A stretch of DNA of 64,000 nucleotides, from contig JAFTGL010000009.1 in NCBI GenBank assembly GCA_017457955.1, positions 186,001 to 250,000 on the forward strand, given 5' to 3'. This DNA is from Ruminococcus sp. (GTDB taxonomy: Bacteria > Bacillota > Clostridia > Oscillospirales > Acutalibacteraceae). Position 1 is the stretch's first letter; each line of letters opens with the position of its first letter. Position numbers and translations under genes: made by a program. Under the pieces are notes generated by a model. The model was not told the DNA's origin. It was given only the letters and a program-made list of their open reading frames with translations, and did no database searches. This document shows positions 1 to 64,000 of this stretch, in pieces.

Positions 1-520
1 CACGCTCGATTTCCTTGTCTCTGCCGACAACGTTATCGATATTGCCGCTGCGGGCTTTTTTGGTCAGATCCTCGCAGTAGAGACCGATATGCTTGCGGTT
101 CTTCATCTGCTTTTGCTTTTTATCCTTCTTATCGCCGGAGTTGGTCGTGCTCTTGGCGGCATTTCCGCCGAACATGTTGAAGAAGTTAGGGAACGACGGC
201 GCTCCGCCGGGAGTAAAGCCGTCCTCATCCTCATTATCTTCGGTCGGTGAAAGCTCGCTTGCGTTGTTCTGCAAGCCCATGTTCTGGGCAAGCTCCGACA
301 TATCCCCCATATCTCCCATGTTTTCCATGATGGAATCCATCTGCTCCTGAACCGCTTCAAGATCATCGGGAGAGATACCCATTTTCTTGATAATATCTTC
401 TACAGGCTTGATGCCTAATTCCTTTGCGCATACAAGACAGTAGCCGCGCGGCTGCTGATCGTCCTTGTTGCTGGAAACAAAAACGACGGCAGGACGCTTC
501 TGACATTTTGAACAAATCAT
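1..520 (-). CDS. Clp-family ATPase, N-terminal part (cut by window edge)
   Basis: The first 173 codons of a protein that continues beyond the left edge. It opens with a zinc-finger-like pair, CSKC at residues 3-6 and CLVC about 25 residues later, then an acidic Met/Glu/Asp-rich linker. It ends here at ...EDLTKKARSG followed by NIDNVVGRDKEIER, the usual lead-in to the first AAA+ domain of ClpC/ClpE-type unfoldases. An N-terminal Cys4 finger resembles ClpE; the linker is longer than usual. The ATG at 520 has an AAAGGAGAA ribosome site. Expected role: ATP-dependent unfolding for ClpP in the cytoplasm. The Walker motifs lie outside the window, so ClpC versus ClpE cannot be settled. Confidence 0.8.
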   Translation of the reverse strand, partial: MICSKCQKRPAVVFVSSNKDDQQPRGYCLVCAKELGIKPVEDIIKKMGISPDDLEAVQEQMDSIMENMGDMGDMSELAQNMGLQNNASELSPTEDNEDEDGFTPGGAPSFPNFFNMFGGNAAKSTTNSGDKKDKKQKQMKNRKHIGLYCEDLTKKARSGNIDNVVGRDKEIER

Positions 521-563
521 AAAAATTCTCCTTTCATAGAGACTCTGTATATCAACAGATAAG

Positions 564-1184
564 TTATTCCTTATCTGTAATACTCGCCTGAACGGTATTT
601 TTCTCCTTATCCTTCACCTGCTTCTGGATCTTAAAGAAGATGATCGCGTAATTGACAAGGGAGAAGATCATCATACCCGCGGTAACGCCGAGAACGGTCA
701 TGGACAGCGGTTTATTAACATAGCCGAAAATCGCCATCAGAACGACCATACTGACCGAAATGTAGAACATAAAGGTACTGACCTTGCCGTACCATGAGGA
801 TTTCGGCGGGATAACGCCCTGATTGATGACGATGGTGCCGCCGATGATCATGAGAATATCCTTGGTCACCATGATAATCATTAACGGCAGGACATAAGGC
901 TCAATAAAGATCAGGCAGATACCGACCGCGATCAGCGTCAGCTTATCGGCAAGCGGATCGAGCACCTTGCCCAGCTCCGACTCCTGATGAAATTTTCTCG
1001 CGATCATGCCGTCAAAAAGATCGGACAGGCCCGAGATACCGACCGTGATCGCCGCCGCTACGTACATGCGCTCGATAAAAAAGGCGACGAACGGCGTGAT
1101 CAACAGGATCCTGATGAACGATATCGCGTTCGGTATCGTCATCAGATCCTTACTGATAACTTCATTTTTCGTTTCATTACTCAT
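564..1184 (-). CDS. pgsA: CDP-diacylglycerol--glycerol-3-phosphate 3-phosphatidyltransferase
   Basis: Makes phosphatidylglycerophosphate, the committed step to phosphatidylglycerol, in the cytoplasmic membrane. The CDP-alcohol phosphotransferase signature is intact: SDLFDGMIARKF followed by ELGKVLDPLADKL, giving DxxDGxxAR...G...D...D. Several hydrophobic segments follow, consistent with a polytopic protein. I start it at the ATG at 1184 (MSNETKNE) because GAGGGATG lies about 8 nt upstream; in-frame starts at 1199 and 1253 lack a better site. It follows the CvpA-like gene by 41 nt and precedes the Clp gene on the same strand, so it sits at the distal end of the housekeeping run. Confidence 0.93.
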   Translation of the reverse strand: MSNETKNEVISKDLMTIPNAISFIRILLITPFVAFFIERMYVAAAITVGISGLSDLFDGMIARKFHQESELGKVLDPLADKLTLIAVGICLIFIEPYVLPLMIIMVTKDILMIIGGTIVINQGVIPPKSSWYGKVSTFMFYISVSMVVLMAIFGYVNKPLSMTVLGVTAGMMIFSLVNYAIIFFKIQKQVKDKEKNTVQASITDKE

Positions 1185-1225
1185 ATCTACATCCCTCATT
1201 TTCGGAAATCCTAACCTTATATCAT

Positions 1226-1924
1226 TTATCCTCTTATCAACGAACTGACCCACGTGAATATATTACCACTGTAGAAGTGATAAAATATGAAAGAATTGTA
1301 AATTGTTGACTCATTGAACCACGTTGAATTCGATCCGATATTCACAAGGATCAGCTTGGTCAGATAAGCCAGCATGCTCACCAGCAGTACCGCGTCGACA
1401 ATGCCGATCACCGCGCCTAAGACACGGTTGATCGCGTTGAGCACAGGGAATCGGAACACCTTGACAAGCGGTTTGACGAGCAAAAACCGCAGGACGATCA
1501 AGAACAAAAAGAACAGGATGATCGTGATAAAAAACGTCAGCAGACCGATCGCGACGGGCTTGACCGCGGCGTCAACGGCATTGGTGATGGTGCCGTTAAC
1601 GTTGGAGATCGGCTCAGCAAGCAGATTGGAGAGATCGTCCCTCGAGACGTTCAGCAGTCCCGTCAGCCATGTCGGCAGCGAATTGACGACCGTGTTCGCG
1701 GCGTCCGTGCTGACGTTCGACAAGGCGTTTGACACCGCTTGATTCAAAGCGGGTCTCACCATACCGTCATAAACAGCGGCGGCAATGATTTTTCCCAGCG
1801 CCGTGGACGCGATATAGGAAATCACGATCGCAAGAATGTGCGCGATGGATTTCGCCGCGCCCCGATGGATATTCACGGCGATCAATACAATAAAGATCAC
1901 CGCAAGGATCAAGTCAAAGATCAT
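1226..1924 (-). CDS. CvpA-family membrane protein
   Basis: About 232 aa with four or more hydrophobic segments: an N-terminal hairpin starting MIFDLILAVI, a middle stretch rich in Ala/Val/Asn, and two C-terminal helices around VAIGLLTFFITIILFFL and the following IVDAVLLVSMLAY. The layout fits the CvpA (colicin V production) family, whose cellular role in Firmicutes is unclear; division, envelope and sporulation roles have been proposed. The ATG at 1924 is chosen because GAGGTG precedes it; the reading frame extends upstream into the neighbouring gene. The preceding gene stops at 1932, 8 nt away, so translation is probably coupled. Confidence 0.7.
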   Translation of the reverse strand: MIFDLILAVIFIVLIAVNIHRGAAKSIAHILAIVISYIASTALGKIIAAAVYDGMVRPALNQAVSNALSNVSTDAANTVVNSLPTWLTGLLNVSRDDLSNLLAEPISNVNGTITNAVDAAVKPVAIGLLTFFITIILFFLFLIVLRFLLVKPLVKVFRFPVLNAINRVLGAVIGIVDAVLLVSMLAYLTKLILVNIGSNSTWFNESTIYNSFIFYHFYSGNIFTWVSSLIRG

Positions 1925-1931
1925 ATGCACC

Positions 1932-3335
1932 TCATAATCCGACCGCGTCGATATAGCCCGTGCACAGCACATAGGCGTCCGAGGACGTGTACAGTACCAC
2001 AGAGTGAGGATCGGAAGAAAGCTCTTTTTCGGAGATGGCGCTGCCGTCCTTGGAATAGAGCAGTACCGAATCGCTCGTCAAAAGAGCGACTCTGCCCTTA
2101 TAGTTGGAGAGATCGATGACCTTTTCATCCACGGAAAAGGATCTGTCCTCCGCACCGTTTGCTTTGTAGGATATGATATCGCAGTTTCTGCCGTCTCCCG
2201 AACCTGACAGGGAGATCGTATAGGTGTTGGTGTCGCGGTTGATATCATAGGCGGTCAGGTCTCTGCCTTCATAATCGGACGTCGTGATATCACCGTTGTA
2301 GGTGTTGACGACGTAAGAAGCGGAGCGGCCGATCGCGCAGACATATTTATCGTTCAGATACTTCACCTCATATATGATGTTATTCTCAAGCTCGGAGAAA
2401 TATAAGGGAGAATCCTTCGTGAAATCCAGCACATAGATGGAAGCGATGTTCACGCCGTCAAGCGCGGAGACACCCGATACGGTCGCGCGGCTGCCAGAAG
2501 AATTCAGACTGACCGAGGTCACATAATAATCCGCGAAGGAATAGGCGAATATCTGTTCATGCTCCTCATTATAGACATAGAGCTTTGATAAATAGCCGCC
2601 GCTTTGGGTCACGATGGCGTAACAGCCGTTGTTCGCATAATCCGCGGTGAGGATATTGTTCTCCGCCTCAGCGCTGTAGATCTGACCCTCTTTGTCGACC
2701 AGCTGATAGCCTGTGCCGCCGAGGTTATAAACAAGACACCCTTTGTCCCCAACGGTCAGAACAGGGTTGATGAACGCGTGCTGTGCGAAAAAGACGCTTC
2801 TGCCGTAATTGTTCAGCATTTGCGTTTTGGTGTCCGAAGAATAACAGATATCCTGCCCGACGCGCACGAAGTTGCCCGCGCTGATACTCTCGCCCTTGAT
2901 ATCCAAGGGGAATCTCTCCTCGCTCTGACGGTTCAAAAGCCCGTATTGGAAGAAGTTCGAGATATTGTGCAGAGAGAGTTTATCGGTATTGAAAGCAAAA
3001 AATACGACGGCGAACAGCAGTACGATAATGACCGCTACCGCGATGATCCTCTTGCGGGAGCCTTTTTTCGCCTTCGGCAGGGGCGGTTCGTCCTCCGCTT
3101 CACGTTCCTCTAAGGGCATTTCCTCGTAAGACAATACCTCGCGATTGAGGCGTTCATCCTTTTTCTTCTGCTTTTTCAGCAGTTTTTCGAGCTTTTTTGC
3201 GTTTTTATTCTTTAAACGCTGATCTTTATTTTCAGCATGCTTTGCGGGAGCGGGATTCTCTTCTACGGGTTCAGAGACTTCTTTTCTGACGGTCTCCTCA
3301 TTCTCCTGCGCAAAGCGCTTTCCTTTTTCATCCAT
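1932..3335 (-). CDS. DUF5711-like single-pass membrane beta-propeller protein
   Basis: 467 aa. Residues 1-95 are a highly charged Lys/Glu cytoplasmic tail, followed by one strong membrane helix near residues 96-116 (RIIAVAVIIVLLFAVVFF). The rest is extracytoplasmic and beta-rich, with repeating blocks such as YAIVTQSGGYLSKLYVY and VTSVSLNSSGSRATVSGV that look like propeller blades. This matches the DUF5711 arrangement common in Ruminococcaceae. Function is unknown; the type II topology suggests an envelope sensor or scaffold. It lies 30 nt after truA and is nearly joined to the CvpA-like gene. The family name is from memory of its architecture. Confidence 0.6.
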   Translation of the reverse strand: MDEKGKRFAQENEETVRKEVSEPVEENPAPAKHAENKDQRLKNKNAKKLEKLLKKQKKKDERLNREVLSYEEMPLEEREAEDEPPLPKAKKGSRKRIIAVAVIIVLLFAVVFFAFNTDKLSLHNISNFFQYGLLNRQSEERFPLDIKGESISAGNFVRVGQDICYSSDTKTQMLNNYGRSVFFAQHAFINPVLTVGDKGCLVYNLGGTGYQLVDKEGQIYSAEAENNILTADYANNGCYAIVTQSGGYLSKLYVYNEEHEQIFAYSFADYYVTSVSLNSSGSRATVSGVSALDGVNIASIYVLDFTKDSPLYFSELENNIIYEVKYLNDKYVCAIGRSASYVVNTYNGDITTSDYEGRDLTAYDINRDTNTYTISLSGSGDGRNCDIISYKANGAEDRSFSVDEKVIDLSNYKGRVALLTSDSVLLYSKDGSAISEKELSSDPHSVVLYTSSDAYVLCTGYIDAVGL

Positions 3336-3365
3336 ATTCTCACCCGATTTCAGGTAAATCTATCA

Positions 3366-4115
3366 TTAGTTTAAGTTGTCATAAAAGACTTTATTCAGAT
3401 ACAGTCCGCACGCGGGAGCGGTGGGACCTGCCGCTTTGCGGTTTTCAGCCTTGATGATATCGCCCAGCGTCCCGAACGGGATCCGACCGTTATTCATCGC
3501 GAGCAGGGTGCCGACCATAATGCGCACCATGTTATACAGAAAGCCGTCGGCGGCTACCGTGAAGGTCACAAGATCACCGTCTCCCTCGACCTTGAAATAC
3601 TTCACCGTACGCGTGAAATCGCCTTTTTCGCGCTTATCGAGGGTGCAGAATGAAGTAAAATCATGCGTTCCGACAAATGCCTGCGCTTCATTGTTCAGCG
3701 CTTCTATATCCATATCATAGCGGTAATGGAGCGCCATCTCATGCAGAAACGGATTGCGCACGCGGCTGTTCCACACCTTATAGACGTATTCCTTGCCCTT
3801 GCAGGAATAGCGGGCATGAAAATCATCGGGCACGTCCTGTACGGCGGTCACCGAGACGTCATACGGCAGATAGCGGTTCATCGCCATCATCAGATGATCG
3901 TTGGTGATGGGGTGTTCGATCTTCATCGAGACACAGTACATATTCGCGTGGACGCCGCTGTCGGTTCTCGAACAGCCCTTGATATCGGGGCGCTCGTGGA
4001 TGATCTGATACAGCGCGTCCTGAAAGACCTCCTGCACCGTGAGGGCATTGTCCTGTATCTGCCAGCCGTGCAGATTTTTGCCGCAGTATGCGATTGTCAA
4101 CAGTAAATTTCTCAT
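3366..4115 (-). CDS. truA: tRNA pseudouridine(38-40) synthase TruA
   Basis: Converts uridines 38-40 of the tRNA anticodon arm to pseudouridine. At 249 aa it has normal TruA length. The catalytic block GCSRTDSGVHA carries the nucleophilic Asp (CSRTDSGVHA, near residue 54), and the C-terminal FLYNMVRIMVGTLL motif is typical. The start ATG at 4115 overlaps the ecfT stop by 4 nt (ATGA). The gene order ecfA1-ecfA2-ecfT-truA is conserved in many Firmicutes, which supports the assignment. Confidence 0.96.
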   Translation of the reverse strand: MRNLLLTIAYCGKNLHGWQIQDNALTVQEVFQDALYQIIHERPDIKGCSRTDSGVHANMYCVSMKIEHPITNDHLMMAMNRYLPYDVSVTAVQDVPDDFHARYSCKGKEYVYKVWNSRVRNPFLHEMALHYRYDMDIEALNNEAQAFVGTHDFTSFCTLDKREKGDFTRTVKYFKVEGDGDLVTFTVAADGFLYNMVRIMVGTLLAMNNGRIPFGTLGDIIKAENRKAAGPTAPACGLYLNKVFYDNLN

Positions 4116-4921
4116 ACGACGTAGTGAAAGAAAATATTGAGTAAAACGACTCCCGCGATCACCACGAGGGTGAATACGACGCTCCAGATATCACGGACTT
4201 GCATATGGAGCTGTTTCATACGCGTGCGTCCGTCGCCGCCGTGATAACAGCGACATTCCATTGCGACCGCCAGCTCATACGCGCGTCGGAACGCGGAGAC
4301 AAACAGCGGTACCAGTACGGGAACGAGCGCCTTGACGCGCTTGATCAGATTGCCGCTTTCCATATCGGCGCCTCTCGCCTTCTGCGCCGCCATGATCTTA
4401 TCGGTTTCTTCGAGAAGTGTCGGCACAAAGCGCAGGGCAATGGTCATCATCATCGCGATCTCATGCACGGGAATACGCAAGAGCTTCAAGGGCTTCATCA
4501 GGCGTTCCAGCGCGTCGGTCAGATCGGTGGGCGACGTCGTAAAGGTCAGCGCGGAGCTGAGTAGGATCAGGCACACGATACGGATGCAGACGAAGATCGC
4601 GTTATGGATGCCCGCCCATGTGACCTTGATGATCCACCACTGAAAAATCGGCTCGCCCGTGCCGTAAAAGAGATTGAGAAGCGAGGTGATGATCACGATA
4701 ATAATGATTACCTTCAGGCTCTTTAAATACATTTTCAGCGGTACTTTGCTGAGCAGGACGATCGTGAGTACGGAAACCGCGGCAAACGCCAGTGAACAAT
4801 AATTGAACGTGCAGAAGATCAGCGCGATATAGGCGATCAAGCTGACGATCTTGACGCGGGGGTCAAGACGATGGAGTACGGAATCAGCAGGGAAATACTG
4901 CCCGAGGGTGATATCTCTCAT
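4112..4921 (-). CDS. ecfT: ECF transporter transmembrane component EcfT
   Basis: 269-aa polytopic membrane protein that couples the two EcfA ATPases to interchangeable vitamin-binding S components. It begins MRDITLGQYFPADSVLHRLDPR, the usual EcfT opening (GxYxPxxSxLHxLDPR). The coupling region shows AQKARGADMES (the first Ala-Arg-Gly motif) and ECRCYHGGDGRTR (the second, where the family usually has RGY). Five or so hydrophobic segments are visible. It overlaps ecfA2 upstream and truA downstream by 4 nt each, so the block is one transcript. Confidence 0.94.
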   Translation of the reverse strand: MRDITLGQYFPADSVLHRLDPRVKIVSLIAYIALIFCTFNYCSLAFAAVSVLTIVLLSKVPLKMYLKSLKVIIIIVIITSLLNLFYGTGEPIFQWWIIKVTWAGIHNAIFVCIRIVCLILLSSALTFTTSPTDLTDALERLMKPLKLLRIPVHEIAMMMTIALRFVPTLLEETDKIMAAQKARGADMESGNLIKRVKALVPVLVPLFVSAFRRAYELAVAMECRCYHGGDGRTRMKQLHMQVRDIWSVVFTLVVIAGVVLLNIFFHYVV

Positions 4922-5781
4922 AGACGTCCCTCCCTCTTCAAATACTCCGTGATATCCCTGACGGCGTTCTCGACCGTCAGCGTACCCTTCGGCAGAGGGA
5001 ATCCCGACGCGATCAGCGAATCCATGATCGCCGTGATCTGCGGGATACGCAAGCCCATAGAAGCGAGCTTTTCACCTTGTGAAAAGACCTTCTCAGAGGT
5101 GTCGAACATCTCCATACGCGCCTTGTTCATCACAAGGACCTTGTCGCATACCGAGGCGACGTCCTCCATCGAGTGGGATACCAGCAGTACGGTATTGCCG
5201 CGCTCTTTATGATAGCGGTAGATCTGGGTGAGCAGGACGTCCCGCCCCAAGGGATCGAGACCCGCGCACGGCTCGTCTAAGATCAGGATATCGGGATCCA
5301 TCGCGACAACGCCCGCGATCGCCGCGCGGCGCTTTTCACCGCCCGACAGATCGAAGGGGGATTTTGGTAAAAGCTCCTGCTTCAATCCGACAAACTGGGC
5401 GGCGCTGATGACCCGCTGTGCGATCTCACTTTCACTCAGTCCCATATTGGTCGGGCCGAAGGCGATATCTTTCTCGACGGTTTCTTCAAACAGCTGATAT
5501 TCGGGATACTGGAACACCAGACCGACCTTGAAACGGATTTTTCTGATCTCCTTCGGCTTGTCCCAGATATTGATGTTGTCAAGCAGGATGGCGCCCGCCG
5601 AGGGCTTCAACAGACCGTTGAGCATTTGGACAAGGGTGGATTTGCCCGAGCCTGTATGACCGATGATACCGATAAAATCGCCGCGTTCTACGTCAAAGCT
5701 GACGCTGTCGACTGCGGTGTGCTCAAAGGGCGTTCCCTGCGAATAAACGTAGGACAGATCCTTGACGCTGAGTAAACTCAC
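4918..5781 (-). CDS. ecfA2: ECF transporter ATPase EcfA2
   Basis: ABC ATPase of the energy-coupling factor module, 287 aa. Walker A is GHTGSGKST, the Q-loop VGLVFQYPEYQLFE, the signature LSGGEKRRAAIAG, Walker B ILILDEPCAGLD, and the H-loop LVSHSMED. I start it at the GTG at 5781: it gives VSLLSVKDL, has GGGAGGTGA 8 nt upstream, and overlaps the ecfA1 stop as GTGA. The frame is open farther upstream, but that part lies inside ecfA1. It pairs with EcfA1 and EcfT; likely clients include the FolT encoded at 23582. Confidence 0.94.
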   Translation of the reverse strand: MSLLSVKDLSYVYSQGTPFEHTAVDSVSFDVERGDFIGIIGHTGSGKSTLVQMLNGLLKPSAGAILLDNINIWDKPKEIRKIRFKVGLVFQYPEYQLFEETVEKDIAFGPTNMGLSESEIAQRVISAAQFVGLKQELLPKSPFDLSGGEKRRAAIAGVVAMDPDILILDEPCAGLDPLGRDVLLTQIYRYHKERGNTVLLVSHSMEDVASVCDKVLVMNKARMEMFDTSEKVFSQGEKLASMGLRIPQITAIMDSLIASGFPLPKGTLTVENAVRDITEYLKREGRL

Positions 5782-6626
5782 GGGGTCATCACCTCCCTGA
5801 GCATAGCGGTACATTCTTCCTCTGTCAGCGGCAGTTCTTTGATCTCTACGCCGCAGGCTCTCAGCTTATGGCACAGCTCCGTCGCCTGCGGTACGTCAAG
5901 GCGGTGCTTTTTCATCAGCTCCACCTGGGAGAACACCTCACGAGGCGTACCTGACGTCAGCATTTTGCCGCTGTCCATCACATACACCTTCTCGGCGAGG
6001 ACCGCTTCTTCCATATAATGGGTGATCAAAACGATCGTGATGCCGTTTTCTTTGTTCAGCTTCAATACGGTGCTGAGCACCTCTTCCCTGCCCTGCGGGT
6101 CAAGCATGGCGGTCGGCTCGTCGAGCACGATACAGTCAGGCTTCATCGCGATAATGCCCGCGATGGCGACGCGCTGCTTCTGACCGCCGCTGAGCTTGTA
6201 GGGCGCTTTTAAGCGGTGATCGTACATGTCGACCGCCTTGAGCGCTTCGTCTACCCGCTCGCGGATCTCGTCGGACGGGATACCGATGTTCTCGGGACCG
6301 AAGGCGACGTCCTCTTCCACGACGCTTGCGACAAGCTGATTGTCGGGGTTCTGCAGAACCAGCCCCACCCTGCGGCGGATATCAAAGGTCAGCGACTCGT
6401 CCGAGGTATCCATGCCGTCGATATACACCTTACCCGAGAGAGGGATCAGCATGGCGTTGAGGTGCTTTGCGATCGTGCTTTTGCCCGAGCCGTTGTGCCC
6501 GAGCACCGCGACGAACTCGCCCTTCTTTACCCCGAACGAGACGTCGTCGAGGACGAGCTTATTCTTCCCCGATTCGCCCTGTTCATCATATTGAAAGGTT
6601 ACGTTTTGTACCGAAATAAAATCCAT
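5778..6626 (-). CDS. ecfA1: ECF transporter ATPase EcfA1
   Basis: 282-aa ABC ATPase, partner of EcfA2 in the heterodimeric motor of a group II ECF transporter. Visible motifs are Walker A GHNGSGKST (near residue 43), the Q-loop VGLVLQNPDNQLV, the signature LSGGQKQRVAIAG, and Walker B CIVLDEPTAMLDP. A C-terminal tail of about 40 residues follows the H-loop (LITHYMEE). It is the first of the three ecf genes, starts 24 nt after the methyltransferase gene, and overlaps ecfA2 by 4 nt. Confidence 0.94.
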   Translation of the reverse strand: MDFISVQNVTFQYDEQGESGKNKLVLDDVSFGVKKGEFVAVLGHNGSGKSTIAKHLNAMLIPLSGKVYIDGMDTSDESLTFDIRRRVGLVLQNPDNQLVASVVEEDVAFGPENIGIPSDEIRERVDEALKAVDMYDHRLKAPYKLSGGQKQRVAIAGIIAMKPDCIVLDEPTAMLDPQGREEVLSTVLKLNKENGITIVLITHYMEEAVLAEKVYVMDSGKMLTSGTPREVFSQVELMKKHRLDVPQATELCHKLRACGVEIKELPLTEEECTAMLREVMTP

Positions 6627-6649
6627 ATACGCTCCAAATTAACGGCGCG

Positions 6650-7513
6650 TTATCTGCGCCAGATCGCGGTAGAACCGCACGGGAGGGTCAATCCCGTCTC
6701 GGTGACCTTCAAGCCGATCTCGTCCGAGGAGACCATTCCCCCGAAGCGGGGCTGTATCACCGTACCCAAAAGATATTCCATCACCGAGGGTGAAAGTCCC
6801 GTGGTGTAGGAATTGAGGATCACAAATTCCGCGTCGTCGGCAAGCACGCCGGCGCACAGCTCTACAAATTCATAAATGCGCTCTTCGAGCTTCCAGATCT
6901 CGCCCGACGGACCTCTGCCGTAGGACGGCGGGTCCATGATGATGCCGTGGTACTTGTGTCCGCGGCGTATCTCGCGAGAAACAAACTTCGCGCAGTCGTC
7001 CACGATCCACCGCACGGGCATTTCGGCAACCGCTGACGAAGAAGCGTTTTCCTTCGCCCAGTTGACCATACCCTTTGAGGCGTCGACATGACAGACCTTC
7101 GCGCCAGCTTTGAGACAGGCGATCGTGGCACAGCCAGTGTAGCCGAAGAGATTCAGCACATTCAGCTGACGGTCGGATTTACGGATGATATCGCCCGCGA
7201 AGTCCCAGTTCACCGCCTGTTCGGGGAAAATACCCGTATGCTTAAAGCCCATGGGCTTGACGTTGAACAAGAGATCGCGGTAACGTATCTGCCACGAAGC
7301 GGGGACTTTTTTGTACATCTGCCACTTGCCGCCGCCTGTATTCGAGCGCAGATAGCGGGCATGGGCGTTGCGCCAAAGAGGATTTTTGCGCTCCGTGTTC
7401 CAAATGACCTGCGGGTCGGGACGGATGAGGATGATATCGCCCCACCGCTCCAGACGCTCGCCGGAAGAGGAATCGATCAGCTCATAATCGCTCCAAAACT
7501 CAGTTTTTCGCAT
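6650..7513 (-). CDS. Class I SAM-dependent methyltransferase (COG1092-like)
   Basis: 287 aa. The SAM-binding motif I appears as LNVLNLFGYTGCATIACLKAGA, followed by an acidic loop (VCHVDASKG) and a catalytic-type motif IIMDPPSYGRG. The FGYTG and DPPSYGRG pair is typical of the RlmI/RlmK-like rRNA cytosine-C5 methyltransferase superfamily, but the protein lacks an N-terminal PUA domain. An RNA substrate is therefore likely; the exact target cannot be read from sequence. It sits between ruvB (14 nt) and ecfA1 (23 nt) in the same run. Confidence 0.8.
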   Translation of the reverse strand: MRKTEFWSDYELIDSSSGERLERWGDIILIRPDPQVIWNTERKNPLWRNAHARYLRSNTGGGKWQMYKKVPASWQIRYRDLLFNVKPMGFKHTGIFPEQAVNWDFAGDIIRKSDRQLNVLNLFGYTGCATIACLKAGAKVCHVDASKGMVNWAKENASSSAVAEMPVRWIVDDCAKFVSREIRRGHKYHGIIMDPPSYGRGPSGEIWKLEERIYEFVELCAGVLADDAEFVILNSYTTGLSPSVMEYLLGTVIQPRFGGMVSSDEIGLKVTETGLTLPCGSTAIWRR

Positions 7514-7526
7514 GAATTATCACTTT

Positions 7527-8591
7527 CTAATCAAATAAACTTCCCTGTGCCGCCGCGGTATTCGCGGGCACCTTATAGCCCAGGTGCTCATATGCCGCCG
7601 CGGTCACACAGCGTCCGCGGGGGGTGCGGGACAAAAATCCGATCTGCATGAGGTACGGCTCATAGACGTCCTCGATGGTGACCGCTTCTTCGCCGATCGC
7701 CGCCGCCAAAGTCTCCAGTCCGACAGGACCGCCGCGGTAGTATTTTATCATCGCTTCGAGCATGCGCCTGTCGTTCTGGTCGAGACCCAATTCGTCGATC
7801 TCGAGCCTGTCCAGCGCGATCTGAGCGACCTCGAGGGTGATGACGCCGTCGGAGATGACCTCGGAGAAATCGCGCACACGTTTTAACAGTCGGTTCGCGA
7901 TACGCGGCGTACCGCGCGAGCGGGAGGCAAGCTCCAGAGCGCCTTCCTCGTCGATCTTGATATCTAAGATACCCGCCGAACGGGTGATGATCTTCGCAAG
8001 CTCTTCGGGCGTGTACATTTCAAGGCGCAGTACCACGCCGAAGCGGTCGCGCAAGGGAGCGGTCAGCTGACCTGCCCTTGTCGTCGCGCCGACAAGTGTG
8101 AATTTCGGCAGCGGCAGATGATAGGACGCTGCCATCTGACCCTTGCCGGTGATGATGTCGATGGCGAAGTCCTCCATCGACGGATAGAGGATCTCTTCCA
8201 CGGAGCGCGACAGGCGGTGGATCTCGTCGATGAACAGCACGTCGCCGGGGTTGAGGTTGGTCAGAAGCGCCGCCAGATCGCCGGGCTTTTCGATTGCGGG
8301 ACCCGAGGTGATGCGGATGTTCACGCCCATCTCGTTCGCGATGATGCCCGAAAGCGTCGTTTTGCCCAGTCCCGGTGGTCCGTACAGCAGAACGTGGTCG
8401 AGGGATTCGCCGCGTTTCTTCGCCGCTTCGATAAATATTTTCAGATTTTCCTTCGCTTTGTCCTGACCGATGTACTCGTCCAGTGTTTTCGGACGGAGCG
8501 GGTTATCGGAGTCAAGGGCGTCGGACGGGATCTCGGAGGTATCCATGATACGGTCCTCGAAATCCATCTCAAAATCGGTGTTGTATTCCAT
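7527..8591 (-). CDS. ruvB: Holliday junction branch migration ATPase RuvB
   Basis: 354-aa AAA+ motor that drives branch migration of Holliday junctions with RuvA. It shows [18 protein letters not shown], Walker [11 protein letters not shown], Walker B FIDEIHRL, sensor 1 GATTRAGQL, the arginine finger region LRDRFG, and a C-terminal winged helix including GPVGLETLA. The length is normal. The ATG at 8591 has AAAGGATC 9 nt upstream. It is the third gene of a ruvC-ruvA-ruvB cluster and is 30 nt from ruvA. Confidence 0.97.
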
Positions 8592-8621
8592 TACATTGAT
8601 CCTTTCATTTCAGTGAAAGCA

Positions 8622-9209
8622 TTATGCCATCTGTCTGAGCGTCGCGGCGATCATCGCCTCAACGCTCATGTTCGGGTCGAGCTTCGACAGGATCGGGGTC
8701 ACGTCAGCCGCGGAATAGCCGAGGACGGCAAGTGCCGTGACAGCCTTCGGCACATTGCCTGTGTCGGCGATGACCGTGCCCTTGCTGACTTCAAAGCCCG
8801 CGGTATCGACAGCCTTGATCTTATCCTTCAGCTCCAACACGATACGCTGGGCGAGCTTCGGACCGACGCCCGAGGCTCTGGTGAGAGTCTTGCTGTCGCC
8901 CGCCGAGACGCACATCGCGATCTGCTCCGAGGACAGCTCCGAAAGGATCGCCAGAGCTACCTTGGGACCCACGCCCGTAATGCCGATCAGCATTTTGAAG
9001 GTGGACAGCTCGGACTTGCTCGCAAAGCCGTACAGCTCCATTGCGTCCTCACGGACGTTCATATAGGTGTACAGCATGGTTTCTGTATTCAGCTTCAATT
9101 GCTTCTGGGTCGTGATCGAGGTCTGGACACGATAGCCGACTCCGCCGCATTCCACTACGGCGTAGCCCGCGTCCATCAGGATCAGATTCCCGCGAACAGA
9201 ATAGATCAT
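8622..9209 (-). CDS. ruvA: Holliday junction DNA helicase subunit RuvA
   Basis: 195 aa. The N-terminal OB-fold begins MIYSVRGNLILMDAGYAVVE. Two helix-hairpin-helix motifs follow, MLIGITGVGPKVALAILS and LTRASGVGPKLAQRIVLEL. The C-terminal domain that contacts RuvB ends ANATLRQMA-like (MIAATLRQMA). RuvA recognises four-way junctions and loads RuvB. The start overlaps the ruvC stop as TAATG, so the two are translationally coupled. Confidence 0.96.
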   Translation of the reverse strand: MIYSVRGNLILMDAGYAVVECGGVGYRVQTSITTQKQLKLNTETMLYTYMNVREDAMELYGFASKSELSTFKMLIGITGVGPKVALAILSELSSEQIAMCVSAGDSKTLTRASGVGPKLAQRIVLELKDKIKAVDTAGFEVSKGTVIADTGNVPKAVTALAVLGYSAADVTPILSKLDPNMSVEAMIAATLRQMA

Positions 9210-9718
9210 TACTTGATACCCCGCTTCATCATATAGTCCCGCATGCCCGTTCCCGCGGCCTGCGTATGGGTAATGGCGATCGCCAGCGCGTCGGCGGTGT
9301 CGTCGGGCTTGGGCACTTCTTTGAGGTGTAAGAGCCTGCGCGTCATTTCCATCACCTGCGGCTTCAGCGCCTTGCCGTAGCCTGTTACAGCCGTCTTGAC
9401 CTGCAGGGGCGTGTACTCGTACACGGGGATGTGCGCCTGCTCCGCGGCAAGGAGAATAACGCCCCTCGCCTGCGCGACCTGGATCGCCGTCGTCGTATTG
9501 GTGTTGAAATAGAGCTTTTCGATCGACATGACGTCGGGCTTGGACTTTTCGATCAGCTCGACCATATCGTCATAGATCTTCTTTAAGCGGGAGTTGAACT
9601 CGGTGTGCGCTTCGGTTGTGATCGCGCCGAACGCGACAGGGCGGTGCGTAATGCCCTGATAGTCTATGACGCCCCAACCGACGATCGCGTAGCCCGGGTC
9701 GATACCGAGGATAACCAA
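9209..9718 (-). CDS. ruvC: Crossover junction endodeoxyribonuclease RuvC
   Basis: Resolves Holliday junctions by symmetric nicking. Acidic active-site residues are in GIDPGYAIVGWG near the N-terminus, SIEKLYFNTNTTTA in the middle and KPDDTADALAIA near the end. I choose the TTG at 9718 (LVILGIDPG), because AAAGGAG lies 8 nt upstream and homologues begin at this point; the frame is open 30 nt farther upstream to an ATG without a good ribosome site. The product is then 169 aa. It is the first gene of the run that reads down to position 1. Confidence 0.95.
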   Translation of the reverse strand: MVILGIDPGYAIVGWGVIDYQGITHRPVAFGAITTEAHTEFNSRLKKIYDDMVELIEKSKPDVMSIEKLYFNTNTTTAIQVAQARGVILLAAEQAHIPVYEYTPLQVKTAVTGYGKALKPQVMEMTRRLLHLKEVPKPDDTADALAIAITHTQAAGTGMRDYMMKRGIK

Positions 9719-9800
9719 GCCTTCCACTCCTTTGCTCCGAATGTACATAAATAGACAGTTTATTATAGCATAAATACGCCCTTATAGCAATAATAAAATA

Positions 9801-9830
9801 AAAAAAGTCGCACCAATCCGCGACTTTTTT
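9801..9830. terminator. Bidirectional intrinsic terminator
   Basis: A perfect 11-bp inverted repeat, AAAAAAGTCGC / GCGACTTTTTT, with an 8-nt loop, giving a U-tract on both strands. It ends FNT-gene transcription before the ruv operon promoter region. Confidence 0.85.
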
Positions 9831-9857
9831 AAAGGATATATTTATGCAAAAAGATTA

Positions 9858-10493
9858 TTACAAAACTGCCTTTTTCACCGTATGGAACAGTACCGCTCCG
9901 ATCAGATTGCCCAAAGATACCAGCAGGATGTAGACGATCCCCTGCACCGTATACAGTGAGTACGCCGAGGACGCGGCGAAGTAGAACATGTCCGCTACGC
10001 TGTGCTCAAAGCCGCAGAGGATGAACGCGGGGATACAGGTGAACACCAGAAGATACTTCGGCAGGGACTTTTTGTCGTCGTCGCTTCTGAAATAGTCCAC
10101 CGCGATATAGACGAGAATACCGCACAGCGCGCCTAAGATCAGCGTCTGCCACGGTTCTTGCGAGAGCTTTGCTTCGCACAGCGACAAGGCGGTCTCGGCG
10201 AGCTTTGGCTTTGCGAGCTGTACCAGCAGTCCCATCAGCATACAGCCGAGGATATTGCCCAGCCAGATCGTCAGCAGATACGGGATATAGGACGGCTTGT
10301 TTTCAAGGAGATAAGCGGTTTTGCCCGTGAACAGCAAAAAGCCCTGTATCAGGATGACCGACAGTCCCAGTGAGAACAGGATCGCGCCCAGAGGGGCTTT
10401 GTCAGCGGCGACACACGCAAGATACACCGAGCCGCCGAACGAGATCATCACGCCTGCCAATACGGCGGAAAAGAGGTTTTTGACAAACTTCAT
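9858..10493 (-). CDS. Formate/nitrite transporter (FNT) family channel
   Basis: About 211 aa with six hydrophobic segments, the FNT topology. Family marks are the glycine-rich first helix (SAVLAGVMISFGGSVYLA), WLGNILGCMLMG, and the signature CGFEHSVADMFYF with the conserved pore histidine. The family moves small monovalent anions such as formate, nitrite or hydrosulfide; in a fermentative anaerobe formate export is most likely, but this is inference. An upstream GTG at 10529 lies only 2 nt from the predicted -10 element at 10531-10536, so it cannot be used from that promoter. I therefore choose the ATG at 10493. Confidence 0.85.
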   Translation of the reverse strand: MKFVKNLFSAVLAGVMISFGGSVYLACVAADKAPLGAILFSLGLSVILIQGFLLFTGKTAYLLENKPSYIPYLLTIWLGNILGCMLMGLLVQLAKPKLAETALSLCEAKLSQEPWQTLILGALCGILVYIAVDYFRSDDDKKSLPKYLLVFTCIPAFILCGFEHSVADMFYFAASSAYSLYTVQGIVYILLVSLGNLIGAVLFHTVKKAVL

Positions 10494-10530
10494 ATCGTTC
10501 ACATCTTTCGGTTTGATTTTGATTGACACT

Positions 10531-10559
10531 ATTCTACCAGAACCGACGCGTAATTACAA
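10531..10559 (-). promoter_or_regulatory. Sigma-A-type promoter of the FNT gene
   Basis: On the minus strand TTGTAA (10559-10554), 17 nt, TAGAAT (10536-10531). It fixes the choice of start codon for the FNT gene, since the upstream GTG would fall at the transcription start. Confidence 0.6.
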
Positions 10560-10571
10560 TAGTGAGTTTTA

Positions 10572-10925
10572 TCAATTGTTCTTATCGAGCGTTATCGTAC
10601 TGCCGTTACAGCTCAGCTCTACCCTGTCGCCGTAGAGCTGGTAGCCGAAGGTATAGTTCATCCTGCTGTTATCGTCGCAAATGATGATCCTGTCGTCGGA
10701 AATAACGGATAATCCCGATAAACTTAGCGAAAAATCCTCGTTTTCTGCCGAAAAAAACGCTTTTTCATCCTCAAAGGACAAAGAAGCCGTATTGCCGTTA
10801 TCGTATTCCGCGTACCAGCTGTACATCCTCAGCTCATCCGAGGGGCTTGCGATCACCCTTGTACAGCCTGTCAGGATCAGCAAAACAGCCGCAGACAAGC
10901 TCGCTAAAAACATTTTACCGCGCAT
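10572..10925 (-). CDS. Small predicted lipoprotein
   Basis: About 117 aa. A lipoprotein signal peptide (MRGKMFLASLSAAVLLILTGC) ends in the lipobox LTGC, so it should be acylated and held on the outer face of the membrane. The mature part is short, beta-rich and acidic, with no recognised domain. Start taken at 10925 after GGTGATGT; two in-frame starts lie just upstream. It lies alone between the FNT gene and a membrane-protein gene on the same strand. Function unknown. Confidence 0.65.
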   Translation of the reverse strand: MRGKMFLASLSAAVLLILTGCTRVIASPSDELRMYSWYAEYDNGNTASLSFEDEKAFFSAENEDFSLSLSGLSVISDDRIIICDDNSRMNYTFGYQLYGDRVELSCNGSTITLDKNN

Positions 10926-10972
10926 ATACATCACCGTAGTAAGTATATGCGCGGCATAAATCTTTCAGAATA

Positions 10973-11431
10973 TCACGAGGCGTTTTCTCTCATGCGGGTC
11001 GCCTGATAGCCCTGCATGGTCATGAACAGACCGATGACGTTGAAGATCAGCGTGATGACGGCGCCGATCGCGATCATCGCGCCGATACCGAAGGTGATGA
11101 CGATGGCGCACGCGACACAGCACAATGCGCTGACCAGATACTTTTTCTTTGATTTCTTATCTAAGAGACAGAAGAAGAACGCCACCATCGGGAAGATCAC
11201 CAGTACCGCGCCGACGATCACCAGCATGAAATCGCCCTTCTCGCCGTAGCCATTGTTCTGGATCAGCATATTGAACGCGGTGATATACGCGAAGCCCTCG
11301 TCGACCTCGCCCTGCATAAAGGGAAACGTCGTCAGGACCGTCTGGATAAAATACAGCACCGCCAGAAAAATGCGGATATGCTTCTCGGATTTTGACTCTA
11401 CGTTCTCTTCCACTACCGTATATTTTGCCAT
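10973..11431 (-). CDS. Four-helix integral membrane protein, unknown function
   Basis: About 152 aa beginning MAKYTVVEENVESKSEKH, a charged cytoplasmic N-terminus, followed by four hydrophobic segments. A Lys-rich loop (DKKSKKKY) separates helices 2 and 3, which by the positive-inside rule should be cytoplasmic. No catalytic motif is visible. The ATG at 11431 follows GAGGTG by 5 nt. The small lipoprotein gene follows 47 nt downstream on the same strand and may be co-transcribed. Confidence 0.6.
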   Translation of the reverse strand: MAKYTVVEENVESKSEKHIRIFLAVLYFIQTVLTTFPFMQGEVDEGFAYITAFNMLIQNNGYGEKGDFMLVIVGAVLVIFPMVAFFFCLLDKKSKKKYLVSALCCVACAIVITFGIGAMIAIGAVITLIFNVIGLFMTMQGYQATRMRENAS

Positions 11432-11512
11432 AATGCACCTCATGTAACATTCAAAATCAAATTCAACATCAGTATATTAACACATTATTCACAACAATTC
11501 AACATTTATCGT

Positions 11513-11540
11513 TTGACAACTCCATAAAAAATGCTATACT
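11513..11540 (+). promoter_or_regulatory. Sigma-A promoter of the GH13-DUF1653 gene
   Basis: TTGACA (11513-11518), 16 nt, TATACT (11535-11540), 32 nt before the start codon. A GGGAGG ribosome site lies between. Confidence 0.8.
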
Positions 11541-11571
11541 CTTAAAGGATTCAAACTCGGGAGGTAACCAT

Positions 11572-13218
11572 ATGCATTGGATTCATGACACTGTTATCTA
11601 TAATATTTATCCGCTGGGATTCTGCGGCGCTCCCAAGCACAATGACTTTCAGCTGACCTACCGTCTGGATAAGATCTATGACTTCATCCCCCATTTCAAG
11701 AAAATGGGTGTCAACTGTATCGTATTCAATCCTGTATTCGAAAGCAGCAGGCACGGCTACGACACCATCGACTACAGGAAGATCGACAGCCGCTTAGGCG
11801 ATAACGCGAGCTTCAAGAGGATCTGCGATACGCTTCATCAGAACGGGATCCGCGTCATCCTCGACGGCGTGTTCAACCACGTCGGGCGCGACTTCTTCGC
11901 CTTCAAGGATATTCAGGAGCGCGGGATGGGCTCGATCTACACCTCATGGTTTTACAACATCCGCTTTGACCAGATGAGCCCCTACGGCGACAATTTCAGC
12001 TATGAGGGCTGGGCAGGCTTCTATGATCTGGTCAAGCTGAATTTACAGAACAACGACGTTGTCGAATATCTGATGGACGCCGTGCGCTACTGGATCGACG
12101 AATTCGACATCGACGGTCTCAGACTTGACGCGGCGAACGTGATGGACGTCAACTTCTTTAAGCGCCTGCGGTGGGTCTGCAAGGAGAAAAAGCCCGATTT
12201 CTGGATGTACGGCGAGATCGTCGGCGGCGACTACAACCGTCTGGCGAACAACGATACGCTCGACTCCGTCACCAACTACGAGATCTACAAGGGGCTTTTC
12301 TCCAGCCACAACGACCGCAACTACTTTGAGTTTGCCCACTCCATCGACCGCCAGTGCGGCGACTGGGGCATGTACAAGAACATCTACATGTACAATTTCG
12401 CGGACAATCATGACGTCACGCGACTTGCGAGCATCATCCGCGACAAGGCACTACAGAAGAACGTTTACACCATGCTTTACTGCATGCCCGGCGTACCGTC
12501 GGTCTACTACGGCAGTGAGTTCGGCATGGAGGGCCGCAAGCAGCGCCATTCCGACGACGATCTCAGACGAGAGCTGAACCTCGACGCCCTCGAGAATCCC
12601 GACTACAGCCTGTTTGAGCATATCTGCAAGTTAGGCTATCTCAGACATCACCTTGAAGCCCTGCAAAACGGCAAATACAAGAACGAGATGATCCAGCTCG
12701 AGCACATGTGCTTCTCGATGAAAACCGACAGCCAGAAGGTCTATATCCTGCTCAACCAGAGCAATGAGCACCGCAATATCGGGATCAACACGAACTTTAA
12801 CGGCGTGCTGACCGACGTGCTCAACGATAATCAGCAGTACGGCTGTAACGGCTGGGTCGAGATCAGCGTACCGCCGATGAGCTCAATGATCCTTGTGGAG
12901 AACGACGGCTCTTTCCGTATCACCTATCCGACAGGATCGGAAGAGACGGTCGTTTTCGCTGAGGAAAGCTCACATGTAGCGGAAGAAGCCGTCCCCGAGC
13001 TTGTGCCCGAGGAGATCACCAAAGGCAGATACAGACATTTCAAGGGCAACGAGTATGAAGTAATCGACTTTGCGAAGGACAGCGAGACGGCAGAGAAAAT
13101 GGTCATCTACCGCGCGCTGTACGGCGAGCGCGAGTTGTGGGTGCGTCCCTACGAAATGTTCCGTGAGATCATCGAGCGGGACGGCACAAAGATGAAAAGA
13201 TTTGAGAAAATAGACTGA
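11572..13218 (+). CDS. Intracellular GH13 alpha-amylase-family enzyme with C-terminal DUF1653
   Basis: 548 aa with no signal peptide, so probably cytoplasmic. Residues 1 to about 360 form a GH13 TIM barrel: VILDGVFNHVG (region I), DGLRLDAANV (nucleophile Asp), MYGEIVGG (acid/base Glu), and FADNHDVTR (third acidic residue). A C-terminal beta domain follows. The last 65 residues, from GRYRHFKGNEYEVIDFAKD through MVIYRALYGERELWVRPYEMF, match the DUF1653 pattern, which normally forms a stand-alone protein. Likely role: hydrolysis of imported maltodextrins. It is monocistronic, with its own promoter and a terminator at 13339. Confidence 0.88.
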   Translation: MHWIHDTVIYNIYPLGFCGAPKHNDFQLTYRLDKIYDFIPHFKKMGVNCIVFNPVFESSRHGYDTIDYRKIDSRLGDNASFKRICDTLHQNGIRVILDGVFNHVGRDFFAFKDIQERGMGSIYTSWFYNIRFDQMSPYGDNFSYEGWAGFYDLVKLNLQNNDVVEYLMDAVRYWIDEFDIDGLRLDAANVMDVNFFKRLRWVCKEKKPDFWMYGEIVGGDYNRLANNDTLDSVTNYEIYKGLFSSHNDRNYFEFAHSIDRQCGDWGMYKNIYMYNFADNHDVTRLASIIRDKALQKNVYTMLYCMPGVPSVYYGSEFGMEGRKQRHSDDDLRRELNLDALENPDYSLFEHICKLGYLRHHLEALQNGKYKNEMIQLEHMCFSMKTDSQKVYILLNQSNEHRNIGINTNFNGVLTDVLNDNQQYGCNGWVEISVPPMSSMILVENDGSFRITYPTGSEETVVFAEESSHVAEEAVPELVPEEITKGRYRHFKGNEYEVIDFAKDSETAEKMVIYRALYGERELWVRPYEMFREIIERDGTKMKRFEKID

Positions 13219-13226
13219 TTCTTATA

Positions 13227-13335
13227 GAAAATGAGGAATTAGGAATGAGGAATTGAAGGCGGATATCATTTTTATCAATCCAAAACGCGAAGCGTTTCCC
13301 AAAATTTCTAATTCCTATTTTCTAATTCCTAATTC
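13227..13335. repeat. Palindromic AATTAGGAATT-type repeat element
   Basis: Left arm 13227-13255 has repeated GAGGAATTAGGAAT units. The right arm 13303-13335 has the complementary TCTAATTCCTATTTT and CTAATTCCTAATTC. A small inner hairpin AAACGC-gaa-GCGTTT lies at 13283-13297. The non-coding element of about 110 bp separates the amylase from its terminator and looks like a small dispersed palindromic element. Confidence 0.6.
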
Positions 13336-13338
13336 AGA

Positions 13339-13367
13339 AGTTGCATAGTTTTATGCAACTTTTTTTG
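13339..13367 (+). terminator. Intrinsic terminator after the amylase gene
   Basis: 9-bp stem AGTTGCATA / TATGCAACT with a GTTT loop, followed by a T-run to 13367. Confidence 0.85.
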
Positions 13368-13400
13368 TTATACGGCTATAAGTAGAAGGGAGTTTTGCAT

Positions 13401-13985
13401 ATGAAATACAAAAACGGATGGCTGAAATTATACCGAAAAATCTTTGAGAATCCTACGATCACCCGCTCGCCCGAGCATATGGTCGTATGGCTTTATCTTC
13501 TGTGTCACGCGACGGCACAGCCGTACAGAGCGATCTTTAACGGTAAAGAGATCGAGCTGAAAGCTGGTCAGCTGATTACAGGCAGAAAAGTGATTTCTCA
13601 ATGTGTGAAAAGCAAAATTGCGGAATCCAAAGTACAGCGGGTGCTGAAGGACTTCGAAAACGCACATCAAATTGAACAGCAAACCTGCAACAAAAACCGC
13701 TTGATCACGGTCGTTAATTGGGAGTCATACCAAAACAGTGAACAGCCAAATGAACAACTACCGAACACCGAGCGAACATCGACTGAACATCAAATAAACA
13801 ACACGCGAACAACTGCTGAACATCAGCCGAACATCAAGCGAACATCAACTGAACAACAACTGAACACATATAAAGAAAATAAAGAAATAAAAGAAGATAA
13901 AGAATCCTCTTCTGAAAAGGGTTTTAACCATATGAGCGTTGAAGAGGCGTGGGAGATCATGATGAGAAGGAATGGACAAGCCTGA
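13401..13985 (+). CDS. Phage-type replication protein N-domain with repetitive tail
   Basis: About 194 aa. Residues 1-110 resemble the replisome-organiser/DnaD-like N-terminal domain of Firmicutes phages: WLKLYRKIFENPTI, VVWLYLLCHATA, LKAGQLITGRKVIS, and a winged-helix ending in ITVVNWESYQ. Residues 115-160 are a degenerate tandem of NxxxTSTEHQ-like units, followed by a Lys/Glu stretch. Start at the ATG at 13401, 8 nt after GGGAG. No other phage gene is adjacent, so it is a remnant or a domesticated orphan. Its target origin is unknown. Confidence 0.6.
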   Translation: MKYKNGWLKLYRKIFENPTITRSPEHMVVWLYLLCHATAQPYRAIFNGKEIELKAGQLITGRKVISQCVKSKIAESKVQRVLKDFENAHQIEQQTCNKNRLITVVNWESYQNSEQPNEQLPNTERTSTEHQINNTRTTAEHQPNIKRTSTEQQLNTYKENKEIKEDKESSSEKGFNHMSVEEAWEIMMRRNGQA

Positions 13986-14011
13986 TCGGAAATAAACGTT
14001 CCGAAATAATC

Positions 14012-14040
14012 AAAGCCCGCCGATGATCTCGGAGGGCTCA
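14012..14040 (-). terminator. Terminator-like hairpin after gtrA-type gene
   Basis: On the minus strand GAGCCCTCCGA / TCGGCGGGCTTTG with one mismatch, then a moderately T-rich tail. It lies 24 nt after the GtrA stop. Confidence 0.55.
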
Positions 14041-14063
14041 TGTGACAGAATGATGTTTATGTA

Positions 14064-14543
14064 TCAAAGGTCGTTCGATTCTTCGGAAGCGTTCTCAAGC
14101 TCTTTTCTCGATTTCTTCGCTTCTTTTTCCACATACTTTTCATCATTGTCGACCTGCTTGCCGTAGACGACAAAGCGGGTAAAGAGGAACTCGGTGATGA
14201 AGTTCAGCAGCATGCTCAGCAGCTCGACCACGTAATGGTTCCACATCAAAGTCTCCGCCAGATAGTTGCCGCCGATGGTGGAGAGCGGCGTGAAGGCGCA
14301 GTAGTACAGGAACACCTTGAACATCGCCAGCGGGACGTTCGCGGCAGAGTGGAAGGTGAATTTACGGTTGATGGTGAAGTTGTATACGACCGACAGCACC
14401 AGCGAAATCAGATAGCAGGGCCAGTAGCTCCACGGCGTCAGCTCGGTCAGCAAGGTGAACGAAACGATCTGAATGACGCCTGCCGAGATCGAAAACAGGA
14501 CAAACTTCAATGTACGGATAAGCTCTTTCTTTTTATTGCTCAT
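14064..14543 (-). CDS. GtrA-family membrane protein
   Basis: 159 aa with four hydrophobic segments in two pairs, as in GtrA proteins. Typical marks are FVLFSISAGVIQIVSF in helix 1, VVYNFTINRKFTF between helices 2 and 3, and NFITEFLFTRFVVYG at the end of helix 4. GtrA proteins are thought to help move or modify polyprenyl-linked sugars for surface polysaccharides. The charged C-terminal tail (about 35 residues, Glu/Lys) is longer than usual. It lies downstream of the LCP gene, separated by a terminator. Confidence 0.85.
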   Translation of the reverse strand: MSNKKKELIRTLKFVLFSISAGVIQIVSFTLLTELTPWSYWPCYLISLVLSVVYNFTINRKFTFHSAANVPLAMFKVFLYYCAFTPLSTIGGNYLAETLMWNHYVVELLSMLLNFITEFLFTRFVVYGKQVDNDEKYVEKEAKKSRKELENASEESNDL

Positions 14544-14570
14544 AATAACCTCTTGATTCTTTCATTACAC

Positions 14571-14605
14571 AAAAATGCGGAAACCCGTATGACGCGGGCT
14601 TCCGC
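14571..14605 (-). terminator. Intrinsic terminator after the LCP gene
   Basis: Minus-strand stem GCGGAAgCCCG / CGGGtTTCCGC followed by ATTTTTGT. It separates the LCP gene from the GtrA gene. Confidence 0.8.
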
Positions 14606-14617
14606 GGAATCTCAGTC

Positions 14618-15802
14618 TTATTGTGCGGCTGCAGAAGAGGAAGTGGAAGATCCTCCCGATACGGAATCCTCATAAATGAACTTCGCCACATCCTTGCGGA
14701 CGCCGTCCCAGTCGTCGATGACGATAACGCTCTGACCGTCGTTGGTCGTGCCGTATCTCCAGTGACCGAGGGTCGGCAGGGACATTTCTTCCATATCATA
14801 GCCGATATAGGTCATCATGTTGGAGACGAGGAAGGTGATGTCGCCCTTCTTTAAGTTGGTGGTGACCAGAGGACCGATCTTGTTGGCGATCGAGACCAGC
14901 TCGGTCAGCGACGCGTCCTCACGCAGATTCTTGATGATGGTCTGGATCAGGTTGCGCTGACGGGAGGTACGGTCCCAGTCGTCGCCGGAGAAGCTGTAGT
15001 CGGGGTTGCCGCCCAAGCTCTCTTCGCCGCGGTCACGCGCGTACCATAAAGCCTGATAGCCGTCAAGGTGCATCATCTGCTTCTCTTTGGTCTCATCGTA
15101 CTGTAAGAAGCTGGTGACGTCAGTCTGATCGTTGACGTCGATCTGGGCGTTGATATACTTGATCTCTTCGAGGGTCAGCTCGATGTCTACGCCGCCCAGC
15201 GCTTCGATGACCTGACGGAAGGACGAAAAGTCGACCGTCGCGTATTTATCGACCTTGATTCCGAAGTTGGTTTCGATGGTGTCGATGGAAAGACGCTCGC
15301 CGCCGAAGGTGAACGCGGAGTTGATCTTGTTGTCGCCGTAGCCCGGGATGCTGACGTAGGTGTCGCGCTGGAAGGAAGTCAGCTTGAGCTTTTTATTCAC
15401 GTTATCGATGGATAACAGGATCGTCGTATCGGAACGTCCGTGATCCTCCGCGCTGGCGGGAGTATCCTGACCGAACAAGAGGATGTTCAGCACGTTGTCG
15501 CTCGACAGAAGCGTCGCGCCGCCGCTTTGGACGGAATAGGTCGTTGTCTCTGATGTATTAGAGGTCGGAGCGGGAGCGAGGGGTTCAAGCTCCTTGAAAT
15601 TCATCTGATCAAGCACATTGTAGTAAAAGACCAGACCCGAGCCGACCAACAGCATGATCAGCGAGAGAACCAGAACAAAGATCCTTCTGCCCAAGCCTTT
15701 GTTCTTGCGCTTCTTCGGAGCGCTGCGGCGTTCACTGCCGTAGAGCTTGTTTACATCAGCGGATGATGAAATATCAACAAAATCATCGTTGTATTTTGCC
15801 AT
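14618..15802 (-). CDS. LytR-CpsA-Psr (LCP) family cell-wall polymer transferase
   Basis: 394 aa. Short cytoplasmic N-terminus, one membrane helix near residues 35-58 (RRIFVLVLSLIMLLVGSGL), then an extracellular LCP domain. Visible active-site features are GRSDTTILLSID, LTSFQRDTYVSIPGYG, NKINSAF and the later ARDRGEESLG. LCP enzymes transfer lipid-linked glycopolymers such as teichoic acids or capsule onto peptidoglycan. The C-terminus ends in a low-complexity Gly/Ser/Ala run. The ATG at 15802 has AAAGGCGG upstream. Confidence 0.9.
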   Translation of the reverse strand: MAKYNDDFVDISSSADVNKLYGSERRSAPKKRKNKGLGRRIFVLVLSLIMLLVGSGLVFYYNVLDQMNFKELEPLAPAPTSNTSETTTYSVQSGGATLLSSDNVLNILLFGQDTPASAEDHGRSDTTILLSIDNVNKKLKLTSFQRDTYVSIPGYGDNKINSAFTFGGERLSIDTIETNFGIKVDKYATVDFSSFRQVIEALGGVDIELTLEEIKYINAQIDVNDQTDVTSFLQYDETKEKQMMHLDGYQALWYARDRGEESLGGNPDYSFSGDDWDRTSRQRNLIQTIIKNLREDASLTELVSIANKIGPLVTTNLKKGDITFLVSNMMTYIGYDMEEMSLPTLGHWRYGTTNDGQSVIVIDDWDGVRKDVAKFIYEDSVSGGSSTSSSAAAQ

Positions 15803-16006
15803 CTGAAAGATACCGCCTTTCGTGGTTATTCGTCATGACAGGATATGCGCATGTACCTGCACATCATAAATATACAGTATAATTATACTCACAGAAAGCC
15901 TTTTTATTTTCTATAAAGGAATTATTGTCGAAATTAATATTTTTTTTACAACTTATAGTATATTATGTCGCGGCAAAAGGCATATCTTGTGTAATATAAC
16001 ATGCTT

Positions 16007-16579
16007 TTATCCCAGCTCGTCAAGCGTCAGATAGTAGGCGGGCATGCACTCTTTCATGAAGATATCGAGGGCGGGCAGGTTCATGTCGGCGATCGCCTGT
16101 TCGGTCGCTTCCTTGGCTTTTAAGAACTCATTGTTCCCCATCCTGACCTCTTCGACGCACTTGATCAAGGCGGAGAGCTTGTCGGCGGCTTTGACATACT
16201 TCTCCAGCACCTTATCCTCATTGGAGATGACGGGACGGTAGATCTCCCTGAGATCCTCGGGGAGCATCGCGATCAGCCTGTCCTCGGCGACCTTTTCGAT
16301 CGCCTTATAGGCGTTTTTGATCTCGGGGTTGTAATACTTGATCGGGGTGGGCATATCACCCGTGATGATCTCGCCCGCGTCATGGAACATCGCGATGACC
16401 GCCGCTTTGTCCGCGTCAAGATCCTCATGAAGCCGTACGTTCGCGATATTGACCAGCGCGTGCGCGAGGATCGCGGCTTCGAGGCTGTGCTCGGAGATAT
16501 TCTCGGTTTTTGTGTTGTTCATCAATCCCCAGCGGTCGATATATTTCATTCTGGAAATCATTGCGAAAAAGCTGTTCAT
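16007..16579 (-). CDS. HD-domain 5'-deoxynucleotidase, YfbR-like
   Basis: 190 aa. The YfbR fold signature is clear: SRMKYIDRWGLM, then NISEHSLEAAILAHAL with the first metal His, and AMFHDAGEIITGDMPTPIKY with the HD pair. A conserved Asp sits later in the AADKLSAL stretch. These enzymes dephosphorylate deoxynucleoside monophosphates and are cytoplasmic. It stands alone on the minus strand, divergent from the YfhO operon. Confidence 0.88.
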   Translation of the reverse strand: MNSFFAMISRMKYIDRWGLMNNTKTENISEHSLEAAILAHALVNIANVRLHEDLDADKAAVIAMFHDAGEIITGDMPTPIKYYNPEIKNAYKAIEKVAEDRLIAMLPEDLREIYRPVISNEDKVLEKYVKAADKLSALIKCVEEVRMGNNEFLKAKEATEQAIADMNLPALDIFMKECMPAYYLTLDELG

Positions 16580-16640
16580 TGGATAATCTCCTCATTTTTG
16601 ACAAAATCATAAAATAATTCGTGCATTTTCAGATAATGTG

Positions 16641-16649
16641 TGCTATAAT
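16641..16649 (+). promoter_or_regulatory. Extended -10 promoter upstream of yfhO-like operon
   Basis: TGCTATAAT, an extended -10 (TGnTATAAT), 75 nt before the start codon. No good -35 is seen at 17 nt, which fits extended -10 promoters. Confidence 0.6.
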
Positions 16650-16724
16650 ACATTAGTTAAAGTGCGTTATCATCATAACACATTTTTCCCGTAAGGTAAA
16701 GAACTTTCGACAGGAGGGCGTAAA

Positions 16725-19211
16725 TTGGTACTGAATCGTCTTGCAGGCGACAAAAAGCCTTATGCCCTGTACGCGTTTTTGTGGGCGTTCCTGCTTTCGG
16801 CGTTCATCGTCGTTCCCGTCATGATCTATGACAAAGGGTACTTTTTGTATTACGGAGACTTCAACGTACAGCAGATCCCTTTTTATCAGCTGGCGCATGA
16901 TTCCATCCGAAGCGGCGATACGGGCTGGAGCCACCTGACCGATCTGGGAGCCAATTTTGTCGGAAGCTACAGCTTCTATCTCTTAGGCTCTCCGTTCTTC
17001 TGGCTGACGGTGCTGCTGCCCTCGTCATGGGTCCCCTATACCTTCGGACCCCTCTTGATGCTCAAGCTCGGCTGTACGTCCCTGTCAGCCTATATCTACA
17101 TCCGACGCTATGTCAGGCGAAAGGAATACGCCGTTGTCGGCGGCGTTATCTACGCGTTTTCTTCGTTCTCTGTCTACAACATCTTCTTTTTCCACTTTCA
17201 CGAGGCGATGATCGCCTTTCCCCTGCTCTTGGCGGCTCTGGATGAGTTTCACGCCACAGGCCGCAGAGGGGTCGTCGCGCTGGCGGTATTCTTCTGCGCG
17301 ACGGTCAACTATTACTTCTTCTTCGGACAGGTCGTCTTTGTCATCATCTACTACATCGTCAAGATGATCTCAAAAGCCTACCGTTTCAGACTCGGTGATT
17401 TTCTTACCTTAGCGTTCGAGTGCATCATCGGCTTCTTTCTGTCGATGTTCCTGCTGCTGCCGTCTGTGGCGGCGATCATCGGCAACAACCGCGTCTCGTC
17501 TATCATCAACGGCTGGAACACCCTGATCTATGACAATACTCAGCGCTATGTACAGATATTCGTCAGTCTGTTCTTCCCCGGCGATGTTCCCGCGAAGAAC
17601 AATTTCACTCCTTCCGCGGGCGCGAGATGGGCTTCTGTCGCCGCGTACCTGCCGATGGTCTCCATGACTTTCGTGATCGCGTATCTGCGCGGCAGAAAGC
17701 GCGGGTTCTTCAGAAAAATACTGATCATCCTCCTAATCATGGCGGCGATTCCCGTTTTCAACAGCGCGTTCCAGTGTCTGAACAGCTCATACTACGCAAG
17801 ATGGTTTTACATGCTGACGCTGATGATGGCGGTCGTGACCGTACAATCGCTGGAGAATATGAAAGCAGTCGACTTCAAGCGCGGGTTCGTCCCGACAGCC
17901 GTCATCACACTCATTGCCGCGGCGGCGATCGGTCTGATCCCCGATATGAACAGGCAAAGCGATGAAGCTGACCGATCGGTCATCGGCTTGGAAGCGTTCC
18001 CGAAAAAGTTCTGGCTGTTTTGCGCCATCTCCGTGATCGGGCTTGCGCTCACTTATCTTCTGTATATCCTTTACCAAAAAAAGCCCAAATGGTTTTTCAG
18101 AGCGACTGCCGTTTTCCTCAGTCTCTTTGTCGTCGGCTACAGTACCGTGTACATATGGAGCGCGAGAGTCTATGCCGACCGCGACGACGAGTTCATGATC
18201 AGCTACGCGCTCAACCGCGGAGAGGACGTTTCGCTCTATGATATCAAAGAGGTGCGTTCGGACTTTTACGAGACCTCCGACAACCTCGGACTTTTCTGGC
18301 AGGTTCCGACGATCCAGGCGTTTCACAGCATCGTCCCCGGCTCGCTGATGGATTTCTACAACAGCGTCGGCGTCAAGCGGGACGTAGGCTCCAGACCTTC
18401 TACCGACTATTACGGACTGCGTTCTCTGCTGTCGGTCAAGTATCTCTTTACCGAAGAGAGACTGCACAATGATAACGCAAGCCCCGACCGCTTCATGCCG
18501 GGCTATCGGTATATCGGCACGGAGAACGGCTTTGATGAATATGAGAATCTCAACTATATCCCGATGGGCTTCACCTTTGACCGATATCTGACAGAAGAAG
18601 AGTTCTTGGACATCAACGAGAGCGTCAAACATCTTGCCCTGCTCAAAGCGCTGGTGCTGTCGCAGGAGCAAATGGCGAAGTACGCCGACATCACGGGATA
18701 TACAGAGGGAATGTATGATAATCTGAACTTATCCCATAACGATGACAAGCTCCAGGACGCCTTATATCCGAAATACAAGAACTTTGACAGTATCACCGCG
18801 GATTTCGTATATAACGCGGATGCCTTAGAAAAAGACGCGAAGCACCTGAACAAAAACACCTGCTCTTCCTTTGTGTACACAAAAGAGGGATTCAACGCGG
18901 AGTTTATCAACGCGGGAAATGATAATCTTCTCTTTTTCAGCGTACCCTATGACGAGGGATGGACAGCTTATGTCAACGGCGAAGAAGCTGAGATCGAGGT
19001 CGTCGACATCGGTTTCATGGCAGTCAGAGTGCCGGGACATACCACTAGCGAGATCGAGTTCCGCTACAAAACCCCGTATCTGAGAATCGGCTGTATCATT
19101 TCAGGCGCGGCGCTGATCTTATTCATCATCTATCTGATAATCAACAAGGGACTGCGTGCAAAGCGCACATCCCGAAGATTCTATAGAATAAAACAGAAAT
19201 CCAATACATGA
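16725..19211 (+). CDS. YfhO-family polytopic membrane protein
   Basis: 828 aa with about a dozen hydrophobic segments spread over residues 15-480, then a soluble extracytoplasmic region of roughly 300 residues and a final helix near residue 795. The opening includes YYGDFNVQQIPFY, the usual acidic/aromatic motif of YfhO proteins, which resemble GT-C glycosyltransferases and help decorate teichoic acids in other Firmicutes. The TTG at 16725 is used as start: AGGAGG lies 7 nt upstream and no better codon is near. It leads a plus-strand envelope operon with pepV, DUF975, GT2 and licD genes. Confidence 0.85.
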   Translation: MVLNRLAGDKKPYALYAFLWAFLLSAFIVVPVMIYDKGYFLYYGDFNVQQIPFYQLAHDSIRSGDTGWSHLTDLGANFVGSYSFYLLGSPFFWLTVLLPSSWVPYTFGPLLMLKLGCTSLSAYIYIRRYVRRKEYAVVGGVIYAFSSFSVYNIFFFHFHEAMIAFPLLLAALDEFHATGRRGVVALAVFFCATVNYYFFFGQVVFVIIYYIVKMISKAYRFRLGDFLTLAFECIIGFFLSMFLLLPSVAAIIGNNRVSSIINGWNTLIYDNTQRYVQIFVSLFFPGDVPAKNNFTPSAGARWASVAAYLPMVSMTFVIAYLRGRKRGFFRKILIILLIMAAIPVFNSAFQCLNSSYYARWFYMLTLMMAVVTVQSLENMKAVDFKRGFVPTAVITLIAAAAIGLIPDMNRQSDEADRSVIGLEAFPKKFWLFCAISVIGLALTYLLYILYQKKPKWFFRATAVFLSLFVVGYSTVYIWSARVYADRDDEFMISYALNRGEDVSLYDIKEVRSDFYETSDNLGLFWQVPTIQAFHSIVPGSLMDFYNSVGVKRDVGSRPSTDYYGLRSLLSVKYLFTEERLHNDNASPDRFMPGYRYIGTENGFDEYENLNYIPMGFTFDRYLTEEEFLDINESVKHLALLKALVLSQEQMAKYADITGYTEGMYDNLNLSHNDDKLQDALYPKYKNFDSITADFVYNADALEKDAKHLNKNTCSSFVYTKEGFNAEFINAGNDNLLFFSVPYDEGWTAYVNGEEAEIEVVDIGFMAVRVPGHTTSEIEFRYKTPYLRIGCIISGAALILFIIYLIINKGLRAKRTSRRFYRIKQKSNT

Positions 19212-19221
19212 GGAGGAAACC

Positions 19222-20583
19222 ATGAGTTTCGGAGAAAAAATACTCGATTATAAAGAGGACATCATCACTGATTTAGCGGAATTGATCGCGATCCAATCCG
19301 TTTCGGGGATCCAGGAGAGCTGTAAGGAGGCGCTCGACTGGGTGATGCGCAAAGCGCTCAGCTTCGGGCTGAAAGCGGAGAGCATCGACAATGTCGCGGG
19401 TCATGTCGAGCTGGGCGAAGGCGGAAAGCTCTGCGGCGTACTGGCGCATCTGGACGTCGTGCCCGAGGGCAACAACTGGAATTCTCTGCCCTTTGAGCTG
19501 TCTGTCGGCGACAACGGCTATATGTACGGCAGAGGTATCGCAGACGACAAAGGCGCTGCGCTTATCAACCTCTACTGTCTGAGAGCGCTCAAGGATAACG
19601 GCGTTGTCGGCAAAAACACCCTGCGCGCGATCTTCGGCACCTCTGAGGAACGCGGTATGGAGGATATGGACGAATACTTCAAGCATGAGCCTATACCTGA
19701 TCTTTCCTTCACGCCCGACTCGGAATACGGTATCTGCAAGGGTGAAAAGGGTATCTTACAGTTAGAGCTGTACGCCGATACCCATGACGGCACGACGCTG
19801 ACGCAGCTGCATTCGGGCAAAACGGTCAATGCCGTTCCCGATACCGCTTACGCACTGCTCGACTGTACCGAAAACGAAGATCATCAGTTGGCAAGACTTG
19901 CCGACGCGAAGCGCGGTTCCTTTGAGTTCTACTACACCATCGATGGCATGATGGTACTCTCCCGCGGCGAGGCGGCTCACGCGGCTGATCCCGACAAGGG
20001 TCTGAACGCCGCTACCGCGCTGATCGACCTGCTCACCTCCAACTTCTCGTCCCTGACGATGGGTTCTCTCCCCTCCTTCATCAGCCACTATGTCGGCACC
20101 GATACCGACGGCGTCATGCTGGGTATCAAAATGAGAGACAAAGAGTCAGGTCCGCTGACGGTCAACGTCGGCACCGTGCACATCGACGAGGGCTACTCCA
20201 CCTGCACCATGGATATCCGCTATCCTGTTACCGCGAACGGCGATGAGATCCTGGAGAAGATCACCCGTCAGGCGGAAAAGGAGCATATCCACGTCAAGGT
20301 ACTGGCGCACCAGAAGCCGCTGTACCTCAGCGAGGATTCCGATATCATTAAGATCCTGTCCGAGTCCTATGAGACGATCATGGGCGAAAAGCCCTCGATT
20401 TACACCACAGGCGGCGGTACCTACGCGCGCAAGTTAGGCGGCAAGGGCGTCGCTTTCGGTCCTGTCTTTGAGGGCGAAGTCAGCAACATCCACAACGCCA
20501 ACGAGTGTATCAATGTGGAAAAGTTCTTCCTGCATGCTCAGATCTGCTTAGAGAGCATGTACAATCTTTATACCAAGGGATGA
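19222..20583 (+). CDS. pepV: M20-family dipeptidase (PepV/Sapep type)
   Basis: 453 aa zinc-dependent peptidase expected to cleave dipeptides in the cytoplasm. Metal and catalytic positions are visible: AHLDVVPEG (His/Asp), GRGIADDKGA (bridging Asp), GTSEERGMED (general base Glu and ligand), FTPDSEYG, and a late His in VSNIHNANE. The lid-domain insertion characteristic of PepV is present. It begins 11 nt after the YfhO gene with an AGGAGGAAA ribosome site. Confidence 0.92.
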   Translation: MSFGEKILDYKEDIITDLAELIAIQSVSGIQESCKEALDWVMRKALSFGLKAESIDNVAGHVELGEGGKLCGVLAHLDVVPEGNNWNSLPFELSVGDNGYMYGRGIADDKGAALINLYCLRALKDNGVVGKNTLRAIFGTSEERGMEDMDEYFKHEPIPDLSFTPDSEYGICKGEKGILQLELYADTHDGTTLTQLHSGKTVNAVPDTAYALLDCTENEDHQLARLADAKRGSFEFYYTIDGMMVLSRGEAAHAADPDKGLNAATALIDLLTSNFSSLTMGSLPSFISHYVGTDTDGVMLGIKMRDKESGPLTVNVGTVHIDEGYSTCTMDIRYPVTANGDEILEKITRQAEKEHIHVKVLAHQKPLYLSEDSDIIKILSESYETIMGEKPSIYTTGGGTYARKLGGKGVAFGPVFEGEVSNIHNANECINVEKFFLHAQICLESMYNLYTKG

Positions 20584-20589
20584 TGTTTC

Positions 20590-21360
20590 TTGTCACCTGA
20601 AGCTATCGTAAAAACGCAGGCACGCAATATATTAAAACAGAATTATGTCAAGGCGATCGTCGCCATGCTGATCGTACTGCTGCCGTTCTACATGATCGAC
20701 GGCGCTACCACCGCGATCTCCTGCGCGATCATGAACCTGATCTCGAATGAAGAGATTTCCACCGCCGTGATCTATTCCATCGGCTACCCTGTTGAGCTGA
20801 TCGCGGGCTACCTGCTCTCGCCCGTTATCAACGGCTATGTCCGTGCCTATTACAAAGCCGCGTATACGAACAGCATAGAGCTGCGCGATGTGTTTTATTA
20901 CTTCGGCGCGGGCAGATACGGCAACGCGCTGAGCCTGAATATCAGAGTCATCCTCAGAATGCTTCTGCCCGTACTCGTGCTGTATTTGCCGCTGATTATC
21001 TTTGAAACCGTCAGCGTCAACTTAGATTCCGATTTTTACGGATCAGTGCTCTACAATGATTTTTATTTCATTTTAGCGGTGCTGTCGACCATCACAACGA
21101 CGCTGTACGCTACACGCTATTTCACTGTATTCACTGTCAGCGCGGACAATCCGCAGTTCACGCCGAGTCAGGTGTTCGCGTATAACAAGTATATCATGAA
21201 GTACCGTACCGGTTCAGCCGCGAAGCTGATCTTCAGCTTCACGCCGTGGCTGCTCTTGGGACTTCTGGTACTGCCGCTGCTGTACGTCATCCCGTATATG
21301 ACCCAGTCGCTGTGCGTCAGCGCGAAATGGATGACGAAAGCCGCTTTAGAGGAGAATTGA
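20590..21360 (+). CDS. DUF975-like integral membrane protein
   Basis: 256 aa with five or six hydrophobic segments. The N-terminal pattern KTQARNILKQNYVKAIVAMLI and the central YYKAAYTNSIELRDVFYYF are typical of DUF975 (YesL/YciC-like) proteins, where a short amphipathic element lines up before a glycine-poor helix bundle. Function unknown. The start is a TTG at 20590 with AAGGGATGA upstream, overlapping nothing but only 6 nt after pepV. The GT2 gene starts 1 nt after its stop. Confidence 0.7.
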   Translation: MSPEAIVKTQARNILKQNYVKAIVAMLIVLLPFYMIDGATTAISCAIMNLISNEEISTAVIYSIGYPVELIAGYLLSPVINGYVRAYYKAAYTNSIELRDVFYYFGAGRYGNALSLNIRVILRMLLPVLVLYLPLIIFETVSVNLDSDFYGSVLYNDFYFILAVLSTITTTLYATRYFTVFTVSADNPQFTPSQVFAYNKYIMKYRTGSAAKLIFSFTPWLLLGLLVLPLLYVIPYMTQSLCVSAKWMTKAALEEN

Positions 21361-21361
21361 C

Positions 21362-22456
21362 ATGAGAGTATCTCTGTGCACCATCGCACGCAATGAGGAA
21401 AAGGCGCTGAAAGGTCTTTTGAGAGATTTCCGTGACCAGAACTATCCTCACGGCAAAATCGAAGTCATCATGATCGACTCGGGCTCCACCGACCATACGC
21501 GCGATATCATGGAAGAATTCCAGAACATTGATAACGGGTTTTATGACGTCAAGATCTATACCTCGACGGGCAAAAATCAGGCGTCGGCTTGGAACGTCGC
21601 CATCGAGCATGCCACGGGCGATATCATCATCCGCGTGGACGCTCACTCCAAAATCCCGCGTCAGTTTGTCTCGAGAAATGTGTTCAACATCCAGGAAGGC
21701 GAGGATATCGTCGGCGGCGGTCGTCCCAACATCTGCGCCAACCCCAACCTGTGGACAAAGACCCTGCTTGCCGCGGAAGAAAGCCTCTTCGGCTCGTCGG
21801 TCGCGGATTACCGCAGACCCGCCGCGCAGAAGGAATACCACGACAGCCTGTTCCACGCCGCGTACAAGCGCGAGGTGTTCGCGAAGGTCGGCGGCTTTAA
21901 CGAGGACTTAGGCAGAACCGAGGACAATGAACTGCATTACAGGATCAGACAGGCAGGTTATAAGATGTGCTGCTGTCCCGAGATCATCTCCTTCCAGCAC
22001 ACCAGAAGCACCTTCAAGCGCATGATCGGTCAGAAGTACGGCAACGGCTACTGGATCGGTCTGACGCTCGGCGTGTGCCCTGGGTGTCTGAGCTACTTCC
22101 ACTTCATCCCCTTCGTCTTTTTGCTGGCGCTCGCGGCAAGCTCGCTGATCTGGATCTTCGCGGGTCAGCCTGTCTATTTCGCAATCATCATGGCGATGTA
22201 CACGATGTTCAACTTCGTCAACACCGTCGGCGCGTTTGTATTGAAGAAATCCATCAATCCGCTGTTTTTGATCCTGCCTTTCCTCTTCCCCGTCCTGCAT
22301 ATCAGCTACGGTATCGGCACGCTGATCGGTCTGATTAAGATGCCGTTCTGGAAGCACAGCCTTGACGGCAGCGCCCAGCGGCGTATCGAAGAGATCAAAG
22401 AAGCGGTAAAGAAAAACACCGTCGTTTATGACGATGACGCGGAAGAAGTATTATGA
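21362..22456 (+). CDS. Family 2 glycosyltransferase with C-terminal membrane helices
   Basis: 364 aa. The GT-A domain starts MRVSLCTIARNEEKAL and shows VIMIDSGSTDHTRDI, the DXD-type GDIIIRVDAHSK, and GRTEDNELHYRIRQAGYK. Three or four hydrophobic segments follow from about residue 245. The arrangement resembles ExoA-like succinoglycan transferases and acts on lipid-linked sugars at the inner membrane face. The stop overlaps the LicD start by 4 nt, so the two products are probably made together. Confidence 0.88.
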   Translation: MRVSLCTIARNEEKALKGLLRDFRDQNYPHGKIEVIMIDSGSTDHTRDIMEEFQNIDNGFYDVKIYTSTGKNQASAWNVAIEHATGDIIIRVDAHSKIPRQFVSRNVFNIQEGEDIVGGGRPNICANPNLWTKTLLAAEESLFGSSVADYRRPAAQKEYHDSLFHAAYKREVFAKVGGFNEDLGRTEDNELHYRIRQAGYKMCCCPEIISFQHTRSTFKRMIGQKYGNGYWIGLTLGVCPGCLSYFHFIPFVFLLALAASSLIWIFAGQPVYFAIIMAMYTMFNFVNTVGAFVLKKSINPLFLILPFLFPVLHISYGIGTLIGLIKMPFWKHSLDGSAQRRIEEIKEAVKKNTVVYDDDAEEVL

Positions 22457-23295
22457 GTGAAGTTTTGAATCTCGACAGAGAAACGCTGAGAAAATTACAG
22501 CTCAAGGAATTAGAGTCGCTCGTTTATTTTGACGAGTTCTGCAAAAGGCATGAGTTGACCTACTTTTTGCTGGGCGGCTGCGTCATCGGCGCGATCCGTC
22601 ACAACGGCTTTATCCCGTGGGACGACGACATCGACCTGATGATGCCGCGCAGGGATTATGAGCGCATGCTCAAATTATGGAAACAGCATGAGAGCAATGA
22701 GCGTTTTCTGATGCTGAAAACCGACGGCAAGGTCTTTACGGGCAACTGCTTCGCGACCCTCGTCGACACCTCGGCGACTATGGTCAAGGAGAATCAGAAG
22801 GACATTGACGTGCCGCACGGGATCGTCACCGATATCTTCCCGCTGGACGGCTGTCCCGACGGCAGATGGCAGCGCTATATGCAGTACTATCACGCGATGA
22901 TGTACAGCCTGTATATGACGGAGGTCGTGCCGACAAAGCACGGGGCGCTGATAAAGCTGGTCAGCTCGATCCTCTTAAAGCTGGTGCCCTCGCGTGAGCG
23001 CAGGACGAAGATCTGGAAAAAGCACGAGAAAAAGATGACCCGCTACGGCTTTCACACGCATGAAAAGTCCACGGAGCTTTGCGCGGGTCCCGGCTATATG
23101 CGGAACGCTTACCCGCACAAGGCGTTCGCGGATGTGGTGTATCACGAATTTGAAGGCATGTCTTTCCCCATCCCGCAGGGGTATGACGAGTATCTGAGGA
23201 TGGCGTTCGGAGATTATATGGAGCTGCCGCCCGAAGATAAGCAGATTCCGCACCATGATCTGGTCGCGCTCGATCTGGATACGCCGTGCCGATAA
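22453..23295 (+). CDS. LicD-family phosphotransferase
   Basis: 280 aa. Family marks are LGGCVIGAIRHNGFIPWDDD followed by IDLMMPRRDYERM, the nucleotidyltransferase-like core with its metal-binding Asp residues. LicD proteins transfer phosphocholine or similar groups, or other phospho-substituents, to surface glycopolymers. It starts at an ATG overlapping the GT2 stop. The C-terminal residues GDYMELPPEDKQIPHH are the usual LicD ending. The substrate is not deducible. Confidence 0.88.
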   Translation: MSEVLNLDRETLRKLQLKELESLVYFDEFCKRHELTYFLLGGCVIGAIRHNGFIPWDDDIDLMMPRRDYERMLKLWKQHESNERFLMLKTDGKVFTGNCFATLVDTSATMVKENQKDIDVPHGIVTDIFPLDGCPDGRWQRYMQYYHAMMYSLYMTEVVPTKHGALIKLVSSILLKLVPSRERRTKIWKKHEKKMTRYGFHTHEKSTELCAGPGYMRNAYPHKAFADVVYHEFEGMSFPIPQGYDEYLRMAFGDYMELPPEDKQIPHHDLVALDLDTPCR

Positions 23296-23299
23296 ACGC

Positions 23300-23328
23300 T
23301 TGACATTTGTCTCTTCCGAGAGTATAAT
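23300..23328 (+). promoter_or_regulatory. Sigma-A promoter of folT
   Basis: TTGACA (23300-23305), 17 nt, TATAAT (23323-23328): a consensus promoter, placing the transcript start about 15 nt before the riboswitch. Confidence 0.85.
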
Positions 23329-23347
23329 GTAATACAGCAATAATATA

Positions 23348-23530
23348 AACAGAGTAAAAGAATACGCGTTAAGTGTTTGCTGTACGGGGAGTTGACAGCA
23401 AAACGAAGGGCGACGCGCCGCTTTTTTGTCACCAACGGACGCTTTATGAAATGCTTCAAAAAGCAGATACTTCAGTCCGAGACAAAAAAAGACGCACGCG
23501 TCCGCGGTGTATTCTTTGCATCCCGCTGTT
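23348..23530 (+). ncRNA. Tetrahydrofolate (THF) riboswitch with expanded hairpin
   Basis: Matches the THF riboswitch of folT/folE leaders. P1 is AACAG (23348-23352) with CTGTT (23526-23530). After AGAGTA, P2 pairs AAAGAATAC (23357-23365) perfectly with GTATTCTTT (23509-23517). GCGTTAAGTGT leads into P3, TTTGCTGT with ACAGCAAA (23376-23383 / 23395-23402), closed by a GGGGAGTTG loop. ACGAAG and GCATCCCGC complete the core. The short hairpin that normally follows ACGAAG is replaced by about 100 nt forming a long arm. Downstream, CTCCTT (23545-23550) can pair with the AAGGAG ribosome site (23569-23574), so control is probably translational. Confidence 0.85.
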
Positions 23531-23581
23531 GCATACGGAACGATCTCCTTGTGCACATAGGAATGCAGAAGGAGGTTTTTT

Positions 23582-24136
23582 ATGTCTTATTTGAGAAAAT
23601 TCGCAGATTCATCCAGAGAACTGACCAAGGTGCAGGCGCTCGCCGTGTGCGCGATGATGCTCGCGCTGAGAGTCGTGCTGGGAATCTTTACCAACTTCAC
23701 GCTGGCGATCATGCCGTTCGTCAAGATCGGGTTCTCCTTTATCCCCATCGTGATTACCGCCTACCTCTACGGTCCCGTCTGCGCGGCGGTCGTTTCGGGA
23801 GCGGGCGACGTGCTGTCGCTGATCCTCGCGAATCCCACCGCCTTTTCGCTGAATCCCGCGCTGACAGCCTGCTATGTCTGGGAAGGAATCCTCTACGGGC
23901 TGATCCTGTACAAAAGCGAACTGAATCTGAAAGATATCATCATCACAAAGGCGACTGTGCTGGTACTGTGCGCCCTGCCGCTGAATACGCTGATCCTCAG
24001 CGGGATGATGAACATCCCCTACCCCACCCTGCTCTTGTACAGAACGGCGGTTCTGGTGCCGTTCGGAGTGGTCGAAGTGCTGATTGTCCGATTAATCAAG
24101 CCGCTGCTAATGAGAATAAAAGTTGTCAAAGCATAA
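23582..24136 (+). CDS. folT: Folate ECF transporter substrate-binding component FolT
   Basis: 184-aa S component with six hydrophobic segments. Typical motifs are VQALAVCAMMLALRVVLG, the KIGFSFIPIVITAYLYGP loop, and GAGDVLSLILANPTAFSLNPAL. It binds folate outside the membrane and docks on EcfA1A2T, probably the one encoded at 4112-6626, since no ecfAT genes are adjacent. The THF riboswitch directly upstream supports folate as the ligand. The ATG at 23582 follows AAGGAGG by 7 nt. Confidence 0.92.
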   Translation: MSYLRKFADSSRELTKVQALAVCAMMLALRVVLGIFTNFTLAIMPFVKIGFSFIPIVITAYLYGPVCAAVVSGAGDVLSLILANPTAFSLNPALTACYVWEGILYGLILYKSELNLKDIIITKATVLVLCALPLNTLILSGMMNIPYPTLLLYRTAVLVPFGVVEVLIVRLIKPLLMRIKVVKA

Positions 24137-24139
24137 GAA

Positions 24140-24177
24140 AAGCACCGAGGTTGTTCATTCCTCGGTGCTTGTTTTTT
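24140..24177. terminator. Terminator between convergent folT and thrH
   Basis: 11-bp stem AAGCACCGAGG / CCTCGGTGCTT, 9-nt loop, then GTTTTTT. The A-run on the left lets it act on the minus strand as well. Confidence 0.9.
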
Positions 24178-24184
24178 ATCGATC

Positions 24185-24784
24185 TTACAGAGCCGCTTTG
24201 ATCAGCGCTAAGAGCTCGTCATAGGTATCGCAGGCAGGAATGTCGGGATAATCCGCTTTGATACTGTCGGGAGCGCGGAACAGGAAGCCTGCCTTGCTCG
24301 CCTGGATCATGGCGAGGTCGTTGAAGCTGTCGCCGCTGGCGATGGTCTCGAAGCCGCAGGACTGGAGTGCGCGAACAGTGGTCAGCTTGGTCTTTTCACA
24401 GCGCAGGTGATAATCGGTGATCTTGCCGTTTTCGTCCACGATCAGCTCGTTGCAGAAGATTGCGGGCCAGCCGAGCTTTTCCATCAGGGGCTTTGCGAAC
24501 TGAGAAAACGTGTCGCTGAGGATGACCGCCTGGGTGATGGAGCGCAGCTCGTCCAAAAATGCCTTCGCGCCGGGCATAGGGTCGATCTTCGCGATGGTCT
24601 CCTGTATCTCTTTAAGACCCAGACCGTGCTGATCGAGGATATCAAGGCGATATTTCATCAGTTTATCATAATCGGGCTCGTCGCGGGTGGTGCGCTTGAG
24701 CTCGGGGATACCCGAAGCTTCTGCGAACGCGATCCATATCTCGGGCACCAATACGCCTTCTAAATCCAAACATACAATGTTCAT
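24185..24784 (-). CDS. thrH: Phosphoserine phosphatase / homoserine phosphotransferase ThrH
   Basis: 199-aa HAD-family enzyme. Motif I is CLDLEGVLVPEIW (here DLEG rather than the usual DxDG, which is characteristic of ThrH), motif II is ILSDTFSQF, and motif III/IV includes SGDSFNDLAMI. ThrH can dephosphorylate phosphoserine and move the phosphate to homoserine, linking serine and threonine synthesis. Start at the ATG at 24784, preceded by AAAGGACGG; the open frame extends 21 nt farther without a ribosome site. Single gene, convergent with folT. Confidence 0.9.
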   Translation of the reverse strand: MNIVCLDLEGVLVPEIWIAFAEASGIPELKRTTRDEPDYDKLMKYRLDILDQHGLGLKEIQETIAKIDPMPGAKAFLDELRSITQAVILSDTFSQFAKPLMEKLGWPAIFCNELIVDENGKITDYHLRCEKTKLTTVRALQSCGFETIASGDSFNDLAMIQASKAGFLFRAPDSIKADYPDIPACDTYDELLALIKAAL

Positions 24785-24861
24785 AAACTTTACCGTCCTT
24801 TGCAAAAAATCTTACATTACCATTAAACTACAGACAGCCGATTTTGTCAAGCTATCAAGGC

Positions 24862-24891
24862 GAAAAAGAGCCCATCCTTGCGGATGGGCTC
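24862..24891 (-). terminator. Intrinsic terminator after the dockerin pullulanase
   Basis: Minus-strand stem GAGCCCATCC / GGATGGGCTC with a GCAA tetraloop, then TTTTTC. Confidence 0.9.
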
Positions 24892-24904
24892 GAATCATGT
24901 CAGA

Positions 24905-27900
24905 TCAGCTTTCAAGATCAGGATTGTAGTTGTAGTATTTGCACCAGTCGCCGTTGTTCTTGCCGATCAGATCATCCTGGATAACGACCCAGATCTCGGG
25001 ATAGTCGTCGTAAGAAATACCGATATCCTCACCGTTCACTCTGCCGTAATCCATTGTCTGCGGGGTACCGGAGCCCTGGCTGATGATGAAGTAGTAGTTC
25101 AGACCGCCGGGGATCGGGAAGGTCACGTTGTACCAGCCGTTCTCATCGGGGTTGGTGAGCGTTTTGCCCGGCCAGCCGGTTTCTTCATAGCAGTTGATCG
25201 CCTGACCGGAGCCGTCATATGCCCATGCCCAGAGGTTGGGATCCCATGTCTCGTCGCCACTGTGCTTGACGTGCATGACAGGGCTCGCGACGCTGTAGGA
25301 ATACCAATAGGTAACAACTGTCTTCTTGTTCACGGTACCGGACGCGTTAGCAGGAGTTTCGTCGAGCTTATAGTAAGCGATGGTCAGAGGCTCGGTCGTG
25401 TAGCTGTCGCCGTAGCGCAGGGTCTGGACGGTCGCGGTCGCGATCGACTTAGTGCCGTCATCGGTTCTGCCCAGATAACGGGTGGTAACGGTGTAGACAG
25501 GAGCAATCATGCCCGCGCAGAAGCGCTGGAGCAGTGTTACGTCGGGAGAATCGGTCACGCCGTCGAGATCATAGTCGCCGCGCTTCTCATGCTCTGCGTC
25601 AAGACGGTTCAAATAAGCCAAGTGTCTCTGGAGAACGGTCACGTCAATGATATCGACTACGCCGTCATCGTTGAGGTCGCCATCGGGGGCTGTGAATCTC
25701 TCGGGAACATAGTCGCGATAGTGATAAGTAACAGTCTGTTCTTCATCAGAGAATACGCCTGTTTCGTCGCCCTCAACACGATCCAGCTCATACTGAAGCG
25801 GAATGGAGCCGTCAGCCGTTACGGAGTAGCCTTCGCCGGGCTTGCCGATCAGAGTGCTGCTGGTTAAGGTCTCGCCTGTAACGTCATAAACGCTGTTGAC
25901 GGTCAGGGTGGAGAAATCGGAAGGAATCGCGGTCTCTTCGAAGGTGCTCTTCTCAACAGCGATCATTGCCGAGTAAGCGGGTACGGTAAAGGTTCTGCCC
26001 TTGACCTCGCCGAGCTTCTGGACGCCTGCCTGCTTGTCGTTGACAACGATGACCCACTCGGAATTATCGGTCACGCCGGAAGAGGCCTTAGTGAATCTAT
26101 AATTCTTTACTATGTTAGCGCCATTGTAAATGACTGCGATCTTGCTCCACTCGCCCTCAGTGTTGTTATCGATGGTATAAGCGATCGGGTTCACGGAACC
26201 GGTTGCGGAAGTATCGAAATTATACTTATAGTTTCCGCCGGCAGCCTCTGTTACATTTGCGGTAAAGGGAGAGAACACCTTTCTCAGCTCGAACAGACCT
26301 CTGTAGTAGGAGACGATATCGGCGTTGGTCTCGAGGAGCGACCAGTCGATCATGTTCAGTGTAGCCGCACTCTTGTAGGAGTTCTCGTCGCCGTCCTTGG
26401 AACGACCCATCTCTTCACCCGCAAGCAGGAAGTCCATACCCTGAGAGGTGCTGATGATCGCGCCGGTCAGTTTGTTCTGAGCGACAACGTTCGCAAAACG
26501 CTGGCGGTAGTTCGCTATGGTGCCGTTCTGATCGACATAAGCGAGCTTATCATAAAGGGTATAGTTATCGTGGCAGGAAGCGTAGGTCAGGCACTGTTCG
26601 GGAGTGACAGCATGCCATCTTGACTTACCGACGGTGTTCGCGCGGATACCGAAGTTGACGCCGGGAGCGGAGGTCTTGACGTTCTGTACAAAGCCGCCTT
26701 CTTCCTTATGGAATACATTACCCTTGATCGCGTCACGGATCTGGTCGTTGAAGAAACCGATACGGGTGGAAAGCTTATCAGAGTTGCCCTGAGTGGTCAT
26801 GAAGGTAGCAGTGCCCGCGCAGGTGGTGGGATCATAAACGGTGTCGCCTGCCCAGCCTTCGCCGTACATCACGATGCGGGAGTCGATATCGTCCATATCG
26901 TCGCGGATCATGTTCATGGTCTCGCCGTCGTGTACGCCCATCAGGTCGAAGCGCAGACCGTCGATATGGTATTCGTTGACCCAGTAGCTGATCATATCGC
27001 GCATATACTTGCGGTACATCGCGCGCTCGGAGGCGGTGTCGTTGCCGCAGCCGGACTGCTGGCTGTAGCCTCCGTCGGCAGTCATTCGATAGTAATACTC
27101 GGGAACAGAGTAGTTGAAGCAGGAATCAACAGAATAGGTGTGATTGTAAACCACGTCCATGATGACGCCGATACCTGCGTTATGCAGCGCCTGGATCATC
27201 GCCTTTGCTTCTTTGATACGGACGTTGCCGTCGTAGGGGTTCGAGGAATAGGAGCCCTCGGGAACACCGTAGTTCTTCGGGTCATAACCCCAGTTGAACT
27301 GTGAATCGTCGCCGGACTCGTCGATGGTCGCGAAGTCGTACATCGGGTTGATCTGAACGTGAGTGACGCCCAGATTCTTTAAGTAGTCGATGCCGGTGGA
27401 AATAACGCCCTTGTTGTCAAGGGTGGTGCCGGTCTCGGTGAAGCCGAGGAACTTACCGCGGTTCGCATCGCTGACGCCGGAATTCGGCGCATAGGTGAAG
27501 TCCTTTACGTGGACTTCCCAGATGATCGCGTCGGTCTGTTGGTCGGTAAAGACGTGAGAATCGCTCTCCCAGCCCTCGGGGTTGGTCTCAGCGGTTGTCA
27601 GATCAACGACCATGGAACGGTTGCCGTTGACGCCGACCGCGTAGGAATAAACGTCCTCGGTCTCATGGGTGATCTCAGTGGTGCCGTTATAGATGTGGTT
27701 GGGGTTGGTGATGGAGTAGGTGTAGTAGGTGTTGACGATGTCGCCTTCGACGGTAGTCGTCCATACGCCTGTCCACTTGTCGCCGTCCATCAGCTTTTCC
27801 ATCCCGGTGGTGCCGAGATCCTGTGCGCCTTCTTCATCGTCGGAGCCGGTCGCGTAGCGGTTGAGCTTGACCTCAGTCGCCAGCGGCGCCCAGACCTTGA

Positions 27901-28087
27901 AAGTGGTGGCTTCGGGAGAGTAGATCGCGCCTAACTCTCCGTCATAGGCATATTCCTGATCCAGCGCCATAGCGGCGTCGCTGTAGGGATTGGTCGCGGC
28001 GGAGGTGGAAACGATCGCCACGGACATCATCGAAGCAACAAGCACTGCGCAGAGAAGCAGGGATATGAGCTTTTTTGTTTTTTTCAT
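24905..28087 (-). CDS. Secreted type I pullulanase with dockerin and starch-binding module
   Basis: 1060 aa. A signal peptide (MKKTKKLISLLLCAVLVAS...STSAA) is followed by a CBM48-like domain (YSPEATTFKVWAPLA) and a GH13 type I pullulanase domain. The latter shows NWGYDPKNY, IMDVVYNHTY, GLRFDLMGVHD (nucleophile), MYGEGWAGD (acid/base) and YASCHDNYTLYD. Residues about 802-860 form a type I dockerin with two Ca-binding repeats (DLNDDGVVDIIDVTVLQRHL and DYDLDGVTDSPDVTLLQRF). Residues about 930-1055 resemble CBM26. It cleaves alpha-1,6 branches of starch outside the cell and should attach to a cohesin scaffold. AAGGAGG precedes the ATG. Confidence 0.93.
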   Translation of the reverse strand: MKKTKKLISLLLCAVLVASMMSVAIVSTSAATNPYSDAAMALDQEYAYDGELGAIYSPEATTFKVWAPLATEVKLNRYATGSDDEEGAQDLGTTGMEKLMDGDKWTGVWTTTVEGDIVNTYYTYSITNPNHIYNGTTEITHETEDVYSYAVGVNGNRSMVVDLTTAETNPEGWESDSHVFTDQQTDAIIWEVHVKDFTYAPNSGVSDANRGKFLGFTETGTTLDNKGVISTGIDYLKNLGVTHVQINPMYDFATIDESGDDSQFNWGYDPKNYGVPEGSYSSNPYDGNVRIKEAKAMIQALHNAGIGVIMDVVYNHTYSVDSCFNYSVPEYYYRMTADGGYSQQSGCGNDTASERAMYRKYMRDMISYWVNEYHIDGLRFDLMGVHDGETMNMIRDDMDDIDSRIVMYGEGWAGDTVYDPTTCAGTATFMTTQGNSDKLSTRIGFFNDQIRDAIKGNVFHKEEGGFVQNVKTSAPGVNFGIRANTVGKSRWHAVTPEQCLTYASCHDNYTLYDKLAYVDQNGTIANYRQRFANVVAQNKLTGAIISTSQGMDFLLAGEEMGRSKDGDENSYKSAATLNMIDWSLLETNADIVSYYRGLFELRKVFSPFTANVTEAAGGNYKYNFDTSATGSVNPIAYTIDNNTEGEWSKIAVIYNGANIVKNYRFTKASSGVTDNSEWVIVVNDKQAGVQKLGEVKGRTFTVPAYSAMIAVEKSTFEETAIPSDFSTLTVNSVYDVTGETLTSSTLIGKPGEGYSVTADGSIPLQYELDRVEGDETGVFSDEEQTVTYHYRDYVPERFTAPDGDLNDDGVVDIIDVTVLQRHLAYLNRLDAEHEKRGDYDLDGVTDSPDVTLLQRFCAGMIAPVYTVTTRYLGRTDDGTKSIATATVQTLRYGDSYTTEPLTIAYYKLDETPANASGTVNKKTVVTYWYSYSVASPVMHVKHSGDETWDPNLWAWAYDGSGQAINCYEETGWPGKTLTNPDENGWYNVTFPIPGGLNYYFIISQGSGTPQTMDYGRVNGEDIGISYDDYPEIWVVIQDDLIGKNNGDWCKYYNYNPDLES

Positions 28088-28136
28088 GCTTTTTCCTCCT
28101 TAATAATATAATAAAAATTATTATTGCAATAATTTA

Positions 28137-31061
28137 TTATTCATCAATGTCGATCGCGTTCATCTTGCGCTTTTTGGACGAACGGAGCAGGATCGCCGCC
28201 AAGGCAAGGAGCAGGATCGCCGCGCCCGCGATGATCAGGTAGATCGTGAAATCAGCTTTCGGCTTCTGATAATACAGGATCACGTTCAGCTCGTTTTCAT
28301 CAAACAGCGCGTTATCGTTGGAAATATCATAGAACTCGTAGCCGTCGAATTCCATGTCCTCGATCTCGAGCTCATCGCCCTCGACGCCCATATAGGATTT
28401 CAGCGCGAGGATAGAGCCGTCGTCAGCCATATACAGAACGTTCGCGGGACAGGTGTACTCGGTTTCCTCGTCGGATTTCTCCGCCTTTATATAACGATAG
28501 ATAACCTCGATCGGCTCGTCGGCGTATAAGCCCGCGCCGTTTTCGGGCAGATCATCCAGATCGAGCGAATAGCCCTTGACGCCGGGGATGGACGGGGTGA
28601 AATACTGCTGTCCGACGCGGTTCGTCATCACAACGGTATTGGACAGGGGCTTGTCGTCCTCATCGACATATTTGATGGTGACGGTGGAATAGTCTCCCTC
28701 ATACGCTTCACAGTCGACGTTCACGACGTCATACGCCTTGGTGAAGGAGCCGCTGAGCGCGGACTGAGAGAGGATATTATAATCGAACAGGATCTCGGAC
28801 GGAGTCGCCGCTACGTAAGACTCTTTCAGGCTGCCTGTCAGGCGTTCTTCGCATACGACAGCGCCGTCGTTGGTCTTATCCTTATAGCGGATATACAGGA
28901 GACATTCGGGGGCTTCCTGCTCAATCTCCGCAAAGCCGTCCGCGTCAACTAAGATACACGCGGATGTCGCGGGGACATTGACAGAACCGCTCTCAGTCCC
29001 CAGAGAGGATAATCCCGCGCGGCTGTCATCCGCCATCTTCACCCATTCGCCCTCGGGCAGAGTGACCTTGGATGCGTTGGCAGTGTCGCCGTTGAGCACA
29101 ACGACGACCGTCGGAGAACCGTCCATCGACAGTGAATATGCGATGGTATTTTTAACTGAGGTCTCCAGATATTCGAGGTCGGAATCGCCTGCCCCGTCAC
29201 GCAGAGCGGGGATCGCCTTGCGGATCGCGATCAGTCCCTGATAATAGTCGGTCAAGAATGTGAAACGATACCGCGACTTCCAGTCGATTTGGTTTACTTC
29301 TACAGAAGAAATATAGGAATTGTTATCGCCCTGCTTGGTTCTGCCGAGCTCCTCGCCCGCCAGCATGAACGGTACGCCGCGCGACATCAGGACTGCCGCG
29401 GCGGAGAGCTTGTTCATCGCGACGAGGTCTTCCCTGCGCTGTGAATACTTCCCGTCGCCGTAGACGGAATCGGTCAGCTTATCGTAAAGAGTCAGGTTAT
29501 CGTGGCAGGAGGCGTAGTTGACGCACTGTGAGGGCACGGAAGCCCAGCCTGAGCCGTCGCCCTCGATCGCGCCGCGGACGCCGCCCTTGGAAGAACCGTC
29601 CTGCACAAAACCTTTTTCGGCAGCATTGAAGTTCGAGCCCTTGATCGCGTCGCGTCCCGAATCATTGAACGCCCCGATCCCCTGATCGAGCTTGTACAGA
29701 TTATCCTGATTTGCCAGCTCGATGCCCGCGGGAACGGTGGTGCTCATGTTCCATGCTTCACCGTACATAATGATCTTGTCGCCGCCGGGCAGCGCGTTGA
29801 GATCGGAGCGGATACCGTTCATGGTATCCACGTCCATCAGACCCATCAGATCGAATCGGAAGCCGTCGATATGATACTCCTGCGCCCAGTAAGCTACGGA
29901 TTCACGGATGAATTTGCTAACCATGTAGCGTTCGGTCGCGACGTCGTTGCCGCAGCCCGAGCCGTTCGACCAGGTGCCGTCCTCATTGATACGGTGGTAG
30001 TAGGACGGAACCAGCTGATTGAAGAACGAGTCCTCGGAGAAGTAGGTATGGTTGTACACAACGTCCATGATGACGCCGATACCCGCGTTGTGAAGCGCCT
30101 GTATCATCTGCTTGCACTCCGAGATACGCACCCTGCCGTCGTAGGGGTCGGACGAATAGGAGCCTTCGGGGACGTTGTAATTTTTCGGGTCATAGCCCCA
30201 GTTGTACTGGCCGTCGAGGGATTCCGCTTCATCAATGGAAGCAAAATCATAGAACGGATTGATCTGAACGTAGTTGACGCCCAGCTCCTTTAAATAATCA
30301 ACGCAGGTAGAGACGCCGCCTTCCGCGCCGCCGAGGGTCGTGCCTGTCTCGGTGAACGCGAGGAACTTCCCGCGGTTCTTCTCACTGACGCCTGAGGACG
30401 TGTCCGCGGAGAAGTCGCGGACGCTGACCTCCCAGATGACAGCGTCAGAGGCGTTGTCCGCGCGAGTAAAGCTGTCATCCGACCAGCCCTCGGGGTCGGT
30501 ATCGTCAAGATCGACGATCATACCGCGGTTGCCGTTCACGCCGACAGCCTTCGCGTAGGGATCGACCACCTCATAGGTGTTGTCGCCGACAGTCACCTTA
30601 TAGGTGTAGTACATGTTCTTGTAATCGCCGTCGAGCGTGATGTACCAGGTACCGACGGCTTTGGAGTACTTCATCGGCTTGACGGTGATCGTGTTGAAGC
30701 CCTCTTCCTCATCAGAACCTGTTTTGTAGATACAGACCTTGACGTCGTCCGCCGCGGGAGACCACACCTTGAAGGTGGTGTAGTCCTCGGTATAGACAGC
30801 GCCTAAGTCGGTATCGTTGTATACGGTTTCATCGAGCTTTTTGGCGTATGCGGCATAGCCGAGCTTCTTCGCGTCGGGCTTGGGAGGCTCGGTTGGAGGC
30901 TGGGTCGGAGCGACGGTAGGCTCCTCGGTTTCTTCCTCAGTCTCTTCTTCGGCTATGACTTCCTCTTCTATCACTTCCTCTTCCTCCGCGTAAAAGCAAG
31001 TGACCGCAACGGAGAAAAGGAGTAAACATACCAAAAGTAGTGAAATTACACGTTTAATCAT
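28137..31061 (-). CDS. Membrane-anchored type I pullulanase
   Basis: About 974 aa. Signal peptide, then a Glu-rich and Pro/Thr spacer, a CBM48-like region (YTEDYTTFKVWSPAA), and a GH13 type I pullulanase domain: NWGYDPKNY, IMDVVYNHTY, GFRFDLMGLMDV, MYGEAWN, YASCHDNLTLYD. Two MucBP-like beta modules with YRYKDK- and VIYRYIK-type ends follow. The protein ends with a membrane helix (FTIYLIIAGAAILLLALAAILL) and a basic tail, not LPxTG. It has no dockerin. It reads in tandem upstream of the dockerin paralogue, 49 nt apart. Start at the ATG at 31061. Confidence 0.92.
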   Translation of the reverse strand: MIKRVISLLLVCLLLFSVAVTCFYAEEEEVIEEEVIAEEETEEETEEPTVAPTQPPTEPPKPDAKKLGYAAYAKKLDETVYNDTDLGAVYTEDYTTFKVWSPAADDVKVCIYKTGSDEEEGFNTITVKPMKYSKAVGTWYITLDGDYKNMYYTYKVTVGDNTYEVVDPYAKAVGVNGNRGMIVDLDDTDPEGWSDDSFTRADNASDAVIWEVSVRDFSADTSSGVSEKNRGKFLAFTETGTTLGGAEGGVSTCVDYLKELGVNYVQINPFYDFASIDEAESLDGQYNWGYDPKNYNVPEGSYSSDPYDGRVRISECKQMIQALHNAGIGVIMDVVYNHTYFSEDSFFNQLVPSYYHRINEDGTWSNGSGCGNDVATERYMVSKFIRESVAYWAQEYHIDGFRFDLMGLMDVDTMNGIRSDLNALPGGDKIIMYGEAWNMSTTVPAGIELANQDNLYKLDQGIGAFNDSGRDAIKGSNFNAAEKGFVQDGSSKGGVRGAIEGDGSGWASVPSQCVNYASCHDNLTLYDKLTDSVYGDGKYSQRREDLVAMNKLSAAAVLMSRGVPFMLAGEELGRTKQGDNNSYISSVEVNQIDWKSRYRFTFLTDYYQGLIAIRKAIPALRDGAGDSDLEYLETSVKNTIAYSLSMDGSPTVVVVLNGDTANASKVTLPEGEWVKMADDSRAGLSSLGTESGSVNVPATSACILVDADGFAEIEQEAPECLLYIRYKDKTNDGAVVCEERLTGSLKESYVAATPSEILFDYNILSQSALSGSFTKAYDVVNVDCEAYEGDYSTVTIKYVDEDDKPLSNTVVMTNRVGQQYFTPSIPGVKGYSLDLDDLPENGAGLYADEPIEVIYRYIKAEKSDEETEYTCPANVLYMADDGSILALKSYMGVEGDELEIEDMEFDGYEFYDISNDNALFDENELNVILYYQKPKADFTIYLIIAGAAILLLALAAILLRSSKKRKMNAIDIDE

Positions 31062-31246
31062 CAATTGAACAACCTCAATTTGGCGGTTTTATACATAGAT
31101 ATCATAGCAAAAAAGTATACGTAATTAATTCTTTTAAAGCACAATAAATAATAATATTCGATAAAATTTATGTAAAGATTCTCTCGGTAACATCCGCTGT
31201 GTTTTTCGCATACAATATAATACCAAATGCTGGAAAGGAGCTCATT

Positions 31247-31558
31247 ATGGAAATGGTCACATATATCGTCCGTCCGGGGAATACCCTGTTCGCGATAGCG
31301 CAGTTCTTCGGCACCTCGGTCAAAGAGATCGCCGAAGCGAACGGACTTGTCTATCCCTATACGATATATCCCGGTCAGGAGCTGGTACTTCCGATCGAAG
31401 AGATACGGTCGCCGCGCTACTATGTGGTGCGCCCGGGAGACACGGTCCTCAGTATCGCCGACCGCTACGGGCTGGAGATAGAAAACCTCTTGGCGCTGAA
31501 CAATCTGGAGAATCCCAATATCATCTATCCCGGTCAGATACTCAGACTGACGCAGTAG
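31247..31558 (+). CDS. Two-LysM-domain protein
   Basis: 103 aa made almost entirely of two LysM modules: YIVRPGNTLFAIAQFFGTSV to YPGQELVLP, and YYVVRPGDTVLSIADRYGLE to YPGQILRLTQ. LysM binds N-acetylglucosamine polymers such as peptidoglycan. No signal peptide is seen, which suggests a spore-coat or cortex role or non-classical export. The ATG at 31247 follows AAAGGAG by 6 nt; a -10-like TATAAT lies at 31216-31221. The gene is monocistronic with a terminator at 31566. Confidence 0.88.
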   Translation: MEMVTYIVRPGNTLFAIAQFFGTSVKEIAEANGLVYPYTIYPGQELVLPIEEIRSPRYYVVRPGDTVLSIADRYGLEIENLLALNNLENPNIIYPGQILRLTQ

Positions 31559-31565
31559 TAAGCAA

Positions 31566-31601
31566 AGCTGCCGCCCTGTATACAGATACAGAGCGGCGGC
31601 T
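31566..31601 (+). terminator. Hairpin terminator after the LysM gene
   Basis: AGCTGCCGCCCTGTAT pairs with ATACAGAGCGGCGGCT around an ACAG loop. The tail is only moderately T-rich. Confidence 0.7.
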
Positions 31602-31622
31602 ATATTATATTGCGGTCAGAGT

Positions 31623-31670
31623 AAAAAATCCTCCTCGAAAGAATACTGAACAGCACCTTTCGAAGAGGAT
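31623..31670 (-). terminator. Terminator of the GT8/acyltransferase operon
   Basis: Minus-strand stem ATCCTCTTCGAAAG / CTTTCGAGGAGGAT with one G-U pair, then a T6 run. It lies 139 nt after the stop at 31809. Confidence 0.75.
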
Positions 31671-31808
31671 ATTTCTCGTTGCAGTTGTCGTCCATTATCC
31701 GGTTAAATCATAGGCCGGTCTTTATCAACTGTTAAATCAAATCATAATATCAGCCTGTCGGACGGAGCTGTCAATTCAGCGGATATATACTTCTGCATGA
31801 CATGGGTA

Positions 31809-33593
31809 TTATTCAGCGACGGCTGACTGAGCGTACTCTGTTTCATACATCAGCGGCATCTGATACTCGCGCTCATAAATTTTCTTCCATAGCGCAAAAT
31901 TCCTGTCAAGCATATCCTTCACACCCTCGCGGTAGGAGAGGGACTTATCGGGATAAATCGGCTTACCGACGTGAATGGTATATTCCTGCACATAAAAGCC
32001 GTCCTCGCCCATGATATCGGAATCCTTCAACGTGATGAAGCACGGCAGCACGGGCACGTTGTTGCGGTACGCGAAGATATACGCGCCGTTCTTCAGAGGC
32101 TTAGGTTTACGGTAGTTCCACCACATCGACTGCTCGGGATAGATGAGGATGTAGTGTCCTTCTCTCAGCAGCTCATCGACGGCCAGCATGAACTTCTTCA
32201 TCGTACCAAGGTTGGAGGAAAGAGGCAGGGTGTCACAGTTGCGCATCAAAAATCCATAGAAGCCCGGAAACGAGGTGTAGTTGCCCTCACGAATCACGCG
32301 GTAAAAACGACGGTTAGGCTGCTCAGCCGCGTCATAGGCGAGCTGAATGGCAAAGCTGTCGAAGGCGTTGAAGTGGTTGCAGGTGATGATTGCGCCTGTG
32401 TTAAGATTTTTGAAATTCTCGATACCCTTGATATCCTTGATGATCAGCTTCTTGTCCTCCATCAGCGAGTTGACAAAGCGTCTGGCGGCGGCGAAGGCGA
32501 GCTTGCTCTTAACCCTTTTCTTAATGCCCTTGGTACCGTATTTGATTTCGTCGGGCATGAGGGTACGCGAGGGCGGGTCGTCCTCCACATCCTCCGAAAA
32601 ACGCCCCTCGCGCTCATACCGAGCGATTTTTTCGAGGATTTCAACACGGTCCTTAGCACGGACGGAGTTGTTGAGCTGACGCTGATAATTATCGCCGCGC
32701 TCCGTCTCCTGCTTGGCAAGCTCCAGCAGATTGAACATCACCTGCTCGTCGCGGGAGCGCTCCTCGGCCGTGTAATTATCAAGCTCTGCTTTCAGCGCGT
32801 TGTACGCGGAGGTTTGGGCGGCATACCGCCAGAAGATATCCGCGCCGGTGCAGTAGGCATAGTGCCATGGCTTTGACACCATGATATAATGGATGATTTT
32901 CGCCTCCTCAATCGGGTAGGGAAACTCGCAGTAAACCTCGGTGTTCCAGCGCTGATCCAGCCAGAGAATGTGATCCTTACAGATGAGGTTGAGATAATCC
33001 TCGTCCTGTGTGACCACAAAGTCATACTCGGCAAGCCTCTCGGCAAATTTTTTAAGCAGTCCGCTTTCACGGAAGCGCACGCAGTTAATCAGCAGGACGC
33101 CTGCGTTAAAGAAGTTGTGCCGCGAAACGCCGACGACCTTTTCTGCATAGGTGCCGTAGCGGTCGGTTTGTACCATCGCCTGCTCATGGCACGCGCCCAG
33201 CCAGTGCTCGCCGAGCTCAGTGCAGAACAGCTCGCTGATATCCCCCTGCACTACGGTATCGCTGTCGATGTACAGCGCTTTGTCCAGCTCGGGGAACATA
33301 TCCGCGATGAACAGGCGGAAGTAGGTCGCCTTGGAATAATAGTCGCGGACAGGCAGGTTCTTTGTTACCGCATTCAGACGTTCGCTGACGTCGGTGAACA
33401 CGATTTGAAAGCCCTCCTGCTCCAGCTCCATCGCCTGACGGCGCGTTTCCTCTCGGATAGAGGTATGCAGAATGTAGATGGTATAGTCATAGTCGCGGGA
33501 CGCGTTGGTAATCAGCGAGTGAATCGACACCATCGTATACTTTACGAAAGCGTCGTCGCACGCATAGAAAATCGGAATATTGAGTTTACCCAT
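31809..33593 (-). CDS. GT8 glycosyltransferase fused to PlsC-type acyltransferase
   Basis: 594 aa with two catalytic halves. Residues 1 to about 270 are a GT8 (LgtC-like) domain: PIFYACDDAFVKYTMVSI, the DXD motif ALYIDSDTVVQGD, NFFNAGVLLIN, and IIHYIMVSKPWHY. A helical linker with many Arg/Glu residues follows (about 275-370). Residues about 385-575 form an acyltransferase: TCNHFNAFD (HX4D), FYRVIREGN, and YPEQSMWWN with the PEQ block. No membrane helix or signal is obvious, so it acts at the cytoplasmic face. Likely role: making an acylated glycolipid or modified glycopolymer. Two relatives of its halves sit directly upstream. Confidence 0.88.
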   Translation of the reverse strand: MGKLNIPIFYACDDAFVKYTMVSIHSLITNASRDYDYTIYILHTSIREETRRQAMELEQEGFQIVFTDVSERLNAVTKNLPVRDYYSKATYFRLFIADMFPELDKALYIDSDTVVQGDISELFCTELGEHWLGACHEQAMVQTDRYGTYAEKVVGVSRHNFFNAGVLLINCVRFRESGLLKKFAERLAEYDFVVTQDEDYLNLICKDHILWLDQRWNTEVYCEFPYPIEEAKIIHYIMVSKPWHYAYCTGADIFWRYAAQTSAYNALKAELDNYTAEERSRDEQVMFNLLELAKQETERGDNYQRQLNNSVRAKDRVEILEKIARYEREGRFSEDVEDDPPSRTLMPDEIKYGTKGIKKRVKSKLAFAAARRFVNSLMEDKKLIIKDIKGIENFKNLNTGAIITCNHFNAFDSFAIQLAYDAAEQPNRRFYRVIREGNYTSFPGFYGFLMRNCDTLPLSSNLGTMKKFMLAVDELLREGHYILIYPEQSMWWNYRKPKPLKNGAYIFAYRNNVPVLPCFITLKDSDIMGEDGFYVQEYTIHVGKPIYPDKSLSYREGVKDMLDRNFALWKKIYEREYQMPLMYETEYAQSAVAE

Positions 33594-33622
33594 AGTGATG
33601 ATCCTCCGTATTATCGTATGTA

Positions 33623-34444
33623 TTATGATTCCTGTTTTTTCAGCTCGAGGTATTCGCCGAGCACGTCGTCAAACTGATGATAGCGGAAGGTGTTGTGCAC
33701 CTTATCGACCTGCCACTGCTTGATGTTCTCCGTATGCGGATAAGGAAGCCAGAAGAGTCTTTTGGAGAAATGCCGCACCACTGTATGCTCATGCAAAAAC
33801 TTCTGGTCATTATATCGCTGCGGGAGCATTTTCTTTTTTGAAGTGGCATGTATCAGCGCCGTCTGGTCGGCAAAGAGAAATTTCTTTCTCCCCAGCTCTG
33901 CGCGCGCTTTTTTGAAAAGCCCCGTCTCGCGGCACTTTTGCATATTGAACAGCAGTACGCCCGCGTTCACATAGTTCGGATAAAGCAGGTACTTGCCGTA
34001 GTGGTCGCGCGAGGCGGCATATTCCGCGTCGCTGATGTCGATATCATACAGCAGGTGCGGGTCGCGGTTGAACAGGATATCTGCGTCGAGATACAGCAGC
34101 TTGTCCGGAATATCGTCCGCCAAATCCGCCAACAGACGAATCAGCGTATAAGGCGAACAGTACGCTCCCTCGTTGGGACAGTCGCCAAGCTCCCTTTCGT
34201 AGAGCTGCGTCACATCCGTGACGGTCACGGTGTTAGCGGGATGATAGCGCTTTATCGCCCGGTCAAATAGCCCGATGTGCTCTTCGGATAACGGTGTGAA
34301 TTTGGGATTCAGCCGCGTCAGCGACATTGTAAAAATATGAAATGAAAACGGCTCGTCGGAAGCGGTACGCTTCATCATTGACAGCGCACAGGTGAGAAAC
34401 CCGTCAAACACACCGTCGTTGCCGCAGAAAAGTACATTAAGCAT
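33623..34444 (-). CDS. GT8 family glycosyltransferase
   Basis: 273 aa. GT8 features: NVLFCGNDGVFDGFLTCALS at the start, LLYLDADILFNRDP with the DXD motif, YVNAGVLLFNM, and FADQTALIHA. A C-terminal HFSKRLFWLPYPHTENI block supplies the usual late His. It is a retaining transferase using a nucleotide sugar; donor and acceptor are unknown. The start overlaps the acyltransferase stop by 8 nt, and it is followed 29 nt later by the GT8-acyltransferase fusion. Confidence 0.88.
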   Translation of the reverse strand: MLNVLFCGNDGVFDGFLTCALSMMKRTASDEPFSFHIFTMSLTRLNPKFTPLSEEHIGLFDRAIKRYHPANTVTVTDVTQLYERELGDCPNEGAYCSPYTLIRLLADLADDIPDKLLYLDADILFNRDPHLLYDIDISDAEYAASRDHYGKYLLYPNYVNAGVLLFNMQKCRETGLFKKARAELGRKKFLFADQTALIHATSKKKMLPQRYNDQKFLHEHTVVRHFSKRLFWLPYPHTENIKQWQVDKVHNTFRYHQFDDVLGEYLELKKQES

Positions 34445-35234
34445 TTTCGCTTTCCACCGGGGACTTATCCCCGGCGCTCTCCTTTCGTATGTATCGAATC
34501 ACCTCGACGTCGGAGTTTTCCGCACGTTTGCACATAGCAGCATACACCTCGTCGCGCAGGTTTTTACGGCGTTTTGCAAGCGGCAGTTCCATATCGGGAT
34601 AAAAAGGTCCGTCAATATAGGTAGTCATACGTGGCTTCTTCGCGTTTCCGCGTTTTTGATAAGTGTTCACAAAGCAGAACACCGGCGCTCCGTCCTTGCA
34701 CGGGTAGCCAAAGGAACCGTCGGGAAAATTGCGGATCTTCGTATAATACGGCCAGATATGCGCCTCGGGATAAATCACCACGGCGCCGCCGGTTGTAATG
34801 CGCCCGTGAACACAATCGACAAAATTGCGGTACGCCTCCCGCGTATCAGGCAGAGGAATCGCGCCGAGAGAGGGATTAATCCGCCCGAGCACGGGCATGG
34901 ACACATTGTTGGGATGAACGATGAATGACACCCGCTTGGGAAAGCAGAATACATTGGGAGTCAGCGGGTCGCCGACTGCCTGAGTATGATTGCCGTAGAG
35001 GTAAATCCCCTTTTTACGAAAGGAGCTGAGCTTTTCTCTGCCTACGGTGTGCTGACGGAGCGACAGCTTGACATAGAGAAACGCCAGCGGCGTCGCGATA
35101 ATACGGTACCAAAAAAACCGGCTGACAGCGCGAAACAAACCGCGTCTGTCATACACGTAGCTGTCGTCGATTTTCCGCGGTTCAATCACCGCCGTGGAAA
35201 ACTCGTCGTGTTGTTCATCCTCATAATAGATCAC
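34437..35234 (-). CDS. PlsC-type lysophospholipid/glycolipid acyltransferase
   Basis: 265 aa. The acyltransferase core is recognisable: VGREKLSSFRKKGIYLYGNH, then TQAVGD, and later VVIYPEAHIWPYYTKIRNF. The His-to-Asp spacing in NHTQAVGD is five residues rather than the standard four of HX4D. The N-terminal 50 residues are charged with a short hydrophobic stretch (ATPLAFLYVKL). It starts at a GTG at 35234 with a weak ribosome site. First gene of the three-gene GT8/acyltransferase operon. Confidence 0.8.
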   Translation of the reverse strand: MIYYEDEQHDEFSTAVIEPRKIDDSYVYDRRGLFRAVSRFFWYRIIATPLAFLYVKLSLRQHTVGREKLSSFRKKGIYLYGNHTQAVGDPLTPNVFCFPKRVSFIVHPNNVSMPVLGRINPSLGAIPLPDTREAYRNFVDCVHGRITTGGAVVIYPEAHIWPYYTKIRNFPDGSFGYPCKDGAPVFCFVNTYQKRGNAKKPRMTTYIDGPFYPDMELPLAKRRKNLRDEVYAAMCKRAENSDVEVIRYIRKESAGDKSPVESENA

Positions 35235-35775
35235 GGTTCGCTTATCCAGCTCAATTCCCTCCCAACTCCGTCGGCATAATACCTGTCAGGCGGAGATAAG
35301 CACCCCGTCTGAACGGCATCGGCAATCGGCACACTCCATAACGGCTGTGACCTATATTTACCAAGTTTAGATTATAAAGTACTATACAACAAAAGAAAAG
35401 CTATTTTATGTCGTTTTTTGTCTACAAATATCTGTTCGTGCGGTAGAGTTGTTTTGTGGACAATCCACCTTTCGTAGAGTGAAAAATACACTCTACCGAT
35501 AGTAGAAGTCGCATGAAATCGCCATTTCCTCCGTGTTTTTCTTACAAATCGCTCCATGCGGTATAATTTGATGAGATGTACTATACTGACAGTAGAAACC
35601 ACTCTATCACCGCGCTCAAAGTCCTTTTATGCAGGCGCCGCTCGTGCGCGCAGATCGCAACTGAGAGCGGACATAGAAATCTTTTGTTACTTTACGAAAA
35701 CGAACAGCTTCTCGCAATGCAACAAAAGCGGCAGTTCCCTGCCGCCTATGTACTTTCCTTTACTGTTGTTTATCC
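35235..35775. other. Intergenic region with hairpins; no gene supported
   Basis: About 540 bp. A palindrome TAGAGTG-aaaaata-CACTCTA lies near 35475-35495. A TATAAT at 35562-35567 and a GCGGCAG-ttcc-CTGCCGC hairpin at 35728-35745 could bound a small RNA, but the evidence is weak. Frames open here show no ribosome site or family resemblance. Confidence 0.4.
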
Positions 35776-35944
35776 TTAAGGCAACACCGCACAATTCAAG
35801 GCGTACGCCTTGCTTGCATATTATTCCGTCAGTATGCCCAAAAATTCATGTCCATACGTCAGTATGCACTCAAATTATTTTGACATACTGACGAAAAATC
35901 TGACTAAGCAATCCGCACACCTGAATCATGCGGTATTGCCTTAA
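35776..35944. mobile_element. MITE-like element with TTAAGGCAAyACCGCA ends
   Basis: 169 bp bounded by inverted repeats TTAAGGCAACACCGCA (left) and the complement of TTAAGGCAATACCGCA (right), matching at 15 of 16 positions, with TTAA at both ends. Inside are CGTCAGTATG copies on the plus strand and a CATACTGACG copy on the right, an inner inverted repeat. It has no coding capacity for a transposase. Its right end overlaps the 3' part of the small spoVM-like gene. Confidence 0.75.
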
Positions 35945-36017
35945 CCTTCTTGATACCGTATATCTTCCTTAAAAAGAATGACAGCACCTTTGGATGATCG
36001 AGTACGACTACCTTCAT
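35904..36017 (-). CDS. spoVM: Probable SpoVM, with a C-terminal tail read from the MITE
   Basis: 37 aa, too small for most gene finders. It begins MKVVVLDHPK, continues with a short amphipathic stretch, and reaches RKIYGIKK at residue 24. Clostridial SpoVM peptides share a Lys-Pro-Lys-like segment, an amphipathic helix and an FGIKK-type end. SpoVM marks the curved forespore membrane and recruits SpoIVA for coat assembly. A strong AAGGAGG lies 5 nt before the ATG at 36017. Residues 25-37 (VKAIPHDSGVRIA) are encoded by the inverted repeat and body of the mobile element. The family call rests on pattern memory for a very short protein. Confidence 0.55.
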   Translation of the reverse strand: MKVVVLDHPKVLSFFLRKIYGIKKVKAIPHDSGVRIA

Positions 36018-36039
36018 CACAGCCTCCTTGAATAGCGGC

Positions 36040-36177
36040 TCACCACCGCCGAGAGATACAGGTGACGATCAGCACGATCGCCGCGATCACGCACACTGCC
36101 TTGGTCGGCAGGATCGACGCTACGATCAGTCCCGCGCCGAAAGCGATCGGCACGCCGCAGCTCTTACATCGTTTCAT
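36040..36177 (-). CDS. 45-aa membrane peptide with CKSC motif
   Basis: Begins MKRCKSCGVPIAFGAG and continues with hydrophobic segments IVASIL and AVCVIAAIVLIVTCI, ending RRW. Probably inserts in the membrane; CKSC could bind metal or form a disulfide. GAGGTG lies 6 nt before the ATG at 36177, and the spoVM-like gene starts 22 nt after its stop, suggesting one sporulation-related transcript. Function unknown. A 13-bp palindrome TACGCTGAGCGTA at 36199-36211 lies just upstream. Confidence 0.6.
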   Translation of the reverse strand: MKRCKSCGVPIAFGAGLIVASILPTKAVCVIAAIVLIVTCISRRW

Positions 36178-36225
36178 GATCATCACCTCTTTACATACTA
36201 CGCTGAGCGTATCAAAATGTTACTG

Positions 36226-36254
36226 TTGAAATACTGCCGTTTATTTGGTAAAAT
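36226..36254 (+). promoter_or_regulatory. Promoter of the RluA-type synthase gene
   Basis: TTGAAA (36226-36231), 17 nt, TAAAAT (36249-36254), just before the start codon at 36270, leaving a very short leader. Confidence 0.6.
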
Positions 36255-36269
36255 AACGGTGGTGATAAC

Positions 36270-37226
36270 ATGCGACAGCTGACGATAAACAAAAACGACG
36301 CGGGACAGCGGCTGGATAAATACCTGTCAAAACGCTTCAAAACCATGCCTAAATCCCTGATGTACAAATATCTCAGGACAAAATATATCAAGCTCAACGG
36401 CAAGAAGGTACAGCCCGACGTCTTTCTCAGCGAGGGCGATGTGCTGACCTTTTATATCCGCGACGAGTTCTTTGAAGAAAAGAAGAGCTATGATTTTCTT
36501 AAGGCAGGCAAGGAGCTTTCGATCGTATACGAAGATGACAACATCCTGCTGATCGACAAGAAGGTCGGCGTGATCTGCCATCAGGATAACCGCTACGACA
36601 GCGACTGTCTGATCATGCGGGTGCTGCGCTATCTCTATGAGAAGGGCGAGTATGACCCCGAGAAAGACAAGAGCTTCACCCCTGCCCTGTGCAACCGTAT
36701 CGACCGCAACACGGGCGGTATCGTGATCGCCGCGAAGAACGCCGAGGCGCTGCGCGTGATGAATCAGAAGATTCGGGATAATGAGCTGCACAAATACTAC
36801 CTTTGCGTTGTCAAGGGCGTCCCGAAGCCTGAGCATGCCGTGCTCACCGCCTATCACCACAAGGATGAAGCTGCCAACACCGTGGATATCGCCGATCAGC
36901 CGAAAGAGGGTTATAAGGAGGTCGTCACCGAATATACGGTGCTGATCCCCTCCTCCGACCGCTCTGTCTGCGAAATACTCCTGCACACGGGGCGTACCCA
37001 CCAGATACGCGCGCACATGGCGCACATCGGTCATCCGCTCTTGGGCGATGAAAAATACGGCGACCAGCGCTTCAACGCAAAATACCACACGAAGCGTCAG
37101 GCGCTGTATTCCTATAAGCTGGAGTTTGCCTTCACCTCCCCCGCGGGGTGTCTGGAAAATCTTGACGGGAAATGCTTTACCGTCGATTCTTTCTCCTTTG
37201 CTGACAAAACACACATCCAATTATAA
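36270..37226 (+). CDS. RluA/RluD-family pseudouridine synthase
   Basis: 318 aa. An N-terminal S4 RNA-binding domain (QRLDKYLSKRFKTMPKSLM) is followed by the synthase domain with the catalytic motif NRIDRNTGGIVIAAKN; the Asp is the nucleophile (family pattern RLDxxTSG). The later HTGRTHQIRAHMAHIGHPLLG is highly typical. It converts specific uridines of rRNA or tRNA; which site cannot be assigned. Convergent with pgeF across a shared terminator. Confidence 0.92.
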   Translation: MRQLTINKNDAGQRLDKYLSKRFKTMPKSLMYKYLRTKYIKLNGKKVQPDVFLSEGDVLTFYIRDEFFEEKKSYDFLKAGKELSIVYEDDNILLIDKKVGVICHQDNRYDSDCLIMRVLRYLYEKGEYDPEKDKSFTPALCNRIDRNTGGIVIAAKNAEALRVMNQKIRDNELHKYYLCVVKGVPKPEHAVLTAYHHKDEAANTVDIADQPKEGYKEVVTEYTVLIPSSDRSVCEILLHTGRTHQIRAHMAHIGHPLLGDEKYGDQRFNAKYHTKRQALYSYKLEFAFTSPAGCLENLDGKCFTVDSFSFADKTHIQL

Positions 37227-37227
37227 G

Positions 37228-37270
37228 AAAAAGTCATTCCTGACGATAAACGTTCGGAATGACTTTCGTT
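37228..37270. terminator. Bidirectional terminator between rlu-type gene and pgeF
   Basis: AAAAAGTCATTCC pairs with GGAATGACTTT around a 15-nt loop, with A/T runs on both sides. Confidence 0.85.
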
Positions 37271-38104
37271 TTACTTATCGGGATTGATTCTGAGCATGGC
37301 GCACATGGTGCCGCGGTCGCCCTTAGTTGCGCGGTGGCTCCACAAAAGATCGCTGTTGTGCTGTGTGCAGACGTCGCTGACGGTGATATTCTCAGGCTTG
37401 ACGCCGCAGGAAACAAGGATCTGACGGTTGCACTCGAGCATATCGACCATGTACTTGCCGCCATCCTTCGGGAAAACAAACTTCTCGCTGTCGAGACCCA
37501 AGGCGTAGAATTCCTTCGCGCACGGCTCGTCGACCTCATAACAGCATACGCGGATGTTCGGGCCGATCGCGCAGACAAGATCGGCAGGGTCGGTGCCGAA
37601 GCTCTCTTTCATGGTCTCCACGACCTTTTCGGCGATTTTACCGACCGTTCCTCTCCAGCCGCCGTGCGCAAGCCCGATCGCGTGGGTGCCCGTATCGACG
37701 AAGAATAAGGGCGTACAGTCGGCGTAGTAGGTGCACAGGGTCAGCCCCGGCTCAATGGTCACCAGACCGTCTACGCTTTGGATATCCTTCTCGCGGTAGA
37801 TACCGATACCCTTCTCGGCAGAGGTACAGACGCGGACAAAGGTATGATGATCCTGAGAGGAAGCGACCAGAGAGCTGTAATCAAAGCCTGCCGCGCGGCA
37901 GAACAGCTGATAATTCTCTGTCACCGCGTCGCGGTCGTCATGGTCAAAGCTCATGTCCATCGGGTGTTTCGTGTGTGTGCCCTCGCCGAGCTTGGTGGAA
38001 AAGGCGTGACGGATAAACGGGATCTTCGACAGGCTGTCATAGGTCAGGAAGGAAACGCCGTCGACGGTATTCAAGGTAAAAACATCGGAGTGAAAGTTCA
38101 TCAT
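37271..38104 (-). CDS. pgeF: PgeF/YfiH-family peptidoglycan editing factor (laccase domain)
   Basis: About 277 aa. Domain marks: VASSQDHHTFV with the first His, the TYYADCTPLFFVD motif (Cys), AIGLAHGGWRGTVGKIAEKV (His), and GPNIRVCCYEVDE. The family was first called polyphenol oxidase; YfiH/PgeF hydrolyses UDP-MurNAc-L-Ser to keep peptidoglycan correct, and some members act on adenosine. Start taken at the ATG pair at 38104/38101 after AGAAGGTGAT; the open frame continues upstream into AT-rich DNA with no ribosome site. Confidence 0.88.
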   Translation of the reverse strand: MMNFHSDVFTLNTVDGVSFLTYDSLSKIPFIRHAFSTKLGEGTHTKHPMDMSFDHDDRDAVTENYQLFCRAAGFDYSSLVASSQDHHTFVRVCTSAEKGIGIYREKDIQSVDGLVTIEPGLTLCTYYADCTPLFFVDTGTHAIGLAHGGWRGTVGKIAEKVVETMKESFGTDPADLVCAIGPNIRVCCYEVDEPCAKEFYALGLDSEKFVFPKDGGKYMVDMLECNRQILVSCGVKPENITVSDVCTQHNSDLLWSHRATKGDRGTMCAMLRINPDK

Positions 38105-38228
38105 ATCACCTTCTGAATAAATTGCAGAAAATATTATACTACCGAAATGTATGACTTGCAATAGTGAAAATATAATGATATACTTTATTTTGTATGGATA
38201 ATCTTTATAGAATAAAACGGTGACTGTT

Positions 38229-38438
38229 ATGAAAAAACAATTATTCGGGAACAGCATTGTACCGTCCTGCGTTTACTGTGAGCACTCCGCAACCGAGGGC
38301 AGCGCACAGATCTGCACCGCGCACAAAACGCTGAAAAACGGAAAATGCCGAAAATTCAAGTACAATCCCATCATGCGCGAGCCGAAAGGCATGGCGCCGC
38401 TGAAAAGCTATAATAAAGAAGACTTTACACTATACTAA
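38229..38438 (+). CDS. 69-aa cysteine-containing protein, unknown function
   Basis: Starts MKKQLFGNSIVPSCVYCEHS. Four Cys at residues 14, 17, 29 and 40 (CxxC, then C and C) suggest a zinc ribbon. The middle KNGKCRKFKYNPIMREP is basic and may contact nucleic acid. GGTGA lies 6 nt before the ATG at 38229. The last two codons and the stop lie inside the inverted repeat of the element starting at 38431. I recall similar short proteins in Ruminococcaceae with no assigned role. Confidence 0.7.
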   Translation: MKKQLFGNSIVPSCVYCEHSATEGSAQICTAHKTLKNGKCRKFKYNPIMREPKGMAPLKSYNKEDFTLY

Positions 38439-38589
38439 TCTCTAATCAAAATCAGACCTTCTTATTGGTCTGATTTCCGCAATACTTCGTTGTCGGACTT
38501 GACATACGCCAGTATGCCTGCATCCTCCGCCTCGTCTTGCGAAAATCATCCTCAATAATTTATGCCTGTTTTAATTAGAGATTAGTATA
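38431..38589. mobile_element. Second MITE-like element (TATACTAATCTCTAAT ends)
   Basis: 159 bp with 21-bp terminal inverted repeats matching at 20 positions, starting TATACTAATCTCTAAT. Inside are a hairpin AAATCAGACC / GGTCTGATTT (38449-38476), which can end transcription of the 69-aa gene, and a CATACGCCAGTATG block related to the CGTCAGTATG core of the element at 35776. It has no transposase. The left end supplies the stop codon of the upstream gene; the right end abuts the ribosome site of the next gene. Confidence 0.7.
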
Positions 38590-38603
38590 TAAAGGAGAAC
38601 AAC

Positions 38604-40187
38604 GTGGAAAACACACTGAAAACAAGAAATAAGATCGTGCAGATCTGCTCCTGTCTCGCCATCTACCTGATCGCAGTGCTGTTCGCGATCCTGTCCGTCG
38701 CGAGTGTCCTGCAAACCTGCCGCATCGATCAGGCGAATCCCTACTCGGAGATCATCAACTACGACAACGATCTGGTGCTGACAAATCTCGCGCTGATCGG
38801 TCTGACGATATTGGCGGCGCTGTACTTGATGCGCAAAAACGTCTCTATCAGCAAGGTCAACACCAGATTCATCGTTCTGGTTATGCTATTGGTCACCACC
38901 ATCGTCTCTCTGGCGTGGATCAATCTGGTGCAGTCAAAGGCGAGCGGCGACGCGATGATCCTGCTGAACACCGCACGCGACGCGGCAAACAACACCTACC
39001 AGAGCTTCCACACCTCTTACGATTACTACGGCAACCACAGCTACTATCTGTACTATCCCTTCCAGCTCGGGTACGTATTCTTCGCTGAGATCCTGTACAG
39101 GATCTTCGGGACAAACAGCTCCGATATCCTCTTCCAGATCCCGAACGTCATCGCCCTCGACTTCATTTATGTCGGCATGGTGATGATCGCGAAAAAGCTC
39201 TTTGACCGCAAGTCGGTCACCAACCTGACCGCAATCGCGCTGGCGGTATGCTTCCAGCCGATGTTCATGACCACCTTCACCTACGGTCTGCTCTTAGGTA
39301 TCGCGTTCTCGATCTGGAGCGTTTATCACGTGATCCGCTACATGCGCGAGGACAGGCTGTTGAACGCGGGCTTTGCCGTTTTGCTCATGGCGGTCTCCGT
39401 CCTGCTCAAATACAACAACATGATACTGCTCGCGGCGGTGTGTATCGCGCTGATCCTGCACGTCATCGACAAAAAGAAGCTTTTGGCACTGGCTGTCGCC
39501 GCGGTGATGATCGTCTGCTCTGTCGGTCTGCAAAAGATCATGATCGGCTCCTATGCCGCCCGCAGCGGCGCCGAGCTGAACACACAGGTGTCCCAGACCT
39601 TGTACGCGTACTTGGGTATCAGCGACTCGGGCATGGCGCCGGGCTGGTACAACGGCAAGGCGATGGAGACCCTGCGCGACAGCAATATGGATGTGGACGC
39701 GGCGAATCAGATCGCTTCCGAAGGGATCAAAAGCCGTCTGAACACCCTGAGCACCACTCATCAGCTGGGCGATTTCATCAAGAAAAAATATTTCAGCCAG
39801 TTCAACGAGCCAAGCTATGAATCCATCTGGATCAGTCAGGTCAGAAATCACGATTATCCCGAAGGTCAGCTGCTGCCCGCGATCGTCACGTCAGTCTATA
39901 CGGGCGGTCTGCAAAAGGTATTTGACAACTGGTTCAACTACTACGTCATGATGGTCTACATTTTCTTCACCGCAGGCATGATATGGCTGATCTTCCGCCG
40001 AAAGCTCAATACGGAAAGCCTGATCCTGCCTGTCGCGATCCTCGGGGCGATCCTGTATCACATGCTGTTTGAGGCAAAAAGTCAGTACATCCTCCCCTAT
40101 TTCATCCTGATGATCCCGTTCGCGGTTTACGGCTTTGTCGAAAGCATGCGGACGCTGAGCAAAAAGACAGGAATCCTTTTCAGATAA
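38604..40187 (+). CDS. GT39-like polytopic glycosyltransferase
   Basis: 527 aa with about eleven hydrophobic segments. The first extracytoplasmic loop carries SKASGDAMILLNTARDA and NHSYYLYYPFQLGYVFFAEI, resembling the acidic first loop of GT-C enzymes of the PMT/ArnT group, which use polyprenyl-phosphate sugars. An extracytoplasmic insert lies between helices 8 and 9. Expected role: transfer of a sugar to a surface glycopolymer. It starts at a GTG at 38604, 6 nt after AAAGGAG, and ends before a terminator. Confidence 0.75.
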   Translation: MENTLKTRNKIVQICSCLAIYLIAVLFAILSVASVLQTCRIDQANPYSEIINYDNDLVLTNLALIGLTILAALYLMRKNVSISKVNTRFIVLVMLLVTTIVSLAWINLVQSKASGDAMILLNTARDAANNTYQSFHTSYDYYGNHSYYLYYPFQLGYVFFAEILYRIFGTNSSDILFQIPNVIALDFIYVGMVMIAKKLFDRKSVTNLTAIALAVCFQPMFMTTFTYGLLLGIAFSIWSVYHVIRYMREDRLLNAGFAVLLMAVSVLLKYNNMILLAAVCIALILHVIDKKKLLALAVAAVMIVCSVGLQKIMIGSYAARSGAELNTQVSQTLYAYLGISDSGMAPGWYNGKAMETLRDSNMDVDAANQIASEGIKSRLNTLSTTHQLGDFIKKKYFSQFNEPSYESIWISQVRNHDYPEGQLLPAIVTSVYTGGLQKVFDNWFNYYVMMVYIFFTAGMIWLIFRRKLNTESLILPVAILGAILYHMLFEAKSQYILPYFILMIPFAVYGFVESMRTLSKKTGILFR

Positions 40188-40197
40188 TACAACGCAA

Positions 40198-40226
40198 AAG
40201 CGCCGCGGTACATACTGCGGCGCTTT
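40198..40226 (+). terminator. Terminator after the GT39-like gene
   Basis: AAAGCGCCGCGG / CTGCGGCGCTTT stem with a short loop, then TTCC. The A-run on the left allows use in both directions. Confidence 0.8.
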
Positions 40227-40256
40227 CCTTCTGCTATTCGGTTGTAGGGTCCGGCG

Positions 40257-40553
40257 CTACCGCTGATAATACGAAGCGACCTTCCTGAGCTTGCGCGTGG
40301 CTGACTGGATATGTCGTGTGACCGTGGATCTTGAGAGATTCAATGCGACGGCTATGTCCTTCATCTTCATACCTTCCAAATAATACATCATCATGCAGTC
40401 ACGCTGGCGGTCGGTCAGTTCATGACGGATCGCACGAAACATGATCTTCTTCATCCTTTCGCGCTCCGCGCGGTTGTTTGCACCATGCTGGCTGAGCGAA
40501 AAAGCGATCAGATCGGTGTTGTCATCGCTCAAAGGCACACGCATGTAGCTCAT
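40257..40553 (-). CDS. Small sigma-70 region-4-like DNA-binding protein
   Basis: 98 aa. The C-terminal half is a helix-turn-helix of the sigma region 4 type: LTDRQRDCMMMYYLEGMKMK then DIAVALNLSRSTVTRHIQSA. There is no region 2, so it cannot act alone as a sigma factor; it resembles short sigma-like regulators found in phage and integrative elements. The start overlaps the preceding 69-aa gene by 4 nt (ATGA). Confidence 0.75.
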   Translation of the reverse strand: MSYMRVPLSDDNTDLIAFSLSQHGANNRAERERMKKIMFRAIRHELTDRQRDCMMMYYLEGMKMKDIAVALNLSRSTVTRHIQSATRKLRKVASYYQR

Positions 40554-40759
40554 GAGGTGATCCCCCGCGCGCGCAGGTGATCTGCCACAGCGAGCATTTC
40601 ACGATAGATTCGCCGATATGCAATCAGCGTATCGGAGATACTTTTACGCGCGTCGGAACTGAGTTTTTTGTCATTCAAAAGAGCCTTTTTCTTCAAAATA
40701 ACATTCATAATGCGGTCGGCATTCTCCATATACTCGGCCGCCCATTCGTTATAGTTCAT
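40550..40759 (-). CDS. 69-aa helical partner of the sigma-like protein
   Basis: Begins MNYNEWAAEYMENADRIMNV. Entirely alpha-helical in appearance, with charged heptad-like spacing (VILKKKALLNDKKLSSD). It overlaps the sigma-like gene by 4 nt, so the two are made together and may bind one another. Comparable pairs are common in Ruminococcaceae genomes near mobile DNA. Function unknown. Confidence 0.6.
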   Translation of the reverse strand: MNYNEWAAEYMENADRIMNVILKKKALLNDKKLSSDARKSISDTLIAYRRIYREMLAVADHLRARGITS

Positions 40760-40981
40760 TCACTTGTCCTTTCGATCATCTTACCTGTCGGTTCAAAAAA
40801 CTAAACGTATTCGCAGATACCTGTCCCGAAAATCGGAACACATGAACATGGGGCAGTTCATAGCGGGAATGAGTATACTATCCACAATCATATACGGTAT
40901 CGTCCTCTCCCGATACTTTTATTATAACAGAAAGCAGCGTGTTTTTCAATAGATTTTCGAATATTTGTTCTAATTTCTTTC

Positions 40982-41009
40982 TAAAAGAAAGGGCAGTCGT
41001 GAAACTGCC
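40982..41009 (-). terminator. Terminator after the exonuclease gene
   Basis: Minus-strand GGCAGT-ttcacg-ACTGCC followed by CTTTCTTTTAG. Confidence 0.6.
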
Positions 41010-41018
41010 GATTCATAT

Positions 41019-41891
41019 TTATGCTTTAACAGACGGCTTTTGCTTCTCCTTTTGCGGAAGCTCAGCAGTCTTTTTGATCACTTCCACGTGGTCATAGTGC
41101 TTTTTGAAGGTAATGCGTCCTTCAAAATCCTTGCGGCACCTCAAACAGCGGAAGTTCGCGCGGAAGCTCTTGTTTTTCAGTCTCCACTTACTGCGGCGCA
41201 GCGCGCGCTTGCCGCAGGTCTCGCAGTTGATGAACATTTCTTTTTTATCGATATGCGCGTCCTTCAGATCACAGATGTTGTAATTCTTGAAGGTAACACG
41301 CTGATAAAATTCATTGTCGCACGTGTGGATATACCCTTTGAGAAGCTCCTCGTCGTACAGTGCTTTGAAACACAGGGCGGTCAGCTCCGCGTCATTATAG
41401 GCGCGGTGGAGCTGTTTGTTCTCGTAGGTAATGCCGAGCATTTCGGCACAGGTCGACAGCCCCAGCTGATGGGCGCGGTCGCTGTTGCCGACGGCTCTCT
41501 GGCAGTACTTCTGGATATTGACGTAATACTTCAAAAAGGACAGCTTGTCATTTCCGAAGAAATAACGGTAGTTCTCCATCAGCACAAGGATATCGCTGTT
41601 GCTCCACGTCATCAGCACACTGTCGCCGAGGAATTTGCGGAACTTGGAGATCACATGAGAGAAGGTGTTCTTGCTGTCCTTCAGCTCATCGATCGTGATG
41701 TGCGTTAAAGCGGATACGTGGGGATTGAGCTTTTTGGAGATCTGCGGCGCGATCAGCTCGGAGAATGTCTCTACAATATTCAGTTGTTCGTCCAGTTTCA
41801 CGGCGCCGAACTCGATGATCTCGTTGAAAAACCGATGGCGGTTTTTCGAGTAGGTACCGTTAAACTCCAAATCAAGAATAATATATTCCAT
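41019..41891 (-). CDS. DEDDh-type 3'-5' exonuclease with C-terminal zinc ribbon
   Basis: About 290 aa. ExoI is YIILDLEFNG (Asp/Glu), ExoII is near WSNSDILVLMEN, and ExoIII is HRAYNDAELT, giving the HxAxxD form of DEDDh nucleases. The C-terminal part contains CETCG and, about 30 residues later, CLRC, a likely zinc ribbon with many basic residues for nucleic-acid binding. Start taken at the ATG at 41891 (MEYIILDLEF), where the domain begins; the frame is open 87 nt farther upstream. Downstream of typA on the same strand. Confidence 0.82.
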   Translation of the reverse strand: MEYIILDLEFNGTYSKNRHRFFNEIIEFGAVKLDEQLNIVETFSELIAPQISKKLNPHVSALTHITIDELKDSKNTFSHVISKFRKFLGDSVLMTWSNSDILVLMENYRYFFGNDKLSFLKYYVNIQKYCQRAVGNSDRAHQLGLSTCAEMLGITYENKQLHRAYNDAELTALCFKALYDEELLKGYIHTCDNEFYQRVTFKNYNICDLKDAHIDKKEMFINCETCGKRALRRSKWRLKNKSFRANFRCLRCRKDFEGRITFKKHYDHVEVIKKTAELPQKEKQKPSVKA

Positions 41892-42003
41892 ATGACTGTA
41901 CCGTATTGTAAAAAGGTATTGCTGACCGAAAACGTCAGACACGCCGTTGATGTTCTTTTCAATAAGATCTACACCCAAATAGGCGGAACAAGGGCACGCG
42001 TGC

Positions 42004-43824
<1,821 letters not shown>

Positions 43825-43967
43825 ATTATCACCTTAGTCTTTTCATACTGTACTTTTGACAATAGCACAGACTTCCTTATTTTACGTTAAAATTATAACA
43901 CTTTATACAGAATAATACTATGTTGAAAATAAACGAAAATGAAATCACATCATGGAATATTATGTGC

Positions 43968-44134
43968 TTTACTTTATAACAAAAAAGATGTATAATAAGA
44001 TGAATATTAAGTGTAGACAGTTGGTAGAGCACCTGACTACCAACTGTCCGAAAAGCTTCGGCGGAGTGACGGTCGCTACTGCCATTCTGCCTTTCCAAGA
44101 TATATGAAAAAACACTACTTACAGGAGGTTAATT
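43968..44134 (+). promoter_or_regulatory. Promoter and structured leader of the acn operon
   Basis: TTTACT (43968-43973), 17 nt, TATAAT (43991-43996). The untranslated leader of about 130 nt has a perfect 12-bp hairpin GACAGTTGGTAG / CTACCAACTGTC (44016-44027 / 44037-44048), then CCGAA-aagc-TTCGG (44048-44061), then a GGC...GCC-closed stretch to about 44085. No terminator run is seen, and AGGAGG precedes the acn start by 7 nt. The rest of the 310-bp gap (43825-43967) is AT-rich with nothing recognisable. Confidence 0.6.
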
Positions 44135-46063
44135 ATGGGATTAACTTTAGCAGAAAAAATCATTAAGGCTCACCTTGTGACAGGCGAGATGGTCAAGGGT
44201 ACCGATATCGGCATCCGCATCGACCAGACCTTGACCCAGGACGCTACCGGTACGATGGCGTATCTGGAATTTGAAGCGATGGGTATCGACAGAGTCCGCA
44301 CTGAGCGCTCTGTCGCTTACATCGACCACAACACCTTACAGACAGGCTTTGAAAACGCGGACGATCACCGCTTCATCCAGACCGTCTGCAAAAAACACGG
44401 TATCTACTTCTCCCGCCCGGGCAACGGTATCTGTCATCAGGTACACCTCGAGCGCTTCGGCATCCCCGGCAAGACCCTGATCGGCTCCGACTCCCATACC
44501 CCCACAGGCGGCGGTATCGGCATGCTCGCCATTGGCGCGGGCGGTCTTGACGTAGCGGTCGCGATGGGCGGCGGCGAATACTACATCACCATGCCGAAGA
44601 TCGTCAACGTAGAATTACAGGGCGAATTACAGGAGAACGTCTCCGCAAAGGACATCATCCTCGAAGTGCTGCGCATCATGTCCGTCAAGGGCGGCGTCGG
44701 CAAGATCATCGAGTACACAGGCGAAGGCATCAAAACGCTGACCGTCCCGCAGAGAGCGACCATCACCAACATGGGCGCGGAGCTGGGCGCTACCACCTCG
44801 ATCTTCCCGTCCGACGAAAACACGCTCGAATTCCTGAAGGCTCAGGACAGAGCGGACGCGTATACCGAGCTGAAAGCAGACGACGACGCGGTCTACGACG
44901 AGCACATCGTCATTGATCTTTCTGAGCTCAAGCCTCTGGCAGCCTGCCCCCACTCCCCCGACGCAGTCAAGTCCGTCGAGGAGCTTGAAGGCATGGTCGT
45001 CAATCAGGTTTGTATCGGCTCCTGCACCAACTCCAGCTACACCGACCTGATGAAAGTCGCGCATATCTTAAAGGGCAAGACCGTCGCCGACGGCGTATCG
45101 CTCGCCATCGCTCCCGGCTCAAAGCAGGTGCTGAACATGCTCGCGCAGAACGGCGCGCTGTCCGACCTGATCGACGCGGGCGCGAGAATCCTCGAAAGCG
45201 CTTGCGGTCCGTGTATCGGCATGGGTCAGTCCCCGAACAGCAAGGGCGTTTCCCTGCGTACCTTCAACCGCAATTTCTTAGGCAGAAGCGGAACCAAGGA
45301 CGCGGAGATCTATCTGGTATCTCCCGAGGTCGCGGCAGTTTCTGCCCTGACAGGCGTCATGACCGACCCGAGAAAGTATGCAGACGGCTACAAGGTCGAC
45401 ATGCCCTCTCACTTCCTGATCAACGACAACATGATCATCGAGCCCGCGTCTGTCGACGAGATGGATAAGATCGAAGTCCTGCGCGGTCCGAACATCAAGG
45501 AGTTCCCCAAGACCACTGCTCTTGCTGAGGATATCAGCGCGTCCTGCTCCTTAAAGGTCGAGGATAACATCACCACCGACCACATCATGCCCGCGGGCGC
45601 GAAGATCCTGCCCCTGCGCTCCAATATCCCCGCGATCTCCGAATACTGCTTCACCGTATGCGACAGCGATTTCCCGAAGCGTGCCAAGGAGCTCGGCTCC
45701 TCTATCATCGTCGGCGGCTCTAACTACGGTCAGGGTTCTTCCCGTGAGCACGCGGCGCTCGCTCCCCTGTATCTGGGCGTCAAGGCGGTTCTGGTCAAGA
45801 GCTTCGCGCGTATTCACAGAGCGAACCTCATCAACGCGGGTATCATTCCGCTGGAATTTGCCGACGAGAACGATTACAACAACATCGACCTCGGCGACGA
45901 TCTCTTTATCGAGAACATCAGAGGACAGATCGCTGACGGCGACGGTATCACCGTCATCAACAAGACAAAGAACGTTTCTATCAAAACCAAGTGCGCGCTG
46001 ACAGAGCGTCAGAAGGATATCATCCTCGCGGGCGGTCTGCTCAACTACACCATGTCAAAGTAA
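44135..46063 (+). CDS. acn: Aconitate hydratase (short LeuCD-like type)
   Basis: 642 aa, the compact single-chain aconitase common in Clostridia. 4Fe-4S ligands are visible in CIGSCTNSSYTDL and SACGPCIGMG. Other marks are SDSHTPTGGGIGMLAIGAGG at the N-terminal domain and SNYGQGSSREHAAL in the swivel domain. It isomerises citrate to isocitrate in the cytoplasm. It leads an operon with icd 12 nt downstream and rex after that, giving the oxidative route to 2-oxoglutarate and glutamate. Confidence 0.95.
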   Translation: MGLTLAEKIIKAHLVTGEMVKGTDIGIRIDQTLTQDATGTMAYLEFEAMGIDRVRTERSVAYIDHNTLQTGFENADDHRFIQTVCKKHGIYFSRPGNGICHQVHLERFGIPGKTLIGSDSHTPTGGGIGMLAIGAGGLDVAVAMGGGEYYITMPKIVNVELQGELQENVSAKDIILEVLRIMSVKGGVGKIIEYTGEGIKTLTVPQRATITNMGAELGATTSIFPSDENTLEFLKAQDRADAYTELKADDDAVYDEHIVIDLSELKPLAACPHSPDAVKSVEELEGMVVNQVCIGSCTNSSYTDLMKVAHILKGKTVADGVSLAIAPGSKQVLNMLAQNGALSDLIDAGARILESACGPCIGMGQSPNSKGVSLRTFNRNFLGRSGTKDAEIYLVSPEVAAVSALTGVMTDPRKYADGYKVDMPSHFLINDNMIIEPASVDEMDKIEVLRGPNIKEFPKTTALAEDISASCSLKVEDNITTDHIMPAGAKILPLRSNIPAISEYCFTVCDSDFPKRAKELGSSIIVGGSNYGQGSSREHAALAPLYLGVKAVLVKSFARIHRANLINAGIIPLEFADENDYNNIDLGDDLFIENIRGQIADGDGITVINKTKNVSIKTKCALTERQKDIILAGGLLNYTMSK

Positions 46064-46075
46064 ACGGAGGGAATT

Positions 46076-47284
46076 ATGGCTAAGATTCAAATGAAAACGC
46101 CGCTCGTCGAAATGGACGGCGACGAAATGACCAGAGTGATCTGGCAGATGTTGAAGGACAAACTCATCCTTCCCTTTGTCGACCTCAAGAGCGAGTATTA
46201 TGACCTCGGTCTTGAAAAGCGCAACGCGACCGACGATCAGATCACCGTTGACTCCGCGGAGGCGACCAAAAAGTACGGCGTAGCGGTCAAGTGCGCGACT
46301 ATTACCCCGAATGCCGCGCGCATGGATGAATACAACCTCAAAGAGATGTGGAAAAGCCCCAACGGCACCATCCGCGCGATCTTAGACGGCACGGTATTCC
46401 GTCAGCCGATCCTTGTCAAGGGTATCACCCCCTACATCCCCACCTGGACTAAGCCTATCTGTATCGCCCGTCACGCTTACGGCGACGTATACAAGAACGT
46501 GGAAATGGTCGTCGAGAAAGGCTCCAAGGCGGAGCTTTGCGTCACCAAAGACGGCAAGGAAAGCCGCGAAACCATCTTTGACTTTAAAAACAGCGACGGT
46601 ATCATCCAGGGCATCCATAACCTCGACAGCTCCATCAGCTCCTTTGCGAGAGCGTGCTTCAACTATGCGCTTGACCAGAAGCTGGATATCTGGTTCGCGA
46701 CCAAGGACACGATCTCCAAAAAATACGACCACACCTTCAAGGATATTTTCCAGAAGATTTTTGACGAGGAATACAAGGAGAAGTTTGAAGCCGCGGGTAT
46801 CACCTACTTCTACACCCTGATCGACGACGCAGTCGCGCGTGTCATCCGCTCAAACGGCGGCTACATCTGGGCTTGCAAGAACTACGACGGCGACGTCATG
46901 AGCGACATGATCGCAACCGCCTTCGGTTCTCTCGCGATGATGACCAGCGTACTGGTTTCCCCCACCGGCGTGTACGAGTATGAGGCGGCTCACGGTACCG
47001 TTCAGCGCCACTACTACAAGCACCTCAACGGCGAGGAGACCTCGACAAACTCCGTTGCCACCATCTTCGCATGGTCGGGCGCTTTGAGAAAACGCGGCGA
47101 GCTGGACGAGCTGCCTGAACTGGTCGCGTTTGCCAACAAGCTCGAGAAGGCGACCATCGACACTATCGAAAGCGGTATCATGACGGGCGACCTCTACCTG
47201 CTCAGCACGCTTGAAAACAAGAAGAAGGTTAACACCGAGGAATTCCTCGACGCTATCCACGACAAACTCACCGAAATTGCGTAA
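46076..47284 (+). CDS. icd: NADP-dependent isocitrate dehydrogenase
   Basis: 402 aa, type II (eukaryote-like) homodimeric enzyme. Signature stretches: [65 protein letters not shown], and the metal-binding [20 protein letters not shown]. The [13 protein letters not shown] block carries the NADP-specificity region. It oxidises isocitrate to 2-oxoglutarate with NADPH production. It lies between acn and rex. Confidence 0.96.
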
Positions 47285-47297
47285 GGAGTAATCTCAT

Positions 47298-47936
47298 ATG
47301 CCTAAAGGCGTTTCTATACAGGTTATCAGACGTCTGCCCCGCTACTACCGTTTTCTGACGGAGCTGGAAGCGCAGGGCGTCGACAAGATATCTTCCACCA
47401 AGCTCGCATCCGTCATGAGCTCAACCGCGTCCCAGATCAGACAGGATCTGAACTGCTTCGGCGGCTTCGGTCAGCAGGGATACGGCTATTCTGTCCCCGT
47501 TCTGCGCGAGGAAATCGGCAAGATCCTCGGGCTTGACCACATCCATCGGACCGTGCTGATCGGCGCGGGTAATCTCGGCAGAGCTATCGCGACCCACCTC
47601 AACTTTGAACAGCTGGGCTTTAAGCTGACCGCGATCTTTGAAAAAGACGAAAAGCTCGTCGGCACCATGCTCAGAGGGATCAAGGTCATGCCTGACGAAG
47701 AGATCGAACGCTATGCCCGCGAGAACGACGTTGATACAGCCGTCCTCGCCATGCCGAAGGATGCTGTGGAGAAGATGATCGACAAGCTCTACGCCATCGG
47801 GATCCGCAACTACTGGAATTTCAGCCACTATGATATCGCGAAACAATACGACGACGTCATCGTGGAAAACGTCCACCTCAGCGACAGCCTGATGACCCTG
47901 TGCTACAGGATCAACGAAAAAAAATATCAGACATAA
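47298..47936 (+). CDS. rex: Redox-sensing transcriptional repressor Rex
   Basis: 212 aa. An N-terminal winged helix (VIRRLPRYYRFLTEL, SSTASQIRQDLNCFGGFGQ) is followed by a Rossmann domain with VLIGAGNLGRAIA and an acidic strand end (TAIFEKDEK). Rex leaves DNA when the NADH/NAD ratio rises and so controls fermentation genes. No clear TTGTTAA-type Rex operator was found upstream of acn by eye. The gene starts 13 nt after icd and ends before a terminator. Confidence 0.94.
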   Translation: MPKGVSIQVIRRLPRYYRFLTELEAQGVDKISSTKLASVMSSTASQIRQDLNCFGGFGQQGYGYSVPVLREEIGKILGLDHIHRTVLIGAGNLGRAIATHLNFEQLGFKLTAIFEKDEKLVGTMLRGIKVMPDEEIERYARENDVDTAVLAMPKDAVEKMIDKLYAIGIRNYWNFSHYDIAKQYDDVIVENVHLSDSLMTLCYRINEKKYQT

Positions 47937-47938
47937 GC

Positions 47939-47968
47939 AAAGAGCAGTCACAAACGTGGCTGCTCTTT
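47939..47968 (+). terminator. Terminator of the acn-icd-rex operon
   Basis: AAAGAGCAGTCAC-aaac-GTGGCTGCTCTTT with one G-U pair, followed by CTC and a T-rich tail. Confidence 0.85.
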
Positions 47969-48056
47969 CTCATTTGTATCTCTTTCTCAGCTCGGTCAAA
48001 CAAATCTTACCGAATCGCGAAAAGCAGAAGCTTCAACGTGTTATTGTCAGTATCGC

Positions 48057-48659
48057 TTAATGGAATTGAATACTTTTGAACCAGCTTTCAAATTTCGGCT
48101 CATAATTATCATATTGATTCACCATACAAAAGCCTTGCAGCGACCAATAAGACGTTTCCGTCTCGATCGCCGTAGTATAATACTTATAGGTATAATCCAG
48201 CTCCTCATTATAGAATGTATAAGTAAAATACTTGATACCGTTCTTTTCCTGAATAGAACTGATGTCCTCACCTGTGCTGAAGCTCTGTTGTGCCTCCAGA
48301 TAATCATCCAATGATTCTACCGCTGAACCCTCAAACGAGCTGATAGATTCCTCTACAAAGAGCAAACCGATATTATCAAACTTATCGGTAATCGCGGCAG
48401 TGATGTCAGAACCTTCGGGTATCAAATCATTTGCAAGATGATAGCCCTTCGGCACGGTAATATCAAATTTGCCGGCGTCGAGAACAATCTCGTCTTCGAC
48501 AGGTGAATCGTTATCTGCGACAGGCGAATCCGAATTGCTTTGCGTTGGATTGGCTAAGGCAGAGGAACTGTCTTTACCGGAGGGCAAAGGAACAAGAGAA
48601 CATCCCGCTAAGGAAAGGATGAGGAATACGCATATCAGCGCTGCAAATGATTTTTTCAT
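48057..48659 (-). CDS. Predicted surface lipoprotein
   Basis: 200 aa. The signal peptide MKKSFAALICVFLILSLAGC ends in the lipobox LAGC. A Ser/Asp-rich linker follows, then a beta-rich domain with FDITVPKGYHLAND and a C-terminal YEPKFESWFKSIQFH, a layout seen in small surface lipoproteins that use a PsbP-like or lipid-binding fold, but no family can be named with confidence. AAAGGAG precedes the ATG. Last gene of the PqqD/peptidase/HprK-like/ABC run, 65 nt after the ABC gene. Confidence 0.7.
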   Translation of the reverse strand: MKKSFAALICVFLILSLAGCSLVPLPSGKDSSSALANPTQSNSDSPVADNDSPVEDEIVLDAGKFDITVPKGYHLANDLIPEGSDITAAITDKFDNIGLLFVEESISSFEGSAVESLDDYLEAQQSFSTGEDISSIQEKNGIKYFTYTFYNEELDYTYKYYTTAIETETSYWSLQGFCMVNQYDNYEPKFESWFKSIQFH

Positions 48660-48724
48660 TAATTTACTCCTTTAGTGAAAATATTCAAACGGCATATGCC
48701 GTAATATCCAAGAATCAGATCGCC

Positions 48725-50398
48725 TTATCGTTCTTCGATCTTTTTATCCGAGATCGTTACTACCTTGTCGCAGATCTGCTCCACGGCTTTTTTGTGGGAT
48801 ATGATGATACAGGTTTTATTCTGCAATGCTCTCAGATTATGGAGGAGCTGTATCTCGGTCTCTTCATCCAGAGCGGAGGTCGCTTCGTCCAAAAGAATGA
48901 TCGGCGCTCCTGTCAGGATCGCTCTCGCGATCGCTACGCGCTGTACCTGTCCCTCGCTGAGACCTCCCCCGTGCTCCGCGATCACTGTATCGAGTCCTTC
49001 GGGCAGCTCGCTGATAAAGTCATACGCGCAGGCGATCTTTGCCGCGTTCAGAATATCCTCATCCGTTGCGTCAGGAGCGACGAAGGCGATATTCTCCCGC
49101 AGAGTTCCCGACAGCAGGAAATTGCCCTGCGGCACATAGGAAAACAACTTTCTCAGGCTCTTATCAACGGTATACTCCTTCTCGGACGTATGTACAAATA
49201 TCCTGCCCTTTTTGGGCTGATATACGCTCAGCAGCAGCTTCATCAGTGTGCTTTTGCCAATACCTGAGATTCCCTCGATCGCGACAAATTCTCCCTTGTC
49301 GATCGACAGTGAAGTATCCTCTAAAACGATATCGCGGTCAAACGCGAAGCTGATGCCGTCAAAACGGATCCCTTTCATTTCACGGTACAGCCGTTCTGTA
49401 TCGACGTCGCTGTTAAGCTCCTGTTCCTCGGGAAGATCCTCGATCTCGAGAATCCTCTCCGCAGAAGCAAGGGCGTTGAAATAGGTCGGAAAGATATTGG
49501 TCATACCTTGGATCGGAGTGCGGATCTGACCGATCAGCGACGTGATCTGGATCAGAACGCCGTATGAGATCATCCCGTAGAACAGCATATAAGCGCCGTA
49601 TCCGAGTCCCCACGCGAAAGCGAAAGCAAACAGCGCACTCATCCCTGTGCCTGTGATGATCGAATAGATATTGCGCTTGCGCTGGGCTTTGTAAGAATCC
49701 TCCTGTAATTCGAACGCGGACACGCGCATTTTCTCCTGCGCACCAAAGGTCTTTATCATCAAGAGAGAACCCAGTCCCTCCTGCATGAAGGAGCGGACTC
49801 TTCCCTCTTTTTCCTGTACGTTCTTATGCAGACGCTTTGTCAGCGGCTTGAACAGCGACGCTATCACAAAAATCAGCCCACCGCCAACGACAAATACCAA
49901 TGCGAATATCATGTCGATACTCACCAGAATATAAAAGATACCGATGATCTTTACGATAAAAAAGACGAGACTGGGTATGATGGACACGATCGCCGAGGTC
50001 ACAACACCGATGTCGTTGGTCAGGCGGTTCATCAGTTCACCCGAATGATACGCGGAGATATCGGAATATTCCTTTGTCATCATAGAATAAAACAGCGTCG
50101 ATTTCATGCTCATATCGAGCTTCGCGCTGATCTTGAAACCCAAATCCCGCGCCAGAATCAGCGTGACGATCTGCGCGGCGGTGATTCCGAAATAATACAG
50201 CGCGTAGCGGATCACATCGTCAAAAGAACCGCCCTGAACGCCTTTGACAGCGGCGTCAACCAAGTAACGCGCGAACTGCGTGTTGTACACGCCGATAAAG
50301 GCGTTCAGTCCATAGACCAACGCCAAAAACAAGATATTATACCACTGAGGCTTTGCGCTGCGAACGATCCAGCGCAGGGCACTATTTTTTTTATGCAC
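48725..50398 (-). CDS. ABC transporter, fused permease and ATPase (exporter type)
   Basis: 557 aa. Six membrane helices in residues 15-310, then an ATPase: Walker A EGISGIGKSTLM, Q-loop YVPQGNFLLSG, signature LSEGQVQRVAIAR (Glu in place of the usual Gly), Walker B IILLDEATSALDE, and the H-loop ISHKK. No N-terminal C39 peptidase domain, so any peptide processing must be done elsewhere, plausibly by the peptidase encoded at 51145. GTG start at 50398 with GGAGG 6 nt upstream. It acts as a homodimeric exporter of an unknown, perhaps peptide, substrate. Confidence 0.88.
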   Translation of the reverse strand: MHKKNSALRWIVRSAKPQWYNILFLALVYGLNAFIGVYNTQFARYLVDAAVKGVQGGSFDDVIRYALYYFGITAAQIVTLILARDLGFKISAKLDMSMKSTLFYSMMTKEYSDISAYHSGELMNRLTNDIGVVTSAIVSIIPSLVFFIVKIIGIFYILVSIDMIFALVFVVGGGLIFVIASLFKPLTKRLHKNVQEKEGRVRSFMQEGLGSLLMIKTFGAQEKMRVSAFELQEDSYKAQRKRNIYSIITGTGMSALFAFAFAWGLGYGAYMLFYGMISYGVLIQITSLIGQIRTPIQGMTNIFPTYFNALASAERILEIEDLPEEQELNSDVDTERLYREMKGIRFDGISFAFDRDIVLEDTSLSIDKGEFVAIEGISGIGKSTLMKLLLSVYQPKKGRIFVHTSEKEYTVDKSLRKLFSYVPQGNFLLSGTLRENIAFVAPDATDEDILNAAKIACAYDFISELPEGLDTVIAEHGGGLSEGQVQRVAIARAILTGAPIILLDEATSALDEETEIQLLHNLRALQNKTCIIISHKKAVEQICDKVVTISDKKIEER

Positions 50399-50455
50399 AA
50401 AAACCTCCATACAAACATTGCAGAGGCGGGTAATCATAATATACCCGCCCTTAGT

Positions 50456-51127
50456 TTATACTCTCTCTAAAATGAAATCCAGATCGCCGAGATCCCCTAC
50501 CCCGTAGAACTTCACGCGGTGCATGACGCGCTCTAAGATAAAGAGCGTGTGTTTGGTGCGTTCCTGACGGACGTTCTGCGAGACCGCTCTCATGAACAGC
50601 GGCACAAAATCCTTCGCCTCGATCTCTCTGAGTGAATCGAAGCGTCCTCCGTCAACAAAAACGATCGATCTCAGCTTCAGCTTTTTACCTGTCACAGACT
50701 TGTCGCCGTTCAGCCCGAAAGGCGTATCAAAGACATAGTAGTCCTCATCCTGCATGCGGATACCGGGATAGTTGTATACAAACGCCTTGTCGCGCGGGAT
50801 CAGTCTCACCAGATCGACAGACTCATCATACGGCGCCGCGATCAACACACATTCGCCGTCGGATTCGATACCGACCGCCTTCATCGGAAAGCCGTTATAA
50901 TCAAAAATCGCCCATGAATACAGGGTCGCCATATAGGTGGATTCCAGAACGTCGGCAGTGATCCCCTCGTTCTCCTCCATCAGCTCCAGCATCCTGTCGT
51001 CGCTCATTTCAAGCGTGACATTCGGACTCGCCTGATAAGTCACCTCATAACGCCGAATGTTTTCGGCAAGAGTCGGAGATTTGGTTTTTATCTCCACATT
51101 CAAATCAGAAATACGATATAAAGCCAT
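50456..51127 (-). CDS. HprK-like protein lacking the P-loop
   Basis: 223 aa. The N-terminal part (LYRISDLNVEI, followed by a beta-rich half) and the later AVGIESDGECVLIAAPYDES then FDTPFGLNGDK, IVFVDGGR and RAVSQNV follow the line of the HPr-kinase-like proteins that accompany PqqD-like proteins. Where those have a PSGxGKSTH Walker A, this one has AAPYDESVD, and roughly 60 residues are missing compared with relatives. It therefore probably cannot bind ATP in the usual way. Encoded between the peptidase (17 nt) and the ABC gene. The assignment is from pattern memory; an alignment would be decisive. Confidence 0.55.
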   Translation of the reverse strand: MALYRISDLNVEIKTKSPTLAENIRRYEVTYQASPNVTLEMSDDRMLELMEENEGITADVLESTYMATLYSWAIFDYNGFPMKAVGIESDGECVLIAAPYDESVDLVRLIPRDKAFVYNYPGIRMQDEDYYVFDTPFGLNGDKSVTGKKLKLRSIVFVDGGRFDSLREIEAKDFVPLFMRAVSQNVRQERTKHTLFILERVMHRVKFYGVGDLGDLDFILERV

Positions 51128-51144
51128 AAAAACCTCCGCAGTTT

Positions 51145-51600
51145 CTATCCTTTCTTCAACACACGATGATACGCCTTAGATAAAAGTATCCGTAAACGTT
51201 TTTTCAGCATCATCCGACGGACATATAACCGATAGCGAAAATCATTCACCTGAACTTCTCTGCCCTTATGGGTAAAAGCAGTCATCAGAGCAAGGACGTC
51301 ATCGTCCCCGATTCCATACTCATAATCATACTGGTTATCGCCGCAGAAAATATACCCGCCGTCTTTCGTGAGCCCGATCATGCGATGCAGCACGAGTTGC
51401 CCTGATTGCGGACGCATATAAAACGCGACGTCATATTTTTTTAGCCGATCGGGCTTCTCGGAAAAAGTCACCTTATCGGTCTTACCGTCCAACATCGGCA
51501 GCATGCTGTTACCGGACGGGACGAAAGTAATACTCTGCCCGCGGTCAAAGCTGTCCTGCATCATCGCGATAAAAACCTCAGGTGATAACCGTTCACTCAA
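51145..51600 (-). CDS. S24/S26-type serine peptidase (signal-peptidase-like)
   Basis: About 151 aa. The catalytic Ser is in PSGNSMLPMLDGK, the candidate Lys in DRLKKYDVAFYMRP, and box E-like residues in LVLHRMIGL and FCGDNQYDYE. No N-terminal membrane helix is seen, unlike housekeeping signal peptidase I; a basic amphipathic C-terminus may touch the membrane. I prefer the TTG at 51600 (LSERLSPEVF), which overlaps the PqqD gene's TGA and has GAGAGG upstream. It is a candidate for leader-peptide removal in this operon. Confidence 0.75.
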   Translation of the reverse strand: MSERLSPEVFIAMMQDSFDRGQSITFVPSGNSMLPMLDGKTDKVTFSEKPDRLKKYDVAFYMRPQSGQLVLHRMIGLTKDGGYIFCGDNQYDYEYGIGDDDVLALMTAFTHKGREVQVNDFRYRLYVRRMMLKKRLRILLSKAYHRVLKKG

Positions 51601-51856
51601 GCAGATCCGCCTCTCTGAGCTTATCGACAAAGCGGTCTACATCCGCCGACGCTTTCGGCTCATCAACTTCATATTCGTCCAATAATCGGGCGATAAGCTC
51701 TTCCCTGTCGCTTTCCTTTTCGAGAAGCTTCCATAGAAATGCGCCGCTTTCCGAAAGCTTGATGATTCCGGAAAAATCGACCGTTCTTGTCCTCACGGGA
51801 ACAACGACATAGGAACCCGCGATTTTTTTCAGAATATAGTTATCTTTGATCTTCAT
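51593..51856 (-). CDS. PqqD-like protein (RiPP precursor recognition fold)
   Basis: About 87 aa. PqqD pattern: MKIKDNYILKKIAGSYVVVP, FSGIIKLSESGAFLWKLLE, then a helical C-terminus ELIARLLDEYEVDEPKASAD ending in DRFVDKLREADLLE. Stand-alone PqqD-like proteins bind leader peptides of ribosomally made, modified peptides (RiPPs). Start taken at the ATG at 51856. It heads the operon peptidase, HprK-like, ABC transporter, lipoprotein, and its promoter lies immediately upstream. Confidence 0.85.
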   Translation of the reverse strand: MKIKDNYILKKIAGSYVVVPVRTRTVDFSGIIKLSESGAFLWKLLEKESDREELIARLLDEYEVDEPKASADVDRFVDKLREADLLE

Positions 51857-51873
51857 ATGTAACACCCAAGAAA

Positions 51874-51902
51874 ATTATATCGTATCGTGTCACGATTTGC
51901 AA
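51874..51902 (-). promoter_or_regulatory. Promoter of the pqqD-like operon with an embedded palindrome
   Basis: Minus strand TTGCAA (51902-51897), 17 nt, TATAAT (51879-51874). The spacer contains ATCGTG-A-CACGAT (51884-51896), a 6-1-6 palindrome placed where a bound repressor would block RNA polymerase. Confidence 0.65.
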
Positions 51903-52054
51903 GTAGCAAATATAAATCAGTCGCGGAAATAAAATGAACCGACAATGAATCACGCTCTTCTATGCTCTCTGAGATTGCTTTGTCATAATTATCTCAAAGT
52001 TGTAATAATTATGCGTTTTACATAAATATTCGTTATTTTCCAAATAAGCAAAAT

Positions 52055-52216
52055 AATTATGCAGAAATTTCCAATTTCGCATTATAAAGCAAACTTTACA
52101 CAAAACCGCCATTTTGTGCAATATGCACAAAAGCATAAAATCCCAAAATCTCCTATCTTGTACGAAACGGCATTTTTGCAATATGCAAGATTCACGCATA
52201 TTGTGAAATGTGCACA
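52055..52216. repeat. Array of imperfect palindromes, AT-rich
   Basis: At least four inverted repeats: TTATGCAGAAATT / AATTTCGCATTAT centred near 52071; TTTTGTGCA-ATA-TGCACAAAA at 52112-52132; TTGCA-ATA-TGCAA at 52176-52188; and TTGTG...CACAA near 52201-52217. All lie between the divergent pqqD-like and surface-protein promoters. The remaining gap, 52217-52538, is a leader-like stretch of higher G+C in which I saw no gene. Confidence 0.6.
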
Positions 52217-52538
52217 AAAGATGATGACTGTTTATATTTTGGCGTGAATCATGAAGAAATGAGCGGTCACCGTCTACAAATTTGTAATTTTTAACTGTTA
52301 CGGTTGTGTAAGTCTTGCGGCTTTTAGCGATGCTCAGCGTTGTCCGGCAGAAGGCTTGGTTGACGGTACCTTTTTCACAAAAGATCCTGTACAACACAGC
52401 AAAGGTCAGTTCCCGCCGATCATTTGACAAGAGCTTCCCGATGGAAGCAATCCCCCCTATTTCCTTGTCCGCCCATCGCACCGCCCTACCGTATGACATA
52501 CCGCAGCGCTTCCGTAACAAAAAGGGAGGAAATTATTA

Positions 52539-54066
52539 ATGAAAACAAAAATTGACCGAATGAAAAACAGAGCCAAGAGTATGTCGAAACGCTCTTTAGC
52601 ACTGATGCTGAGCATTCTCGTGCTGATCACCGCGGTCGGTGCAGGCGCGGTATTCACCGCGATCGCCGCTACGACTAACAGTGTTTCTGACGGACAGAGT
52701 GCGAGCGAAAGGATCGAAGCAACCGCCAACCGCTACGATACGGAAGAAACGATGCTGAACGGTGCGCCCGACGCCGCGGCTGCGGAAAATGACACTAACG
52801 CTGATGCCGGCGCCGCAGACGCTGTTACCCTTAGCAAGAAGGGCGGTACCGATTTAGCCGGTACGGGCGCTACTTATGCATTTCAAGGCAGTTTTCCCGG
52901 AATGGGCGGTTGGGATAGCAGTTATACCGGCGTATCATTAAATACCGCGTATTCTTTTACTGTTTCATCTACAGGCACTTATTATTTCCGAGTTTTGGAT
53001 GGCTCGACAAGATTCGGCGCTTCAGCAGGTACCACTATTACAGGCAGTCAAGATTATAATTTGAATAGCAGCCACAGTAGTGATACTGATACACTTGGTG
53101 TTGTGGCTAATGTTACGGGTACATATAAAATCACAATGAAATCTTCGCCTAACAATGGCTCGGTAACTGTACACGTTGATTATCCTTCTGCTACTTCCTA
53201 CACCATCTCCTACAACACTCCCACCAATGGCAGCTTTACCACAAAGCCTACTTCTGCTAATTCCGGCAGCACGGTTACATTTGTTGCAACTCCCGCTAAC
53301 GGTTATGAGATCGATACTGTCACAGTTAAGAATGGCAGCACAAACATTACAACAACAAAAAAACGGCAACACATATAAATTTACGATGCCTGCCGCGAAT
53401 GTCAGCGTCAATGCTACTTTCAAAAAGGCGTCGTACACGATCACAACCAATGCGACACAGTGCAGTGTGAGCGGCGTTACATCACCTGCCGAATACGGTT
53501 CGACAGTCACCTTTACCGTCACGCCTAATACTGACTACGCGCTGAAAACGCTGACTGTTAAGCAGGGCACAACCACCGTTTCTGTTAACGATAACGGCGG
53601 CGGTTCTTACAGCTTCACCATGCCCGCAGGCGCGGTGACTATCACGGCTACTTGTACTACCACAAGCGGAACGGCTGAGATTTACTTCAAGTCGGCGACA
53701 GCTTGGGTATATCATCCCTTCATCTCCGTCGACAACGGAGCGGAGCAGGAGATGACGGTTGACACATATCTGAATAACGGTACCAAGAGCGATGCGGTAA
53801 AGCCGAAGAGCGACACAGGTTCTCTGCGTTACGCATGGTATAAGATCAGCCTGTCCGGTATCGATACCTCCAAACCCGTTACCATTAAGGTTCGTGGAAA
53901 TGACACCTACATGGAAGCGGAAGGCACCTTCACGATCGGTTCGGGCGATTCACTCTATCTCGCATGCGATAACCTCATGGAGGGCAGCACATTGGTAGAT
54001 GTTTCGTCATTGTCTGCAGAAGCGAGAGACTTCTATGACACACCGCTTAACATGATAGACGATTAA
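52539..54066 (+). pseudogene. Secreted InlB-repeat protein split by a one-base frameshift in an A7 run
   Basis: The first frame gives a signal peptide (SLALMLSILVLITAVGAGAV) and a Thr/Ser-rich extracellular region reaching VTVKNGSTNITTT, then stops at 53378. The other frame continues smoothly with NGNTYKFTMPAANVSVNATF to the stop at 54066. The join is at A7, 53357-53363; with six A the two parts form one protein of about 508 aa. The sequence contains SYTISYNTPTNGSF- and YTITTNATQCSVSG-type repeats with GYEIDTVTV and YALKTLTV cores, as in bacterial InlB-like/Big repeats. AGGGAGG precedes the ATG. Either inactive, phase-variable or a base-calling error. Confidence 0.75.
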
Positions 54067-54087
54067 CATTGTGGTCAGCAATGAAAC

Positions 54088-54108
54088 GCTCCGCACCGTT
54101 TGCGGAGC
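54088..54108 (+). other. Intergenic hairpin in the surface-protein operon
   Basis: GCTCCGCA-ccgtt-TGCGGAGC, an 8-bp perfect stem with no T-run, 22 nt after the stop of the frameshifted gene. It may protect or process the transcript rather than end it. Confidence 0.55.
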
Positions 54109-54148
54109 AGCAATGTGTAAACATTGAAATATTTTGGAGGAAATTAAA

Positions 54149-57100
54149 ATGAAAATTAATTTAAGGCAAAAAGCAAAATCAGCTTTATCGATTCTGCTGA
54201 CCCTTTGCATGGTGCTTTCGGTTCTCACCGTCGGTATTGTATCCACCGGCGCGTCTGAGGTGGATATGGCTGAGAGCGGAGTGACTACGGTTGCTCTTGC
54301 CGGTTCTATGAACGCATGGAGTACTTCAGCTAATACGGCAACTGTGTCAAGCAATGTCGCTAGTATTACTGTACAGCTCGGATCCGGTTCTTTCTCGTTT
54401 AAAATGGTAGAAGATTCCTCGTCGTGGTACGGTAATGGTGGAAGCTTTACCGACACTTGTAGTGCATGGGAATTCAAAACGAGTGATGGCAATTGTACCA
54501 TTAATACAACAGGTGGTACTTACAAGTTTTCGTATAATACCAGTACTCACAAATTGACTGTTACTCAGGAAAAGGATCCTTATGTGTCTGTTGCAAGCGG
54601 CGATGGTTATTATATTTATGTTGGTGAACCAACTAGTTGGAATCAGTCAAATTTTGGTGTTACGAAAAACAACGCAGCCTATGATAGCGATAGTGCTCAG
54701 AGAGTGGCAAGCGGAAGTGGTTCGCAGTACACAATTAGCAGCAACACATATAAATTTGCTCCTATGTATGTTCCTACCGGTACCTATTATTATGGTCATG
54801 CCGGATATTCATTAAATAAATCAAGTGCTGCATCTGCAGGAAGAGCATATCTGGTGACGAGTACCACTACACCATCCGGTTTTACGTGGATAGGTAATGA
54901 TGGAAGTAATGGTCTTCATTATAAGAACGGAACTACGTCAGCAACTACTACCTGCGATTCTACAGTACAGAAGGGAACAGATCTATCCGTTTCCACTACC
55001 TCATTAGGTTCTTCAAGTGTAGGTACTGCAAATTCCGCGACAAATACAAAGTATTACTTGAAAAACGGTTCAACATATACTTCTGTAAGTTTATCAAATG
55101 GTAAATTATCCACTTCTTCGCTTACCGAAAACACCACCTATTCCTTAATCACTTTAATTAGTGATGGTAAGGTTTATGTAAAAGCCGATACTGACAACTT
55201 TACTGTTACACCTGCTACCACCGACCTCCCGACTCCTACTTGGAGTTCATCATCCGTGGCGGCAAATGCCGGCGACACAGTTACTTTGACAGTGAACAAC
55301 CATGCTACGATCAGCGGTCAGGACAGCGGCGTTACCTATGAGCTGTATAAAGGCACAACTAAGCTGACCTCCGGTTATAAATATAACAATGGTGTCTTTA
55401 CTCTTTCTAATGTATCAACATCAAACGCCGGATCATATTATGTGAAAGCAATCGCTAACAATACAACCTTGTATAGTAATTCTGCTAAATCCTCGGCGGC
55501 AACCCTCGCCGTTTATGAGCCGATGTACGCCATTTCCGGTAACCATGTTGATTGGGGCGCGTACTTAATCGATTACGATAATGACGGCGAATATGATGAC
55601 GATCCTAAGCAACTTGAACTTCTCACAAAACCTACCGAATCCGCCAACTATTTCAACACTTGGCAGGATGTTCTTGCTATTGACAATCCCACCGCTACTC
55701 CCGGCGTGTACAGCTTTACTTTCAAGACCAAGGAAAAAGCTGATTATGATTGGAACGGTTTCAATGGTATCGGTCTTTGTCTCTACCAGAAAGACACCGC
55801 TCAAAGGGCGTTTATCAAGAACGGCACAGCTTACAATACATCCAACAACGACCTGACCATTACCGACGACGGAATTGTAGATGGCGATAATCTGTATGTT
55901 AATAATCTGGGCACTCCTGCCGGCGGTTCGCTGGTGTTAAAGAGAGGTCAAACCTACACCATCACCATTGATCAGACAAAGCGTTATAGTAATTCTTCGA
56001 GCTATCCTTGGGGTAAGATCACGATCACAACCACCGACGTATTCGCTGACGTGGCGGCGAAAAAGCAGGTGTTCAATGCTACAGATGGTCAGTATGAAGA
56101 TGCTGTCGACTGTGAAGCAGCCATCGGTACCGTATCGGCAGAACCTGTTCATAATGCAGGTTCTCTGAACACTATCCTTACCGCAGTCGACGTAAATGCC
56201 AATTATGATTTTATCGGTTGGTATACCAACGCTGATTGTACCGGTACTCCCGCAATCGCCGCAAGTGCATGCACCAAAACAGATAACACTTATACAACGC
56301 CGGTCACTATCTCTGAAACAACAGAGTATTATGCTTTATTTAAACAGAAGCAGCCGTCACAGTATACTGTTACACTGACCCAGCCCTCATATGGCACGAT
56401 TTCGACAACCGGCGGCGTATCGGGAGATCAGGCATATCAGGGCGCGACGGTATCACTCAATGCAACGGTTACCGATCACAGTAAGGAATTCTCTCACTGG
56501 TTGATCACCAACGCTGCAACCGATGTAGATATCACCTCTACCGTATGCGCTAACCCCACTCAGGCAACTTCAACCTTTACCATGCCGGCTCTGAACGTCA
56601 AGGTAACGGCGATCTATTCTAACAAAACGCAGGTTTCGATCACAACGAGCAGTAACAATACCGACCTCGGTACAGCTTCTTATACGGCTGGCACCTACTA
56701 TGTCGGCGACACAATTACCATTAGCGCGACCAATGTCGGCGGCGTATTTAGCAGATGGGTTGTCACCGGCGGTACAATCGACGACGCCAGCAGTGCGACT
56801 GCGCACATCACCGCTACCGGTTCCACCGTAACCGCAAGAGCGATCTTTGATTATAAGACGTATCAGCTGTATTATAACGGAAAATATTATCCGTTGCTTC
56901 GTCAGGATGACGGCTCATATGTTTCTACATTTAAAATCCCGTCAAACAGCAGTGACTTCACCGTTTATAATGCAAGTGATAAGAAATACGCAGTATCCGG
57001 TACCGGAAACACATGGGAATTCACTGCAAGTACCAGAAACGCAACCATTTATAACTCTACCACTGCAAATAATAGCGCTTGGGCGTCATCAGTAGGTAAA

Positions 57101-60100
57101 CAGTACAAAAATACCAGTGCAGGCGCAGCCGCATATATGGTTTTCTATCCGCCGGGATATAAAATCAGTTCTACTACCTACGGCAATGGTCGTATTTCTC
57201 TTGTAACCGACAATATTCTTGGAGCTGTAGCCACTGTTTACGCCAAGGACGGTTCGATCCGTTACGCAAACGGCGGTACCGCTGACGGCGGCGGCGCCAG
57301 TTCCGGTGAACTGTGGAGTGATGGCGGTGACATTACGGCTAAGAAGGGCGTTACTACGGTGACAAAGATCAACAGCACCGCTGTTCCTAACCCTGACAGT
57401 ACAAGATATCCGGATACTGTTGCAAACAGCGACCACCTCAAAATCTATTCTGCTCCGATCGGCAGCACCATCACGATCCAGACTACCGTTAACGAAACCT
57501 ATAAGAATCAAGGCTTCTATGTAGGCATGTTTGTTATCAACGGCTGGAAGGTTGCGGCTTCCGACGCAGGTAAGGGCGTATATACCGCTACCTACACCCT
57601 GACAGATGAATATGCAGAGAATAATCTCAGCAGCGAAAAGTCTTTTGAAATTACACCTGTATATTACAACAAAAACTTCCAGTACGTTACCTTCTATGTT
57701 GACGCGAATTCCGTTCCGTCAAAATGGAAAACCACAATCTCCACCTGTGCAGACTACAGATCCACTGACGGTACATCGGCAGCTTCTTCGCATTTTGAGG
57801 GCTCTTATCCCGGTCAGCCGCTCGGACGTGAAGGTGACCTCTACGAAATCAAGGTAGCAAAGTATTTTTACGATTACAGCAGTACTACCGGTAAATGGAC
57901 AGAGCATCCCAACTACTACCCGTCGGCAACCATTACCGCGTACAACTATGACTCCGTACATCACTATTACTATGTGTATGGTGATGACAATGTCAACACA
58001 TCCAACAATAAAAACTACCAGACCTATGACTTTGCCGACTTCTCATATCTGGCACAGATAGATGGGATCGAAGCTATCCTGTTCAGATGTAAGTATGAGA
58101 CGAGCAAAAACAACTGGCAGATTTATAATGTGACTGATGACAATAACGCTAACTATGATCCCAAAAGCGATGAACCGGAATGGTTCAATGTCAGCACCAA
58201 CAGTGAATTAAACACATGGCAGTGGTTAACAGACTACTATGGAAACCCGATTGACGCGTTTGGTAACCGTATTGTAAAATCCGGCTCCGGAGAAAGCGCG
58301 GTATACTATACTGCTGAAGATCTTGCATCTCTTTCTCCCACAACTAATGAGCAGGTAAGAATTGTTTCCTACGGTAACAAAATGTCTACCGGTACTACCA
58401 CCGTCAGAACCAAAGCTCAGTGGGCTACCGGCTGGGTCGTTTATACAAAGGGTTCAACCAGCGGAACGAAATACTTTAAGGCATACGGTACTCCCGCTGA
58501 CTTTATTTGCACAACACCCGGCGACACTTCTACCGCGAATGTTAAGTATTATTCGGGCGGCAGTGCATCTGATATCAAGGGCAAGCTTACCATTATCTCT
58601 TATGATAAGGAAAGAACCAATAAGATCAGCGGCGTAGGCGATACCGGTCAGCGTATCGACGGTCAGTGGTACTATTCCGCTCAGCATGACTTCGATTCTA
58701 CCGTTCAGGTACATATCACAACTGCTGAGGGTACCGCTGTTAAGAATACCGATACATCTGTCGACGCTAACAGCGCTGCTGCTGCCAACACAGGTTGGAA
58801 GGGTACTACTTCCAATACGCTTGCTACTCTGGACGGCAAGACTACCGAAACCTATAGTAATGTAACCACCGAGGCAGCGCTGAACTGTACTCTGGGTTCG
58901 GGTTACACCTTTGTCGGTTGGTATATCTACGACGGTACCAACTACACCAAGATAGGCGATAATTTTGCCGATCATAATACAACCATGACGATGAAGAAAA
59001 ACTACACTATCGTCGCGGTCGTACGCGCGGTCGGCGCGGGTGATCTGGTTATCACTCACAGCCGTTATACTGGCTCGAAGCCCGAGGCGCATGACGGTTC
59101 CGGTAAGTATTTTGTTTCTGCTGTTGTAAAACATAGTAACGGCTCGACAACGACTATTTCTGAATCACAGAACTCCATTACTGTTCCCGGTCTTGCCGCG
59201 ACGGATAAGCTGACCATCACGATCCGTACCGTATGTAACGGCGCCGACACCTTCTACGCATGGTATGAAGAAGCATTGGGCGCGAATTATTCCAGAACCG
59301 GTAACTACTATGAGATTTGCTCTGAGACAGAAGACCCGCTCGGTGAATCTGAAGTAAGCTATACGTTCTTTGAGGCTGATTGCTCCACCTTCTTTAATGG
59401 CAGTACATTAGCAAGAAATACGATCGATCTTTATTCTGACATCGTTCACGTTTCCGCATATGCGACTTTGACGTATAAGTACTATGACCGCTTCGCTCAA
59501 AACGGTGCTAATCAGATGGTATCTTATGTGGTTAGGAATGTTCCGCTGACTGATGAAGAAATCGATAACGGATATATTCCCACTGACGCTAAGATCTCTC
59601 AGTATGCTCCTAAGGTCGTTGACACGATCTATACCGATACCAAGTGGACGATCGCAGGTACTAAGGTCGAAAGAGCCGCTTCCAATGTTACGCTGATGGC
59701 TACTCAGACGCCTAAGACATGCTTCGTAGAGTATGTTCCCGGTGAACAGGTAGGTAATGATCTTCTGAGTGGCGATACTGAACTACCTGTCGGAGATATC
59801 GTATCTTGGAATACCAGAATCGTTGATTACAACAGCTGGCTGATCGACGAGAACGCTGATATGAGCAATCCTGACGAAAGCGATTTCTATGTCAACGCTC
59901 CTGAAACTTATACCGACGAAAATGCGGGTAGGACATGGACGTTTGTAAGGTTCGATGTTTATGAGTATGATCGTCTTACCGGAAATATAGGCGACGTCAT
60001 CTACAGCACGAACGATCATACATTCGGGTACAGAATTTATGCTGACTGCGTGATCTATCCTGTCTATACCAATGAAGCGACCGTTACAAAGGAGCTGACC

Positions 60101-60670
60101 GCAAAGATTGAACCTGCGGTTCTGAACCGTGAAGTTTACGGTGATTCCGCTTCACCGACCGATAAGCTGTATGCTGACTTGCTCATATCCTTTATCAATG
60201 TTGCTGCTGCAGCAGACGGAGAAATTCCTGAGGAAATCAAAGATCTTGCCGCGGATTCCGGCTATACCATTGAAACAGGATTTGTACTTGACAAGACTGT
60301 ACTTCTCAGTGATACTGACTTCAACACTCTTAAAACTGCGGCACAGGAAGGTGCAACCGATACAACTGATACGATCTTAACCAGATATACCAGTCAGTTT
60401 AATGCTTCGACAGCTGAAAGTGTTGCAAAGGGCACAGCTACAACCGGCTTCTCTAAGTATGTTCTTGATAATGCTAAGCTGACTAACAAGAACCGTACTG
60501 ACGGTGTTGTCAGATTCAGCAACTCTGAGACTGCTCAAAAGAAAGTTTATGCTGCTTATTCGTACATCATTATTAAGAAGGGTAACGTATTAACCGCATT
60601 CGCTATTTCTGATGCTCAGCTCTTCAACTTCTGCTATCTTGGCAATAAGCCGCTTGACAAGGTTTCTTAA
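54149..60670 (+). CDS. Giant secreted repeat protein (2173 aa)
   Basis: Signal peptide MKINLRQKAKSALSILLTLC..., then an SBM-like beta domain (VALAGSMNAWS). The body is Ser/Thr/Tyr-rich, including InlB-type repeats with FIGWYTNADCTGTP (near residue 690), a FSHWL core (near 783) and FVGWYIYDGTNYTKI (near 1588), and many aromatic/Thr segments. The last 190 residues (about 1975-2165) are a separate domain (LYADLLISFINVAAAA to VYAAYSYIIIKK), shared with the protein truncated at the right edge. No LPxTG, dockerin, cohesin or membrane anchor is seen, so retention at the surface is unexplained. ATG at 54149 follows GGAGG by 8 nt. Confidence 0.85.
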   Translation: MKINLRQKAKSALSILLTLCMVLSVLTVGIVSTGASEVDMAESGVTTVALAGSMNAWSTSANTATVSSNVASITVQLGSGSFSFKMVEDSSSWYGNGGSFTDTCSAWEFKTSDGNCTINTTGGTYKFSYNTSTHKLTVTQEKDPYVSVASGDGYYIYVGEPTSWNQSNFGVTKNNAAYDSDSAQRVASGSGSQYTISSNTYKFAPMYVPTGTYYYGHAGYSLNKSSAASAGRAYLVTSTTTPSGFTWIGNDGSNGLHYKNGTTSATTTCDSTVQKGTDLSVSTTSLGSSSVGTANSATNTKYYLKNGSTYTSVSLSNGKLSTSSLTENTTYSLITLISDGKVYVKADTDNFTVTPATTDLPTPTWSSSSVAANAGDTVTLTVNNHATISGQDSGVTYELYKGTTKLTSGYKYNNGVFTLSNVSTSNAGSYYVKAIANNTTLYSNSAKSSAATLAVYEPMYAISGNHVDWGAYLIDYDNDGEYDDDPKQLELLTKPTESANYFNTWQDVLAIDNPTATPGVYSFTFKTKEKADYDWNGFNGIGLCLYQKDTAQRAFIKNGTAYNTSNNDLTITDDGIVDGDNLYVNNLGTPAGGSLVLKRGQTYTITIDQTKRYSNSSSYPWGKITITTTDVFADVAAKKQVFNATDGQYEDAVDCEAAIGTVSAEPVHNAGSLNTILTAVDVNANYDFIGWYTNADCTGTPAIAASACTKTDNTYTTPVTISETTEYYALFKQKQPSQYTVTLTQPSYGTISTTGGVSGDQAYQGATVSLNATVTDHSKEFSHWLITNAATDVDITSTVCANPTQATSTFTMPALNVKVTAIYSNKTQVSITTSSNNTDLGTASYTAGTYYVGDTITISATNVGGVFSRWVVTGGTIDDASSATAHITATGSTVTARAIFDYKTYQLYYNGKYYPLLRQDDGSYVSTFKIPSNSSDFTVYNASDKKYAVSGTGNTWEFTASTRNATIYNSTTANNSAWASSVGKQYKNTSAGAAAYMVFYPPGYKISSTTYGNGRISLVTDNILGAVATVYAKDGSIRYANGGTADGGGASSGELWSDGGDITAKKGVTTVTKINSTAVPNPDSTRYPDTVANSDHLKIYSAPIGSTITIQTTVNETYKNQGFYVGMFVINGWKVAASDAGKGVYTATYTLTDEYAENNLSSEKSFEITPVYYNKNFQYVTFYVDANSVPSKWKTTISTCADYRSTDGTSAASSHFEGSYPGQPLGREGDLYEIKVAKYFYDYSSTTGKWTEHPNYYPSATITAYNYDSVHHYYYVYGDDNVNTSNNKNYQTYDFADFSYLAQIDGIEAILFRCKYETSKNNWQIYNVTDDNNANYDPKSDEPEWFNVSTNSELNTWQWLTDYYGNPIDAFGNRIVKSGSGESAVYYTAEDLASLSPTTNEQVRIVSYGNKMSTGTTTVRTKAQWATGWVVYTKGSTSGTKYFKAYGTPADFICTTPGDTSTANVKYYSGGSASDIKGKLTIISYDKERTNKISGVGDTGQRIDGQWYYSAQHDFDSTVQVHITTAEGTAVKNTDTSVDANSAAAANTGWKGTTSNTLATLDGKTTETYSNVTTEAALNCTLGSGYTFVGWYIYDGTNYTKIGDNFADHNTTMTMKKNYTIVAVVRAVGAGDLVITHSRYTGSKPEAHDGSGKYFVSAVVKHSNGSTTTISESQNSITVPGLAATDKLTITIRTVCNGADTFYAWYEEALGANYSRTGNYYEICSETEDPLGESEVSYTFFEADCSTFFNGSTLARNTIDLYSDIVHVSAYATLTYKYYDRFAQNGANQMVSYVVRNVPLTDEEIDNGYIPTDAKISQYAPKVVDTIYTDTKWTIAGTKVERAASNVTLMATQTPKTCFVEYVPGEQVGNDLLSGDTELPVGDIVSWNTRIVDYNSWLIDENADMSNPDESDFYVNAPETYTDENAGRTWTFVRFDVYEYDRLTGNIGDVIYSTNDHTFGYRIYADCVIYPVYTNEATVTKELTAKIEPAVLNREVYGDSASPTDKLYADLLISFINVAAAADGEIPEEIKDLAADSGYTIETGFVLDKTVLLSDTDFNTLKTAAQEGATDTTDTILTRYTSQFNASTAESVAKGTATTGFSKYVLDNAKLTNKNRTDGVVRFSNSETAQKKVYAAYSYIIIKKGNVLTAFAISDAQLFNFCYLGNKPLDKVS

Positions 60671-60690
60671 TGGAATGGAGGAATGACAAA

Positions 60691-60831
60691 ATGAGAAAAG
60701 AGTATTCAACTCCTGAAGTTGAGTTTGTTAAGATCCAGCTTTGTAATGATGTTCTGGGTGCCAGTGTAACACAACCTTTTACTCCTGAGGAAACGATCAA
60801 TGAACAAATCTTTGATGAAGAAGAACCGTAA
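60691..60831 (+). CDS. 46-aa YSxPE/DVLxAS peptide A (candidate precursor peptide)
   Basis: Sequence starts MRKEYSTPEVEFVKIQ, has CNDVLGASV in the middle, and ends acidic (FDEEEP). GGAGG lies 9-10 nt before the ATG, and the gene is 20 nt after the giant gene. It matches peptide B at 63123 in length (46 aa), the YS-x-PE start, the aliphatic spacing, DVL-x-AS and the Pro/Glu-rich tail. A hydrophobic/aromatic leader-like first half and an acidic second half suit a RiPP precursor recognised by a PqqD-like protein, but there is no direct proof. One Cys only, so no lanthipeptide rings are implied. Confidence 0.8.
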   Translation: MRKEYSTPEVEFVKIQLCNDVLGASVTQPFTPEETINEQIFDEEEP

Positions 60832-60845
60832 GTAAAGCATTTTTT

Positions 60846-60875
60846 GAATCGGCAGGTGGCGACATCTGCCGATTC
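60846..60875 (+). other. Hairpin between peptide A and the LRR-dockerin gene
   Basis: GAATCGGCAG / CTGCCGATTC, 10-bp perfect stem with a 10-nt loop and no T-run. A hairpin of similar size occupies the equivalent position in cassette B. Confidence 0.65.
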
Positions 60876-60905
60876 TGCAATCACCTATAAACGGAGGTGC
60901 TATAG

Positions 60906-61901
60906 TTGAAAAAAATAAGATTATTATTACTGCTGTGTCTTGCGGTTTTGGTGGTGTTATCTTCTGTTGTGATTCCTGCTTCCGCCACAACTTATTATTA
61001 CAGCTCCGGCTATGAGCTGTATAAAGACGGTGACAGCAACGGTTGGATCATCAATTCATGCTCTTTAGAAGACACTGAGATCTCTTTGCCGGGCTTTCTT
61101 TTGAATGATAATGTTACCACGGTTGGCGGTAACTGCTTTGAAAATCGCTCTGATATGAGCTATGTGTATATTCCAGATACGTTCACGACCATCGGCGCGT
61201 ATGCGTTCAGCGGTTGTACCTCTCTGTCAACTGTTGATTTTGGGTCTAATCTAAACTATATCTATGTCGGTGCGTTCCGCTATTGTGATTCACTTGTCAG
61301 TGCAGATCTTTCTGACACACAGCTCAGCCTTATCGCTAACGCGGCTTTCTATCACTGTGATAATTTGGAAGAGGTCAGCTTACCTCAAACGCTTCAGACA
61401 ATCGGATCAAACACATTTGCTATGTGTCCTAAGCTGAATAAGGTTTTGATTGACAGAAATGTAACCTCTATCGCGCAGAATTCTTTTGCAAATTCTCCGA
61501 ATGTCGTCATATACTGCTACGAGGATTCTTACGCTCACCAATATGCAAAGCAAAAAGGAATAGCGTATGTACTTATTGAACCGGTCATTCCTACCGAACA
61601 TCCTACAGAAGAGCCGACGGTTTCCGAGACTGAAGTTCCTACTCAGCCTGAGACGGTTGAGCCTACTTTGCCGGAGGGTTACTATCTCGGTGATGTTGAC
61701 GGCAATAACCTTGTCGAATCAATAGACGCAACGCTGATCCAGCGATTGTTGGCAAACCTCGGTTATCCGGCATCCTGTGTCTATGAACACGGTGACGTAG
61801 ATGGTGACGGCGGAACAACGATCATAGACGCAACACTGATTCAGCGGTATCTCGGAAATTTATACGTACCGTATGAAATCAATAAGTTTATCACTGAATG
61901 A
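60906..61901 (+). CDS. Secreted BspA-like leucine-rich repeat protein with dockerin (A)
   Basis: 331 aa. Signal peptide, then about five BspA/LRR_5 repeats (YVYIPDTFTTIGAYAFSGCT, ADLSDTQLSLIANAAFYHCD, VSLPQTLQTIGSNTFAMCP), a Pro/Thr/Glu linker with tandem ETEVPTQPETVEPT, and a type I dockerin at residues 261-323 (GDVDGNNLVESIDATLIQRL and GDVDGDGGTTIIDATLIQRY). Two Ca-binding repeats are intact. The dockerin should bind a cohesin; the LRR part probably binds a surface or a protein. Starts at a TTG at 60906 after GGAGG. Convergent paralogue at 62008. Confidence 0.9.
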   Translation: MKKIRLLLLLCLAVLVVLSSVVIPASATTYYYSSGYELYKDGDSNGWIINSCSLEDTEISLPGFLLNDNVTTVGGNCFENRSDMSYVYIPDTFTTIGAYAFSGCTSLSTVDFGSNLNYIYVGAFRYCDSLVSADLSDTQLSLIANAAFYHCDNLEEVSLPQTLQTIGSNTFAMCPKLNKVLIDRNVTSIAQNSFANSPNVVIYCYEDSYAHQYAKQKGIAYVLIEPVIPTEHPTEEPTVSETEVPTQPETVEPTLPEGYYLGDVDGNNLVESIDATLIQRLLANLGYPASCVYEHGDVDGDGGTTIIDATLIQRYLGNLYVPYEINKFITE

Positions 61902-61941
61902 AAAGAAGATAAATAATACTTTTTGATTGAGAATTCTAAAT

Positions 61942-61977
61942 AAAAGAGACTACTGTATCACTACAGCAGTCTCTTTT
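61942..61977. terminator. Bidirectional terminator between the two cassettes
   Basis: AAAAGAGACTACTGTA / TACAGCAGTCTCTTTT, 16-bp stem with one mismatch and a 4-nt loop, with A/T ends. Lies midway between the convergent LRR-dockerin genes. Confidence 0.85.
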
Positions 61978-62007
61978 ACTTTATACCAGAAAATGAATTA
62001 TCATTGT

Positions 62008-63018
62008 TTAAGAATCTGTTCGGATGAAATCTCCTATCGGATACAGAACAGTTAAATTAGCAAGATGACGCTCAATGAGTGTAACGTCGATAATAGTGAT
62101 ATCATCATCACTGTCAACATCACCGTGTTCATAGACACAGGATGCCGGATAATCGAGGTTTGCTAATAAACGCTGGATCAGCGTTGCGTCTATTGATTCG
62201 ACAAGGTTATTGCCGTCAACATCACCGAGATAGTAACCCTCCGGCATAGTAGACTCAACCGTCTCAGGTTGAGTAGGAACTTCAGTCTCGGGAACAGTCG
62301 GTTTCTCAGTAGGAGGCTCGGTCGGCATATTCTCCGGGTCGAGAATTATATAGTTGATTCCTTCACTTACAGCATACTCGTGTGCATAGGAGTTGTAATA
62401 CACGCCGAGGGTGATATCCGAATCATTCTGGAAAGATGATTTTGCAATACTTGTCACAGAGGCGGGGATCTCGATATATGTCAATGCAGGACAATTCGAG
62501 AAAGCATAATATCCGATCTCGGTTACGGTATCAGTCAGCGTTACACTGCTAAGCGAGGTACATCCGCTGAAACACTGGTTCGGTACATAACCTGTTGACG
62601 CGTCAAAAACAACAGAGTCTAATGAGCTGCATCCTTGGAATGCAGCTGTTTCAATTGTGGTAACCGTATTGGGGATCACCAAACCGCCGTCAAGATTCAC
62701 GCAATTTGCGAAAGCAAAGGAACCGATACGTTCAAGATTTGTCGCATTGGAAAAAGCTACTGACGTCAATGCGGTATTATCAAAAAATGCTCTGTTTCGA
62801 ATATCTACAACCGCGCGATTGTTTAATATATCGGGGACTATCAGTTCAAAGGCATTCTCATCATCCAGTCCATACAACGACACCTTTTCATTATTAATGA
62901 AAGTATACAGATATCCGTTGTAAGAGTAAATCGTTTCAGCATAGACTGTTGTCATACTCAAACATAACATTATAGCTGCTAAGACAACTGCAAGTAATGT
63001 TTTTAAATTCTTTTTCAT
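62008..63018 (-). CDS. Secreted BspA-like leucine-rich repeat protein with dockerin (B)
   Basis: 336 aa. Signal peptide MKKNLKTLLAVVLAAIMLC, LRR_5 repeats (LVIPNTVTTIETAAFQGCS, VTLTDTVTEIGYYAFSNCP), a Pro/Thr/Glu linker and a dockerin (GDVDGNNLVESIDATLIQRL, then GDVDSDDDITIIDVTLIERH). The linker and first dockerin repeat are almost identical to protein A, while the LRR part differs, so the ends look recently duplicated or gene-converted. The second Ca-loop here is more acidic. ATG at 63018, 5 nt after AGGTGATAG. Convergent to protein A. Confidence 0.9.
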   Translation of the reverse strand: MKKNLKTLLAVVLAAIMLCLSMTTVYAETIYSYNGYLYTFINNEKVSLYGLDDENAFELIVPDILNNRAVVDIRNRAFFDNTALTSVAFSNATNLERIGSFAFANCVNLDGGLVIPNTVTTIETAAFQGCSSLDSVVFDASTGYVPNQCFSGCTSLSSVTLTDTVTEIGYYAFSNCPALTYIEIPASVTSIAKSSFQNDSDITLGVYYNSYAHEYAVSEGINYIILDPENMPTEPPTEKPTVPETEVPTQPETVESTMPEGYYLGDVDGNNLVESIDATLIQRLLANLDYPASCVYEHGDVDSDDDITIIDVTLIERHLANLTVLYPIGDFIRTDS

Positions 63019-63076
63019 ATCTATCACCTATAATCTTTTGACTATCAAGTAAAGATTATTCTGAATGGAAGTAAGT

Positions 63077-63105
63077 ACAGGCAGTACTTTTGGGGCACTG
63101 CCTGT
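63077..63105 (-). other. Hairpin between peptide B and LRR-dockerin gene B
   Basis: ACAGGCAGT / ACTGCCTGT, 9-bp perfect stem, 11-nt loop, no T-run. Equivalent in position to the hairpin at 60846-60875 but unrelated in sequence. Confidence 0.6.
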
Positions 63106-63122
63106 AATCACAACAATTTGAT

Positions 63123-63263
63123 TTAGAGGTCGCCGTCTATACCTTCGTCACCGGCACGAGTCGGGATCTCAGGTTGAGGCGTATATGTTGATGCCGCCAA
63201 AACATCAAAAGTCTTAAGTGAGACGATATCAATCTCAGGAGAAGAATATTTTCTTTTATTCAT
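63123..63263 (-). CDS. 46-aa YSxPE/DVLxAS peptide B (candidate precursor peptide)
   Basis: Begins MNKRKYSSPEIDIVSLKT, has FDVLAAST in the middle, and ends GIDGDL. Exactly as long as peptide A and aligned with it without gaps at YS-x-PE and DVL-x-AS. It contains no Cys. AAAGGAGG precedes the ATG at 63263. It lies 20 nt after the truncated large gene and is followed by a hairpin and the LRR-dockerin gene, the same order as cassette A. Confidence 0.8.
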   Translation of the reverse strand: MNKRKYSSPEIDIVSLKTFDVLAASTYTPQPEIPTRAGDEGIDGDL

Positions 63264-63283
63264 AAGATAATTTCCTCCTTTAA

Positions 63284-64000
63284 TTAATCAATAAATGAAC
63301 CGTTCTCGATCGTAGCCATATCGTAGATCGTGAAGTAAACGGGAGTCGGGCTGATATGAATCGTATTCGCTTTATCATTTACATCATAGATATAAGCATA
63401 TGCCCTGAAGTACTTATACTTATTTGTAAGATCATCTGTAAGCTCATATTGTGTTGTGCTTTCAGTATGTCTCTTATTTGCTAAGCTGTAGTAATATTGA
63501 ATACGGTTCTTGTTGTCAAGCGATGTTACGTCAAACTCAGATTTCGCAAAACCGCTCTGAGAGGTGTCGTTGATCAAAGAGGTCAACTTTGTCATAGTAG
63601 CTTCAGAGATGGTAGTACCATATTTGTTTCTATAGTACTCGGCGCTGGTTTCATATTCTTCTGTACCTGCCTTATATTCCATCGTACCGACCGCTTCGAT
63701 GATCAAGCCTGCCTTCTTCGTATTTGCATCAAGATCTTTCAGCGTAACATTACCGGCGATGTTGTTGTAGGAAATCAGGAAGTCGGAGTAGATACGGTCG
63801 CCGCCGCCCTTGCGGGAGTCAGCCATAGCAGTAGCTGCGGTTGAAGCGTCACCGAAATTGCCCAAATTGTACTGGTTACGGGAGTTCTCGAGGAAGGTGA
63901 TCGTGATACCGTTGGAAGAATCCAGATTCCTCTGAACATCCGGATCGAATCTGGTGTAATCATCCCATGTGCTGGGAGGAGAAGGCATATCTCCGGGGAA
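63284..64000 (-). CDS. C-terminal part of a large secreted protein (cut by window edge)
   Basis: The last 238 residues of a protein that continues past 64000. It matches the C-terminal domain of the giant protein at 54149: SDFLISYNNIAGN, GLIIEAVGTMEYKAG, SEATMTKLTSLI, FDVTSLDNKNRIQYYYSLAN, and FRAYAYIYD near the end. The upstream part visible here (STWDDYTRFDPDVQRNLDSS) may be part of the next domain in. It precedes peptide B by 20 nt. The rest of the protein cannot be judged. Confidence 0.85.
   Translation of the reverse strand, partial: FPGDMPSPPSTWDDYTRFDPDVQRNLDSSNGITITFLENSRNQYNLGNFGDASTAATAMADSRKGGGDRIYSDFLISYNNIAGNVTLKDLDANTKKAGLIIEAVGTMEYKAGTEEYETSAEYYRNKYGTTISEATMTKLTSLINDTSQSGFAKSEFDVTSLDNKNRIQYYYSLANKRHTESTTQYELTDDLTNKYKYFRAYAYIYDVNDKANTIHISPTPVYFTIYDMATIENGSFID

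Follow-up and report, generated by a model that had tools for sequence, protein, structure and literature searches.

Two short genes in the window, by which is meant the whole 64,000-nucleotide stretch of Ruminococcus sp. DNA analysed here, encode peptides A and B. Judged by their sequences, these peptides are most likely precursors that are bound by a RiPP recognition element (RRE), processed by an S26 peptidase and exported, in a system resembling that of the linear polyphosphorylated peptide (LPP) RiPPs. What is new is the site of the precursor genes: they directly follow genes for large secreted proteins, an arrangement that occurs in no open-licence paper found, and none of the open-licence papers found connects precursors of this type with surface proteins or with LRR or dockerin proteins. 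The features of the window are compiled in the table.

Table. Features of the window that bear on the peptide genes, their neighbours and the putative processing module
Feature	Position	Strand	Remarks
Peptide A	60691..60831	+	46 aa, precursor-like: leader YSTPEV...DVLGAS, then acidic tail
Peptide B	63123..63263	-	46 aa, precursor-like: leader YSSPEI...DVLAAS, then tail
Giant secreted protein A	54134..60670	+	2178 aa; ends 20 nt before peptide A
C-terminal domain (CTD) of giant A	60053..60664	+	Common within genus
Giant secreted protein B, 3' part	63284..64000	-	Ends 20 nt before peptide B; frame runs past window (L116)
CTD of giant B	63293..63922	-	Common within genus
BspA-type LRR + dockerin I secreted protein	60906..61901	+	Adjoins peptide A
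BspA-type LRR + dockerin I secreted protein	62008..63027	-	Adjoins peptide B; ATG at 63018
Hairpin, 13-bp stem	60846..60875	+	Directly downstream of peptide A
Hairpin, 12-bp stem	63076..63106	-	Directly downstream of peptide B
PqqD-like discrete RRE	51593..51865	-	Relatives start at ATG, 51856
Stand-alone S26-type peptidase (SipW/archaeal signal peptidase-like)	51145..51630	-	Ser42/His82
HprK/PEPCK-fold protein without P-loop	50456..51127	-	Probable pseudokinase
MsbA-type ABC exporter	48725..50437	-	ABC_membrane and ABC_tran over cut-off

Peptides A and B are encoded by real, homologous genes. The two 46-aa ORFs with the pattern YSxPE...DVLxAS lie where the original prediction had placed them, and a pairwise BLASTP comparison aligns them with an E value of 6e-7 and 15 identical residues in 42 columns. 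A GGAGG-type site stands just 5' of both start codons; for peptide A, an alternative in-frame ATG at 60670 would yield 53 aa, and the GGAGG-type site fits the start at 60691. The orthologue of peptide B in genome G012 differs by a dN of 0.11 and a dS of 0.55, and its tail is almost identical to that of peptide B. Scans of peptides A and B with Pfam and NCBIfam gave no match at E <= 1, and an NCBIfam scan of seven of their relatives gave no model match.

The window belongs to a genome of 1.83 Mb (G000, 74% complete). A profile built from the two peptides detected a third member there, on a different contig; its flanking genes repeat the order of the window, with the 3' end of a gene for a large secreted protein on one side and an LRR-dockerin gene on the other. 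With a profile of 31 sequences the number of matches in this genome rose to four, the fourth being a weak family member (L118) that follows the gene for a 1290-aa secreted-type protein and adjoins another PqqD gene. Among 98 related genomes, the two-sequence profile matched 56 at E <= 1, some of the matches lying inside long unrelated frames, and the 31-sequence profile matched 63 at E <= 0.1, where weak matches may include false ones. The family consensus derived from the larger profile is MKKxYxxPExE...DVLxxS followed by a variable acidic tail; Y5 and P8 are invariant among the 31 sequences, and M1 and S25 are conserved in at least 90%. In most family peptides the conserved Ser is located 19-20 residues C-terminal to the Tyr (32/32 when 32 chosen peptides were scored and a seven-residue window was allowed). 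In 37 of 52 peptides an anchor could be recognised; the tails of these comprise 18-41 residues, carry a mean net charge of -5.6 and contain Cys in only two cases. Loci L025, L029 and L030, with no recognised Y..P ORF, were left out of analysis A2. In the relatives L032, L133 and L135, two or three family peptides are encoded close to each other.

The pairing with large upstream genes, which the original prediction had not described, extends through the family. A same-strand gene of at least 150 aa ends within 150 nt upstream of 54 of 65 distinct peptides, 40 of them at a distance of 10-26 nt; the other 11 peptides have no upstream gene of that size within that distance. By a crude rule based on a hydrophobicity count, 27 of the 34 complete upstream genes encode a signal-like N-terminus, versus 368 of 1138 control genes. 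The seven genes without such a start comprise three radical-SAM-like genes and one nucleotidyltransferase gene from related clusters, one gene for an unrelated enzyme and two whose start is probably misplaced. At class level, a frame of at least 100 aa ends no more than 40 nt upstream of 17 of 19 peptides, two of which had been seen before.

A BLAST comparison of 55 upstream proteins, with giant A added, disclosed one C-terminal domain in 33 of them and another in eight. The CTD of giant B, modelled with AlphaFold over 63287-63916, is predicted to form seven strands, with a mean pLDDT of 84. Over 59 genomes, a profile of the first domain (the CTD of the table) yielded 45 matches. These are spread over 27 genomes of the genus; the 23 order-level genomes gave none, and partner proteins outside the genus thus end differently. 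A family peptide follows 39 of the 45 CTDs on the same strand within 150 nt, although the profile was built from giants standing before peptides, which can favour this reverse test. One more CTD is followed by a peptide at 418 nt, two by a divergent peptide that lacks the Pro, and three by none. Each of the three CTDs in the genome of the window is followed by a family peptide. The frame of a further secreted protein upstream of giant A (52539-54066), which begins in a way similar to the giants of relatives, shifts at about 53180-53380, such that two overlapping ORFs result from either a real break or an assembly error.

Downstream of the peptides the arrangement is also recurrent. An LRR/dockerin-like gene lies within 450 nt in 29 of the 35 cases in which the peptide stands behind an upstream gene of at least 900 aa. 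A hairpin with a stem of at least 10 follows 33 of 42 CTD-paired peptides (peptide B included, under L116), compared with 304 of 1089 other genes. A T run stands behind 21 of the 33 hairpins, and neither hairpin of the window has a T run of the terminator type.

The genes that may act on the peptides form a module about 9-12 kb from them, in agreement with the original prediction of a PqqD-like, an S26-like and an ABC gene at that distance. The PqqD-like protein matches PF05402 over the cut-off (E 8.8e-20), and its best NCBIfam match, lasso_PqqD_Bac, lies far below the cut-off. The S26 protein matches archaeal signal peptidase and SipW best, in both cases below cut-off. Among 60 such proteins the motif of the nucleophilic Ser is present in all; a His was recognised by a strict pattern in 24 and a Lys in one, and the remainder contain, by eye, mostly LHR. 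The ABC protein matches MsbA best (E 8.9e-75, below the MsbA family cut-off). The HprK-like protein is probably a dead kinase. Sequence comparison indicates that its P-loop was lost in the branch of the window and that the protein was conserved afterwards; L295, L301 and L302 were taken here from a late start, and of these L301 and L302 were judged by way of L105 and L102, which span the same genes. An intact copy is encoded elsewhere in each of eight genomes checked; in the genome of the window it lies at G000:C1:17248.

The common gene order is giant, peptide, LRR(-dockerin), PqqD, S26, (HprK-like) and ABC. In 20 regions chosen for the closeness of peptide and PqqD, a peptide lies near the module in 18, some of which lack parts or have them in another order. 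The isolate Eubacterium barkeri VPI 5359 (L170) encodes in a row a 2798-aa secreted-type protein, the peptide, PqqD, S26, an HprK-like protein with an intact P-loop, ABC and a PF14907 nucleotidyltransferase, without an LRR gene. PF14907 also adjoins the ABC gene in L103, L106, L111 and L127, and no such NTP transferase was recognised among the ORFs beside the module of the window. A further PqqD and S26 pair in the genome of the window (L119, G000:C7:286000-305000) adjoins a CotH-type kinase gene (PF08757).

That the peptides are clients of the PqqD-like protein had been proposed in the original prediction, and the distribution of the genes gives this proposal good, if indirect, support; the lack of co-occurrence with PqqD-like genes that was named there as refuting it was not seen. 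Among order-level genomes outside the genus, PqqD is present in 9 of 9 that contain a peptide (E <= 0.1) and in 15 of 38 overall (p 3e-5). The class-level sample, from which the genome of the window was left out and which has four genomes in common with the order-level sample, contains PqqD in 12 of 12 peptide-positive genomes (E <= 0.001) and in 65 of 146 overall (p 3e-5). Within the genus all 60 genomes searched have PqqD, so that co-occurrence there is uninformative. Among the matches listed, 83 for the peptide (to E 9e-6, the two of the window included) and 137 for PqqD (to about E 5e-7), 25 of the peptides lie within 12 kb of a PqqD gene, in 19 of 47 genomes, where at most 2.8 would be expected. 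In G082 peptide and PqqD are both present, on different contigs. Of 80 named PqqD loci, many of them cut by contig ends, 20 contain a family peptide (E <= 0.05) and the other 60 contain none in the locus DNA examined. Most of the named PqqD relatives belong to genomes of Ruminococcus sp. or of other Clostridia, and many of these genomes come from ruminant guts.

The LPP system, described for lppAKBSDN of Paenibacillus alginolyticus (PMC13381572, May 2026), is composed of an RRE, a SipW-like peptidase, an HprK-like kinase, an NTP transferase and an MsbA-like exporter. Its precursor motif is YxxPxVLxHQxIxFETxxS, and Ser3 of the core is phosphorylated; the biological role of the peptides is given there as unknown, and a term search of the main text did not find the words Clostridia, surface protein, adhesin or secreted. 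The hosts of the window family are Clostridia. Both systems have a discrete RRE, a SipW-like S26 peptidase, an HprK-like protein and an MsbA-like exporter, without a B2 peptidase. In both, the precursors are short, begin with a YxxPx[V] leader and conserve a Ser about 18-20 residues beyond the Tyr, 18 in the LPP motif and mostly 19-20 in the window family. Among solved structures, the RREs TbiB1, TfuB1, 9x90 and 9x8z, the last being LppB, come nearest to the PqqD alignment. The equivalent of the Tyr-binding D70 of LppB is an Asp in 96 of 100 PqqD rows and in the window PqqD, and that of the Pro-fixing N33 is an Asn in 82 of 100 rows. Sequence comparison thus supports a fit of the leader motif and of most RRE contact residues with the published system. 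The window RRE differs from LppB by a Ser in place of the Pro-fixing Asn, the replacement of which almost abolished complex assembly in LppB (PMC13381572). In contrast to the LPP system, the window family lacks the middle of the leader motif (VLxHQ, FET), retaining YxxPx[V/I] and the Ser; its precursor genes lie behind giant secreted-protein genes and are also scattered away from the module. Moreover, the HprK/PEPCK fold occurs in the window cluster without a P-loop, and no intact kinase, one of the parts that define the LPP system, accompanies it; the window locus is therefore a variant and not a standard LPP member.

Based on these comparisons, peptides A and B are probably leader-core precursors that are handled by the PqqD, S26, HprK-like and ABC module some 10 kb away. 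The RRE would bind the leader via Y5/P8/V10 in peptide A and Y6/P9/I11 in peptide B and hand over the DVLxxS region for a cut nearby by the S26 peptidase, and the ABC protein would export the acidic tail. Where a relative has kept its HprK-like kinase intact, the conserved Ser could serve as the phosphate acceptor, by analogy with LPP. The distance from the gene of a Sec-type secreted giant to its precursor gene is about 20 nt in each case, so that the two would be co-transcribed; peptide and giant are probably produced together, and the peptide most likely works on or alongside the giant at the cell surface, although the pairing could reflect co-expression only. A more specific form of this proposal, possible but doubtful, is a tagging in trans: the exported and possibly phosphorylated or nucleotidylated peptide would dock on, or be joined to, the C-terminal region of the giant and anchor or assemble it at the envelope, one module of RRE, peptidase and exporter serving several scattered pairs. 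The detection of the shared CTD in the genus only makes such tagging less likely.

The leader and variable-tail layout of the family would also suit an ordinary RiPP natural product, similar to a bacteriocin or a signal, for which the giant genes merely supply a promoter. Related PqqD loci point in the same direction: the PqqD cluster of Ruminiclostridium sufflavum (L209) includes a radical SAM gene (PF04055), and L206 and L211 encode a similar protein and leaders of a related type. All three loci encode HprK-like proteins, and their YxxP leaders carry an EER-type motif ahead of cores that often contain Cys. We nevertheless regard a natural product as rather unlikely, given the large upstream gene in 54/65 cases, the succession of CTD and peptide in 39/45 within the genus, the acidic tails almost devoid of Cys, and the nearly unchanged tail of peptide B in its orthologue. 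A resemblance to the SynChlorMet cassette (ScmC/ScmD/ScmE; NCBIfam) is confined to matches far below cut-off: ScmC was matched by HprK-like and PqqD-like proteins from relatives, and ScmD by the PqqD of the window. Of the radical SAM enzymes of that cassette (ScmE/ScmF), no counterpart was recognised among the ORFs beside the window module; L209 has a radical SAM gene.

Lasso peptides, with PqqD as the B1 protein and a cyclised core, are suggested by the YxxPx[LVI] leader, by the lasso B1 proteins among the best solved RRE matches and by the subthreshold match to lasso_PqqD_Bac. The paeninodin-like type (PadeA/B1/B2/C/K) also shares the HprK-like kinase and the ABC exporter with the window module, which instead has an S26 peptidase next to PqqD. 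The B2 family PF13471 was over cut-off in none of 36 genus genomes and matched below cut-off, within frames of 731-737 aa, in G011 and G030. With the conserved Ser as residue 1, the Asp/Glu at positions 7-9 required for the ring occurs in 23 of 37 peptides, compared with 59% expected, which is the chance level. Judged by the B2 family, the ring position and the S26 neighbour, a lasso peptide is hardly credible. The tight coupling to the giant gene, together with the fact that no product is known, would also be accounted for by a small intracellular helper of the giant (a chaperone, translational or regulatory factor) that is neither cleaved nor exported, with PqqD binding the helper or being a mere neighbour. 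This is improbable in view of the confinement of the peptide to PqqD-positive genomes even when the two genes are on separate contigs, as in G082, and of the peptidase and exporter encoded by the module.

The preferred reading of exported precursors paired with giants bears on both the family and the pathway. The peptides constitute a family of short genes without a Pfam or NCBIfam model where scanned (the two window peptides with both libraries, the seven relatives with NCBIfam), and the module has retained a kinase-fold subunit despite the loss of its P-loop. The two peptide-giant gene pairs suggest that an LPP-type pathway may serve cell-surface proteins, and tagging, if true, would provide a function for LPP-type RiPPs. 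That precursors and large secreted proteins recur as pairs across the class makes a specific role testable, namely service of a RiPP-type peptide to a surface protein as opposed to killing or signalling.
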